DNA of 36,130 nucleotides, from positions 1 through 36,130 of IMG/VR virus record IMGVR_UViG_3300006028_000022; one strand, given 5' to 3'. Numbering within the stretch: the first letter of the stretch is position 1; every line of letters starts with the position of its first letter. This DNA is from a virus. The notes below the pieces were generated by a model. It was not told the origin of the DNA, ran no database searches, and saw only the letters and a list, made by a program, of their open reading frames with translations. The translations under genes and the position numbers were made by a program. Positions 1 through 36,130 of the stretch are shown here, piece after piece.

Positions 1-109
1 AGTTAGAGGATTACCAAGTTGATGATTTTATGTTCGCTGTAGCTAACGAGCGACCATACAAAGACTCACGTACAGGTGTAATATCATGGCTGCCACCAAG
101 ACATCTACA
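1..109. repeat. Imperfect terminal repeat, left copy
   Basis: Bases 1-109 match 36022-36130 with 7 mismatches (positions 11, 14, 35, 38, 41, 69 and 71 of the repeat) and no gaps. Both copies lie in the same reading frame of the same gene, and every mismatch is synonymous. This fits two population variants of one locus at the ends of a circular or circularly permuted map better than a true exact terminal repeat. Confidence 0.9.
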
Positions 110-194
110 TCATATTTTAATTAAACCTAATTTGGAGAGCCCCAAATGTCAAAAAAACCAGCCCTCGGGTCCGGCAAGCGATTTGCTAACCTAA
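3..194 (+). CDS. 3' part of the small phage protein that spans the window ends
   Basis: The frame is open from the first base and stops with TAA at 192-194. The missing 5' part is at 35970-36130, and joining the two through the terminal repeat gives a protein of about 81 residues. It contains the stretch VISWLPPRHL and ends with a polar tail. The last 49 bases overlap the next gene in another frame. No family was recognised. The frame is under amino-acid constraint, because all seven differences between the two end copies are silent. Confidence 0.75.
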   Translation, partial: LEDYQVDDFMFAVANERPYKDSRTGVISWLPPRHLHHILIKPNLESPKCQKNQPSGPASDLLT

Positions 195-322
195 CGAAAT
201 CTATAGCAAAGAAATCAGACGTAGAAAATCCAGCTGCCGTTGCTGCATCCATCGGGAGAAAGAAATATGGCGAAGCGAAGATGGCGAAGATGGCTACGGC
301 TGCCAAAAAGAAGAAGAAATAA
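146..322 (+). CDS. Small lysine-rich basic protein
   Basis: A 58-residue protein starting MSKKPALGSGKRF. It has a run of small residues (NPAAVAASIGRKKYGEAKMAKMA) in the middle and ends in a stretch of lysines. It overlaps the preceding gene by 49 bases, and its stop TAA overlaps the next ATG by one base, which marks it as part of a tightly coupled string. Small, very basic proteins of this kind are common in phage packaging regions and may bind DNA, but no function can be assigned from sequence. The similar basic protein at 35812-35973 lies two genes upstream across the junction. Confidence 0.7.
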   Translation: MSKKPALGSGKRFANLTKSIAKKSDVENPAAVAASIGRKKYGEAKMAKMATAAKKKKK

Positions 323-498
323 TGTGTGATGCATGCATTGATAAAGCAAAGTCTGAGTACTTTGATTTTGGTCAGGCTGCTAACTATGACTTATTGTCTC
401 ATAGCCAAATGATTCCATCGTTTGGACTCGGTGTATATAAGATTAAAATAGTTGAAAGTCAAAATAAACCAGATAACTTGGAAACAAAAAGTGTTTGA
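322..498 (+). CDS. Small hypothetical protein
   Basis: A 58-residue frame that starts at an ATG sharing its first A with the preceding stop codon (taATG). It begins MCDACIDKAKSEYFDFG. The C-A-C spacing at the N-terminus (residues 2 and 5) could be half of a metal-binding or redox pair, but no partner cysteines follow. It overlaps the next gene's frame at its 3' end. No family was recognised. The evidence for it is the one-base overlap with the upstream gene and the otherwise empty stretch. Confidence 0.6.
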   Translation: MCDACIDKAKSEYFDFGQAANYDLLSHSQMIPSFGLGVYKIKIVESQNKPDNLETKSV

Positions 499-685
499 AT
501 TCCGTCAATCTAACAAAGTCGAAGATCTAAACACCATGCTTGAAAGATGCAGGGTTATTGATGACTTGGTATCATATAATAATACCTTCAATCTAGATAA
601 GAAATACATGGATTGGATCTATAGACACCGAGATTTAATCGACGAACTGGAATTCATGATCAAGGAAGATTTAACGAACTTATGA
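452..685 (+). CDS. Small hypothetical protein
   Basis: Acidic, helix-rich protein of up to 77 residues (MLERCRVIDDLVSYNN, then MDWIYRHRDLIDELEF). The frame opens with a TTG at 452 that has no ribosome binding site. A GTG at 491, overlapping the upstream stop by 8 bases, is an equally likely start and gives 64 residues. The stop overlaps the ATG of the ParB-like gene as ATGA (682-685), implying translational coupling. No family was recognised. Confidence 0.6.
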   Translation: MKVKINQITWKQKVFEFRQSNKVEDLNTMLERCRVIDDLVSYNNTFNLDKKYMDWIYRHRDLIDELEFMIKEDLTNL

Positions 686-1191
686 GAAACTGGCGTATAG
701 AAACAAGAAATGTAATAGATCTTATCCCTCATGACAAAAATCCTAGGTCACTGAGTAAGGAGGATGCATCTCAACTACGCACAAGTATCTCTAAGTTTGG
801 CTTGATTGATCTTCCTATTATCACTAAAGACAACCGAGTTATTGGCGGTCATCAGCGAGTCAATATACTCAAAGAGATGATGGTATCCACAGTTAAATGC
901 TGGGTGCCTGAGTTTGATGACTTATCAGATGAGGACATAGACGAGCTTAATATCCGCCTAAATAAGAACCAGGGTGAATGGGATTGGGATACACTCGCTA
1001 ATGAGTGGGATATCAATGATCTAATCAACTGGGGCTTTAAAGATGAAGATTTTGATGAAGTTAGACCTGAGAAGAAAAAGAAGCCAGCTGTTACCTATGA
1101 GTTTTCAGACAAGCAATCACTACAAGATTTCATGAATCAAGTTGAGAATCTTGGAAACAGTAATATCTCTAAAACTAAGGTGAAAATATGA
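682..1191 (+). CDS. ParB-like nuclease/CTPase-fold domain protein
   Basis: 169 residues. The N-terminal half has the ParB/sulfiredoxin-like fold signature: VIDLIPHDKNPR near residues 12-22, alternating helix and strand, and the GGHQR box near residues 54-58 that is the nucleotide-contacting motif of this family. The C-terminal half is acidic, with a basic KKKKP patch. Phage ParB-domain proteins of this type usually sit beside terminase or DNA methyltransferase genes and are thought to act on DNA. Here no methyltransferase is present and the gene lies four genes before the terminase. It is coupled to both neighbours by ATGA-type overlaps. This is not a plasmid-partition ParB, since there is no ParA and no HTH domain. 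Confidence 0.85.
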   Translation: MRNWRIETRNVIDLIPHDKNPRSLSKEDASQLRTSISKFGLIDLPIITKDNRVIGGHQRVNILKEMMVSTVKCWVPEFDDLSDEDIDELNIRLNKNQGEWDWDTLANEWDINDLINWGFKDEDFDEVRPEKKKKPAVTYEFSDKQSLQDFMNQVENLGNSNISKTKVKI

Positions 1192-1334
1192 GCAAGATCA
1201 AAAGCAACCCCAAAAAGAACAGCGCAAAATCCTCCAAGATGTCCAACGAAAAACAAGCTGAAATGAAAGCCAAGATATCCAAACAACCATTAGTACCAAA
1301 CCGATTACCATTCGACCAAGGAACTTGCATATGA
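1188..1334 (+). CDS. Small basic hypothetical protein
   Basis: A 48-residue frame coupled at both ends by ATGA overlaps (start 1188 in the ParB-like stop, end 1334 in the next ATG). It starts MSKIKSNPKKNSAKSSK and is rich in lysine and serine, then ends PLVPNRLPFDQGTCI. It is too short for family assignment. The double stop-start overlap is the main support that it is a real gene. Confidence 0.65.
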   Translation: MSKIKSNPKKNSAKSSKMSNEKQAEMKAKISKQPLVPNRLPFDQGTCI

Positions 1335-1564
1335 AAAACTATAACAACTTAAATGAACTACATAATATTTATAGCAAAGAACTCGTAAAATTACGTGAAA
1401 ACCATAATGGAAACAAATCATTGTATACTCATGTTATGAAAGAATTTGTTGAGTTTTATGAAAAAGAGAATGAATTAGAACATAAATTAGAAATGATTCA
1501 AGGCGATATGAATTCTGAATTACTAATTTCTATGGGCATAAAAAAAGAGTCTGACAATGATTGA
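1331..1564 (+). CDS. Small coiled-coil hypothetical protein
   Basis: 77 residues from the ATG at 1331, which overlaps the previous stop as ATGA. An in-frame TTG six bases upstream is less likely. The protein is a nearly continuous charged helix (NELHNIYSKELVKLREN, then EFYEKENELEHKLEMI), typical of a short coiled coil. It overlaps the following gene by 8 bases. No function can be assigned. Position just ahead of the terminase genes suggests a packaging or regulatory accessory role. Confidence 0.7.
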   Translation: MKNYNNLNELHNIYSKELVKLRENHNGNKSLYTHVMKEFVEFYEKENELEHKLEMIQGDMNSELLISMGIKKESDND

Positions 1565-1748
1565 TGAACTCACAAAAGAAAGAGAGTTAATCATACTCTA
1601 TGAGCATCTATACAACGAGCTACGCGAAATAGCAGACGAAAAAATTATCGTGCTGGATGAAGTTTCTGAACTGTTTAAGTCAATGGACACCATACAACAG
1701 AGATTAGACCAGCTCTACAAAGAAAATGTACACGGTGAGATTACCTAA
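1557..1748 (+). CDS. Small helical hypothetical protein
   Basis: 63 residues, almost entirely predicted helix with heptad-like spacing (LTKERELIILYEHLYNEL, then IIVLDEVSELFKSM). The start ATG at 1557 overlaps the upstream stop by 8 bases, and its 3' end overlaps the small-terminase candidate by 23 bases. The general character matches the preceding gene (short acidic coiled coil), so the two may be distant relatives or partners. No family was recognised. Confidence 0.65.
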   Translation: MIDELTKERELIILYEHLYNELREIADEKIIVLDEVSELFKSMDTIQQRLDQLYKENVHGEIT

Positions 1749-2151
1749 GTCAGATTTTACAGCTGATCAGTTGATCGAAGCTCTGACTAAATCCAGGGGA
1801 TTCATCCTCGCTGCCAAAAAATATCTATATAATGTCTACGGTATTAAGACTGGCCAATCCACAATTAAGAACTGGATTAAAGAATGGGGAATGGAAGAGT
1901 GGCTTGATGAAATCCGTAGAAGCCTTGTAGAAGATTGCCTTAATAAGACTTTTGCTAAGGGTGTAGCAGAAGGAGACAACGCCTGTCTCTTTTGGGTACT
2001 AGAAAAATACAGCCATCACATTGACTTCCTAGGTGGAAAAGATACCGAAACTGAATCGAAAAAGGGATGGAGAGAGATACTAGATCATGTTAAACGACCT
2101 TCTGAGTCCAATACAAAAACGGAGCCTGATAGAGAGCACAGGGCGCCTTAA
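1726..2151 (+). CDS. terS: Probable terminase small subunit
   Basis: 141 residues immediately upstream of, and overlapping by 65 bases, the large terminase gene, which is the canonical position of the small subunit that recognises the packaging site. The N-terminal 50 residues read as a helix-turn-helix: ADQLIEALTKSRGFILAAKK, then GQSTIKNWIKEW. A middle helical segment contains EGDNACLFWVLEKY, resembling the GD-x-x-A oligomerisation segment common in small terminases. The C-terminal tail is polar and lies over the start of the large subunit. A GTG at 1735 is an alternative start. The assignment rests on position and HTH character rather than a firm family match. Confidence 0.65.
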   Translation: MYTVRLPKSDFTADQLIEALTKSRGFILAAKKYLYNVYGIKTGQSTIKNWIKEWGMEEWLDEIRRSLVEDCLNKTFAKGVAEGDNACLFWVLEKYSHHIDFLGGKDTETESKKGWREILDHVKRPSESNTKTEPDREHRAP

Positions 2152-3346
2152 TTTCTGGGAAGGACCTGTTCGTTCTGGTAAGTCATATTCCTGCTTTTGG
2201 AGATGGATTGATTTTATTCAAAATGGACCCGCTGGACCATTGATTGTTTGCGGAAGAACTGAGCCGACTATTAAGAGAAACATCATTAGGCCTCTACAGG
2301 ACTTAATCGGTGATGATTTGCAGTATATGTCTGGCAAAGGTGAGATATCGCTATGGGGACGAACTATAGACGTTGTAGGTGCTAATGACGAGAGGGCAGA
2401 GGCAAAGATACGCGGATCTGAATACGTCGGTGCTTTGCTCGATGAAGTTACGATCCTGCCAGAAAACTTTGTCAAAATGCTGTTTTCGCGTTTGTCTGTG
2501 CCTGGAGCGAAACTATTTGGATCTACTAACCCTGACAGCCCATTTCATTGGTTGAAAGTAGACTACTTGGACAAAGTAGATACCATGGATGTGAAGGTTT
2601 TTTCGTTCTCGCTCAATGACAATCCTGCTTTAGATGAAGATTATAAAAAGAATCTGAAAAAAGAATACTCAGGCCTCTGGTATCAGCGATATATAGAGGG
2701 TAAATGGGTACTAGCAGAAGGCGCCGTTTATGATTTCTTTGATGAAGCGATACACACGATTCACCATCCACCAGCTCCTGCCACTTACTATATTCTTGGT
2801 GTGGATTACGGCACTTCCAATCCTTGTGTTTTTACTCTTATTGGTTATAACGCAGGATCTTATCCGAATATGTGGCTAGAAAAAGAGTATTACTATGACT
2901 CTAAGGCCAAAAATAGACAAAAATCAGATAGTGACTACGCAAGAGACCTAATAGAGTTTCTGGCTGGCTACCAAGTCAAAGCCATTTATATAGATCCATC
3001 AGCTCTTTCTTTCAAAGTTGAATTAAGAAAGCAAGGAATTACAAATATAATTGATGCAGATAATGATGTAATTACAGGTATTCGCTTTACTTCACAATTA
3101 ATATCTAATGGTACATTTAAAGTTTGTAAGAATTGCAACAATGCAATCAAAGAATTCAGCACATATGTGTGGGATGAAAGAGCTAGCAGAAGAGGTATAG
3201 ATCAGCCTTTAAAACAAAATGATCACGTGATGGACTCTTTAAGGTATGCGCTTTACACGCACTTTTTTAATAAGAGCAAATCGAGAATGACACAACAAGA
3301 CGCCGACGCAATGGAAAGAGCATATGCAAAAAGAGTTTACAGCTGA
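2087..3346 (+). CDS. terL: Terminase large subunit (PBSX/Terminase_3 type)
   Basis: The 419-residue ATPase-nuclease motor that pumps DNA into the prohead. The ATPase half has a Walker A motif GPVRSGKS near residues 26-33 and a Walker B motif ALLDE near 116-121, followed by the coupling motif GSTNPDSPFHW. The RNase H-like nuclease half has its acidic residues in GVDYGTSNP (about 238), YIDPS (about 300) and DHVMDSLRY (about 378). The length is typical for the family. The start at 2087 leaves the usual short arm before Walker A. All catalytic motifs are present, so it should be functional. The flanking genes are the small-subunit candidate and the portal. Confidence 0.96.
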   Translation: MLNDLLSPIQKRSLIESTGRLNFWEGPVRSGKSYSCFWRWIDFIQNGPAGPLIVCGRTEPTIKRNIIRPLQDLIGDDLQYMSGKGEISLWGRTIDVVGANDERAEAKIRGSEYVGALLDEVTILPENFVKMLFSRLSVPGAKLFGSTNPDSPFHWLKVDYLDKVDTMDVKVFSFSLNDNPALDEDYKKNLKKEYSGLWYQRYIEGKWVLAEGAVYDFFDEAIHTIHHPPAPATYYILGVDYGTSNPCVFTLIGYNAGSYPNMWLEKEYYYDSKAKNRQKSDSDYARDLIEFLAGYQVKAIYIDPSALSFKVELRKQGITNIIDADNDVITGIRFTSQLISNGTFKVCKNCNNAIKEFSTYVWDERASRRGIDQPLKQNDHVMDSLRYALYTHFFNKSKSRMTQQDADAMERAYAKRVYS

Positions 3347-3527
3347 TATTAATATCAATACTAATAAAAGTTCTACAAAGATAGTGAGAATTATTCCATT
3401 TTCTGATAGAGATAAAATTGTAGCAAAAACTTTAGAAGAAATATTAAATCACCATTTAACACATGATGAATTAGTAGAATGCGAACGAGATGATAGTTTT
3501 AAGCGAATGACATACGGAATATTATAA
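3324..3527 (+). CDS. Small hypothetical protein
   Basis: 67 residues overlapping the end of terL by 23 bases. An N-terminal polar segment (TADININTNKSSTKIVRII) is followed by a charged helical part (TLEEILNHHLTHDELVEC). No family was recognised. Its stop marks the end of the coupled string of genes that begins near the window start. The structured intergenic region before the portal follows. Confidence 0.6.
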   Translation: MQKEFTADININTNKSSTKIVRIIPFSDRDKIVAKTLEEILNHHLTHDELVECERDDSFKRMTYGIL

Positions 3528-3545
3528 AGTAGCTATAAAAAAATA

Positions 3546-3606
3546 AGCGAGTGGCCTGATCAGCCTTTGGGGTACCTTACTACCCCTCTCGCTCCTTCGT
3601 AAGGGG
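3546..3606 (+). promoter_or_regulatory. Structured leader before the portal gene (three-way-junction-like)
   Basis: AGCGAG (3546-3551) pairs with CTCGCT (3588-3593). Inside it are a small hairpin GGC/GCC (3553-3555 with 3563-3565) and a perfect 6-bp hairpin GGGGTA/TACCCC (3569-3574 with 3581-3586). CCCCT (3583-3587) can instead pair with AGGGG (3602-3606), a Shine-Dalgarno-like stretch. The two foldings are mutually exclusive. This is the first sizeable gap in the arm, so it may be a terminator-like, processing or translation-control element. Confidence 0.6.
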
Positions 3607-3634
3607 ATGAATATGCCTACGTACAGGAGCGTCT

Positions 3635-5671
3635 ATGAGGCTGACAGGCCAAGAGATAGTAAATGCATGGGATGATGCGTACAATAAGAACTGGTATGCG
3701 TGGAATGGCTTAATCCCCGCTTGTGAAATGGACATGGAAATGTTCCTCGGAAATCAATGGCTTGATGCTGAAAAGCGCGCCTTGATGCAAGAGGGAAGAA
3801 CTCCAAGAGTCTATAATTTCATCCGTCCAAAAATAAACATGGTATCTGGTTATCAGAAAAAGTATCGCCAGTCATCTATTGTTGTGCCTACAGAAGCTCA
3901 AGATCAAAATCTAGCCGATCAACTTACTAAGATGCTTATTTACGTCATGCAATTTGGTGACGGATATGAATGCATTTCCGATTGCTTCCGTGGTGCACTG
4001 ATTACTGGTTGGAATTTATTAAGTCTATGGAAAGATTATCGAACAGATCCGGTAAATGGCGATATAAGGATGTCAAGAATTCCATTTAATGGTTTCTTGT
4101 GTGATCCATATTTCTCAAAGAAAGACTTCAGCGACTGCGCCGATATTCAAAGACGTAATTATATCTCATTAGAGCAAGGGAAGGCCTTACTTCCAGAATT
4201 CCGTAAGGAACTCGAAACGCTCTATAAAGTTGGCTGGGAAAGAGATAACAAATTTAACTGGCTTCCATATCAACAGCAGCCTAACGGCCAACGTATGCTT
4301 GCATATGACGAGTTCTGGGTGCAAGGATGGGAAGAAAAGAAATATCTATACAATGTAACCACCGGCGATACTTTCAATTACGAAGGCAAAGAGTCAGATT
4401 ATTTCCTCTATGCAGACCCTAATATGGAGTTAATTGAGCGTACAGAGCCTTATGTTGATCAGCATATTATCGTTAATGGCACACACATTACGACCGAAAG
4501 AAACCCGTATGGTCTAAATGAGTATCCATTCATACCGTTTTTCTGCACATTTGAGCCAGAATCCCCGGATTATATACTAAAAATCCAAGGATTAGTAAGA
4601 CCGATGACGGATCCTCAAAGGGATGCTAACAGACGTCGACTTCAGATGACGGACATTGTCGAAAGCCAGATTAACTCAGGTTGGATGGCGGAAGAGGATT
4701 CAGTGGCTAATCCACAAAGTCTTTTTCAAACATCTCAAGGCAAAGTAGTGTGGAAAAAGCCTGGTTTAGCACCAGGTGCAATTGAAAGACTTCAAGCATC
4801 ACAAATCCCTCCATCATTCTTTGATCTAAACAGCCTGCATGATTCAGATATCGGCGGAGTAGCAAACATTTCAGATGAGTTGTTAGGTCAAGCATCCAAT
4901 GATCAAGACTCAGGTCTAAAAGTTATGCTTCGTCAAGGAGCAGCACTAGTTGGTCTGCAAGACGTAATGGATAATCTTCGCTTTGCACAAGAAGTTACTT
5001 CGAAAAAAGTAATCAAAATGATCACCACTTGGACTCCTGAAAAGATGCGACGCATCATGAACGAAGATCCAGATGAACGACTAAAGGGCGTTGATGTTTC
5101 CAAGTATGACATAGCCGTTCAAGAGGGCGTACTTACGAACTCCCAACAACAGCTATTCTTCCGTCAGATGCTCGATATCAAGGCAATCGATCCAGATGCA
5201 GTACCTCCTGGTTTCTTGGCCAAGATCGCGCCTCTACAGGGCAAAACAGAGTATATGAAAGCCGTTGAGGAATATAACCAACAACAGCAACAAGCCCAGC
5301 AAGAAGCATCGAAAGTACAAAACCAGCAAATGGCTGTACAAAGCGAGCTCATCCAGTCTCAATCTATTGCCAATATGGCAAGTGCTAAGGAAAGATTTAC
5401 GCGTTCAATCGCTAACTTAGGTCTAGAGGATGAAAGAACATCAAAGTCAGTAGACAACCGAGCAGATGCAACGCTTAAACGCATGCAGGCAGCAGCTCAA
5501 CTTGATGCCATGTCAGATGACAAAATTATGAAATATCTAGACCTATTTCTAAAGTTAGAAAATGTTAATGCAGCCGAGGAAAAATCTCTGAAAGCTGATG
5601 ACGTTTCTATATCGGCCTCAGTGGCCAATCAACAACCAAAAGAGGAGTTATCTAATGGGAATGAAGTATGA
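3635..5671 (+). CDS. Portal protein (P22-like)
   Basis: 678-residue portal that forms the dodecameric DNA channel at the capsid vertex. The N-terminus (EIVNAWDDAYNKNW, then EMDMEMFLGNQWL, then RPKINMVSGYQKKYR) has the features of P22-type portals, with the conserved sequence around residues 50-85 leading into the stem. The C-terminal 140 residues are glutamine-rich and helical (NQQQQQAQQEASKVQNQQ), resembling the coiled barrel extension of P22 gp1. The length is close to the 725 residues of the P22 protein. AGGAG at 3625-3629 sets the start at 3635. Terminase lies upstream and scaffold and capsid downstream, as expected. Confidence 0.9.
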   Translation: MRLTGQEIVNAWDDAYNKNWYAWNGLIPACEMDMEMFLGNQWLDAEKRALMQEGRTPRVYNFIRPKINMVSGYQKKYRQSSIVVPTEAQDQNLADQLTKMLIYVMQFGDGYECISDCFRGALITGWNLLSLWKDYRTDPVNGDIRMSRIPFNGFLCDPYFSKKDFSDCADIQRRNYISLEQGKALLPEFRKELETLYKVGWERDNKFNWLPYQQQPNGQRMLAYDEFWVQGWEEKKYLYNVTTGDTFNYEGKESDYFLYADPNMELIERTEPYVDQHIIVNGTHITTERNPYGLNEYPFIPFFCTFEPESPDYILKIQGLVRPMTDPQRDANRRRLQMTDIVESQINSGWMAEEDSVANPQSLFQTSQGKVVWKKPGLAPGAIERLQASQIPPSFFDLNSLHDSDIGGVANISDELLGQASNDQDSGLKVMLRQGAALVGLQDVMDNLRFAQEVTSKKVIKMITTWTPEKMRRIMNEDPDERLKGVDVSKYDIAVQEGVLTNSQQQLFFRQMLDIKAIDPDAVPPGFLAKIAPLQGKTEYMKAVEEYNQQQQQAQQEASKVQNQQMAVQSELIQSQSIANMASAKERFTRSIANLGLEDERTSKSVDNRADATLKRMQAAAQLDAMSDDKIMKYLDLFLKLENVNAAEEKSLKADDVSISASVANQQPKEELSNGNEV

Positions 5672-5903
5672 ACCTAATAAGGTTCCTAAAGAATCTCGTG
5701 TTGATGCTCGCTATCCAGGAACTTCACATAATGAGCGTTATCTAAACACTCAAGATACAGGTTCTATGAATGGCGGAGTATTCGGACATGCCGGAAAGGT
5801 AATGCAAGTTGATCCTTGTCCTAATTATGACATCGGTCGCGTGAATTACAGTCCGTTTCAAGATAAAGGTACTCCAATGGAAGCCTTTAAATACGACTTC
5901 TAA
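5655..5903 (+). CDS. Hypothetical virion-region protein
   Basis: 82 residues from the ATG at 5655, which overlaps the end of the portal by 17 bases and has AGAGGAG at 5641-5647. The frame is open further upstream, but without a better start. The protein is polar, rich in Gly, Asn and Pro, with several tyrosines (DARYPGTSHNERYL, then NYDIGRVNYSPFQDKG) and no hydrophobic core that I can recognise. Its place between portal and scaffold suggests a head-associated or assembly role. No family was recognised. Confidence 0.75.
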   Translation: MGMKYEPNKVPKESRVDARYPGTSHNERYLNTQDTGSMNGGVFGHAGKVMQVDPCPNYDIGRVNYSPFQDKGTPMEAFKYDF

Positions 5904-5912
5904 GGAGTAAGT

Positions 5913-6272
5913 ATGGTTCAACAAGTAGGCGAAACCACAGCCGCTATAGTAGAAGATGATGAAAAGACAATCGAAAAGATCCTTTCGGATAACAGTAATC
6001 GTAAAGAAGTTTACTGGATTGTTTTATTCGCGAAGCCACTAAAGGCAAAAGTAGATGGGAAAGCCGCTTTAATAAAAGTCCTTAAACCATATTTTAAAAA
6101 GCCACAAACACAAGTTGGCATGATGATCGGTGAGGTCAACAACAAGCTTGGCAAGATCAAATGGGAGGTAAATATGCCTGATAGACCGTTTGGTTTTGAA
6201 GTACTAGGACTGAAAAAAGATGGTGTCGATGTCTACGAGACAACAATACCATCATCTTATTTATACAATTAA
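5913..6272 (+). CDS. Hypothetical virion-region protein
   Basis: 119 residues with a good Shine-Dalgarno sequence (TAAGGAG before the ATG). It has an acidic N-terminal stretch (AAIVEDDEKTIEKIL), a hydrophobic strand (EVYWIVLFAKPL), a basic segment (LKPYFKKPQTQVG) and a C-terminal part with several aromatic residues. The predicted fold is mixed alpha/beta. It sits directly before the hairpin-led scaffold gene. No family was recognised; a head-completion or assembly role would be an inference from position only. Confidence 0.75.
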   Translation: MVQQVGETTAAIVEDDEKTIEKILSDNSNRKEVYWIVLFAKPLKAKVDGKAALIKVLKPYFKKPQTQVGMMIGEVNNKLGKIKWEVNMPDRPFGFEVLGLKKDGVDVYETTIPSSYLYN

Positions 6273-6286
6273 CGAGCCGCCATCGT

Positions 6287-6304
6287 TTTACCCTGCCAGG
6301 TAAA
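6287..6304 (+). promoter_or_regulatory. RNA hairpin with CTGCCA loop ahead of the scaffold gene
   Basis: TTTACC (6287-6292) pairs perfectly with GGTAAA (6299-6304) around the loop CTGCCA. The Shine-Dalgarno sequence TAGGAG and the scaffold ATG follow within 20 bases. A second copy with the same loop but a different, compensating stem is at 30727-30740 on the other strand, also just ahead of a start codon. This makes a translational operator or protein-binding hairpin likely. Confidence 0.7.
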
Positions 6305-6323
6305 TCAAGGGCGTAGGAGAGCA

Positions 6324-6983
6324 ATGGAAGAACATACTAATTCGGGCGTAATTGCTGAAGCCGCCGTTCAGTCTGACGGGTCTCAACATCAGTCAATGGA
6401 GCAAACACAGGAACAGGTTGTACCTCTTTCTGCGTTGCAAGCCGAACGACGCGAGCGACAGCAACTTCAAGAAAACATGAAGCTAATGCAAGATCACATG
6501 GCATTGCTTCAAGCTAATAATCAAAAGAGCCAAGACAAACCAAATGACTTTTCTGGCCTATCTGACAATGATGTTCTCACTGTCGGCGAAGCTAAGAAAT
6601 TCATGAGCGATTTTGCACGAAAGCAAGAGCTTTCTGTAGAAGAGTTAAGAATGTCTCAGACTCATAAAGATTATGATGAAGTAGTCAGAACTTATCTACC
6701 GGAAGTTTTAAAAACAGACCCTGACCTTAAAGACGTGATCATGAATGCGCCGAACCCTTACAAGGCGGCATATCACCTTGCGAAAAGATCTGATTCATAC
6801 CTGAAACACAAAAGCACCGAAAGTCGATCACCGGAGGCAAAACAAGCTGTCCAGAACCTTCATAGGCCTGGAAATCTTTCATCCGTTGGATCTACTTCTG
6901 CGAGTTCACAGGCATCAGGTTTCAAGAACATGAGTGATAAAGACTTCAAAGCTCTCGCCGATAAGAACAGGGGATTCTACTAA
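6324..6983 (+). CDS. Probable capsid scaffolding protein
   Basis: 219 residues, mostly predicted helix and strongly polar. A Gln-rich coiled-coil segment spans about residues 35-70 (LQAERRERQQLQENMKLMQ), followed by an acidic middle and a serine-rich linker near 190. The C-terminus is short and charged (FKALADKNRGFY). This composition and position directly before the major capsid gene are typical of phage scaffolds, which guide procapsid assembly and leave before maturation. No protease motif was seen. Translation is probably controlled by the hairpin at 6287-6304. Confidence 0.8.
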   Translation: MEEHTNSGVIAEAAVQSDGSQHQSMEQTQEQVVPLSALQAERRERQQLQENMKLMQDHMALLQANNQKSQDKPNDFSGLSDNDVLTVGEAKKFMSDFARKQELSVEELRMSQTHKDYDEVVRTYLPEVLKTDPDLKDVIMNAPNPYKAAYHLAKRSDSYLKHKSTESRSPEAKQAVQNLHRPGNLSSVGSTSASSQASGFKNMSDKDFKALADKNRGFY

Positions 6984-7000
6984 TTTTAAAGGATAATTAA

Positions 7001-8177
7001 ATGGCTATTACAAGCGTATCAGTATTGCCCCCAGCAGTACGTGATTATTATGATCGCCTTCTTTTGATGACAGCATACCCAACGCTAATTCACACAAAAT
7101 TTGCGCAAAGAAGAATGCTGCCACGAAAGATGGGTGATACAGTTGTTATGAGACGATATAACCGTCTTGCAACAGTACCAGTGCCTATTGTTGATGGTAT
7201 TACCCCCCCAGGTACACAACTATCAGCAACAGACATCAAAGCACGCGTAGATTTCTACGGTAACTTTGTGACTATTACAAACCAAGTTGAATTAACTGTC
7301 GAGGATAGAGTTCTTAACGAAGCTGCTCGCTTACTTGCACAAAACCTAGGTCAAACTATGGATGAAGTGACTCGTGATGTTCTAGCTTCTACAAGCTCAG
7401 TTCTACAATGTTCACATGGAAATAATGGAAATACGCCCACTCAGCTCACCTATGATGATATTTCAGCTGCGGTGACGACTTTACTTGGCAACGATGCTGA
7501 GATGATTTCTGAAGTAATTACAGCAGGTCCTAACTTTAGTACTACTGCAATTCGCCCAGCATTCTGGGGCTTCATTGATACAGCTCTGTTAACTGATCTT
7601 GAGAACGTTGGAGACATGTTTGTGCCTACTTCTCAATATGCAAGTCAACAGACAGTTTTGGAATCAGAGTTAACTACAAAGACCCGAGCTCTGAATAAAT
7701 TTTCTCTGATTGACTTGGAAGCCCGACAGGGTGACAAGGCGCAAGCTGAAGCAGAAATGCTTCTTGCAGCGTGAACGACTGAGTGAGAAAACACCGAAAG
7801 GTGAAGCGACAGTCTGATCACGACGCATAAATAAAGGTCGTGAAGAATCTCCGAAGAGGGATTCTCGGTCAGTAACGCAAGTTATTGATTAGTAACAACA
7901 TGGGGGCGCAACTGGCAACGTAAGATGGCTTTACACTAGTGTGGGAAGCGTATCTAATGCAAATCCTCAAGTCTTCAATAATTTTATTGTTGGCAAGGAA
8001 GCATACGGGGTCGTACATTTGGGAGCCGAAACAGGCGACTTCTACATTAAGCCATTGGGTTCAGCAGGTTCTGCCGATCCTTTGGATCAACGTGGCACGG
8101 TCGGCTGGCAGCACCCCTTTGTGGCCAGAATTTTGAACGATGCGTTTATGCTAAATCTCGAAGCCACAGCAGCTTAA
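7001..8177 (+). CDS. Major capsid protein, N4-gp56 family, split by a group I intron
   Basis: The coding sequence is 7001-7670 joined to 7903-8177, giving exactly 315 codons and 314 residues. Exon 1 covers the N-terminal part (RDYYDRLLLMTAYPTLIH, then YGNFVTITNQVELTVEDRV), typical of the N4-gp56 capsid family. Exon 2 supplies the conserved C-terminal part (NVRWLYTS, VGKEAYGVVHLG, then DPLDQRGTVGW and ILNDAFMLNLEA). The join rebuilds the codon TGG (Trp) in SEWGATGNVRW. Without splicing, exon 1 would run 34 residues into the intron and stop at 7772-7774, losing the C-terminal third. This is the building block of the head shell; it is preceded by the scaffold and followed by structural genes. 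Confidence 0.95.
7671..7902 (+). ncRNA. Self-splicing group I intron without an endonuclease gene
   Basis: 232 bases inside the major capsid gene. P1: exon CAGAGT (7665-7670) pairs with the guide GCTCTG (7688-7693), with the required T-G wobble at the splice site. P3: TTTTCTC (7700-7706) with GAGAAAA (7785-7791). P6/6a: GCAAG/CTTGC and AAGCA/TGCTT closed by GAAA (7741-7767). P7: GACT (7777-7780) with AGTC (7811-7814), in contexts like the classical R and S boxes. P8: CACC-GAAA-GGTG (7792-7803). P9: TCACGAC/GTCGTGA (7818-7843). P9.1: AGAATC/GATTCT (7844-7865). The intron ends in G (7902). CCC at 7683-7685 can form P10 with GGG of exon 2. Confidence 0.95.
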
Positions 8178-8186
8178 GGAGCTATT

Positions 8187-8777
8187 ATGTCACAAATGAA
8201 AAATCTAAGCTGGACTAGTACCGGTGCAGATAAACAACTAGATGTTGGTTTTACAGTAAACCAAATTACGGTCACAAATTCCACAGCTGGAGGCCAATTT
8301 TATTGGAACTCAAGCATGCTTTCTGGATCGTTTATACGTGTAGATACTGGTGCATATACTTCGACAACTGGATTTACTCCACTTGCTCAAAGTGCTGTGT
8401 TCGGTGCTACTGTATCAGGTTTTACTGATGCAACACCTGGTGTAATCACTGCTACAGGCATTGCTCAAGTTGGCATTGTAGCTGGCGATACCATCAAGGT
8501 CGCAGAAATTGCAGATAGCGGCACAGGTACTTCGTCTTTAAATGGGACTTATACCGTTGCCTCAGTAACTGCAACCACAATCACACTGGTTGAAGCTACT
8601 ACAGGCTTTGCTACGTATGTATCAGGTGGAAAAGTTACACGAGTAAAAGACTCAAGTAATGTACCAATTGCAACAGAAAACTTTGCAATTATCGGCATGA
8701 CATTGGGTTCTGGAGTTCGTGGATCAAATAACGACGTACTTACAGCCGTTGTGCTTGGTTCAAACTCAGTAACGTAA
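8187..8777 (+). CDS. Probable capsid-associated or decoration protein
   Basis: 196 residues rich in Thr, Ser, Gly, Val and Ala with alternating beta-strand character throughout. The central part (TATGIAQVGIVAGDTIKVAE, then LNGTYTVASVTATTITLVEA) resembles the small beta-sandwich modules often found inserted in phage structural proteins. It follows the capsid gene with only a short gap and a GGAG ribosome binding site, and it is closed by the terminator at 8784. A head decoration or head-fibre role is inferred from position and fold type; no specific family was recognised. Confidence 0.7.
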   Translation: MSQMKNLSWTSTGADKQLDVGFTVNQITVTNSTAGGQFYWNSSMLSGSFIRVDTGAYTSTTGFTPLAQSAVFGATVSGFTDATPGVITATGIAQVGIVAGDTIKVAEIADSGTGTSSLNGTYTVASVTATTITLVEATTGFATYVSGGKVTRVKDSSNVPIATENFAIIGMTLGSGVRGSNNDVLTAVVLGSNSVT

Positions 8778-8783
8778 AAAAGT

Positions 8784-8808
8784 GGGGGGAATTGTCCCCC
8801 CTTTATTT
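8784..8808 (+). terminator. Rho-independent terminator after the capsid operon
   Basis: GGGGGG (8784-8789) pairs with CCCCCC (8796-8801) around AATTGT, followed by TTTATTT. This six-GC stem with a T-rich tail is a strong intrinsic terminator. It probably lowers transcription of the tail genes relative to the capsid gene. Confidence 0.85.
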
Positions 8809-8821
8809 CTAGAGGAAAAAC

Positions 8822-9154
8822 ATGGCAATTAGACACAAATTTGGTGCAGTAAAAGAAAAAACCAAACCTATTAGTGAAGCAGAACAACAATGGCTCGATG
8901 AAGAAATTGAAGTAGAATTTTACAACATTGAAGAGCCAGGTGTCATAAATAAGTTCTCATATGGCAGTACAAAGGACTATACCGACTATGCATTAGTTCA
9001 CGGTGGGAAATATAAATTACCTAGAAAGGTTATCAAACACATTGAAACAAGACAGACGCCGCTATGGACATATGAACCTGATGGACACGGTAAAATGGCT
9101 AAAAAACAGACTGGTTGGAAGCCGCGTTTTCAATGTAGACAAGTATTCGCTTAA
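8822..9154 (+). CDS. Hypothetical structural-region protein
   Basis: 110 residues with an AGAGGAA ribosome binding site. The N-terminus is charged and helical (KPISEAEQQWLDEEIEVEF). A middle region with aromatic residues follows (NKFSYGSTKDYTDYALVHGG), then a basic C-terminus (KMAKKQTGWKPRFQCRQ). It lies between the capsid terminator and the head-tail adaptor gene. No family was recognised; a head-completion role is possible from position only. Confidence 0.7.
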   Translation: MAIRHKFGAVKEKTKPISEAEQQWLDEEIEVEFYNIEEPGVINKFSYGSTKDYTDYALVHGGKYKLPRKVIKHIETRQTPLWTYEPDGHGKMAKKQTGWKPRFQCRQVFA

Positions 9155-9166
9155 GGTAAAAGAATT

Positions 9167-10039
9167 ATGGCATGGACTCTTGCAGATATTAGAAGAATGT
9201 TTCGTCAAGTCAGTGGTAGGCTGAGCTCAAATCAGCTTACAAATGCTGCTGCCGACACATATATAAATAACTACTATCGGTACGAGTTCCCTGCCGAAGT
9301 TAAGCTTGAAAAACAGCAGAAATACTATGAGTTTAACACAGTACCGTTACAGGTAAGTTATGATTTTGACACTGTAAATTATACCAATATAGAACCTCCA
9401 GTTTACGTCAATTTACAGACGATTTTGTACTACCAAGACCCAACGATTTATTATTCTCAAAATCCTGAGCAAATTACTTTAGGAACACCTTGGACAGGTA
9501 ATGGAGCGCAGGTAAATTTCACAACTACAGTGCAAGTTCCGATGATCGTACCAGGCACAGTTATTGTGACAGATAATGTGGAAACTTTTACTGATAATGG
9601 TTTAGGAATACTAACTGGAAGTTTAGGAGGTTCTGGTGCTGTAAACTATACCACAGGTGCAATAAATCTTACATTTGCATCAGCACCAGCTAATGGCGCA
9701 AATATCAATCTAAGTTATGAGCAACAACAACCAGCTCAACCTAAATCAGTGCTCTTTTATGACAATAAGTTCAGATTTTTTCCAATGCCAGACACGGTTT
9801 ATCGCATCAGAGTTAAAGCATTTAAGGTCCCAGATGCACTTGTAAACGCAACTGATGCACCGCCATTGCAAGAATGGGGTCCATGTTTAGCTTACGGAGC
9901 TGCTAGACGGATTTTTATGGAATATGGAGAGATAGATCAATGGAATCAGATTATGCCTATGTATAAATCTGAAGTATCTTCAATTCTAGCTAGAACAGTA
10001 AATAATCTTACAAATACACGCGCACAACCAAACTTTTAG
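9167..10039 (+). CDS. Head-to-tail adaptor/connector protein with inserted beta domain
   Basis: 290 residues. The N-terminal helices (LADIRRMFRQVSGRLSSNQL, then AAADTYINNYYRYEFPAEVK) and the C-terminal helical part (LQEWGPCLAYGAARRIFMEY) together look like one connector fold that contacts the portal. Between them, about residues 105-190, lies a beta-rich insertion (PWTGNGAQVNF, MIVPGTVIVTDN, then GAVNYTTGAINLTFASAPA). This is the common phage Ig-like module with the VPGTV and YTTG-I-LTF pattern. The arrangement suggests an adaptor decorated with an exposed beta domain. The adjacent genes are the fibre-like 10047 protein and the large nozzle protein. Confidence 0.7.
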   Translation: MAWTLADIRRMFRQVSGRLSSNQLTNAAADTYINNYYRYEFPAEVKLEKQQKYYEFNTVPLQVSYDFDTVNYTNIEPPVYVNLQTILYYQDPTIYYSQNPEQITLGTPWTGNGAQVNFTTTVQVPMIVPGTVIVTDNVETFTDNGLGILTGSLGGSGAVNYTTGAINLTFASAPANGANINLSYEQQQPAQPKSVLFYDNKFRFFPMPDTVYRIRVKAFKVPDALVNATDAPPLQEWGPCLAYGAARRIFMEYGEIDQWNQIMPMYKSEVSSILARTVNNLTNTRAQPNF

Positions 10040-10046
10040 GTGAAAA

Positions 10047-10709
10047 ATGGCAAGTACATGGACCACAACACTTCCACAAGGCACAACAAGAATTAGAAAA
10101 CTTCCGAATATATGCCAAGATAGATGGACAAATATCCAGAATGGAGAAGTTCCGAGCACAAGATGGCAATTGGCTTTAAGAGCAGGTAATCCTGGAACAA
10201 TTGCAACTGTAGGTCAAATTTTCACAAAAGATGGTGGAGCAGGTGCACCAGAATTATTTTATAAAGATGATGCATCCAATACTACTCAAATAACAAAAGC
10301 AGGCGGTATAGGAACACCCGCTCAGGTGGTTAATGGAAGCACATATATTTCACTTCAATCAGATCTAATAACAACATTTACCAATACTCAAGATGGTTTT
10401 TGTTCAGCCGCTGGCCGTGTTGCATCAGATGGAACACAACAAGCAGGATACCAAATCTCAGCAACAGCGAAAATTGGTACAGGAAATTACAGAGTTACCT
10501 ATTCAACAGCAATGACAACTGCACAAGGTTATGTGATTGTGGTTACGCCAAGAGATTTGGGAAATACATCAGATGCTTATTGTTGGAATGTAACGGCACA
10601 AGATGCATCGAAATTTGAGGTGAAGTTCAGGAAATTTAACTCAGGAAGTCTAACGTTTGACAGTGTAGATGTTGGTTTTACATTTTCAGTATTTATGAGT
10701 AGAATATAA
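10047..10709 (+). CDS. Tail/fibre-like structural protein
   Basis: 220 residues, beta-rich and low in charge. The N-terminus (STWTTTLPQGTTRIRKLPN) is followed by a segment commonly seen in phage structural proteins that end in a C1q/TNF-like jelly roll. The C-terminal 100 residues (IGTGNYRVTYSTAMTTAQGY, then DVGFTFSVFMSRI) fit such a jelly roll. The stop overlaps the next ATG by one base (taATG), so it is coupled to the nozzle protein gene. It probably forms a short appendage on the tail. Confidence 0.65.
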   Translation: MASTWTTTLPQGTTRIRKLPNICQDRWTNIQNGEVPSTRWQLALRAGNPGTIATVGQIFTKDGGAGAPELFYKDDASNTTQITKAGGIGTPAQVVNGSTYISLQSDLITTFTNTQDGFCSAAGRVASDGTQQAGYQISATAKIGTGNYRVTYSTAMTTAQGYVIVVTPRDLGNTSDAYCWNVTAQDASKFEVKFRKFNSGSLTFDSVDVGFTFSVFMSRI

Positions 10710-12751
10710 TGAGCTTTCCACAGCCTGTAGCAGGTTATCAGCCATTTTTAATAGCAGGTTTTCAGACAGGATTACAAACTGACTTAAAACCTTGGCTTCT
10801 TCCACAAGATGCTTTTCAAAGTATCGTAAATGGTCATGTGCATAATTCTGTACTGCAAAAGCGCGCTGGTATGAAGATATTTGGTAACATGAACTATTCA
10901 GATGGAATAGTTATCACTGTAGCCACAAATCCCATCATGGGAATAAAAAACTTCATAGATAATAACGGCGATGCAAAAATTCTGATTTTCGATACAAAAA
11001 GAGCGGCAATTTTTAACGATGCTACACGCGTTTTTGATCCATTAGATATCGTAGATATTTTCGACGGTCAACCATCATCTTTTGTATCGGCAGCTGCATT
11101 TGGAAAGACAAAAGCATTCTTAACAAGCACATTCTTTTTCACAAATTTCAACGGTGATACAACACTTCCTATCTCTCCAATTAGAACTTATACAACAGGT
11201 GCAACAACAACTCAGTTTGTGCCAGAAACAACACCGACAATAGGAACCAGAAACTACATATTAGCTTCCCAATTTATATTTTCTATTCGATCACGTTTGA
11301 TATTGTTAAACACTGTTGAAGGACCAACATTTCCGTCAGGAACACCAGCAACAAGTACAGGTACTAACTTTGCTCAAAGAATGCGATGGTGTAGATCATT
11401 TAATCCTGATACTGGAGGAGTAGCGCCTGTTCCTGGGAATCCATGGGATGAGTTAACACCAGGTAATGGTGGCTTTGTTGATGCTTCAACTTCTGAAGTT
11501 ATCGTGGGTGCTACACAACTAGAAGATACGATTTTAGTTCAGTTTACAAATTCTGTCTGGCTAATCGAGCCCACATCAGATCCAGCATTGCCTTTTAGAT
11601 GGATCAAGGTTAATAGTTATCGTACATGTAGTGCACCATATGCAAGTGTAGCTCATGATAATTATATTGTTTCGTATGGTAATCGAGGAATCGTTGCAAG
11701 TTCAAGAAATGAAGTTCGTAGAATCGATCAAAAGATAGAAAACTTCATGATGGAAGATGTAAATACTGATTTTGCTTCTAGAATGTATTCAGCAAGGGAT
11801 TATACTGAAAAAAGATCATGGACACTATACCCTTCTTCAGTTGATAACATTCTTCCTGGAGAAGAAGCTGAAACTTCAAATTTTGCACTAATCAGAACAG
11901 AAGAAGAAGGCGCTTGGTCAATCTACAACGTGACTCTTAAGGATCAAGATCCGATAAATGGCACGAATATGAGCTGTTTGGGTTATGGATCATTTTCAAT
12001 CGACCAAACTTTTGATGATTTTCCAGATGATGATGATAATACTTTTGATAGTCCTATTGCAGACAACACGTGGAATGATTTTTTACAACAAGCCGAGACA
12101 GAAGTTTTTCTTGCAGGCGATCAAACAGGACGCATCATAACTTTAAATGATGGTGGTGATGATCTAGGAATCGATATCGATTTTGAAGTTGTCTCAGCTG
12201 GATGGAATCCTTTTGCTCAATCAGGCCAACAATCTCAAATGGGATATGTAGATTTTTATATAGATGCAGACAAGAACACAGATTTTACCGTTGAATTCTT
12301 TGTAGATGATGTGACAAGTCCATATTCAGTTCAACAGATGAACTGCCTTCCAAACTTAGGATTTATTTCGGATATTGTGAATGTAACACAAGCTAATCCG
12401 GCAGTGTTTAATGCACCAGGTCATGGTATGACTACCGGAACAGAAGTTTATATTTATGGCGTAAATGGCATGGATGAAATTGACGGTGGGCCATATATAG
12501 TTACAAATATCGATGTAAATAATTTTTCTGTAGCAACAATTGATAGCACAACATTTCCAGTTTACGAAGGTGGTGGCCAAGTAGTTCAAAGATCGTTTGA
12601 AAATGACCGATGCTGGAAAAGAACATACGCAGGTGCTAAAGGATACCAACACTATGTACGAATTACAAATTCAGATCACAATGATGTTTTGTATTTTCAT
12701 GCTTTCATGCCTCATTTTAGACCAGTAGGTAACCGAATCATAGGCGGATAA
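10709..12751 (+). CDS. Large tail nozzle/tubular protein with FCCH-like domain
   Basis: 680 residues, the size and place of the tail tubular protein B/gp10-like nozzle of podoviruses. The N-terminus (FQTGLQTDLKPWLLPQDAFQ, then VHNSVLQKRAGMKIFG) has the typical 'list of coordinates' start with the KRAG motif seen in these proteins. The middle part is a large beta-propeller-like region. Near residues 550-620 lies a module with NVTQANPAVFNAPGHGMTTG, the sequence type annotated as a ubiquitin-activating-enzyme E1 FCCH-like domain in many phage tail proteins. It has no enzymatic meaning here. Its start overlaps the preceding stop by one base, and its last base overlaps the next start. Confidence 0.75.
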   Translation: MSFPQPVAGYQPFLIAGFQTGLQTDLKPWLLPQDAFQSIVNGHVHNSVLQKRAGMKIFGNMNYSDGIVITVATNPIMGIKNFIDNNGDAKILIFDTKRAAIFNDATRVFDPLDIVDIFDGQPSSFVSAAAFGKTKAFLTSTFFFTNFNGDTTLPISPIRTYTTGATTTQFVPETTPTIGTRNYILASQFIFSIRSRLILLNTVEGPTFPSGTPATSTGTNFAQRMRWCRSFNPDTGGVAPVPGNPWDELTPGNGGFVDASTSEVIVGATQLEDTILVQFTNSVWLIEPTSDPALPFRWIKVNSYRTCSAPYASVAHDNYIVSYGNRGIVASSRNEVRRIDQKIENFMMEDVNTDFASRMYSARDYTEKRSWTLYPSSVDNILPGEEAETSNFALIRTEEEGAWSIYNVTLKDQDPINGTNMSCLGYGSFSIDQTFDDFPDDDDNTFDSPIADNTWNDFLQQAETEVFLAGDQTGRIITLNDGGDDLGIDIDFEVVSAGWNPFAQSGQQSQMGYVDFYIDADKNTDFTVEFFVDDVTSPYSVQQMNCLPNLGFISDIVNVTQANPAVFNAPGHGMTTGTEVYIYGVNGMDEIDGGPYIVTNIDVNNFSVATIDSTTFPVYEGGGQVVQRSFENDRCWKRTYAGAKGYQHYVRITNSDHNDVLYFHAFMPHFRPVGNRIIGG

Positions 12752-13293
12752 TGACACTACCAACAGATATAAATTTCCCAGCAGCAGAAAATCTTCTTGA
12801 GGACGGCGGTCAGTACAATGTAGAAACATTTCTTCAAGAAATGAATAATCGTCTTGCTGACATGTATCAAGACATTGCACAAAATGTGAATGGCTATATC
12901 AAAGATTGGAAACCTGTTGTATACGGATTGACCAACACAGGGACAGCCACATATGTAAATCAGTCTGGTTGGATAAGACGAGCGGGCATAATCACTGAAT
13001 GTTGGATGGATGTATCCTGGCGTGCACACAGCGGCTCAGGTTTCGTTGCAATACAAATGCCATACCAAGTAGCCATGAGTTCAGCATCGCCGTTTGTAGG
13101 GGTGATAGAATCATCCGCAGCTAATGCATTTCCAGGCTTTACATATCTGACATGGCGAGTTGAACCAAATACTACAGAAGGTTTGATTATAAAAAGCGGT
13201 GACGGCGTTCCATCAGAAAAATTATCGTTAGCCAATGCTGGTGGATTTAGAGGCTATATTAGATACATAGGAAAAGAATTTGAAGACCAATGA
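12751..13293 (+). CDS. Tail appendage protein with jelly-roll-like C-terminus
   Basis: 180 residues starting at an ATG that shares its A with the upstream stop. The N-terminal 50 residues are helical (LEDGGQYNVETFLQEMNNR), suggesting a trimerisation or attachment stalk. The rest is beta-rich (TATYVNQSGWIRRAGIITEC, then GFVAIQMPYQVAMSSASP), in the pattern of short phage tail proteins that end in a C1q-like head. It overlaps the TTG start of the next gene by 14 bases. It is likely attached to the nozzle complex. Confidence 0.65.
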   Translation: MTLPTDINFPAAENLLEDGGQYNVETFLQEMNNRLADMYQDIAQNVNGYIKDWKPVVYGLTNTGTATYVNQSGWIRRAGIITECWMDVSWRAHSGSGFVAIQMPYQVAMSSASPFVGVIESSAANAFPGFTYLTWRVEPNTTEGLIIKSGDGVPSEKLSLANAGGFRGYIRYIGKEFEDQ

Positions 13294-13846
13294 AAAATCA
13301 ATCGAAAATTTAAAATGGGTTAGGATTTTTGACCCAGTGCATATTCCTAAAGAATACATAGATCAAATAAAGCACAAAGAATTTACATGCGAAAAGTTTT
13401 ATGAATTCATTTCTGATATTGCATTAATTTCAAAAGAAGATGGTTTTGTAATTAACCCATATAACTTGCTTTTTGTTCTTGTAGATGATAATAACAGGAC
13501 AAAGGGCGTTCTTTGGATGGTAATTGATAATTTGGCTAATGCCTTGGTTATCAATACTTTCTCTATCGATAAAGAATATTGGGGAAATGGAAGTGCAGTA
13601 AACTTTCTTAAAGAAAAAGCTATCGAAATAAAAGAAAAAGAAAACTTAAGCAAGATTTATTGGATCACAAGAAGTCCGAAACATTCGGAAAAGTTCGGAT
13701 TCAAAAGAAGCAAAAATACTTTGATGGAGTATACAGATGGGAAGCTCAGCGAGAGGACAGATATTCGGACAGGATGCCAGACAGACGGGCCAAGCGAGTC
13801 TAATGACACGCGAACAAGAGAAGTTGCTGAAGGGTGCACTGGGTAA
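13280..13846 (+). CDS. GNAT-fold acyltransferase-like protein (possible ejection-apparatus component)
   Basis: 188 residues from a TTG start preceded by AGGAAAAG. The central region (NLLFVLVDDNNRTKGVLWMV, then NTFSIDKEYWGNGSAVNFLK) has the strand pattern and the acetyl-CoA loop position of GNAT proteins, although the Q/R-x-x-G-x-G/A loop is degenerate (YWGNGSA). In T7-like phages a GNAT-like protein (gp13) sits just before the internal virion proteins, and this gene has the same position. The last 35 residues are low-complexity and overlap the next gene by 110 bases in another frame, so the original stop has probably been lost or moved. Confidence 0.65.
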   Translation: MKTNEKSIENLKWVRIFDPVHIPKEYIDQIKHKEFTCEKFYEFISDIALISKEDGFVINPYNLLFVLVDDNNRTKGVLWMVIDNLANALVINTFSIDKEYWGNGSAVNFLKEKAIEIKEKENLSKIYWITRSPKHSEKFGFKRSKNTLMEYTDGKLSERTDIRTGCQTDGPSESNDTRTREVAEGCTG

Positions 13847-14294
13847 AAACGGCGGCCAATTTAGTGATGTGATAGCGCAATTGCTTGGCGGTGGTGAAGG
13901 TCAAGGTGGTTCATTTGAAGATCAATTTCAGCAAGGAGTTGTCGATCCTGCTTTGCAAACGTATAACCAAGACATTCTGCCGGCCTTAGAGCAACGATAT
14001 GCTGATGCAGGGGCTGGATCTTCATCTGCATTAAATCAAGCGCTTATAAAGAGTTCTGATGACCTTACTAATCTTTTATCAAGTCAGAGAATTGGATATC
14101 AGGGACAGCAACAACAAATGAGACAAAGTGCTCAGAATTCTGCATTACAAACCATCTTAGGTTTAATGGGCCAAAAAGCATTCCAACCAATTGTGCAAGG
14201 ACCTACGGAAGGTTTAATTAAACCACTTATTGGTGCAGCTGGCCAAGTAGGTGCAGCAGCAATGATGAAACCCCCAATGCCTGTAAAACCATAA
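13737..14294 (+). CDS. Probable internal virion/ejection protein
   Basis: 185 residues, rich in Gly, Gln and Ala. The Gly-rich N-terminus (MGSSARGQIFGQDARQTGQ) looks genuine, which favours the ATG at 13737 over an internal ATG at 13803. The rest is polar helix with a segment PALQTYNQDILPALEQRYAD seen in small phage ejection proteins, and a C-terminal hydrophobic Gly/Ala stretch (IGAAGQVGAAAMMKPPM). That segment could enter a membrane. It is the first of three genes with this character, matching the usual order of the DNA-transfer proteins of short-tailed phages. Confidence 0.65.
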   Translation: MGSSARGQIFGQDARQTGQASLMTREQEKLLKGALGKNGGQFSDVIAQLLGGGEGQGGSFEDQFQQGVVDPALQTYNQDILPALEQRYADAGAGSSSALNQALIKSSDDLTNLLSSQRIGYQGQQQQMRQSAQNSALQTILGLMGQKAFQPIVQGPTEGLIKPLIGAAGQVGAAAMMKPPMPVKP

Positions 14295-14312
14295 CATAGC
14301 GGAGACAAAATA

Positions 14313-15317
14313 ATGGCAATCACATTTGAAAGTGTAAAAGATCCATATGGTTTAGGTGCTGCGGGTAATGCAATTGGTGGTGCTTATTTGCAAAGATCCT
14401 TGATGGATTTACAAGATAGCAAGAAACGTGAAGCAGAAGAACGTCTTAAGAAGCAGCAGGTAGGGAACTCTCAAATACTTGGCCAAACTCTGCAAGAATT
14501 TATGCCTACAGAAGAAGGACAAAATTGGGATCAAGAAAGAATAGTTGGTTTCATATCCAATGCTTTACAGAACGGTGCTCCAGTAAATGAAGTTCTAAAT
14601 GCTGTAAAAGGCATTCAGCCAAATAAAAGTTCTGCTAATCCTGCACAAACTCCTTTCACAAAAGAATTAGCAAAAAAGAATGCAGCTTTGCTTACTTCGT
14701 ACACTGATCAAGGTCGTAAGGCTAAAGAAATGCTAAATGCAATGGAAGGGGTAGATAAAGCAATTTTAGATCCAGAAAGATCCGATAATTTTGCTGCCAG
14801 AACATTTAAGTCACTTCCAGGATCAGAAATTACTTACGGCGGATCAGATCAGGCGATGGTCAACTTTTCGAAAGAATTTGTTACAAACTTTAGTAGCATG
14901 TCAAATCTTCGACTTACTGATGCAAAATTAAAATGGCTTCAAGGTGTTCCGCCTGCCCCTTGGAAAACAAAAGAAGCAAATTTGGTTTCCGCTGCTAATT
15001 CAAAACGTTTACTTCAAATTCAACAAGCTTATGGCGATATTTCTAGAAATCTAGCAGATGGATATTTACAAGCTGGGCTTGATGTTCCTGCTAATTTTGA
15101 AAAATTAGTAGAAGATGCAGTAGAGCCATTGCGTGAAGATATTGACAAGATGTACAAAATGAGCACAGAAAATGGCCAAAGTCAGTCAAATTCTGTCGAA
15201 GTAGGCGCAACATTTAACAAAATGCCAAATGCTAAAGAATATGAAGGCGCAGAAATAACCGATAGCAAAGGCAATAAGTTTAAATCAAATGGCGTTAAAT
15301 GGAGCAAAGTAAAATGA
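14313..15317 (+). CDS. Probable internal virion/ejection protein
   Basis: 334 residues, predominantly helical. The N-terminus (YGLGAAGNAIGGAYLQRSLM) combines a Gly/Ala-rich segment with a long charged coiled coil (DLQDSKKREAEERLKKQQ). The middle has several amphipathic helices, and the C-terminal 35 residues form a small beta-like tail (FNKMPNAKEYEGAEITDSKG). The gene is coupled by ATGA to the 775-residue protein downstream. Function is inferred from position between the GNAT-like gene and the large internal protein; no motif identifies it directly. Confidence 0.65.
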   Translation: MAITFESVKDPYGLGAAGNAIGGAYLQRSLMDLQDSKKREAEERLKKQQVGNSQILGQTLQEFMPTEEGQNWDQERIVGFISNALQNGAPVNEVLNAVKGIQPNKSSANPAQTPFTKELAKKNAALLTSYTDQGRKAKEMLNAMEGVDKAILDPERSDNFAARTFKSLPGSEITYGGSDQAMVNFSKEFVTNFSSMSNLRLTDAKLKWLQGVPPAPWKTKEANLVSAANSKRLLQIQQAYGDISRNLADGYLQAGLDVPANFEKLVEDAVEPLREDIDKMYKMSTENGQSQSNSVEVGATFNKMPNAKEYEGAEITDSKGNKFKSNGVKWSKVK

Positions 15318-17641
15318 CTTTCACACTCACAAAATTGCCTGAAAAAAAAGAAGAAGACCAAGAAGAGTTTAAGCTTACTAAAAAAGGCGAAGAGCCTAGT
15401 TCTGGAAAGCAAATTGCACGTGGTGTTGGTCAAGGTGGTTTAGATTTTCTAAGCTTAGGAGCGTTACCTCTTTATCCTCTAGAAAGAGGAATACAGAAAA
15501 TATTTGGCAATGAAAATGAACCTGGTCTAAGTCAAGCACAAGAAGCAAGATATGGTGGACAACACAACACATTGGAAAATCTTCAGAATCAGCCTGGATA
15601 TATGCCATCCATGGAAGAACTTCAAGGCTTATCAGATGACGAATTAGGCGGTGGTTCTGGCACATCATTAGCTAGACTTCAACAAATCCAACAAGAAATA
15701 CCAGAAGGTGGTTTGCTTCAAGAAGGTACTAGACGTGTAACCAGATCTTTGCCAATGGGAGCTTTTGGAGGTTTAGGAAATCTATTAGGCGCAGAATTTA
15801 CAGGTCTTGGTGCTAAAGAAGGTGTAAAGGCATTAGGTGGCGGTGAAGGGCTTCAGACAGTAGCTGATATTACAGGCGGTTTAGCTTATGGACTTAAGGG
15901 CCTTTTCAATCGTGGTGCAGCGGAAAACGTAGTTCCATATGTTGCGCAAAAAGAAGGTGGCCTAATGCAAGCCATCGAAAAACAAGCACCTCATTCTCTC
16001 GAGAAAAGAATACATTCTTTAGGTCAAAACACAATACAAGACTTTAAGAAAGCTGTGGGAGATATTACCGATAAAGAAATTCAACAACTTACGAACTTTT
16101 CAGCTAGAGAAATTGAAGATGCAATCGTAAAAGAAGCGGGTAGCAACATACTGAATAAAATTACTCCACAGGATGCATTACCACAACAAGCTTGGTCAGA
16201 TGTTAAGAAAGGGGCAAATTCTCTATACGAAGCAGAACAATCAGTTTATAAACCTAAATATGATGCAGTAAGACAAGCAGCTCAAAAAATTGAAGTCATA
16301 CCACATAACTCTATACGATCTGCACGAGATACTTTAAATAAATTATCAAATGTAAGAACAAGTCCAGCGGGTTACGGTGCAACTTCTAATATCGTAAGAG
16401 ACATTCTTCATGATTTAACCGGTGTATCACCTAACGCTGAATTATTAAAATCTGCTCTAGAAAGCGGAAATACACAACTTCTTGAAGCAATATATGACTC
16501 ATTAAATAAAACAAGCAGGCTATCGACAGACAAGCTAATGGATCTTTCCATAAGATTGAATGATGCTATAAATTATGAAGCTTTAACACCAAATATTAAA
16601 AATCTTCTTAAGCCATTACAGAAGACTATTAAAGAAGAATTAAAAGATTCATTGAAGAAATCTGACCCAAAAATACTTGATGAATTAGTTGAAGCAGACA
16701 GACTTTATAAGCAAACGGCAGAGCGATTTGGAAAAGATTCAATCTCAAATCTACGTTCATCAGAATCACCTGAAAGGATGACAGCTGTATTTTCTCAGCC
16801 ATCCAACTTCGAAAATCTCGTGAACTTATTTGGAAAAAACAGTCAACAAGTTAAGACAGCAGAAAGACAACTTATTCAGGAATTAGGTTCCACAAACACA
16901 AAATCCGCACAAGATACCTTTAAGCAACTCGAACCTTTTCTAAGCAATGAAGCTAAAGAAGCAGGAAAAGAGATAATTGCACTGGGAGATAACTTAGCTG
17001 TTCCAGGACAAAGAAGAATGCTTCAAAAATCAATGCTTGAAGATGTTGCAGAATCAATTTCTACAGGAAAAGCACCTAATTTCACTACAAGAGCAATGTT
17101 AACTCCTGAAGGATATCAAGCTGCTAAAGATACTTTTTCGAGAAGTGCAAGCGGAAGAGAAGTATTTAAAACTCTTGAGAAGAAACTTGTCTCGGATATT
17201 TTAGATCCTATATTTGTTGGCGATCAAGTTGACTGGGCAAAAGCAGCACAGATATTAGAAAATCCTAATGTAGCTATGGTCATGAATGAAATTATTGGGA
17301 TAGATGGTGTTGCTATGATGAAAAATATGCAAAAGTATGGTGAGAATATCACTAAAAATATGGGTATGATTAAAAACTCTCAACCCAGCACATTCAACAA
17401 ACTAATAGGTTCGATGGATAGTCCAACTAAATTAATGATGGCAGCAGTTGTCGGGAAAGCAATCGCAGCACCACTATGGTTAACAGGAGCGGCAACAGGA
17501 TTAGCCTTAAAACGATCCTTAGCATCTCTTATCACCAATCAAAGTGCGTTAAAATCCCTAAAGAACATGGCAAATACATCTGTTTTAGGGAGCGCATTGC
17601 TTAAGGATGTTGGAGTAATTAATTCATCTTTGCAAGAATGA
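15314..17641 (+). CDS. Large internal virion/ejection protein
   Basis: 775 residues from the ATG at 15314, which forms an ATGA overlap with the previous stop and has GGAG ten bases upstream. An in-frame ATG at 15299 is less likely. Residues 1-60 are charged. Residues 120-190 are rich in Gly, Ala and Leu with segments able to insert in membranes (MGAFGGLGNLLGAEFTGLGA). The remainder is long helices, ending with another Gly/Ala hydrophobic stretch (LMMAAVVGKAIAAPLWLTGA). This is the usual make-up of the largest podovirus ejection protein, which helps build a channel through the cell envelope. No transglycosylase motif could be recognised. Confidence 0.7.
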   Translation: MTFTLTKLPEKKEEDQEEFKLTKKGEEPSSGKQIARGVGQGGLDFLSLGALPLYPLERGIQKIFGNENEPGLSQAQEARYGGQHNTLENLQNQPGYMPSMEELQGLSDDELGGGSGTSLARLQQIQQEIPEGGLLQEGTRRVTRSLPMGAFGGLGNLLGAEFTGLGAKEGVKALGGGEGLQTVADITGGLAYGLKGLFNRGAAENVVPYVAQKEGGLMQAIEKQAPHSLEKRIHSLGQNTIQDFKKAVGDITDKEIQQLTNFSAREIEDAIVKEAGSNILNKITPQDALPQQAWSDVKKGANSLYEAEQSVYKPKYDAVRQAAQKIEVIPHNSIRSARDTLNKLSNVRTSPAGYGATSNIVRDILHDLTGVSPNAELLKSALESGNTQLLEAIYDSLNKTSRLSTDKLMDLSIRLNDAINYEALTPNIKNLLKPLQKTIKEELKDSLKKSDPKILDELVEADRLYKQTAERFGKDSISNLRSSESPERMTAVFSQPSNFENLVNLFGKNSQQVKTAERQLIQELGSTNTKSAQDTFKQLEPFLSNEAKEAGKEIIALGDNLAVPGQRRMLQKSMLEDVAESISTGKAPNFTTRAMLTPEGYQAAKDTFSRSASGREVFKTLEKKLVSDILDPIFVGDQVDWAKAAQILENPNVAMVMNEIIGIDGVAMMKNMQKYGENITKNMGMIKNSQPSTFNKLIGSMDSPTKLMMAAVVGKAIAAPLWLTGAATGLALKRSLASLITNQSALKSLKNMANTSVLGSALLKDVGVINSSLQE

Positions 17642-17705
17642 TTACTTAGAAAAGTATTCTAAGCAAGCAAAAAACAAAACATATAAATAGAATTCTTTCA
17701 TAATT

Positions 17706-17927
17706 TTAAACTTTATGTCTTTGATACTTACACACATTCGAGCAAAACCTAGACCTCTTCGACTGTGAATTTCTCACCTTGTATCGCATACCACACTTTG
17801 TGCAGATCATAAACGTTTGCTTGTGCGTATTTCTTGGAAATTTTGATACCGATTCATTGCGACACTGCACCGAACAATACTTCCAATTTTTATCGCTGCC
17901 TATATTACTACAATTACAACATTTCAA
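17706..17927 (-). CDS. Small double zinc-ribbon protein, antisense within the late genes
   Basis: 73 residues on the strand opposite to all its neighbours. Two treble-clef-like cysteine clusters are visible: CCNC, then YCSVQC; and ICTKC, then FCSNVC. Such fingers are frequent in front of HNH homing endonucleases of phages, but no HNH residues are present, so this may be a remnant or a stand-alone DNA-binding finger. The only start is a TTG at 17925-17927 with GGAG seven bases before it; an in-frame stop lies a few codons upstream. It occupies the gap between ejection and fibre genes, a typical place for a late-acquired 'moron'. Confidence 0.6.
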   Translation of the reverse strand: MKCCNCSNIGSDKNWKYCSVQCRNESVSKFPRNTHKQTFMICTKCGMRYKVRNSQSKRSRFCSNVCKYQRHKV

Positions 17928-17958
17928 ACAATCGCTCCATTAGCCAGCAGCTATTTTA

Positions 17959-18019
17959 TTTAGATTATTTCCTCCATATGACATACGGTGAATTAAATAT
18001 AAAAACTTAATTAATCTAA
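17959..18019. repeat. Perfect 9-bp inverted repeat in the fibre gene leader
   Basis: TTTAGATTA (17959-17967) and TAATCTAAA (18011-18019) form a perfect inverted repeat around an AT-rich 43-base loop. It lies between the divergent zinc-ribbon gene and the fibre gene, ending 16 bases before the fibre ATG. It could be an operator pair or a leader stem. No clear sigma70 promoter could be fixed in it. Confidence 0.55.
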
Positions 18020-18035
18020 AATTTCGGAGTTTAAA

Positions 18036-20063
18036 ATGGTTAAAGGTCCATTAGCTTACTTGGGCGCAGGCTCAGCTACAGATGCTAGCGAAGGTATAAT
18101 TGAACTAGCTTCAGTTGCAGAAGTAGTAGCAGGAACAAATGACACTAAAGCGTGTACACCACTTGGCGTTGCAGCTATTGCAATCGCAGGTGCTCCAGCA
18201 GCAAGTACAACTCAAGCTGGTATCATAGAAATTGCCACAAACACAGAAGCTGCTACAAAAGTAGCTGCAAATTTAGCTGTAGTTCCAAGCAATATCCCAT
18301 CAATTATGGCAGCTCCAGGTGCAATTGGTAGTACAACTCCAGCAGCGGGTACTTTTACTACTCTTACTGCCGATGTAATGGTATTCAACCAGCCAGTTGA
18401 CGTATCAGAAGGCGGTACTGGTATCGCTTCTTATACAGCTGGCGATACACTATACGCATCAGGTGCTACAACTCTTTCAAAGCTTGGCATTGGTACTGCT
18501 AGACAAGTTCTGCAAACCAACGCAGGTGCTACAGCTCCACAATGGGCATCTAACTTAGACATCCCAGGTACACTTGATGTAACAGGCGCTGTTGTTCTAG
18601 ATGATGTAATGTCTATTGCTGGAACAGCCACTATGTCAGCAATTACAGCATCAGGTCTAATCACAGGTACAGCTGGTACAACTATCACCGGCGCAGCGAT
18701 TAACCTAGGTAGTGATGCAGGTGCCTTTGCCGTAAACATCGGTACTGGAGCAGCTGCTAAAACTATCACAATGGGTAACGGAACAGGTGCAACAGCAATC
18801 AGCCTAAATTCTGGTAGTGGTGGAGTAAACATCGGAACCAACGCTGTAGCTCATACAGTGACATTAGGTAACGTAACTGGTGCTTCAGCTGTCGCAGTAA
18901 ATACAGGAACAGGCGGTTATGCTCTTACTACTACAAACGGCGCAGTAGCCATTGCTAGTGGTACAGGTACAATCAGTGTTGGCGCGGACGCAGCGGATCA
19001 CACAATTAACATTGGTAATTCAACTGGAACAACTCCAGTATCAATCAATGCAGGAACATCTGGCGTAAACGTCGGAACAAATGCAATCGCTCATACTGTA
19101 ACTCTAGGAAACATCACAGGCGCAACAGCCGTTAATGTAAACACAGGAACAGGTGGAAGCACTCTAACCACAACTAACGGTATCATCAGCCTAATAAGCG
19201 GTACTGGAACGATCTCAGTTGGAGCAGATGCAGCGGATCACACCATAAATATTGGTAATTCAACAGGTGCCACACCAGTTTCTATAAATGCTGGTACATC
19301 AGGTGTTAACGTAGGCACAAACGCAATTGCCCATACAGTTACGCTTGGTAATGTAACTGGTGCAACAGCTGTGAATGTCAATACTGGTACTGGTGGCAGT
19401 ACATTGACAACCACAAACGGCATCATAAGCTTAATCAGTGGAACAGGCACTATTTCTATAGGTGCAGATGCTGCTGATCATACAATCAATATCGGAAACT
19501 CTACTGGTACTACACCAGTTTCCATTAACGCTGGTACTTCCGGTGTAAACGTTGGAACGAATGCTATTGCTCACACAGTTACTGTTGGTAACTCAACTGG
19601 TGCAACTGCAATTACTGTTAACTCAGGTACTGGTACAGCTGCTTTTGCCGCTAACGCAACTGATCACTCAACAAACGTAGGTTCATCCACAGGTACTTCT
19701 GCAACTACAATTGCAGGTGGTACAGGTCATATCTTCATGAACTCAGGCATTAAGAATAAAGTCACAGCAGTAACTACAGCAGCTACCCCATACGCTGTTC
19801 TAGGAACTGATTATTTTATCAGCACTGACTCAACAGCCGGAATTATGACTATTACTCTACCAGCAGCACCAGCAACTGGTCGTACTGTTGTTGTTTATGA
19901 TGGTACTGGTCAAGCAGGTGGAAGCGCAGTAACAATTGATGGCAATACCAAAAACATTGCTGCAAGTGGTACCTCAGCTGCAACTAAAGCTATTACTACT
20001 GCATATGGATCTTACATTTTGACCTACAACGGCACACTGTGGTTAGGACAGAAAATTACTTAA
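18036..20063 (+). CDS. Repetitive tail fibre/spike protein
   Basis: 675 residues, dominated by Gly, Thr, Ala, Asn and Val. The N-terminal 230 residues (DASEGIIELASVAEVVAGTN, then TQAGIIEIATNTEA) are the repeated 'IIELA/IIEIA' type found at the attachment end of phage fibres. Residues 243-545 contain four tandem 80-residue units with NIGNSTGTTPVSINAGTSG and TVTLGNVTGATAVNVNTGTG, likely a triple beta-helix. The C-terminal about 90 residues (YAVLGTDYFISTDSTAG, then SYILTYNGTLWLG) form a cap that also ends the 20968 protein. It has a CGGAG ribosome binding site. Its role is probably host receptor binding. Confidence 0.85.
   Translation: MVKGPLAYLGAGSATDASEGIIELASVAEVVAGTNDTKACTPLGVAAIAIAGAPAASTTQAGIIEIATNTEAATKVAANLAVVPSNIPSIMAAPGAIGSTTPAAGTFTTLTADVMVFNQPVDVSEGGTGIASYTAGDTLYASGATTLSKLGIGTARQVLQTNAGATAPQWASNLDIPGTLDVTGAVVLDDVMSIAGTATMSAITASGLITGTAGTTITGAAINLGSDAGAFAVNIGTGAAAKTITMGNGTGATAISLNSGSGGVNIGTNAVAHTVTLGNVTGASAVAVNTGTGGYALTTTNGAVAIASGTGTISVGADAADHTINIGNSTGTTPVSINAGTSGVNVGTNAIAHTVTLGNITGATAVNVNTGTGGSTLTTTNGIISLISGTGTISVGADAADHTINIGNSTGATPVSINAGTSGVNVGTNAIAHTVTLGNVTGATAVNVNTGTGGSTLTTTNGIISLISGTGTISIGADAADHTINIGNSTGTTPVSINAGTSGVNVGTNAIAHTVTVGNSTGATAITVNSGTGTAAFAANATDHSTNVGSSTGTSATTIAGGTGHIFMNSGIKNKVTAVTTAATPYAVLGTDYFISTDSTAGIMTITLPAAPATGRTVVVYDGTGQAGGSAVTIDGNTKNIAASGTSAATKAITTAYGSYILTYNGTLWLGQKIT
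18762..19670 (+). repeat. Tandem 240-bp coding repeats with diversified codons
   Basis: Units are 18762-19001, 19002-19241, 19242-19481 and a partial unit from 19482. Units 2 and 3 differ at only 3 of 80 residues, yet 56 of the 77 conserved residues use a different codon. The protein repeat is kept while the DNA repeat is erased. Confidence 0.9.
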
Positions 20064-20078
20064 TAGTAAGGGAATATC

Positions 20079-20417
20079 ATGGCAGTTACAAAAAGAGTTT
20101 TTCTTCCAGAAGTTGAAAGGGTGGCCGACGCTACCCTTTTTAATAATACATATCAGAACTTTGACACACCTTTGCTGCATCCGTCACGAACTTTGATGTT
20201 TGTAAATGCATCTAGCAAAAATGTGAAGATTTCATGGGATGGCGTAAATGCAGCTTTTACTCTTCTAGCAGGAGCTGTAGTTATACTTGATGAAACAAGC
20301 AATACAGTTGCAGGCGTACCATTAGAAACACGTGAAGGCACACAGTTTAAGATAAAAGGTGCATCTCCTGGAGCCGCTGGCGAAGAGGTCTATCTATCAT
20401 CCTTCTATGCATTTTGA
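20079..20417 (+). CDS. Small structural-region protein, beta-rich
   Basis: 112 residues. The sequence RTLMFVNASSKNVKISWDGV, followed by AAFTLLAGAVVILDETSN, is a compact beta-sandwich pattern common in small proteins next to phage fibres. The C-terminus GEEVYLSSFYAF ends in a strand. It is preceded by AAGGGAA. It may be a fibre-associated capping, chaperone or adaptor subunit; no family was recognised. Confidence 0.7.
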   Translation: MAVTKRVFLPEVERVADATLFNNTYQNFDTPLLHPSRTLMFVNASSKNVKISWDGVNAAFTLLAGAVVILDETSNTVAGVPLETREGTQFKIKGASPGAAGEEVYLSSFYAF

Positions 20418-20423
20418 GGTTAA

Positions 20424-20966
20424 ATGTCACAGTATACAAGAGTCGTTACGTCTGGTAATTTACCGCCAATAGTTCCTGTTCAGTTTACCGCTGATGATGC
20501 AACTACAGCTGTACCAGCAGCAGGTAATCTGAATGTTTTTACAAATGATACGACAGCCAATAATGATAATGGAATAAGAAGTACAGCAAGTGGCTCTACA
20601 GTCACTACTCAGCTGACAAATCGCCAGACAGGTGCTATTACAACGTCAGATGCTACACCTACGACAGCTCTAACTTTCGCATTGGGAGCTACTCCTGGAG
20701 TCTATTACATTGAAGGCAATGTTGCAGCTTTTGATGTCACAGATACGGCTGGTGGCGTTTACAACTTCATTTCTGGCATGCGTACTGATGGAGCTACAGC
20801 TACAGAAATTGGATCTGAGTTTAAAGATTCATTTGAAGAAGCTGCAATGAGTGCATCGGATATTGCTATTAGTGCTAGTGCAAATAACATGATTATCACC
20901 GTCACAGGTATCGCTGCAAAGACAATAGATTGGAACGCGTTTATAACATTTAGATTTGTGAGTTAA
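20424..20966 (+). CDS. Beta-rich tail/fibre-region protein
   Basis: 180 residues, rich in Thr, Ala, Asn and Ser, with a C-terminal half (ALTFALGATPGVYYIEGNVA, then MIITVTGIAAKTIDWNAFIT) whose strand pattern resembles a jelly-roll tip domain. It is separated from the previous gene by six bases with GAGG as ribosome binding site. It probably forms part of the distal host-recognition apparatus together with its neighbours; this is inferred from composition and position. Confidence 0.65.
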   Translation: MSQYTRVVTSGNLPPIVPVQFTADDATTAVPAAGNLNVFTNDTTANNDNGIRSTASGSTVTTQLTNRQTGAITTSDATPTTALTFALGATPGVYYIEGNVAAFDVTDTAGGVYNFISGMRTDGATATEIGSEFKDSFEEAAMSASDIAISASANNMIITVTGIAAKTIDWNAFITFRFVS

Positions 20967-20967
20967 T

Positions 20968-21471
20968 ATGCCAGGATTCAGCAATATCACGGGCCAAGAA
21001 TCAATCATGTATGCCGATAACGCAAGTTTCAATGGAACTGAGCGTGGCGGAAAAATGACTACTGACGGTCAACTATGGATAGGTTCTACATCATTACCCC
21101 ATGTAAAGTTAGGTAATATTACCTCTCTTGATAGCAGCGTTGGTGTTAGTAATTCTAGTGGTACGATTGATCTTTCTATTGTTGGTCTTGCTTATGTACA
21201 ACCCTCAGCATATCCATATACGGTTTTATCTACAGATTACTTCATTTCAGTAGACTCATCATCAGCGCGCACAATTAATCTACCAAATGCACCAAATACA
21301 CGAAAAACTTATGTCATCAAAGACAGAGTTGGCAGTGCAGGTGCTAATAATATTACGATCACAACTCCAGGAGGAGCTGTGTTAATTGATGCAGCAGCGA
21401 TTTACACACTAAATTCGAATTACGGATCTATTAGTGTTATTTTTAATGGCACATCTTATGAGGTTTTCTAA
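20968..21471 (+). CDS. Fibre-tip protein sharing the C-terminal cap of the large fibre
   Basis: 167 residues. The N-terminal part (NITGQESIMYADNASFNGTE) is followed by a short linker. The C-terminal 90 residues (YPYTVLSTDYFISVDSSSAR, TINLPNAPNTRKTYVIKDR, then SVIFNGTSYEVF) match, position by position, the cap that ends the 675-residue fibre. The module has therefore been duplicated or exchanged. No Shine-Dalgarno sequence is visible, and its start follows the previous stop by one base, so translation is probably coupled. Its own stop overlaps the next ATG. Confidence 0.7.
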   Translation: MPGFSNITGQESIMYADNASFNGTERGGKMTTDGQLWIGSTSLPHVKLGNITSLDSSVGVSNSSGTIDLSIVGLAYVQPSAYPYTVLSTDYFISVDSSSARTINLPNAPNTRKTYVIKDRVGSAGANNITITTPGGAVLIDAAAIYTLNSNYGSISVIFNGTSYEVF

Positions 21472-23372
21472 TGGCTTATCAAGACAATTCAGAACCTGTA
21501 GGACAGCTGACCTACTTTGCTAATGCCAATGGCGATAGCTACATTACAAGTGGTCATGGAGTGTGGTTAAAATGTGATGGATCAATTTATTCACAAGCTA
21601 CGTATTCAGCATTATTTGGACGTATTGGATTAATAAATGGCATGGGAAGCCTATGGACATTACGAAGCACAGGCACGTCAAATAACATGCTATCTTTAGC
21701 TTATGGAAATAGCACCTATGTGTATTCAGCAGCTGGAATAACAGGTAGTTCCACTGATGCAATCACTTGGACTCCAAGAGCAATGCCAACCAACAACACT
21801 TTGTCTGCATCTGTTTATGGAACAAATTTTGTAACTGTTGGTACAGGCGGAACAGTCGTGACGTCTACAAATGGTGCAACTTGGTCAACAAAAACTCCTG
21901 CGGCTACGAACTTAACCTATGGAACTGTACTTGTTGCTGTTGGTGCTCAAGGTTTAAATAGCACATCAACTGATGGTGTAACATATACTGGAAGAGTCAG
22001 AACTGTAGTTCAAACTTTGAATGCAGCGACTTCAAATGGTTCTAATATTTATATAGCAGCTGGGACGGCTGGAGTAATGCAATATTCCACCGACGCTATC
22101 ACTTGGACATCTTCTACAAGCAATACTGCAAGTAACATTAACGGTCTGGCTTTTGGTTCTGGATTATTTGTTTATGCGACGACTGGTGGCGGTGCCGGCA
22201 GCAGTACAGACGGCATCACTTGGACAGCTCGCACTAGTAATACGGCCAGTGCTTTAAACTGTGCAGCTCAAGGAAATGGTGCTTATGTTCTTGGTGGAGC
22301 AGGTGGCGCAATTACTTCTTCAACTGATGCCATCACTTGGACTGTTAGGACTTCTGGAACTGCATCCGCTATAAATGCTCTTGTAAGAGGTGCTGTATTT
22401 GTTTATGCAGGTGCAGGCGGCGTTCTTGCGACTTCAACTGACGGAACCACTTGGACTGCAAGAGTTTCCAACACTACCTCAGCAATAAGTGCGTTAGCTT
22501 ATAATGGGTCAGTTTATGCTTATGGTGGTGCAGGCGGAGTCATTGCATCAAGTACCGATGCCATCACTTGGACCGTTAGAACTTCTAACACTACAACTGC
22601 TATAACTGGTATGGCTGCAATAGGTTCTACTTTCGTTGCAGGTGCATTGAGCATGTCAATCACTTCAACTGATGGGACAAACTGGCCTGCATATGTTGGT
22701 AGTGGCACAGTTAGCAACTTAACTGCTATTACCTATGGAAATTCACTTTATGTCGCAGGTGGTGCAGGCGGCGATATGCGTTCTTCAACTGACGGAATCA
22801 CTTGGACAACTCGCACTAGCAATACAACAAGTGCTATAAATGCCTTAACATATGGTGCAGGATCATATGTGGGAGGTGGTGCAGGTGGAGTAATTACTTC
22901 TTCAACCGATGCCATCACTTGGACCGTTAGAACCTCCAATTCAGGTGGAGCAATAATTGGATCGCTCGCATATGGTACATTTTTTATTTATGGTGCAAAC
23001 GGTGGTGGAATAGGCACATCAACTGATGGAACTACGTGGACCGCTAGAACAACAGGCACAACTTCAAATATTGTAGCTTTAACATATGCGAATTCAACAT
23101 ATGTTCTTGGTGCAACTGGTGGGGTAATTGAAACAAGTACTGATGCTATCACTTGGACAGCGCAAACATCCAACACAACATCATCTATTGTTGCTTTGAT
23201 TACTGGTAATAACCTGTTTATAGCAGGTACTGGACCAAATATTTATACATCACCTACAGGTTATTCTTATAATTCAGCTACACAGTTCCAGGTACCTACT
23301 GACAACAATACAAACCCTACCATAGAATTAACAACAAACTTCAAACGCGCATTGTACATAAAGGCATCATGA
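21471..23372 (+). CDS. Tail collar-type fibre with an inserted beta-propeller
   Basis: 633 residues. Residues 1-60 (LTYFANANGDSYITSGHG, then WLKCDGSIYSQATYSALFG) are the first half of a phage tail-collar domain. The matching second half (FQVPTDNNTNPTIELTTN, RALYIKAS) is at the extreme C-terminus. Between them are about 13 repeats of some 36-42 residues, each with the core STDAITWT or STDGTTWT, typical of BNR/YCF48-like propeller blades. This gives one or two beta-propellers inserted into the collar domain. The start overlaps the previous stop by one base and the stop overlaps the glycosyltransferase ATG as ATGA. Probable receptor-binding protein. Confidence 0.85.
   Translation: MAYQDNSEPVGQLTYFANANGDSYITSGHGVWLKCDGSIYSQATYSALFGRIGLINGMGSLWTLRSTGTSNNMLSLAYGNSTYVYSAAGITGSSTDAITWTPRAMPTNNTLSASVYGTNFVTVGTGGTVVTSTNGATWSTKTPAATNLTYGTVLVAVGAQGLNSTSTDGVTYTGRVRTVVQTLNAATSNGSNIYIAAGTAGVMQYSTDAITWTSSTSNTASNINGLAFGSGLFVYATTGGGAGSSTDGITWTARTSNTASALNCAAQGNGAYVLGGAGGAITSSTDAITWTVRTSGTASAINALVRGAVFVYAGAGGVLATSTDGTTWTARVSNTTSAISALAYNGSVYAYGGAGGVIASSTDAITWTVRTSNTTTAITGMAAIGSTFVAGALSMSITSTDGTNWPAYVGSGTVSNLTAITYGNSLYVAGGAGGDMRSSTDGITWTTRTSNTTSAINALTYGAGSYVGGGAGGVITSSTDAITWTVRTSNSGGAIIGSLAYGTFFIYGANGGGIGTSTDGTTWTARTTGTTSNIVALTYANSTYVLGATGGVIETSTDAITWTAQTSNTTSSIVALITGNNLFIAGTGPNIYTSPTGYSYNSATQFQVPTDNNTNPTIELTTNFKRALYIKAS
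21740..23260 (+). repeat. Degenerate coding repeats (propeller blades)
   Basis: About 13 repeats with a period near 108-126 bases, each centred on codons for STD-x-x-TWT. Several share the DNA core GATGCCATCACTTGGAC, so they are less recoded than the 240-bp repeats of the upstream fibre. Confidence 0.75.
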
Positions 23373-24067
23373 CAAAAGTATTTCTTGCAACACCAGCTTT
23401 TAGCGGAAAAGTAAACGTATCTTACGCAATTGCATTAGCAGAGACTTTCGCTTTACTTGCATCAAGAGGAATTGAAACACATATATGCATACATTCTAGT
23501 GGATCTCTTCTTGTAGCTGAAAGAAATAGGCTTAACAAGGCATTCTTAGCTACTGATTGCACACATATGCTATGTATTGATTCAGATCTTGCATGGCCTG
23601 CTATGTCAGTTCCAGCAATGTTAGATTACGATGTTGATTTTGTCGCTGGATGCTATCCAGCGCGAGGTGAGAATATATTTTTGTTTCGTCCTGTTTACCT
23701 TCCAAACGGTGCTGTAGAAACGAATAGCAAGAATTTGCTGAAGATGAATTTCATTCCAGCTGGATTCATGCTAATAAAACGCGCCGTAATTGAAAAACTA
23801 CACGAACAATTTTCTCACGAATATTTTCAACCAAAAGATCCTTCACAAGCAGATGAAGATGGCTTTTGCATCTTTAATACTGAAGTGCGAGATGGGGAAT
23901 TTTGGGGTGAGGATTTTACTTTTTGTCGCAAAGTGCGTGAATGTGGCTTTGACATATGGGTAGACCCGCTTATTGAGTTTGACCATAATGGTACACGCGG
24001 TCAAATGGCTGCCTGCCTAACTAATGACCCAGAAAAAGCTAGAATGTCAGATCAAGTGCCTAAATAG
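23369..24067 (+). CDS. GT-A-fold glycosyltransferase-like protein
   Basis: 232 residues. The N-terminus (TKVFLATPAFSGKVNVSYA) is followed by the family's sugar-nucleotide-binding region and the DxD metal motif as CIDSDLAWP (residues 69-77, DSD at 71-73). A GEDFTFCRKVRECG segment near residue 190 corresponds to the acceptor-side ED motif of GT-A enzymes. It is coupled by ATGA to the collar-fibre gene, so it may glycosylate a virion protein or modify the host surface to block superinfection. It is the last gene of the rightward arm and its stop overlaps the end of the convergent gene. Confidence 0.8.
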   Translation: MTKVFLATPAFSGKVNVSYAIALAETFALLASRGIETHICIHSSGSLLVAERNRLNKAFLATDCTHMLCIDSDLAWPAMSVPAMLDYDVDFVAGCYPARGENIFLFRPVYLPNGAVETNSKNLLKMNFIPAGFMLIKRAVIEKLHEQFSHEYFQPKDPSQADEDGFCIFNTEVRDGEFWGEDFTFCRKVRECGFDIWVDPLIEFDHNGTRGQMAACLTNDPEKARMSDQVPK

Positions 24068-24251
24068 CAGAATGCGTGTTCTTAAATGAATCTAGATGAG
24101 TCTTTTGCTCAAGATACAGCTGCATAAGTTCAGTGTATTTTGCGAAAAGATTCTTTCTTACTCGATCCATTTGTTGCTCTAGCATATTTAAGCGCTGTTC
24201 AAGCAAATCTTCCTTGGTATCTTCAAACAAATTAAGCTGTTTAGATGTCAT
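24060..24251 (-). CDS. Small coiled-coil protein
   Basis: 63 residues from the ATG at 24251 (MTSKQLNLFEDTKEDLLEQR), which has AGAGG just upstream and overlaps the preceding stop by 11 bases. A longer TTG-started version from 24281 is less likely. The protein is an acidic to basic coiled coil (NMLEQQMDRVRKNLF). It is the last gene of the leftward arm and overlaps the convergent glycosyltransferase gene by 8 bases, with no terminator hairpin between. Function unknown. Confidence 0.65.
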   Translation of the reverse strand: MTSKQLNLFEDTKEDLLEQRLNMLEQQMDRVRKNLFAKYTELMQLYLEQKTHLDSFKNTHSAI

Positions 24252-24594
24252 CTTCTTCCTCTCTATTTTTAAAGTCTGCAACGATAAGATCTATCGCCCG
24301 CTTCATTTTTCTGTAAATATGCTCTTGGCCTTGTTCTGAAATTTTAAATTCATCATCAAAGTTGATCTTATGCAAAACTGGAGCATCCGACAACATGCTC
24401 ATCATATTTGCTGAGGTAATCAATATGCAATACTGCACATTCAGTGGGATTAAACGTGGCTCATTATTTTGCATAACATATTCAGTCAAATTAGCACTCG
24501 TACCTAAGAGAGTGCAAATTAAATGGCATTTTTCTTTATTATTTGGGAAATTTTTATCTATCTTATTATAAAGTTCTTCTAAAGTATCAGCCAT
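24241..24594 (-). CDS. Hypothetical protein of the leftward arm
   Basis: 117 residues, largely helical (ADTLEELYNKIDKNFPNN, LIPLNVQYCILITSANMMSM, then IYRKMKRAIDLIVADFKN), ending in an acidic tail. It overlaps the recombinase gene by 8 bases and the following gene by 11 bases. No family was recognised. Confidence 0.65.
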   Translation of the reverse strand: MADTLEELYNKIDKNFPNNKEKCHLICTLLGTSANLTEYVMQNNEPRLIPLNVQYCILITSANMMSMLSDAPVLHKINFDDEFKISEQGQEHIYRKMKRAIDLIVADFKNREEEDDI

Positions 24595-25285
24595 TAACTG
24601 TTTCTCTTTTAAGTCTTTCTATGCAGACTCTTAATATACTAGAATGATTCCATTTACTTCCATTGCGATTTAGTAAATTTCTTTCGTTTAGATATTTAGC
24701 AATTCCACGTATGGATATGCCTGTTTTTCTAAGCTCAGTCATTTCGTTCAGCAATTTTCTTTCCGTATGATTTTGAGTTAAGTGTATGCCATTATCACAA
24801 AGCTCAAAGCCATAAGGAATATAACCAACACGCTCATTTTTCTTTTTCTTAGCCTGAAGTGCCGCACTTACACGCAGACCTATGATTAAACGCTCATATT
24901 CGCTGAATGCATCGATCATTCTACGCATTAGCATTCCAGTAGGATCATCATTTTCTGTGCCTTCTCCAGCCAGGGAAATGATTTTGGCGCCCTTTCTTTT
25001 AACGGCAGCTTCAATCATAGCCATAACTAGAGCATCCCTTCCTAAACGATCTCTTTTTGCCACAACAAGCAGATCGCCTTTGCTAAGCGCATTAATTGCA
25101 TTTAGCATACCTGGACGCTTTTCTAAAGAGAGAGAACCGCTTAAAGCTTCATCTCTGAATATCTCTAATATATCTACATTATTTTTTGTAGAATAATTCT
25201 CAATCGCATACGTCTGAGCATCTAGCCCATGCTTAGACTCTGCTTGATATTCTGTGCTTACTCTTATATAGCCTATTATTTTCAT
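24587..25285 (-). CDS. Serine recombinase (resolvase/invertase family)
   Basis: 232 residues. The N-terminal catalytic domain has the nucleophile in IGYIRVST (Ser10), a GLDAQ segment near residue 25, and the conserved arginine region LLVVAKRDRLGRDAL near residues 73-87. Residues 130-145 (DAFSEYERLIIGLRVSAAL) form the start of the long dimerisation helix with the E-R pair. The C-terminal 70 residues (GYIPYGFELCDNGIHL, then RKTGISIRGIAKYLNERNL) end in a helix-turn-helix. The protein is longer than a Gin/Hin invertase (about 190) and shorter than a large serine integrase (about 450). It could invert, resolve or integrate DNA. The nearest plausible substrate is the fibre region next door, but no paired sites were identified. 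Confidence 0.9.
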   Translation of the reverse strand: MKIIGYIRVSTEYQAESKHGLDAQTYAIENYSTKNNVDILEIFRDEALSGSLSLEKRPGMLNAINALSKGDLLVVAKRDRLGRDALVMAMIEAAVKRKGAKIISLAGEGTENDDPTGMLMRRMIDAFSEYERLIIGLRVSAALQAKKKKNERVGYIPYGFELCDNGIHLTQNHTERKLLNEMTELRKTGISIRGIAKYLNERNLLNRNGSKWNHSSILRVCIERLKRETVNG

Positions 25286-25503
25286 GAGTCATATGCCTCG
25301 GGCAATGGAACCCACTCAGTTATATTATCTACAGCATATCGCATACCCGATAATGAACCATTTCTCGGCACGTAAAACAGTCCTATCATATTATTTAAAG
25401 GGTTATCATCATGTTCAAAAAAGCACATGCCCCATTTATGTAACCCGATGCATATCTGCCCTTTTTTGGGCTTATCATCCGTGAAGTCTTTCCACTCAGT
25501 CAT
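25282..25503 (-). CDS. DUF551-like small protein with MTEW start
   Basis: 73 residues beginning MTEWKDFTDDKPKKGQ and ending ITEWVPLPEA, the two-ended W...PKKGQ and W-x-PLPE pattern of DUF551 proteins, common in phage early regions and of unknown function. The start ATGACTGAGTGG contains the stop codon of the preceding gene (TGA at 25496-25498). The stop overlaps the ATG of the recombinase gene. The same start motif occurs at four other genes of this arm. Confidence 0.75.
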   Translation of the reverse strand: MTEWKDFTDDKPKKGQICIGLHKWGMCFFEHDDNPLNNMIGLFYVPRNGSLSGMRYAVDNITEWVPLPEAYDS

Positions 25504-25948
25504 TATTTGGTTGAGCCTCTTGTTGAGAATCTTCTGCTACTTGTGCCCGCTCACCATGAAAATGTATGCGATCTTGATACAAATGCTTGATTAGTTCGAA
25601 GGGACAAAAAGATTGATCTCCAGATTTTTGATAAAGATAATTACTTATATATTTGGTTTCTTCTTCCTGAAGTGCACACCTATCTTCCAGATCGATTATT
25701 TTTTCTTCAAGCGATCTACTCAGTGTAATTAGCTTGCGCAGCAAAACGGTAAAATTTTCGATTTGATAGTAGTAGTCATTTTTTAGATGATTATATTTGG
25801 CATCCAGTTTTTTTCTTTTGGCATATTTTGCCTTTTTGTCATTGGCAATCAAAATTGGATCGATCGTGATAAGGGTAAAAATTGCTGTTAACATCATAGT
25901 TAACAATACAACGTTTTTTCTAAATAATATGTTGGATAGTAGTTTCAT
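25496..25948 (-). CDS. Membrane-anchored coiled-coil protein
   Basis: 150 residues. Residues 12-32 (NVVLLTMMLTAIFTLITIDP) form one transmembrane signal-anchor. A basic segment (KAKYAKRKKLDAKYNHLK) and an extended coiled coil follow (LLRKLITLSRSLEEKIIDLE). This is the general plan of an i-spanin (Rz) or of another bitopic phage membrane protein, but there is no partner endolysin, holin or o-spanin next to it. Its stop is embedded in the ATGACTGA start of the next gene. It is the only clear inner-membrane protein of the leftward arm. Confidence 0.65.
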   Translation of the reverse strand: MKLLSNILFRKNVVLLTMMLTAIFTLITIDPILIANDKKAKYAKRKKLDAKYNHLKNDYYYQIENFTVLLRKLITLSRSLEEKIIDLEDRCALQEEETKYISNYLYQKSGDQSFCPFELIKHLYQDRIHFHGERAQVAEDSQQEAQPNND

Positions 25949-26105
25949 TATTGTCCTTAAAATTTATTAAATGTATTTGGGAGAAAGAGTTTACTTCTGT
26001 AATATGATTGTTTGTTTTTCTATCTTTTGGCTTATGGATTCTTGCATAAGCATATTTTGTATAACCTGCATGATGGTATTTTGGGATTTCATTTTTGTCT
26101 TTCAT
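25920..26105 (-). CDS. Small basic hypothetical protein
   Basis: 61 residues from the ATG at 26105 with AGGTG just before it. The frame is open further upstream, but that part overlaps the preceding gene. The sequence is polar and basic, with many His and Tyr residues (YHHAGYTKYAYARIHKPKDR). It overlaps the membrane protein gene by 29 bases. No family was recognised. Confidence 0.5.
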   Translation of the reverse strand: MKDKNEIPKYHHAGYTKYAYARIHKPKDRKTNNHITEVNSFSQIHLINFKDNNETTIQHII

Positions 26106-26118
26106 AACACCTATTAAC

Positions 26119-26412
26119 TTATATTTTATTACAGTTAATGTCACGGTACCAGGTGGTAGCGTTACAATGAACATCATAAACATTCGCATTTTTAAGCATT
26201 TCAGAAAACTTATTTCGTTGTTTTAATGCTGTTTTCTCATCATCATGTGATGACATTATGTAGCCCTTTTGATCGTCTCTTTTTTCGTGCGGATAGACGA
26301 CAACAAAAACATGATATTTTCCTGTAGTGCTGCATTGTACAACGTAAAAGGTGCATAGCTTATTCTTGCTGAATACAGCAATATCAAACTCTGTTGCATG
26401 AGATACGGACAT
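26119..26412 (-). CDS. Hypothetical protein of the leftward arm
   Basis: 97 residues with a mixed alpha/beta pattern: FDIAVFSKNKLCTFYVVQC, then YHVFVVVYPHEK, then a charged helix KTALKQRNKFSEMLKNAN. Its start lies two bases after the stop of the DUF551-like gene at 26415, so it is in the same operon. No family was recognised. Confidence 0.65.
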   Translation of the reverse strand: MSVSHATEFDIAVFSKNKLCTFYVVQCSTTGKYHVFVVVYPHEKRDDQKGYIMSSHDDEKTALKQRNKFSEMLKNANVYDVHCNATTWYRDINCNKI

Positions 26413-26414
26413 AT

Positions 26415-26735
26415 TTACTCCTTATCAATTTTCAGATGTGATTTTTCGAGGCATTGAAATCTAAAAGCTACATATTTGGTCAAGGCTTTACAGTAATCAG
26501 AATTTTCATATTCTTCTCGTTCTTTTTTGATTTCATCTGGAGTTTTTGGACATTCAGCCCAATGAGTGACCTCATCAATATAGCCACCTGTTGCATAATC
26601 CCCTTTTGGGTCTAAATCCCAATAGGTATCATGATATTGAGCAGTGCATATTCCATCACATTTAGAATACACAAGCTTACGCTCATAGTCATCTCGGTCT
26701 GGCATTCGTTCATCACATTTAAACCATTTAGTCAT
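26415..26735 (-). CDS. DUF551-like protein with MTKW start
   Basis: 106 residues from the ATG at 26735 (MTKWFKCDERMPDRDDY), with GGGAG six bases upstream. Near residue 58 it has EVTHWAECPKTPDE, the second half of the DUF551 pattern, then a charged helical tail. The start ATGACTAAATGG overlaps the stop of the next upstream gene as ATGA, and keeps a stop (TAA) in the third frame as well. Function unknown. Confidence 0.75.
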   Translation of the reverse strand: MTKWFKCDERMPDRDDYERKLVYSKCDGICTAQYHDTYWDLDPKGDYATGGYIDEVTHWAECPKTPDEIKKEREEYENSDYCKALTKYVAFRFQCLEKSHLKIDKE

Positions 26736-26965
26736 GAATTGCTCCCATACATACAATCACTACATCTACTAATAAAAGCCTCATTACCAAAAATTGCTGT
26801 CGTAGCTTTTTTACCGCACTTGCAATACATAATATTACCAGCACTATCAATCATGGAGACATTTTCAGGATTAGTAAAACGGACATTTGAGGAAAATCCA
26901 CATTCCGTACAAACGTTCTTATATTTGATTATTTCCGGTTTAGGTCGTTCAAGCCATTCAGTCAT
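26732..26965 (-). CDS. Zinc-ribbon protein with MTEW start
   Basis: 77 residues beginning MTEWLERPKPEIIKYKN. It is followed by cysteine pairs: VCTECGF, then MYCKCGKK, and a third pair RCSDC near the C-terminus, so it probably binds one or two zinc ions. Apart from the first four residues it is unrelated to the DUF551-like proteins of the same operon. It starts just downstream of the structured element at 26980-27115, which could control it. Function unknown. Confidence 0.7.
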   Translation of the reverse strand: MTEWLERPKPEIIKYKNVCTECGFSSNVRFTNPENVSMIDSAGNIMYCKCGKKATTAIFGNEAFISRCSDCMYGSNS

Positions 26966-26979
26966 CTAAAACCCTCATT

Positions 26980-27115
26980 AAAAAGCATAGCTAGCGAGTT
27001 GCCTTTGTCTACAGGTCAGTAACATTTATAGCCCCTTTTAACTTCTACGACAAGGCTAAGTGCGCCTGCACGCATAGGGTCAAACCCCACGGCTCCCTTC
27101 CTCCTCTAGCTATGC
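26980..27115 (-). ncRNA. Candidate structured regulatory RNA bounded by a 10-bp inverted repeat
   Basis: In transcript order the element starts with GCATAGCTAG (27115-27106) and ends with CTAGCTATGC (26994-26985) followed by T5 (26984-26980), a terminator-like end. An internal CTATGC (27077-27072) can compete for the same 5' GCATAG. Inner pairings include GACAAGGC/GCCTTTGTC (with one bulge), GTGC/GCAC and GGGT/ACCC. The element is GC-richer than the genes around it and fills the whole gap between two genes of the operon. No known riboswitch or RNA class was recognised, and no tRNA fold fits. Confidence 0.6.
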
Positions 27116-27119
27116 AAAG

Positions 27120-27311
27120 TTAACAATCTTTATATCTCTTAAAAATCATAGTTTCTCCAACATTATTATCAGGCTTAGTTTCCGACGAATCTAAGTCTAA
27201 GGAATAAATCTCTAGAGCTTTGATCAGGCATTGTAATGTGGTAAAAGGGTCTTTTAGTCTTGTTTTTTGCTTTTGGAGATTGCTTTTTTTCTTTAATCTT
27301 CGTCCGCTCAT
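27120..27311 (-). other. Overlapping reading frame, possible frameshifted C-terminus of the 27175-27525 gene
   Basis: An open frame of 63 residues overlaps the gene at 27175-27525 by 137 bases in the +1 frame. The ATG at 27311 has no ribosome binding site, but the C-terminal part (DPFTTLQCLIKALEIYSLDL, then NVGETMIFKRYKDC) looks like real protein. A +1 shift around the A-rich run near 27260-27290 would fuse it to the upstream frame. Confidence 0.35.
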
Positions 27312-27525
27312 ATAAATCCAGGTATTGTTTTTCTAGGTTTTGCCATCTTGCATAAATTTCAGGAAATTTTCTAAATTTTTCGGACTCTGATTTTATGTAG
27401 GCAAACATTTTATGAATTTTTCCAGTTTCATCACCAAATTTGAAGGCATCATGAAACAGTAGCATTCTGTCGAAATATGATTTCATTTCAGGGGGAAAAG
27501 CTATGATAGTTTTAGTGCTTAACAT
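27175..27525 (-). CDS. Hypothetical protein of the leftward arm
   Basis: 116 residues. A mostly helical N-terminal two thirds (FPPEMKSYFDRMLLFHDAFK, KSESEKFRKFPEIYARWQNL) is followed by a very basic lysine-rich linker (KIKEKKQSPKAKNKTKR) and a short tail. The start lies six bases after the stop of the DUF551-like gene (27532-27822). The tail overlaps another open frame at 27120-27311, so the true C-terminus is uncertain. No family was recognised. Confidence 0.6.
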   Translation of the reverse strand: MLSTKTIIAFPPEMKSYFDRMLLFHDAFKFGDETGKIHKMFAYIKSESEKFRKFPEIYARWQNLEKQYLDLYERTKIKEKKQSPKAKNKTKRPFYHITMPDQSSRDLFLRLRFVGN

Positions 27526-27531
27526 ATTTCT

Positions 27532-27822
27532 TCACACTGGTTCAGGTATTTCAATCCAATGAGTTATCTCAGCATATAATTTTGGCTTAATCCAACCGCC
27601 ATCAGCATATACTTCCTTTGCAGCTCTAAGAATACCATCACTTTGATCTACCTGTTCATATTCAATATTAATAAGAAAATAAATCTTATTTTTTCCTAGT
27701 GAGAGCCACGCAGTCATTGGAGCTAATATAGCCTCTGCAATAACCATTTCTCCATTGATAATCACAAGAAGTTTTCCACCTTTCTTAGGGAATGTTTCGG
27801 GATATTTATTCCACTCAATCAT
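27532..27822 (-). CDS. DUF551-like protein with MIEW start
   Basis: 96 residues beginning MIEWNKYPETFPKKGGK and ending EITHWIEIPEPV, matching the W...PKKG and THW-x-x-x-PEP ends of DUF551. Between them it has strands (LLVIINGEMVIAEAIL). The start ATGATTGAGTGG contains the stop of the preceding zinc-finger gene (TGA at 27819-27821). Function unknown; it is one of three DUF551-like genes in this arm. Confidence 0.8.
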   Translation of the reverse strand: MIEWNKYPETFPKKGGKLLVIINGEMVIAEAILAPMTAWLSLGKNKIYFLINIEYEQVDQSDGILRAAKEVYADGGWIKPKLYAEITHWIEIPEPV

Positions 27823-28019
27823 TTAACACAACTCCACCCAACCAAATGCTCATGAAAAATAGAGCCAAAAAAATCCGCCATTTGATCATCTTGTTTAGGC
27901 CCTGTGACATACTCAATCATAAAGTAATAGCATGGTCCACATAAACCCCTAGATTTATGCGCTTTTTCTGAGGTATTACAATATCGGCAGCAATCATATC
28001 GTTTTGCCCATTCAGTCAT
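27819..28019 (-). CDS. Small zinc-finger protein with MTEW start
   Basis: 66 residues from the ATG at 28019 (MTEWAKRYDCCRYCNTSEK). CRYC near residues 11-14 and CGPC near 27-30 form a four-cysteine zinc site. The rest is polar, with GPKQDDQMADFFGSIFHEHL. Its start octamer ATGACTGA contains the stop of the preceding gene (28012-28014). A longer frame upstream exists but has no better start. Function unknown. Confidence 0.65.
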   Translation of the reverse strand: MTEWAKRYDCCRYCNTSEKAHKSRGLCGPCYYFMIEYVTGPKQDDQMADFFGSIFHEHLVGWSCVK

Positions 28020-28374
28020 TTTTATTATCTCTATTTTTATAAGGTTGAAGTATTTCTTCTTCTTCTTCTTCATGAGCAAAACGAGAACGAACCCCATATG
28101 AAAGAACTCTGAAATTTCCAGTTATGATATTGTGAATAGTTGCTTCATGATCTTTAATCAAAACACATAAATTGCGATAAAGGACTTGTGCTACATCATC
28201 CTGTAAATTATTAGAATTCAATCCGAAATGGATAAAATCATTCAAATCCATGCTCTTAGATATTCTTTCTGTCCGCTCGATTCTTTTTTTCTTGAAGTGA
28301 TTTTTTATAAAACTGAACAATTGGCCCCCGACAGTACTATTATAAATACATGCTTTCCAGCTAAGAGGCTGCAT
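28012..28374 (-). CDS. Hypothetical protein downstream of the exonuclease
   Basis: 120 residues from the ATG at 28374 (MQPLSWKACIYNSTVGGQLF). A TTG at 28419 would add 15 residues. A basic segment (FKKKRIERTERISKSM), a helical core (NLQDDVAQVLYRNLCVLIKD) and an acidic run of six glutamates near the end are visible. The N-terminal region has the Ser/Trp-rich hydrophobic character seen in some phage small regulators controlled by C4-type RNA, and it lies directly downstream of the C4-like element at 28440-28505. That link is an inference. Confidence 0.55.
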   Translation of the reverse strand: MQPLSWKACIYNSTVGGQLFSFIKNHFKKKRIERTERISKSMDLNDFIHFGLNSNNLQDDVAQVLYRNLCVLIKDHEATIHNIITGNFRVLSYGVRSRFAHEEEEEEILQPYKNRDNKND

Positions 28375-28439
28375 GCTGCCTAAGCAAAGTTCTAGTTTTT
28401 TCGATAAGGTTACTCTCAATCAAGCGAGCATAGCTTATA

Positions 28440-28505
28440 TCTCTGTGGCTTGCTCAGTCATCACAGGGGCCGTTACGGAGAGGCCATACACGTCCGCGCT
28501 TGGAA
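28440..28505 (-). ncRNA. C4-antisense-RNA-like element
   Basis: A GC-rich island in an AT-rich gap. CTGTG (28443-28447) pairs with CACAG (28462-28466) around a loop containing TCAGTCAT. GGCC (28468-28471) can pair with GGCC (28482-28485). From memory, the translated stretch SVTAPVMTEQAT and this two-hairpin arrangement resemble the C4 antisense RNA regions of P1/P22-type immunity loci, where the RNA blocks translation of a downstream gene. I could not check this against the Rfam model. Confidence 0.4.
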
Positions 28506-28509
28506 ATAT

Positions 28510-29373
28510 TTACTCTACATTTTTAAGGCGCCAATACGAAATCGGAGTTTTACGGAACATCTCAAGATCAACCTTTTTAAGCTCAGGGATACTTGAGTAA
28601 TCTATGGTACCCTTGCGCATATACTTTGATATCTGCATGCCATTACATACGGCATTTGTTAAATTGTTCGATTCGCACATTTCTACTATTATTTTTTTAA
28701 GTTCTGCTTCGCGCTTAGTTAAATTGGTTATGTTATCCATAACACTTTTAAGCTCGGCAGTTGCTTTAGTTATTTCTACGTCATTTATTGAGACATAATC
28801 TTTAGTAGTCATTTTTGGCGCAACAAAATCTTGCATGCAAACGAAGAATTTTTTCTCTTCAGCTATCATTTCCGTAATAAACTTATCGTCTCTACCTACC
28901 TCTACAATCACACCATCTCCGTGATAGTAAGAAAAATAATAGGCCATATCAAGGCCGGTTACTTCCAATTGGTGCTGTAATTGAGGGAAATATTTCTCAG
29001 GTATCTTGCCGTTACACGCTACTTCGTGATCTTTAGCTCCTGGATTCTTAATCTCTACGATATGCTTACCTTCTTCATCTATACCATCTAGGCTAGCCAT
29101 CATCCAGTCAAAGTGCTCGTGAAAGCAAACTTTCGGAAAAACATTCAATCTAGTTTTATCCATAAAGTTTTGGCGAGCTTCTTGCTCTTTGTCTAGGCCT
29201 TCTTGCATGGCACGCGTAACCACATTATCGTTTGTTATGCCTACCTTTTCCGACCATAGTTCATATGGCGTTTTCCACGGGCTTACATTCATGATAACAG
29301 GGGCATCTGAGGCCCCTATCTTTTTCTTTCGAAGCTCTAGCCAAGCCTCTGTATTTTGTGTTAGCAATTGCAT
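28510..29373 (-). CDS. YqaJ-family (lambda exonuclease-like) recombination nuclease
   Basis: 287 residues. The N-terminus (TEAWLELRKKKIGASDAPVI) has the GASD motif of the YqaJ/lambda Exo fold. The metal-binding residues are seen in ASLDGID (Asp96) and VEIKNPG (Glu107 and Lys109). Residues 125-170 (PEKYFPQLQHQLEVTGLD) contain the usual Q-x-Q helix. A C-terminal coiled coil and tail make it longer than lambda Exo (226). It would degrade one strand of double-stranded ends to expose 3' single strands for the Bet protein encoded just upstream. All expected active-site residues are present. Confidence 0.93.
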   Translation of the reverse strand: MQLLTQNTEAWLELRKKKIGASDAPVIMNVSPWKTPYELWSEKVGITNDNVVTRAMQEGLDKEQEARQNFMDKTRLNVFPKVCFHEHFDWMMASLDGIDEEGKHIVEIKNPGAKDHEVACNGKIPEKYFPQLQHQLEVTGLDMAYYFSYYHGDGVIVEVGRDDKFITEMIAEEKKFFVCMQDFVAPKMTTKDYVSINDVEITKATAELKSVMDNITNLTKREAELKKIIVEMCESNNLTNAVCNGMQISKYMRKGTIDYSSIPELKKVDLEMFRKTPISYWRLKNVE

Positions 29374-29555
29374 TTGTGACTCTCCACAAGTTCAAGCAGT
29401 TTTAATCTGCGTTCAAGATATTTAGTTTTTTCTGTTTGTTTAGATAGCTCATGGGACAATATTTTTATTATTAGATCGTTAGAGTTATCACCGAGCATCT
29501 CTAGATGCTCGGAGTATTTTTCCATTATATTAGTTAAATGTTCGGATTTTATCAC
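29361..29555 (-). CDS. Small coiled-coil protein between bet and the exonuclease gene
   Basis: 64 residues overlapping both neighbours (4 bases with bet, 13 bases with the exonuclease gene). The sequence is a single long amphipathic helix (MEKYSEHLEMLGDNSNDL, then KQTEKTKYLERRLKLLELVE), ending CNC. The tight overlap places it in the recombination operon. It could be a partner or inhibitor of the pair, but nothing in the sequence tells which. Confidence 0.65.
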   Translation of the reverse strand: MIKSEHLTNIMEKYSEHLEMLGDNSNDLIIKILSHELSKQTEKTKYLERRLKLLELVESHKCNC

Positions 29556-30403
29556 GCTTCGTTTACCTCATAAAAATCTTCCACTTCTTCAAATTCTGGC
29601 GTGTCTTGGTATTTCTTTTTATTTTCCATAGCTCTTTCAAGGGCTAGTTTGTACATGCGCTTAGGCACATCTTGTACATTGTACACAGGAGGCTTACAAA
29701 GTTTAAGACCATCCATCACACGCTTTACATACTCAGGATCGCAATCATTTAGGACCGATTGTAAATCATTCGCTTCTTCTAGCGTAATTTTTTCCACAAT
29801 TTTTTCATCCTTTTTTTCTGGCGCATCTTGATGACATGCCATATCTGATACTTCAGCTTGCGCCATTTCTTCTTGCGTGTATATTCCCGATAGATCACCT
29901 GGAAAAGCTTTCCTAAGTGCAAGAGCCTCAGCACATTTAGCAAGTTGGTTATGGCCCATCTTTAGCCAAAACTGATTTGGAGTACCTTCTTTAGTTCGTT
30001 GAACATACTCATCAAAAAATGCAGTAGCTGCAATTTCATGCCAAGTACCATCAGCTGTTTGCTTTTTTACATAGGCAGTTGCAGACATTATCTTTCCGTT
30101 CTCGTATTGGTAGCTAGGTTCGCGCCCAGGAGCATAACGGCCTGTGCGCTCTGCTATTAGTCTATAACCATCAATACCAGTTTGTACGGTCATTGTGTTC
30201 TTTTTGAGCGTACTATCCCAGCGCTTAACCGGAAAGATCTGGCGCAATGCTGGATCTAAGCCGGTCTTTTTGCATACATGCACGAACATCAGAAATTCTT
30301 GGTCTGATGAGCCCTTAAAATACATGTCTTTTATCAATTCAACATGTGACGGTGAAAATGGTGCACTTGTTATTTGCTCTTGTTTCTTTTGTACTAGTTG
30401 CAT
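29552..30403 (-). CDS. bet: Phage recombination protein Bet (Redbeta/RecT family)
   Basis: 283 residues, close to lambda Bet (261). The annealing-domain sequence is well conserved: FSPSHVELIKDMYFKGSSDQ, LFVHVCKKTGLDP-type segment (EFLMFVHVCKKTGLDPALRQ), QIFPVKRWD, and TVQTGIDGYRLIAERTGRYA. It is followed by FWLKMGHNQLAKCAEALALR. It binds single-stranded DNA and anneals complementary strands, working with the 5'-3' exonuclease encoded 180 bases downstream. The C-terminal 90 residues are acidic and less conserved, the part that in lambda contacts the exonuclease. Adjacent genes overlap it, so they are co-expressed. Confidence 0.95.
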   Translation of the reverse strand: MQLVQKKQEQITSAPFSPSHVELIKDMYFKGSSDQEFLMFVHVCKKTGLDPALRQIFPVKRWDSTLKKNTMTVQTGIDGYRLIAERTGRYAPGREPSYQYENGKIMSATAYVKKQTADGTWHEIAATAFFDEYVQRTKEGTPNQFWLKMGHNQLAKCAEALALRKAFPGDLSGIYTQEEMAQAEVSDMACHQDAPEKKDEKIVEKITLEEANDLQSVLNDCDPEYVKRVMDGLKLCKPPVYNVQDVPKRMYKLALERAMENKKKYQDTPEFEEVEDFYEVNEA

Positions 30404-30413
30404 GGTCGTATCC

Positions 30414-30710
30414 TTAGATTGTTTTTTTTGTTACGAATAATGAGTTAACTTCAAGATTTAAAAAGTAATCGCGCATAGGAATAGTTTTTCTACGTTCGAT
30501 ATTCAAAAAGTTTTCGGGGATTCTGATATTAAGAAGCTTGCAGATCCCTTCAAGATGCTCCTCTAGCTCACAACGATCTAATGGGCCGTTGGAGTAGAGG
30601 GCCTGTACGATGTCTCGCACATATTCTGTGCAGCCATAAATAAGCTCATCTTTTGGGTTGAAAGGATCTTCGCCTACATCATCGTAGCATAAATCATAGG
30701 GACTGTTCAT
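30414..30710 (-). CDS. Hypothetical acidic protein, first gene after the CTGCCA hairpin
   Basis: 98 residues with a very acidic N-terminus (YDLCYDDVGEDPFNPKDEL) and a helical core (TEYVRDIVQALYSNGPLDRC). GGAG ten bases before the ATG is a strong ribosome binding site, and the hairpin at 30727-30740 lies just upstream of it, as at the scaffold gene. It is the first gene of the recombination operon. No family was recognised. Confidence 0.7.
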   Translation of the reverse strand: MNSPYDLCYDDVGEDPFNPKDELIYGCTEYVRDIVQALYSNGPLDRCELEEHLEGICKLLNIRIPENFLNIERRKTIPMRDYFLNLEVNSLFVTKKTI

Positions 30711-30726
30711 TTTGCTCTCCTGGTTT

Positions 30727-30740
30727 GTCCTGGCAGGGAC
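30727..30740 (-). promoter_or_regulatory. RNA hairpin with CTGCCA loop ahead of the recombination operon
   Basis: In transcript sense GTCC (30740-30737) pairs with GGAC (30730-30727) around CTGCCA, the same loop as at 6287-6304. The start codon follows 16 bases later. Compared with the other copy, the stem changes TACC/GGTA to GTCC/GGAC, with pairing kept on both sides. The AT-rich 120 bases upstream probably hold the operon promoter, but no confident -35/-10 pair was found. Confidence 0.65.
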
Positions 30741-30857
30741 GTTTATTTCTAATTTTATTCTATATTAATTTACTTAGCTAATAACAGAATTATTGTTTTT
30801 ATTCTCTAAATTGCTTGTTATTTATTTCTTATTTTTATAAAGTCACAATATCTCTTT

Positions 30858-31025
30858 TCATTTGAGATCCCTTGTAGTTTTATTTGTACCGCCCCATGTT
30901 CGTACCATGGGGCACCTTTTCGTTAAATCTAATCTTCGTACTAACTGATCCCGTCTCTCTTTAAGCTTTTCAGCTTCTTTGCGTTCTGCCCTGAAGGCGC
31001 TAAACGCTTCTCTCCATGTGGTCAT
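30858..31025 (-). CDS. Small basic protein of the leftward arm
   Basis: 55 residues from the ATG at 31025, with GAGGAA as ribosome binding site and only two bases after the stop of the upstream gene. The N-terminal two thirds is a highly charged helix (MTTWREAFSAFRAERKEAEK, then LKERRDQLVRRLDL). The C-terminal 18 residues are encoded across the hairpin at 30891-30913. It is short, but spacing and ribosome binding site support it. Function unknown; its basic helix could bind nucleic acid. Confidence 0.65.
   Translation of the reverse strand: MTTWREAFSAFRAERKEAEKLKERRDQLVRRLDLTKRCPMVRTWGGTNKTTRDLK
30891..30919 (+). terminator. Strong hairpin, possible terminator
   Basis: GCCCCATG (30891-30898) and CATGGGGC (30906-30913) form a perfect 8-bp stem around TTCGTAC. 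On the plus strand it is followed by ACCTTTT. It would stop stray rightward transcription into the leftward arm; on the minus strand it lies within the 3' end of a small gene and has no T-run. Confidence 0.55.
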
Positions 31026-31027
31026 TT

Positions 31028-31249
31028 TTATTCCTCAAAAAGTTTTTGTAAAAAATTCTCTGACTCTTCAAACGAAGTAAAGTTCATTGCAATTAAGATT
31101 CTTGTGTTCGTATTGTCTCTACAGTATAAAAACCATCTTCCATCTTCACCTACGTCAGACCAGAAGCCAATTATTTTATCTGTAGCTATTTTGTTACCTT
31201 CCACATCATTTATAAATTTTTTAAAGTCTTTTTCTTTTTTGTGTTTCAT
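31028..31249 (-). CDS. Hypothetical early protein
   Basis: 73 residues. A lysine-rich start (MKHKKEKDFKKFINDVEG) is followed by a beta-rich part (KIIGFWSDVGEDGRWFLYCR, then ILIAMNFTSFEESENFL). It is the second gene of the leftward early operon, nine bases after the end of the 47-residue gene. No family was recognised. Such small early proteins often act on host functions, but nothing here shows which. Confidence 0.65.
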   Translation of the reverse strand: MKHKKEKDFKKFINDVEGNKIATDKIIGFWSDVGEDGRWFLYCRDNTNTRILIAMNFTSFEESENFLQKLFEE

Positions 31250-31258
31250 TTTTGTTTC

Positions 31259-31402
31259 CTAGTTATAGATTGTTACAACTGTATAGCTATGTGCACCGTA
31301 CTCTAAATTTAGCTTTTCAGCTCTATTTCTAGCACGCTTACGGCAATTGTATGACTTGCCTACGTTCTGTTGTGTTCTTACGTTGTAGATTTGGTATGTC
31401 AT
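31259..31402 (-). CDS. Small basic early protein, first gene of the leftward operon
   Basis: 47 residues from the ATG at 31402 with AAGGAAATAAG before it. The sequence (MTYQIYNVRTQQNVGKSYNC, then RKRARNRAEKLNLEYGAHSY) is a compact strand-helix-strand, basic in the middle. The pattern of YNVRTQQNVGKSY, RKRARNRAEKLN and YTVV resembles small phage early proteins predicted to bind nucleic acid. It is the first gene behind the leftward promoter at 31497-31525, so it should be expressed immediately. Confidence 0.7.
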   Translation of the reverse strand: MTYQIYNVRTQQNVGKSYNCRKRARNRAEKLNLEYGAHSYTVVTIYN

Positions 31403-31496
31403 CTTATTTCCTTATGTTGTTTTATCTCTACGCTGCTACAACTTGCTCGCTTCTTTCGTTCGAGTCACCAAGGAGACTTGCGCTTTGATGTCCACA

Positions 31497-31525
31497 AATA
31501 TAGCAAACGTCCGATTATTGCGCAA
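31497..31525 (-). promoter_or_regulatory. Leftward early promoter (sigma70-like)
   Basis: In transcript sense TTGCGC (31525-31520), a 17-base spacer, then TATATT (31502-31497). The -10 matches 5 of 6 consensus positions; the -35 has the TTG. It lies about 95 bases before the first leftward gene. The -35 overlaps the palindrome ATTGCGCAAT, so a bound regulator would block it. Confidence 0.7.
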
Positions 31526-31526
31526 T
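31517..31526. promoter_or_regulatory. Palindromic operator candidate between the divergent promoters
   Basis: ATTGCGCAAT is a perfect 10-bp palindrome covering the leftward -35 box. A partial copy, TTGCGCTT, is at 31478-31485, just downstream of the leftward promoter. The Cro-like protein encoded at 31620 is the obvious candidate to bind here. Confidence 0.55.
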
Positions 31527-31562
31527 CTTTTTCGTATATTTAAATCACGCAACATTCTTTCT

Positions 31563-31591
31563 TTCACAAAATTCCTCGAATCATATATAGT
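31563..31591 (+). promoter_or_regulatory. Rightward early promoter (sigma70-like)
   Basis: TTCACA (31563-31568), a 17-base spacer, then TATAGT (31586-31591): 5 of 6 matches in each box. Transcription would begin near 31598, about 22 bases before the Cro-like gene, giving it a short leader with TAAGG as ribosome binding site. Confidence 0.75.
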
Positions 31592-31619
31592 CTAGCCCAC
31601 AAAACCATAAGGCAAAAAA

Positions 31620-31898
31620 ATGCACCTTAAAGACTATCTAAAGCGCGAAAAGCTTACGTACATAGAGTTTGCAAAACACTTGGATTGCACCTCAACGACA
31701 GTATTTCGGATCATAGCGGGTACGCAATATCCTAAGATGGATCTGGCGATGAGAATAGTGGAGCTAACGGATGGAGAAGTATCATTAGATGATATCTACA
31801 GTGATCGACCGAAAAAACCTGTTTGCCCATGTTGTGGACACAAATTAGGAAAAAAATCCCAACTGAAATTAGCGGAAGAAGAATGGAAAAAGAATTAA
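31620..31898 (+). CDS. Cro/CI-type helix-turn-helix regulator with a C-terminal zinc motif
   Basis: 92 residues. Residues 1-60 form an XRE-type helix-turn-helix: LKREKLTYIEFAKHLDC, then TSTTVFRIIAGTQYPKMDLA, with the typical IVELTDGEVSLDDI ending. The C-terminal part has CPCCGHKLG, a small knuckle that may bind metal or help dimerise. It is the first rightward gene, behind its own promoter and before a terminator, the position of Cro in lambda-like switches. It probably represses one or both divergent promoters. No second, larger CI-like repressor was found. Confidence 0.85.
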   Translation: MHLKDYLKREKLTYIEFAKHLDCTSTTVFRIIAGTQYPKMDLAMRIVELTDGEVSLDDIYSDRPKKPVCPCCGHKLGKKSQLKLAEEEWKKN

Positions 31899-31908
31899 GG
31901 CAAAAAAA

Positions 31909-31950
31909 AGTAGCAGTGCGAAGAGCCCCACACTGCTACTCCAATTTTTT
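31909..31950 (+). terminator. Rho-independent terminator after the Cro-like gene
   Basis: AGTAGCAGTG (31909-31918) pairs perfectly with CACTGCTACT (31931-31940), and a run of six T follows at 31945-31950. This strong terminator separates the regulator from the replication operon. Expression of the latter therefore needs readthrough, antitermination or a promoter in 31951-32182; that 232-base gap is AT-rich and no confident promoter was seen in it. Confidence 0.9.
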
Positions 31951-32136
31951 ACGGCTGCCACCAACGCTCACGCGGAAAATTATTTATAAAAAACACGACT
32001 TAAGCTATCATCCCTGACCGGCACGAGGAATACCGAACAAGGAACATAAATATATCATTAACAGCACTTAACGCTACTGAACACAGCATTATTTACTTAT
32101 TATTAAAAACAAAAAAACATCAACCAAAAAAGGACA

Positions 32137-32178
32137 ATGTTAATCATGAATCACACTAACCAAAAAAGGAGAGTATAA
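32137..32178 (+). CDS. Possible 13-residue leader peptide
   Basis: ATG at 32137 with AAAGGA just before it, coding MLIMNHTNQKRRV and stopping at 32176-32178, four bases before the next ATG. The perfect 13-bp direct repeat AACCAAAAAAGGA (32122-32134 and 32158-32170) places one ribosome binding site before the leader and one inside it, serving the next gene. Translation of the leader would run over the second site. Confidence 0.4.
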   Translation: MLIMNHTNQKRRV

Positions 32179-32182
32179 TCAC

Positions 32183-32602
32183 ATGTACTACTATAAAAGC
32201 CCCTATGATATTTCACAATATAAAATTCCCTTCCTGAAAACTAAGCCCTCAAAAGCTGTACTAGATTTCATTCCAGGACATTACTGTTTGTTCAATCGTG
32301 AATTTGCTCGAAAAGAGACAGTCGCGACAGCAATTATACTAACAGAATTTTTATTGCTTGACGAATTCTACCAAGATGAGCTTATAAGACATCACAAGTA
32401 CGGAGAAAACTGGTTTCGTGCGCCCGTTGAATTTGTTACCTTGCGCACATGTATTTTGCGAAAAGAGCAGGAAACCTCTGTGGATAAGTTAATTGCGTTA
32501 AGATTTGTAGATCAGGCAATTTTCGGATTACCAGCAATGCGACATATAAGAATTAACAAAGACATTATTAAAGAATATTTTGAATCGAATAAAGGAACTT
32601 AA
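32183..32602 (+). CDS. Winged-helix protein, short paralogue of the replication initiator
   Basis: 139 residues. From about residue 35 on it matches the N-terminal domain of the next protein: FNREFARKETVATAIILTEF, KYGENWFRAPVEFVTLRTC, then KLIALRFVDQAIFGLPAMRH and IRINKDIIKEYF. This is the winged-helix domain of phage replication initiators. It lacks the C-terminal half that loads the helicase, so it may be a DNA-binding competitor, a regulator or a second origin-binding subunit. It ends two bases before its paralogue's start. Confidence 0.75.
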   Translation: MYYYKSPYDISQYKIPFLKTKPSKAVLDFIPGHYCLFNREFARKETVATAIILTEFLLLDEFYQDELIRHHKYGENWFRAPVEFVTLRTCILRKEQETSVDKLIALRFVDQAIFGLPAMRHIRINKDIIKEYFESNKGT

Positions 32603-32604
32603 AA

Positions 32605-33585
32605 ATGAAAAGAACAAATCCACTATCAATGTTATTACCTAGCAATCACGGCTATTTCTTGCGTGATTTCGCCTATGATATAGGGTGTACCACATCAATA
32701 CTACTAACCGAGCTCTTGGAGCTCGATGATTACTATGAGAATTCCTATGCGAGTCACGCTAAATATGGGGATGGGTGGTTTTATGCCACCGAGGATAGAA
32801 TTTTGCGTCGTACTGGCATACGACGCAAACAGCAAGAGTCAGATATAAGGACCTTGAAAGAACTAGAGTTTATCGAAGTCAAGGTTTTTGGTCTACCAGC
32901 TTCACGATATTTCAGAATCAATCGCCAAAAAATCATGGAATATTTCGGCATTTCGGGCCCTACCAATCCAGAATGTCTTAAAAGTCATTCCGGTAGTAAT
33001 AATTTGACTTGTGAACCTCCTCCTAATAGAAAAAATGTGACTTATGTTCAAAAGAAACAGCCAAAAACCGATGAAAAACCTTCAAAAAATCTTTGCACAT
33101 TGTCTCATGATACATACCAAAATGAATTATGCGACCCTGCTGGTCCTTATAACATAATACATGATCCTAATAAAGATCCAAAAGATAGACATGCACCACC
33201 CCCTGTGGTGCATAACTGTACAAATTTTTTGACTTCCGATTCTGGCCCTCCAGTCGAAAAATACAAACCTCACAAAAACATTGAGGTCACGGCCAAGGAG
33301 CACCAAAAACTTGTGGAGAAACACGGCATCGAAATTGTCAACGAATGTTACGAATATCTTTCCGACTGGAAGCAAAGTGCGAATCCAAAAATGGTGGCCA
33401 AGCACAGCAGCGACTACCTGCGACTTCGAACCTGGGTAGCTACCACAGTGCTAGATCAACGGCAGAAAAACGACCGCATCAAGCAGCAAAGCAATCACAA
33501 GAACATTGCCCCTCATCGTCAAGGATCAAAGCTCGTAACGCCAGGAGATGCCGAATATGACGGATCTAGGATTAAGAGGTTGTAA
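32605..33585 (+). CDS. Replication initiator-like protein (winged-helix plus C-terminal domain)
   Basis: 326 residues. Residues 10-115 are the winged-helix origin-binding domain (YGDGWFYATEDRILRRTGIR, LKELEFIEVKVFGLPASRYF). Residues 120-210 form a polar, Pro/Asn-rich linker. Residues 220-300 (EVTAKEHQKLVEKHGIEIVN, then NECYEYLSDWKQSANPK) look like a DnaD/phage replisome-organiser C-terminal domain. The helicase loader gene follows at a distance of one base. The linker DNA carries a perfect 9-bp hairpin and is a candidate for the replication origin, as in the lambda O gene. Confidence 0.8.
   Translation: MKRTNPLSMLLPSNHGYFLRDFAYDIGCTTSILLTELLELDDYYENSYASHAKYGDGWFYATEDRILRRTGIRRKQQESDIRTLKELEFIEVKVFGLPASRYFRINRQKIMEYFGISGPTNPECLKSHSGSNNLTCEPPPNRKNVTYVQKKQPKTDEKPSKNLCTLSHDTYQNELCDPAGPYNIIHDPNKDPKDRHAPPPVVHNCTNFLTSDSGPPVEKYKPHKNIEVTAKEHQKLVEKHGIEIVNECYEYLSDWKQSANPKMVAKHSSDYLRLRTWVATTVLDQRQKNDRIKQQSNHKNIAPHRQGSKLVTPGDAEYDGSRIKRL
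33191..33213 (+). other. Perfect stem-loop inside the initiator gene, candidate origin element
   Basis: ATGCACCAC (33191-33199) and GTGGTGCAT (33205-33213) pair perfectly around CCCCT. Three TTTGACTT/TGTGACTT octamers lie at 33003, 33036 and 33228. The surrounding linker-coding DNA is AT-rich. Origins inside initiator genes are well known in lambdoid phages; this assignment is inferred. Confidence 0.4.
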
Positions 33586-33586
33586 C

Positions 33587-34258
33587 ATGGGACAATATAT
33601 GCCTCAGAATGCCCTTAATTCGCCCGCTGTTGCATTATCTTTACCAAAAGGTGTCAACATAGCACCCCAACAAAGATCGTTGAATGTAGGCCGAAAGAAT
33701 GCGTGGTTTGAGTTTTGTGAGCTCAATGATGTTTTTCCAAGGTATCGCAATACTTCGATCGAAAAGCTATCAATTCCGCCCAATGAAGATGGTGAATCGT
33801 TTAACTCCAAGGCTTTACGATATTTAGATAACATGTCAAGCTTGATACTCATGGGCAAAGCTGGCCGAGGCAAAACGCATTTTATGTTTGCCTTATTGCG
33901 TGAAATGTTTTTAACTAAGAACTTACCGCTAGGCGATGTGAGATACTTTGATCACGTTGACCTAGATAGGCGCCTGCAAGAGGCAGTCGTCAAATACAAG
34001 ACTGCTAGGGGCCTAATAGAGTCCATTTGCGAGGTGCCAATTTTAATCCTAGATGATTTTGGCGTGGATACTGGTACCACTCGACATGAGCGAGATTTCT
34101 ATGAGATTTTTAATAAGCGATTTGGCAAAGGTTTAATAACAATCATCTCAACCAACATGGACGAGCTGGCTATTTACAAAGCATACGGCGAACGTATTAG
34201 TTCTCGTTTTAAAGAGGCACTCGTGTTAGAATTTAATGGACCCGATTTAAGGGGCTAA
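33587..34258 (+). CDS. DnaC-like helicase loader (AAA+ ATPase)
   Basis: 223 residues from the ATG at 33587, one base after the initiator stop and with AAGAGG seven bases before it; the ATG at 33548 lies within the initiator gene. Walker A is GKAGRGKTHF near residues 90-99, Walker B is ILILDDFGVD near 152-161, and the C-terminal TIISTNMDE and RISSRFKEAL match sensor 1 and the arginine region of DnaC/IstB proteins. It should deliver the host replicative helicase to the origin bound by the upstream initiator. No phage helicase or polymerase is present, so replication depends on the host machinery. Confidence 0.92.
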   Translation: MGQYMPQNALNSPAVALSLPKGVNIAPQQRSLNVGRKNAWFEFCELNDVFPRYRNTSIEKLSIPPNEDGESFNSKALRYLDNMSSLILMGKAGRGKTHFMFALLREMFLTKNLPLGDVRYFDHVDLDRRLQEAVVKYKTARGLIESICEVPILILDDFGVDTGTTRHERDFYEIFNKRFGKGLITIISTNMDELAIYKAYGERISSRFKEALVLEFNGPDLRG

Positions 34259-34298
34259 CTAAAAGTTAATTAACATTAATAACAAAAGGAGGATAACT

Positions 34299-34529
34299 AT
34301 GCAAACTCAAAGACGATCAAAAAGAGATTCGTTAGTTAGATATCTTAGATTGATTAATTGTATGACAGTTAAACAAGTTGCTTACAAAGCTAAGATAAAT
34401 AATACGCACTTAAAAGAGATTGAAGCAGGCACACGCGAATGTAGCGAGCTTACGGCGCGTAGGTTATCAACTCTTTTTGGATTAGCTTATGACTGGCAGA
34501 AGTTAATAACGAAAGTGGAAGAAGATTAA
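34299..34529 (+). CDS. Small helix-turn-helix (XRE-type) protein
   Basis: 76 residues with a near-perfect ribosome binding site AAAGGAGG. The HTH spans about residues 12-65: VRYLRLINCMTVKQVAYKAK, then INNTHLKEIEAGTRECSELT, then ARRLSTLFGL. It is basic and without a second domain. It may repress its own operon or switch to late expression. The 40-base gap before it is longer than elsewhere in this arm. Confidence 0.8.
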   Translation: MQTQRRSKRDSLVRYLRLINCMTVKQVAYKAKINNTHLKEIEAGTRECSELTARRLSTLFGLAYDWQKLITKVEED

Positions 34530-34547
34530 AATAATTTACTCGGCACG

Positions 34548-34754
34548 GTGGTGGACACTTTGAAAGATAAATCAACAGTCATGCGAAAGTGCCAAAACTG
34601 CGGTGTTTATGATTACAGGTATTCATGTTGGTCATGCAAGTTAGATTCTTGTTATAATTGTTATAGCAAGTGGCATGAAGATCGAATGCTTGATCATCCT
34701 TTCGTATGTATTTTACGCGATGGATTAATAAAATTAGTTGAGAAAGAAGATTAA
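34548..34754 (+). CDS. Small ZZ-like zinc-finger protein
   Basis: 68 residues from GTG at 34548, or 57 from the ATG at 34581; neither has a strong ribosome binding site. Cysteines are at residues 15, 18, 27, 30, 35, 38 and 54, with histidines at 43 and 50. The spacing C-x2-C-x8-C-x2-C-x4-C-x2-C-x4-H-x6-H, together with RYSC and HPF, closely resembles the ZZ-type zinc finger of eukaryotic proteins such as p62 and dystrophin. Such fingers bind protein N-termini or peptides. A ZZ-like fold in a phage is unusual; simple convergence of a cross-brace zinc site cannot be ruled out. Confidence 0.7.
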   Translation: MVDTLKDKSTVMRKCQNCGVYDYRYSCWSCKLDSCYNCYSKWHEDRMLDHPFVCILRDGLIKLVEKED

Positions 34755-34799
34755 CTTTTTACTACACAAATAAATTAAAATGCTTTATCTGGTTGATTA

Positions 34800-35528
34800 A
34801 TGAAAATTATCATACCAGGAAAGCCAATAGCAAAACAGCGGCATCGTTACTGTAAACGAGGTCGCTTCGTCACCACATATGACCCTCAAGATAGTTGCAA
34901 GCAAGAAGTACGTCGTATAATTACCGCACAATTATCTGAGCAAGCTAATTCTTTAGATAAATACACAATAATTGAATTAGGCAAAATATGTAGCGCAAAA
35001 GTTTTTTCAGTTTGTTTCACTTTTTTTCTTCCCATTAATTTATCAGATAGTGTAAGTGTAAAAAACAGAAAGCTTTGGGGCCTAATAAAAGCCTCAACCA
35101 AACCAGACTACGACAACTTAGAGAAGTTTTACTTAGACTGTGCAAATGGTGTTCTGTGGGATGACGATGCATCAGTTATTAAAGCAAGTGCAGTGAAACT
35201 TTATAGTGAAGAACCGAGGGTGGAAATAGTGGTAAGTGCTGTGCAGGATGTCAGATTCAATCAAAAAGTCGAGCAAGCTATATCCGTATTTTCGCCCTCG
35301 GAGTTTAAAGGCCTACAAGATCATGCTAAACAAATTGCGCAGATTACTCAACCGGATCTGGAGACGCTTAATGATACTAATCTCGAAGAGTGGATTATTT
35401 CGACCGCCGTACTGCTAAGCGACTTTGCTATGACATACGCACCAAAACTTACGAAAATCGCCAAACTAGGGGACATAAAAAGTGAAATCGACAATTACCA
35501 AGCACTCAAACTTGCACTCGAAGCTTAA
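34800..35528 (+). CDS. rusA: RusA-type Holliday junction resolvase with long C-terminal extension
   Basis: 242 residues; E. coli RusA has 120. The N-terminus (IIIPGKPIAKQRHRYCKRG) and the catalytic segment near residues 101-127 (KPDYDNLEKFYLDCANGVLW, then DDDASV) contain the three conserved aspartates and the DNL-K motif. It resolves four-way DNA junctions produced by recombination and replication, a step before packaging. From about residue 145 on, an extra helical domain (FSPSEFKGLQDHAKQIAQIT) of unknown function is added. The next gene starts within its last 47 bases. Confidence 0.93.
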   Translation: MKIIIPGKPIAKQRHRYCKRGRFVTTYDPQDSCKQEVRRIITAQLSEQANSLDKYTIIELGKICSAKVFSVCFTFFLPINLSDSVSVKNRKLWGLIKASTKPDYDNLEKFYLDCANGVLWDDDASVIKASAVKLYSEEPRVEIVVSAVQDVRFNQKVEQAISVFSPSEFKGLQDHAKQIAQITQPDLETLNDTNLEEWIISTAVLLSDFAMTYAPKLTKIAKLGDIKSEIDNYQALKLALEA

Positions 35529-35805
35529 GACTGCTAATGTTGGAAAACCTAACAATACAAAGCCAAAAGAAACAAAGAAACCGCAAATAAAAGTAGAACA
35601 AAACTCTTTCTTGAAGCAGTTTTTTTACCTAATCGGCGTAACTATAATGCTGATAGCCTTAGCTCTCATCATGCTTGTATCGATCACCTCATGCACATAC
35701 AGCATCAACCAAGTACATACCAGCGGCGAAGCAAGCGACGTTGTAGACGAGACAGAAAACGTTGATCCAACTATCGACCCAACTTTAAATATTCCTAGTG
35801 TGTGA
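35482..35805 (+). CDS. Probable membrane-anchored lipoprotein
   Basis: 107 residues from a GTG start with AGGGGA before it, overlapping the RusA end by 47 bases. A basic N-terminus of about 45 residues is followed by a hydrophobic segment (FYLIGVTIMLIALALIMLV) ending in ITSC, which fits a lipobox (Cys near residue 71). The C-terminal part (YSINQVHTSGEASDVVDETE) resembles short lipoproteins that recur in phage genomes with the SGEASDVVD motif. Function unknown; superinfection exclusion or a lysis accessory role is possible. The unusually long cytoplasmic tail ahead of the lipobox is atypical. Confidence 0.7.
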   Translation: MKSTITKHSNLHSKLKTANVGKPNNTKPKETKKPQIKVEQNSFLKQFFYLIGVTIMLIALALIMLVSITSCTYSINQVHTSGEASDVVDETENVDPTIDPTLNIPSV

Positions 35806-35811
35806 GTTTAT

Positions 35812-35973
35812 ATGACAAAAGCAAAAGCAACTAAGAAAGTCAAGAAAGTGATGACAGAATTTAAAGCAGGTCAACTTCATTCAGGGTCTAAAAAAGGCCC
35901 TGTAGTGAAGAATCCTAAGCAAGCAGTAGCGATTGCTCTATCAGAAGCGAAAAAAGAGAAGAGCAAGAAATGA
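35812..35973 (+). CDS. DUF6496-like small basic protein
   Basis: 53 residues. VMTEFKAGQLHSGSKKGPVV, followed by KNPKQAVAIALSEAKK, is the pattern of the DUF6496 family, small basic proteins encoded by many phages and bacteria with no known function. It starts six bases after the lipoprotein stop, and its own stop overlaps the next ATG. The family motif makes this one of the more certain small genes here. Confidence 0.8.
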   Translation: MTKAKATKKVKKVMTEFKAGQLHSGSKKGPVVKNPKQAVAIALSEAKKEKSKK

Positions 35974-36130
35974 AATACGACGCAATAGCCACACTTACTA
36001 ATGAGCAATCGCTAGTGTTTGAGTTAGAGGACTATCAAGTTGATGATTTTATGTTTGCCGTTGCTAACGAGCGACCATACAAAGACTCAAGAACAGGTGT
36101 AATATCATGGCTGCCACCAAGACATCTACA
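35970..36130 (+). CDS. 5' part of the small phage protein that spans the window ends
   Basis: The ATG at 35970 overlaps the preceding stop as ATGA. The frame (MKYDAIATLTNEQSLVFELE) runs off the window end. Joined with 110-194 it would end at the TAA at 192-194, for about 81 residues. No family was recognised. Its 3' half in the window is the right-hand copy of the terminal repeat. Confidence 0.75.
   Translation, partial: MKYDAIATLTNEQSLVFELEDYQVDDFMFAVANERPYKDSRTGVISWLPPRHL
36022..36130. repeat. Imperfect terminal repeat, right copy
   Basis: This is the counterpart of bases 1-109: 102 of 109 identical, no gaps, all differences at synonymous positions of the reading frame that starts at 35970. 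It implies that the true circle is about 36021 bases. Confidence 0.9.

Follow-up and report, generated by a model that had tools for sequence, protein, structure and literature searches.

Positions 7001-7774 of the virus record IMGVR_UViG_3300006028_000022, whose 36,130 nucleotides are called the window here, form an open reading frame of 257 aa that a TGA codon at 7772-7774 closes, exactly where a preliminary description of this DNA had placed the end of the capsid frame. This raises the question what interrupts the gene, and what would become of a protein made from the interrupted message. The preliminary description proposed a group I intron lacking an ORF, and excision of precisely 7671-7902 (232 nt) does join 7001-7670 to 7903-8177 in a frame of 945 nt for a major capsid protein of 314 aa. 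Our analysis supports its interpretation as a whole, and suggests, with a probability of roughly 0.7 and without RNA or protein data, that the insert represents a mobile family of minimal group I introns endowed with a fail-safe degron on the unspliced product.

Results

A group I intron in the major capsid gene

The capsid product of the window matches the profiles phrog_1357 (E=1.4e-35) and PF25209 (E=5e-9). Comparison with intronless homologous capsid genes, a check proposed in the preliminary description, upheld the junction. It is crossed without interruption by more than 70 capsid genes from IMG/VR (72-95% identity), most of 80 close relatives in a set collected by capsid similarity are unbroken at the insertion point, and the joined flanks of the window align at the nucleotide level without gaps to contigs L001, L002, L003 and L419. 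The empty sites fix G7902 as the end of the intron, and their exactness rules out a pseudogene or a frameshift.

The insert meets the criterion of a conserved P3-P4-P6-P7-P8 core with interleaved P3 and P7. The elements drawn beforehand from the sequence, P1 with its wobble, P3, P6/6a, P7, P8 with its GAAA loop, two hairpins after P7 and the terminal G, are all present, as are P4 and P5 (Table 1). P1 comprises six Watson-Crick pairs and a U.G pair at the splice site, a pattern repeated at other capsid sites; as a test against chance it is weak, and it was not relied on alone because at single sites 3-21% of shuffles produce a P1 of equal length. Folded as a whole, the stretch is stabler than its shuffles (z -3.57). 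Introns of subgroup IA, the main phage subgroup, possess the extra helices P7.1/P7.2 near P3, P7 and P8. These are absent from the window, since the segments 7777-7781, 7785-7791, 7792-7803 and 7810-7814 lie only 0-6 nt apart and leave no space for them.

Table 1. Features of the interrupted capsid gene and its intron (positions in the window).
Feature	Position	Strand	Basis
Major capsid protein exon 1	7001..7670	+	phrog_1357, PF25209, capsid relatives
Read-through ORF of the unspliced RNA, 257 aa, tail ...KFSLIDLEARQGDKAQAEAEMLLAA before the stop	7001..7774	+	ORF list, tail analysis
P1 5' strand UCAGAGU, final U = 5' splice site	7664..7670	+	pairing analysis
ORF-less group I intron, 232 nt	7671..7902	+	empty sites, model R1 (105.5 bits), covariation
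CCC, candidate P10 partner of 3' exon GGG (7903-7905)	7683..7685	+	inferred from sequence
Internal guide sequence GCUCUGA, P1 3' strand	7688..7694	+	pairing analysis
P3 5' strand, partner 7785-7791	7700..7706	+	7/7 pairs changed on both sides across the family
P4 (7714-7717/7735-7738), P5 (7721-7724/7729-7732)	7714..7738	+	family structure comparison
P6 (7739-7742/7769-7772), P6a (7745-7746/7766-7767)	7739..7772	+	5/6 pairs changed on both sides
SsrA-like C-terminus LLAA and TGA stop, overlapping P6 3' strand	7760..7774	+	sequence, tail statistics
P7 5' strand, partner 7810-7814, guanosine-binding helix	7777..7781	+	last pair GC/AU/UA covaries
P8 with GAAA loop	7792..7803	+	4/4 pairs changed on both sides
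P9 hairpin	7818..7843	+	fold
P9.1 hairpin	7844..7865	+	fold
Terminal intron G	7902..7902	+	sequence; same at other capsid insertions
Major capsid protein exon 2, end ...EATAA before the stop	7903..8177	+	relatives, sequence

One check advocated in the preliminary description fails as it was worded: the Rfam group I model RF00028 gave no match to the window even at E<=5, and Rfam scans of 11 relatives returned no intron match. This result is not decisive. It constitutes a weak test because the introns of T4 td (40.3 bits), T4 nrdB (35.7 bits), Tuc2009 (43.2 bits) and SPO1 (25.6 bits) also fall under the cut-off of 50 bits, a criterion of detection and not of structure; T4 nrdD reaches 105 bits. 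A recent phage survey could find only introns similar to known models (PMC11878797).

Support comes instead from covariation and from model R1. Over 30 diverse members, 96.8% of the cells in the P3/P4/P5/P6/P7/P8 structure are paired and double changes occur in 20 of the 30 pairs, against an average of 15.6 double-changed pairs in shuffles and 39-49% paired cells in slid structures. Since the search pattern had fixed most of P7 in this comparison, the weight of the covariation falls on P3, P5, P6, P8 and the one P7 pair left variable. With model R1, the window, which was part of the training set, scores 105.5 bits, and two annotated phage records outside that set score 102-109 bits. Across 92 kb, R1 has no weaker matches other than true intron cores, those of Twort (E=0.057) and T4 nrdD (E=0.35), on the correct strand; the Tuc2009 introns gave no match to R1. 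Empty sites and covarying core together confirm that a group I intron interrupts the capsid gene, and we are nearly certain that 7671-7902 is this intron, its splicing being inferred in the absence of RNA data.

Related introns and their spread

Related introns are present in at least hundreds of phage contigs and interrupt the same capsid gene at many positions, either without an ORF or with LAGLIDADG or GIY-YIG genes. Scans of viral contigs with core patterns recovered at least 104-120 stretches each, and the scan of bacterial and archaeal assemblies recovered 25, not all of them real. L202, L204, L207, L222 and others were rejected as family introns, being chance pattern matches without the P4 motif. 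In the sample drawn by capsid similarity, 5 of 80 loci contain a family intron, each in the capsid gene. Gaps of 120-2500 nt occur in 157 of 283 capsid genes, on contigs mostly fetched by intron patterns, and cluster near residues 87/88, 96, 102-104, 143, 201, 223-231, 255 and 291.

Inserts of 205-222 nt in the close capsid relatives L002, L008 and L058 lie elsewhere in the same capsid gene (residues 291 and 255) and share the core of the window, a U before the insert and a G at its end; their guide sequences are complementary to their own exons. In the close relative L419, the capsid gene (7109-9000) has exons 88-97% identical to those of the window; it lacks the window's intron and is interrupted by two other family introns, one of which carries a LAGLIDADG-like ORF on the opposite strand (7448-8011, minus). 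L111, L137, L141, L151, L275 and L510 each contain several family introns, which often lie in the same capsid gene and are separated by short exons. Family introns usually end in GTAACA...ATG or TTG/GTG, which places a start-like codon at the 3' splice site.

The family also reaches major head proteins of other families, the tape-measure protein and the anaerobic ribonucleotide reductase. That annotation would treat such genes as truncated was anticipated, and it holds in GenBank, where the split genes of MW202674 and OR420741 are listed as separate ORFs. In MW202674.1 (L228, 2692-4207), a P22-like coat gene appears as two ORFs plus a hypothetical protein, with a family intron between them, and the shortened coat ORF ends in ...DAYFLLAA at its stop. 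In OR420741.1 (Roseobacter phage CRP-118; L227, 2005-4078), an unannotated family intron splits ribonucleotide reductase into gp44 and gp45; here the stop directly follows the exon (...FGTNP), without a degron.

Relatives encode an endonuclease within the intron, and the window's does not; with 232 nt there is no space for one, in line with the earlier view of a minimal intron without a homing endonuclease. None was found among the scanned window proteins either, a scan that left out some ORFs. The suggestion that the intron moves in trans or is a fixed relic survives only partly: an isolated relic is not what we see, as the family is large, includes members with LAGLIDADG/GIY-YIG genes, and is polymorphic among close relatives. 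Structure, boundaries and family are matters of observation, and membership of the insert in a mobile family of minimal group I introns is the best reading of them. Elsewhere in the window, a serine recombinase gene (PF00239; 24587-25285, minus strand) and RecE/RecT-like genes (28510-30403, minus strand) suggest a temperate or recombination-proficient phage.

Read-through products of the unspliced introns

Reading the 5' exon of the window into its intron yields a product that ends in ...EMLLAA, and other introns yield ...ANDESFALVA or ...LELLAA, the usual outcome being an end that resembles the SsrA degradation tag; the expressed frame of the window accordingly has a hydrophobic-A-A C-terminus (LLAA). 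Among the matches listed, 455 intron matches included 261 with a clear upstream coding frame; 226 of these had their stop inside the intron region, and 128 remained after similar ones had been removed, a filter that reduces shared descent without removing it. The exon frames of most of the 128 were called by open reading length, not by homology. For controls, each of these introns was read in its two remaining frames (n=256).

Read-through ends in AA in 57 of 128 introns versus 3 of 256 control frames (p=3e-28), and 80 of 128 have Ala as their final residue, versus 17 of 256. The use of the same introns for the controls rules out a composition or frame-blind effect. A general property of phage group I introns is likewise ruled out, as the read-through ends of ten classic introns from T4, Twort, Tuc2009 and S-PM2 are AA in none and A in one. 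In about 38% of the introns the read-through product does not end in Ala; insertions in ribonucleotide reductase often stop directly (...TNP), and others end in IH or FS. The spliced capsid also ends in TAA, and an AA end is found in 4.5% of long ORFs at these loci.

Sorted by the position of the stop, [AV]A ends are found at P1/P2 (21/59 versus 3/118 controls), at P3-P6 (28/42 versus 0/84) and at P7 (19/22 versus 0/44), and only the P7 class could be forced by the ribozyme sequence. In the P1/P2 and P3-P6 classes each of the four GCN codons occurs at the last position, followed by TAA, TAG or TGA as the stop; third codon positions vary, and selection therefore appears to act on the read-through peptide. 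Of the frames that enter the core, 68 of 70 are the LIDLE frame, the only one to escape two stops inherent in P3/P4. Both the choice of frame and the enrichment of the tails are thereby demonstrated statistically. The premature stop, previously taken as a mere sign of interruption, is real, but it looks like the end of a selected, in-frame SsrA-like C-terminus.

The SsrA (tmRNA) tag shares with the intron tails a C-terminal xAA, and several tails match A-N-x-x-x-F-A-L-[AVT]-A. Five possess the extended form (VANDSSFALVA, NANDESFALVA, SANSDLFALAA, GANEEQFALAA and AANSAFFALTA), compared with 0 of 256 controls; full SsrA-like tags occur in several capsid genes (ANDESFALVA, ANEEQFALAA, ANSDLFALAA), and a Burkholderiales genome bin that contains a family intron has the tmRNA tag ANDERFALAA. 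Unlike the SsrA tag, the intron tail is encoded in cis by the unspliced intron and not added by trans-translation, and no stalled ribosome is needed. SsrA tags are recognised by ClpXP or similar proteases (PMC8138137). In our interpretation the intron tail works like an SsrA-type degron without being one, degradation by ClpXP or a similar protease being inferred. A search of the open-access literature brought up no relevant account of an intron with an SsrA-like tag. Reviews on group I introns report that in-frame stops keep ribosomes out of them, and the portions available to us make no mention of a degron (PMC3073962, PMC3984707).

Discussion

These findings lend themselves to the following model. 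The insert would remove itself from the capsid mRNA via the usual guanosine pathway, for which the structure is present and splicing is inferred, and its mobile family would enter many sites, the guide sequence being fitted at each of them to the new 5' exon. If splicing fails or is slow, some ribosomes may pass from exon 1 into the intron; that unspliced mRNA is read by ribosomes is itself inferred. Their frame would avoid the early stops of the core, so that the truncated protein receives an SsrA-like C-terminus (LLAA in this case). This tail probably routes a truncated, potentially assembly-poisoning protein to ClpXP-type proteases, and the same RNA segment would then be both ribozyme helix and degron code. 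That the tail does function as a degron, proteolysis being inferred, we consider probable, if slightly less so than the model in general, and we hold with equal confidence a fail-safe in which some members copy the extended host tmRNA tag.

Could an ordinary ORF-less group I intron, mobile or relic, acquire AA ends simply as by-products of its ribozyme sequence (P6, conserved UGAACGACU) and of shared descent? We consider this unlikely, while granting that GCA-GCG/GCC-TGA at the R-element stop is partly dictated by P6 and P7, and that group I introns generally have an in-frame stop near the 5' junction (PMC3073962, PMC3984707). However, the enrichment is equally strong at stops that the core leaves unconstrained, those in P1/P2 or the P5 loop; there is free variation at third codon positions and in the stop codon used, and a single frame prevails in 68 of 70 cases. 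It is improbable, to a clearly greater degree, that the late in-frame stop regulates splicing, with ribosomes guided across P1-P6 and stopped at P7, which would couple splicing to translation, and with the terminal residues serving termination, not stability. The window's stop is indeed unusually deep (7772-7774), and group I splicing in T4 needs upstream translation, and ribosome entry disturbs folding (PMC3073962, citing Sandegren and Sjoberg, Semrad and Schroeder), yet the same peptide end recurs despite stops at three places (P1/P2, P5, P7), and some tails fit the extended SsrA motif beyond the last residues. The absence of any intron, by assembly error, frameshift or decay of the capsid gene, can be dismissed despite the negative RF00028 result and the lack of transcript data, given an insertion exact against empty sites, two intact exons, compensatory base changes, and the recurrence of sister inserts, which are found in independent contigs as well as in sequenced phage records and in bacterial assemblies.

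Known phage introns resemble the proposed fail-safe family in part. The introns in the capsid genes of Lactococcus phage Tuc2009 and mycobacteriophage LittleE and the 265-bp ORF-less tail-gene intron of BAKA are group I introns in structural genes with a U before the 5' splice site and a G at the intron end, and splicing has been demonstrated for LittleE and BAKA (PMC3706429); in contrast to the window, the LittleE intron has 820 nt and an endonuclease gene, and the portion of that paper available to us describes no degron-like tail. The Tuc2009 intron differs in its tested read-through end (...IFNL) and in lacking an R1 match. The T4 td/nrdB/nrdD and Twort introns share the P3-P8 core with P7, and R1 reaches Twort and T4 nrdD at their true cores, but they are a separate lineage with tested read-through ends that are never AA, and those of T4 are longer and contain endonuclease genes. 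Collaborative homing of an ORF-less intron by a free-standing endonuclease (PMC3984707) is comparable in that the intron has no ORF, occupies a conserved site and may be mobile in trans; it differs in that no endonuclease appeared among the scanned window proteins and that relatives such as L419 bear LAGLIDADG genes within the intron.

If true, the fail-safe model would explain how introns persist in phage genes that are highly expressed and critical for assembly when transcription and translation are coupled: the harmful truncated product would be cleared by a tag written into the ribozyme, and one stretch of RNA would be under dual selection for catalytic structure and peptide code. Capsid, tape-measure and reductase genes look truncated in databases because standard models and annotation miss this widespread intron family.
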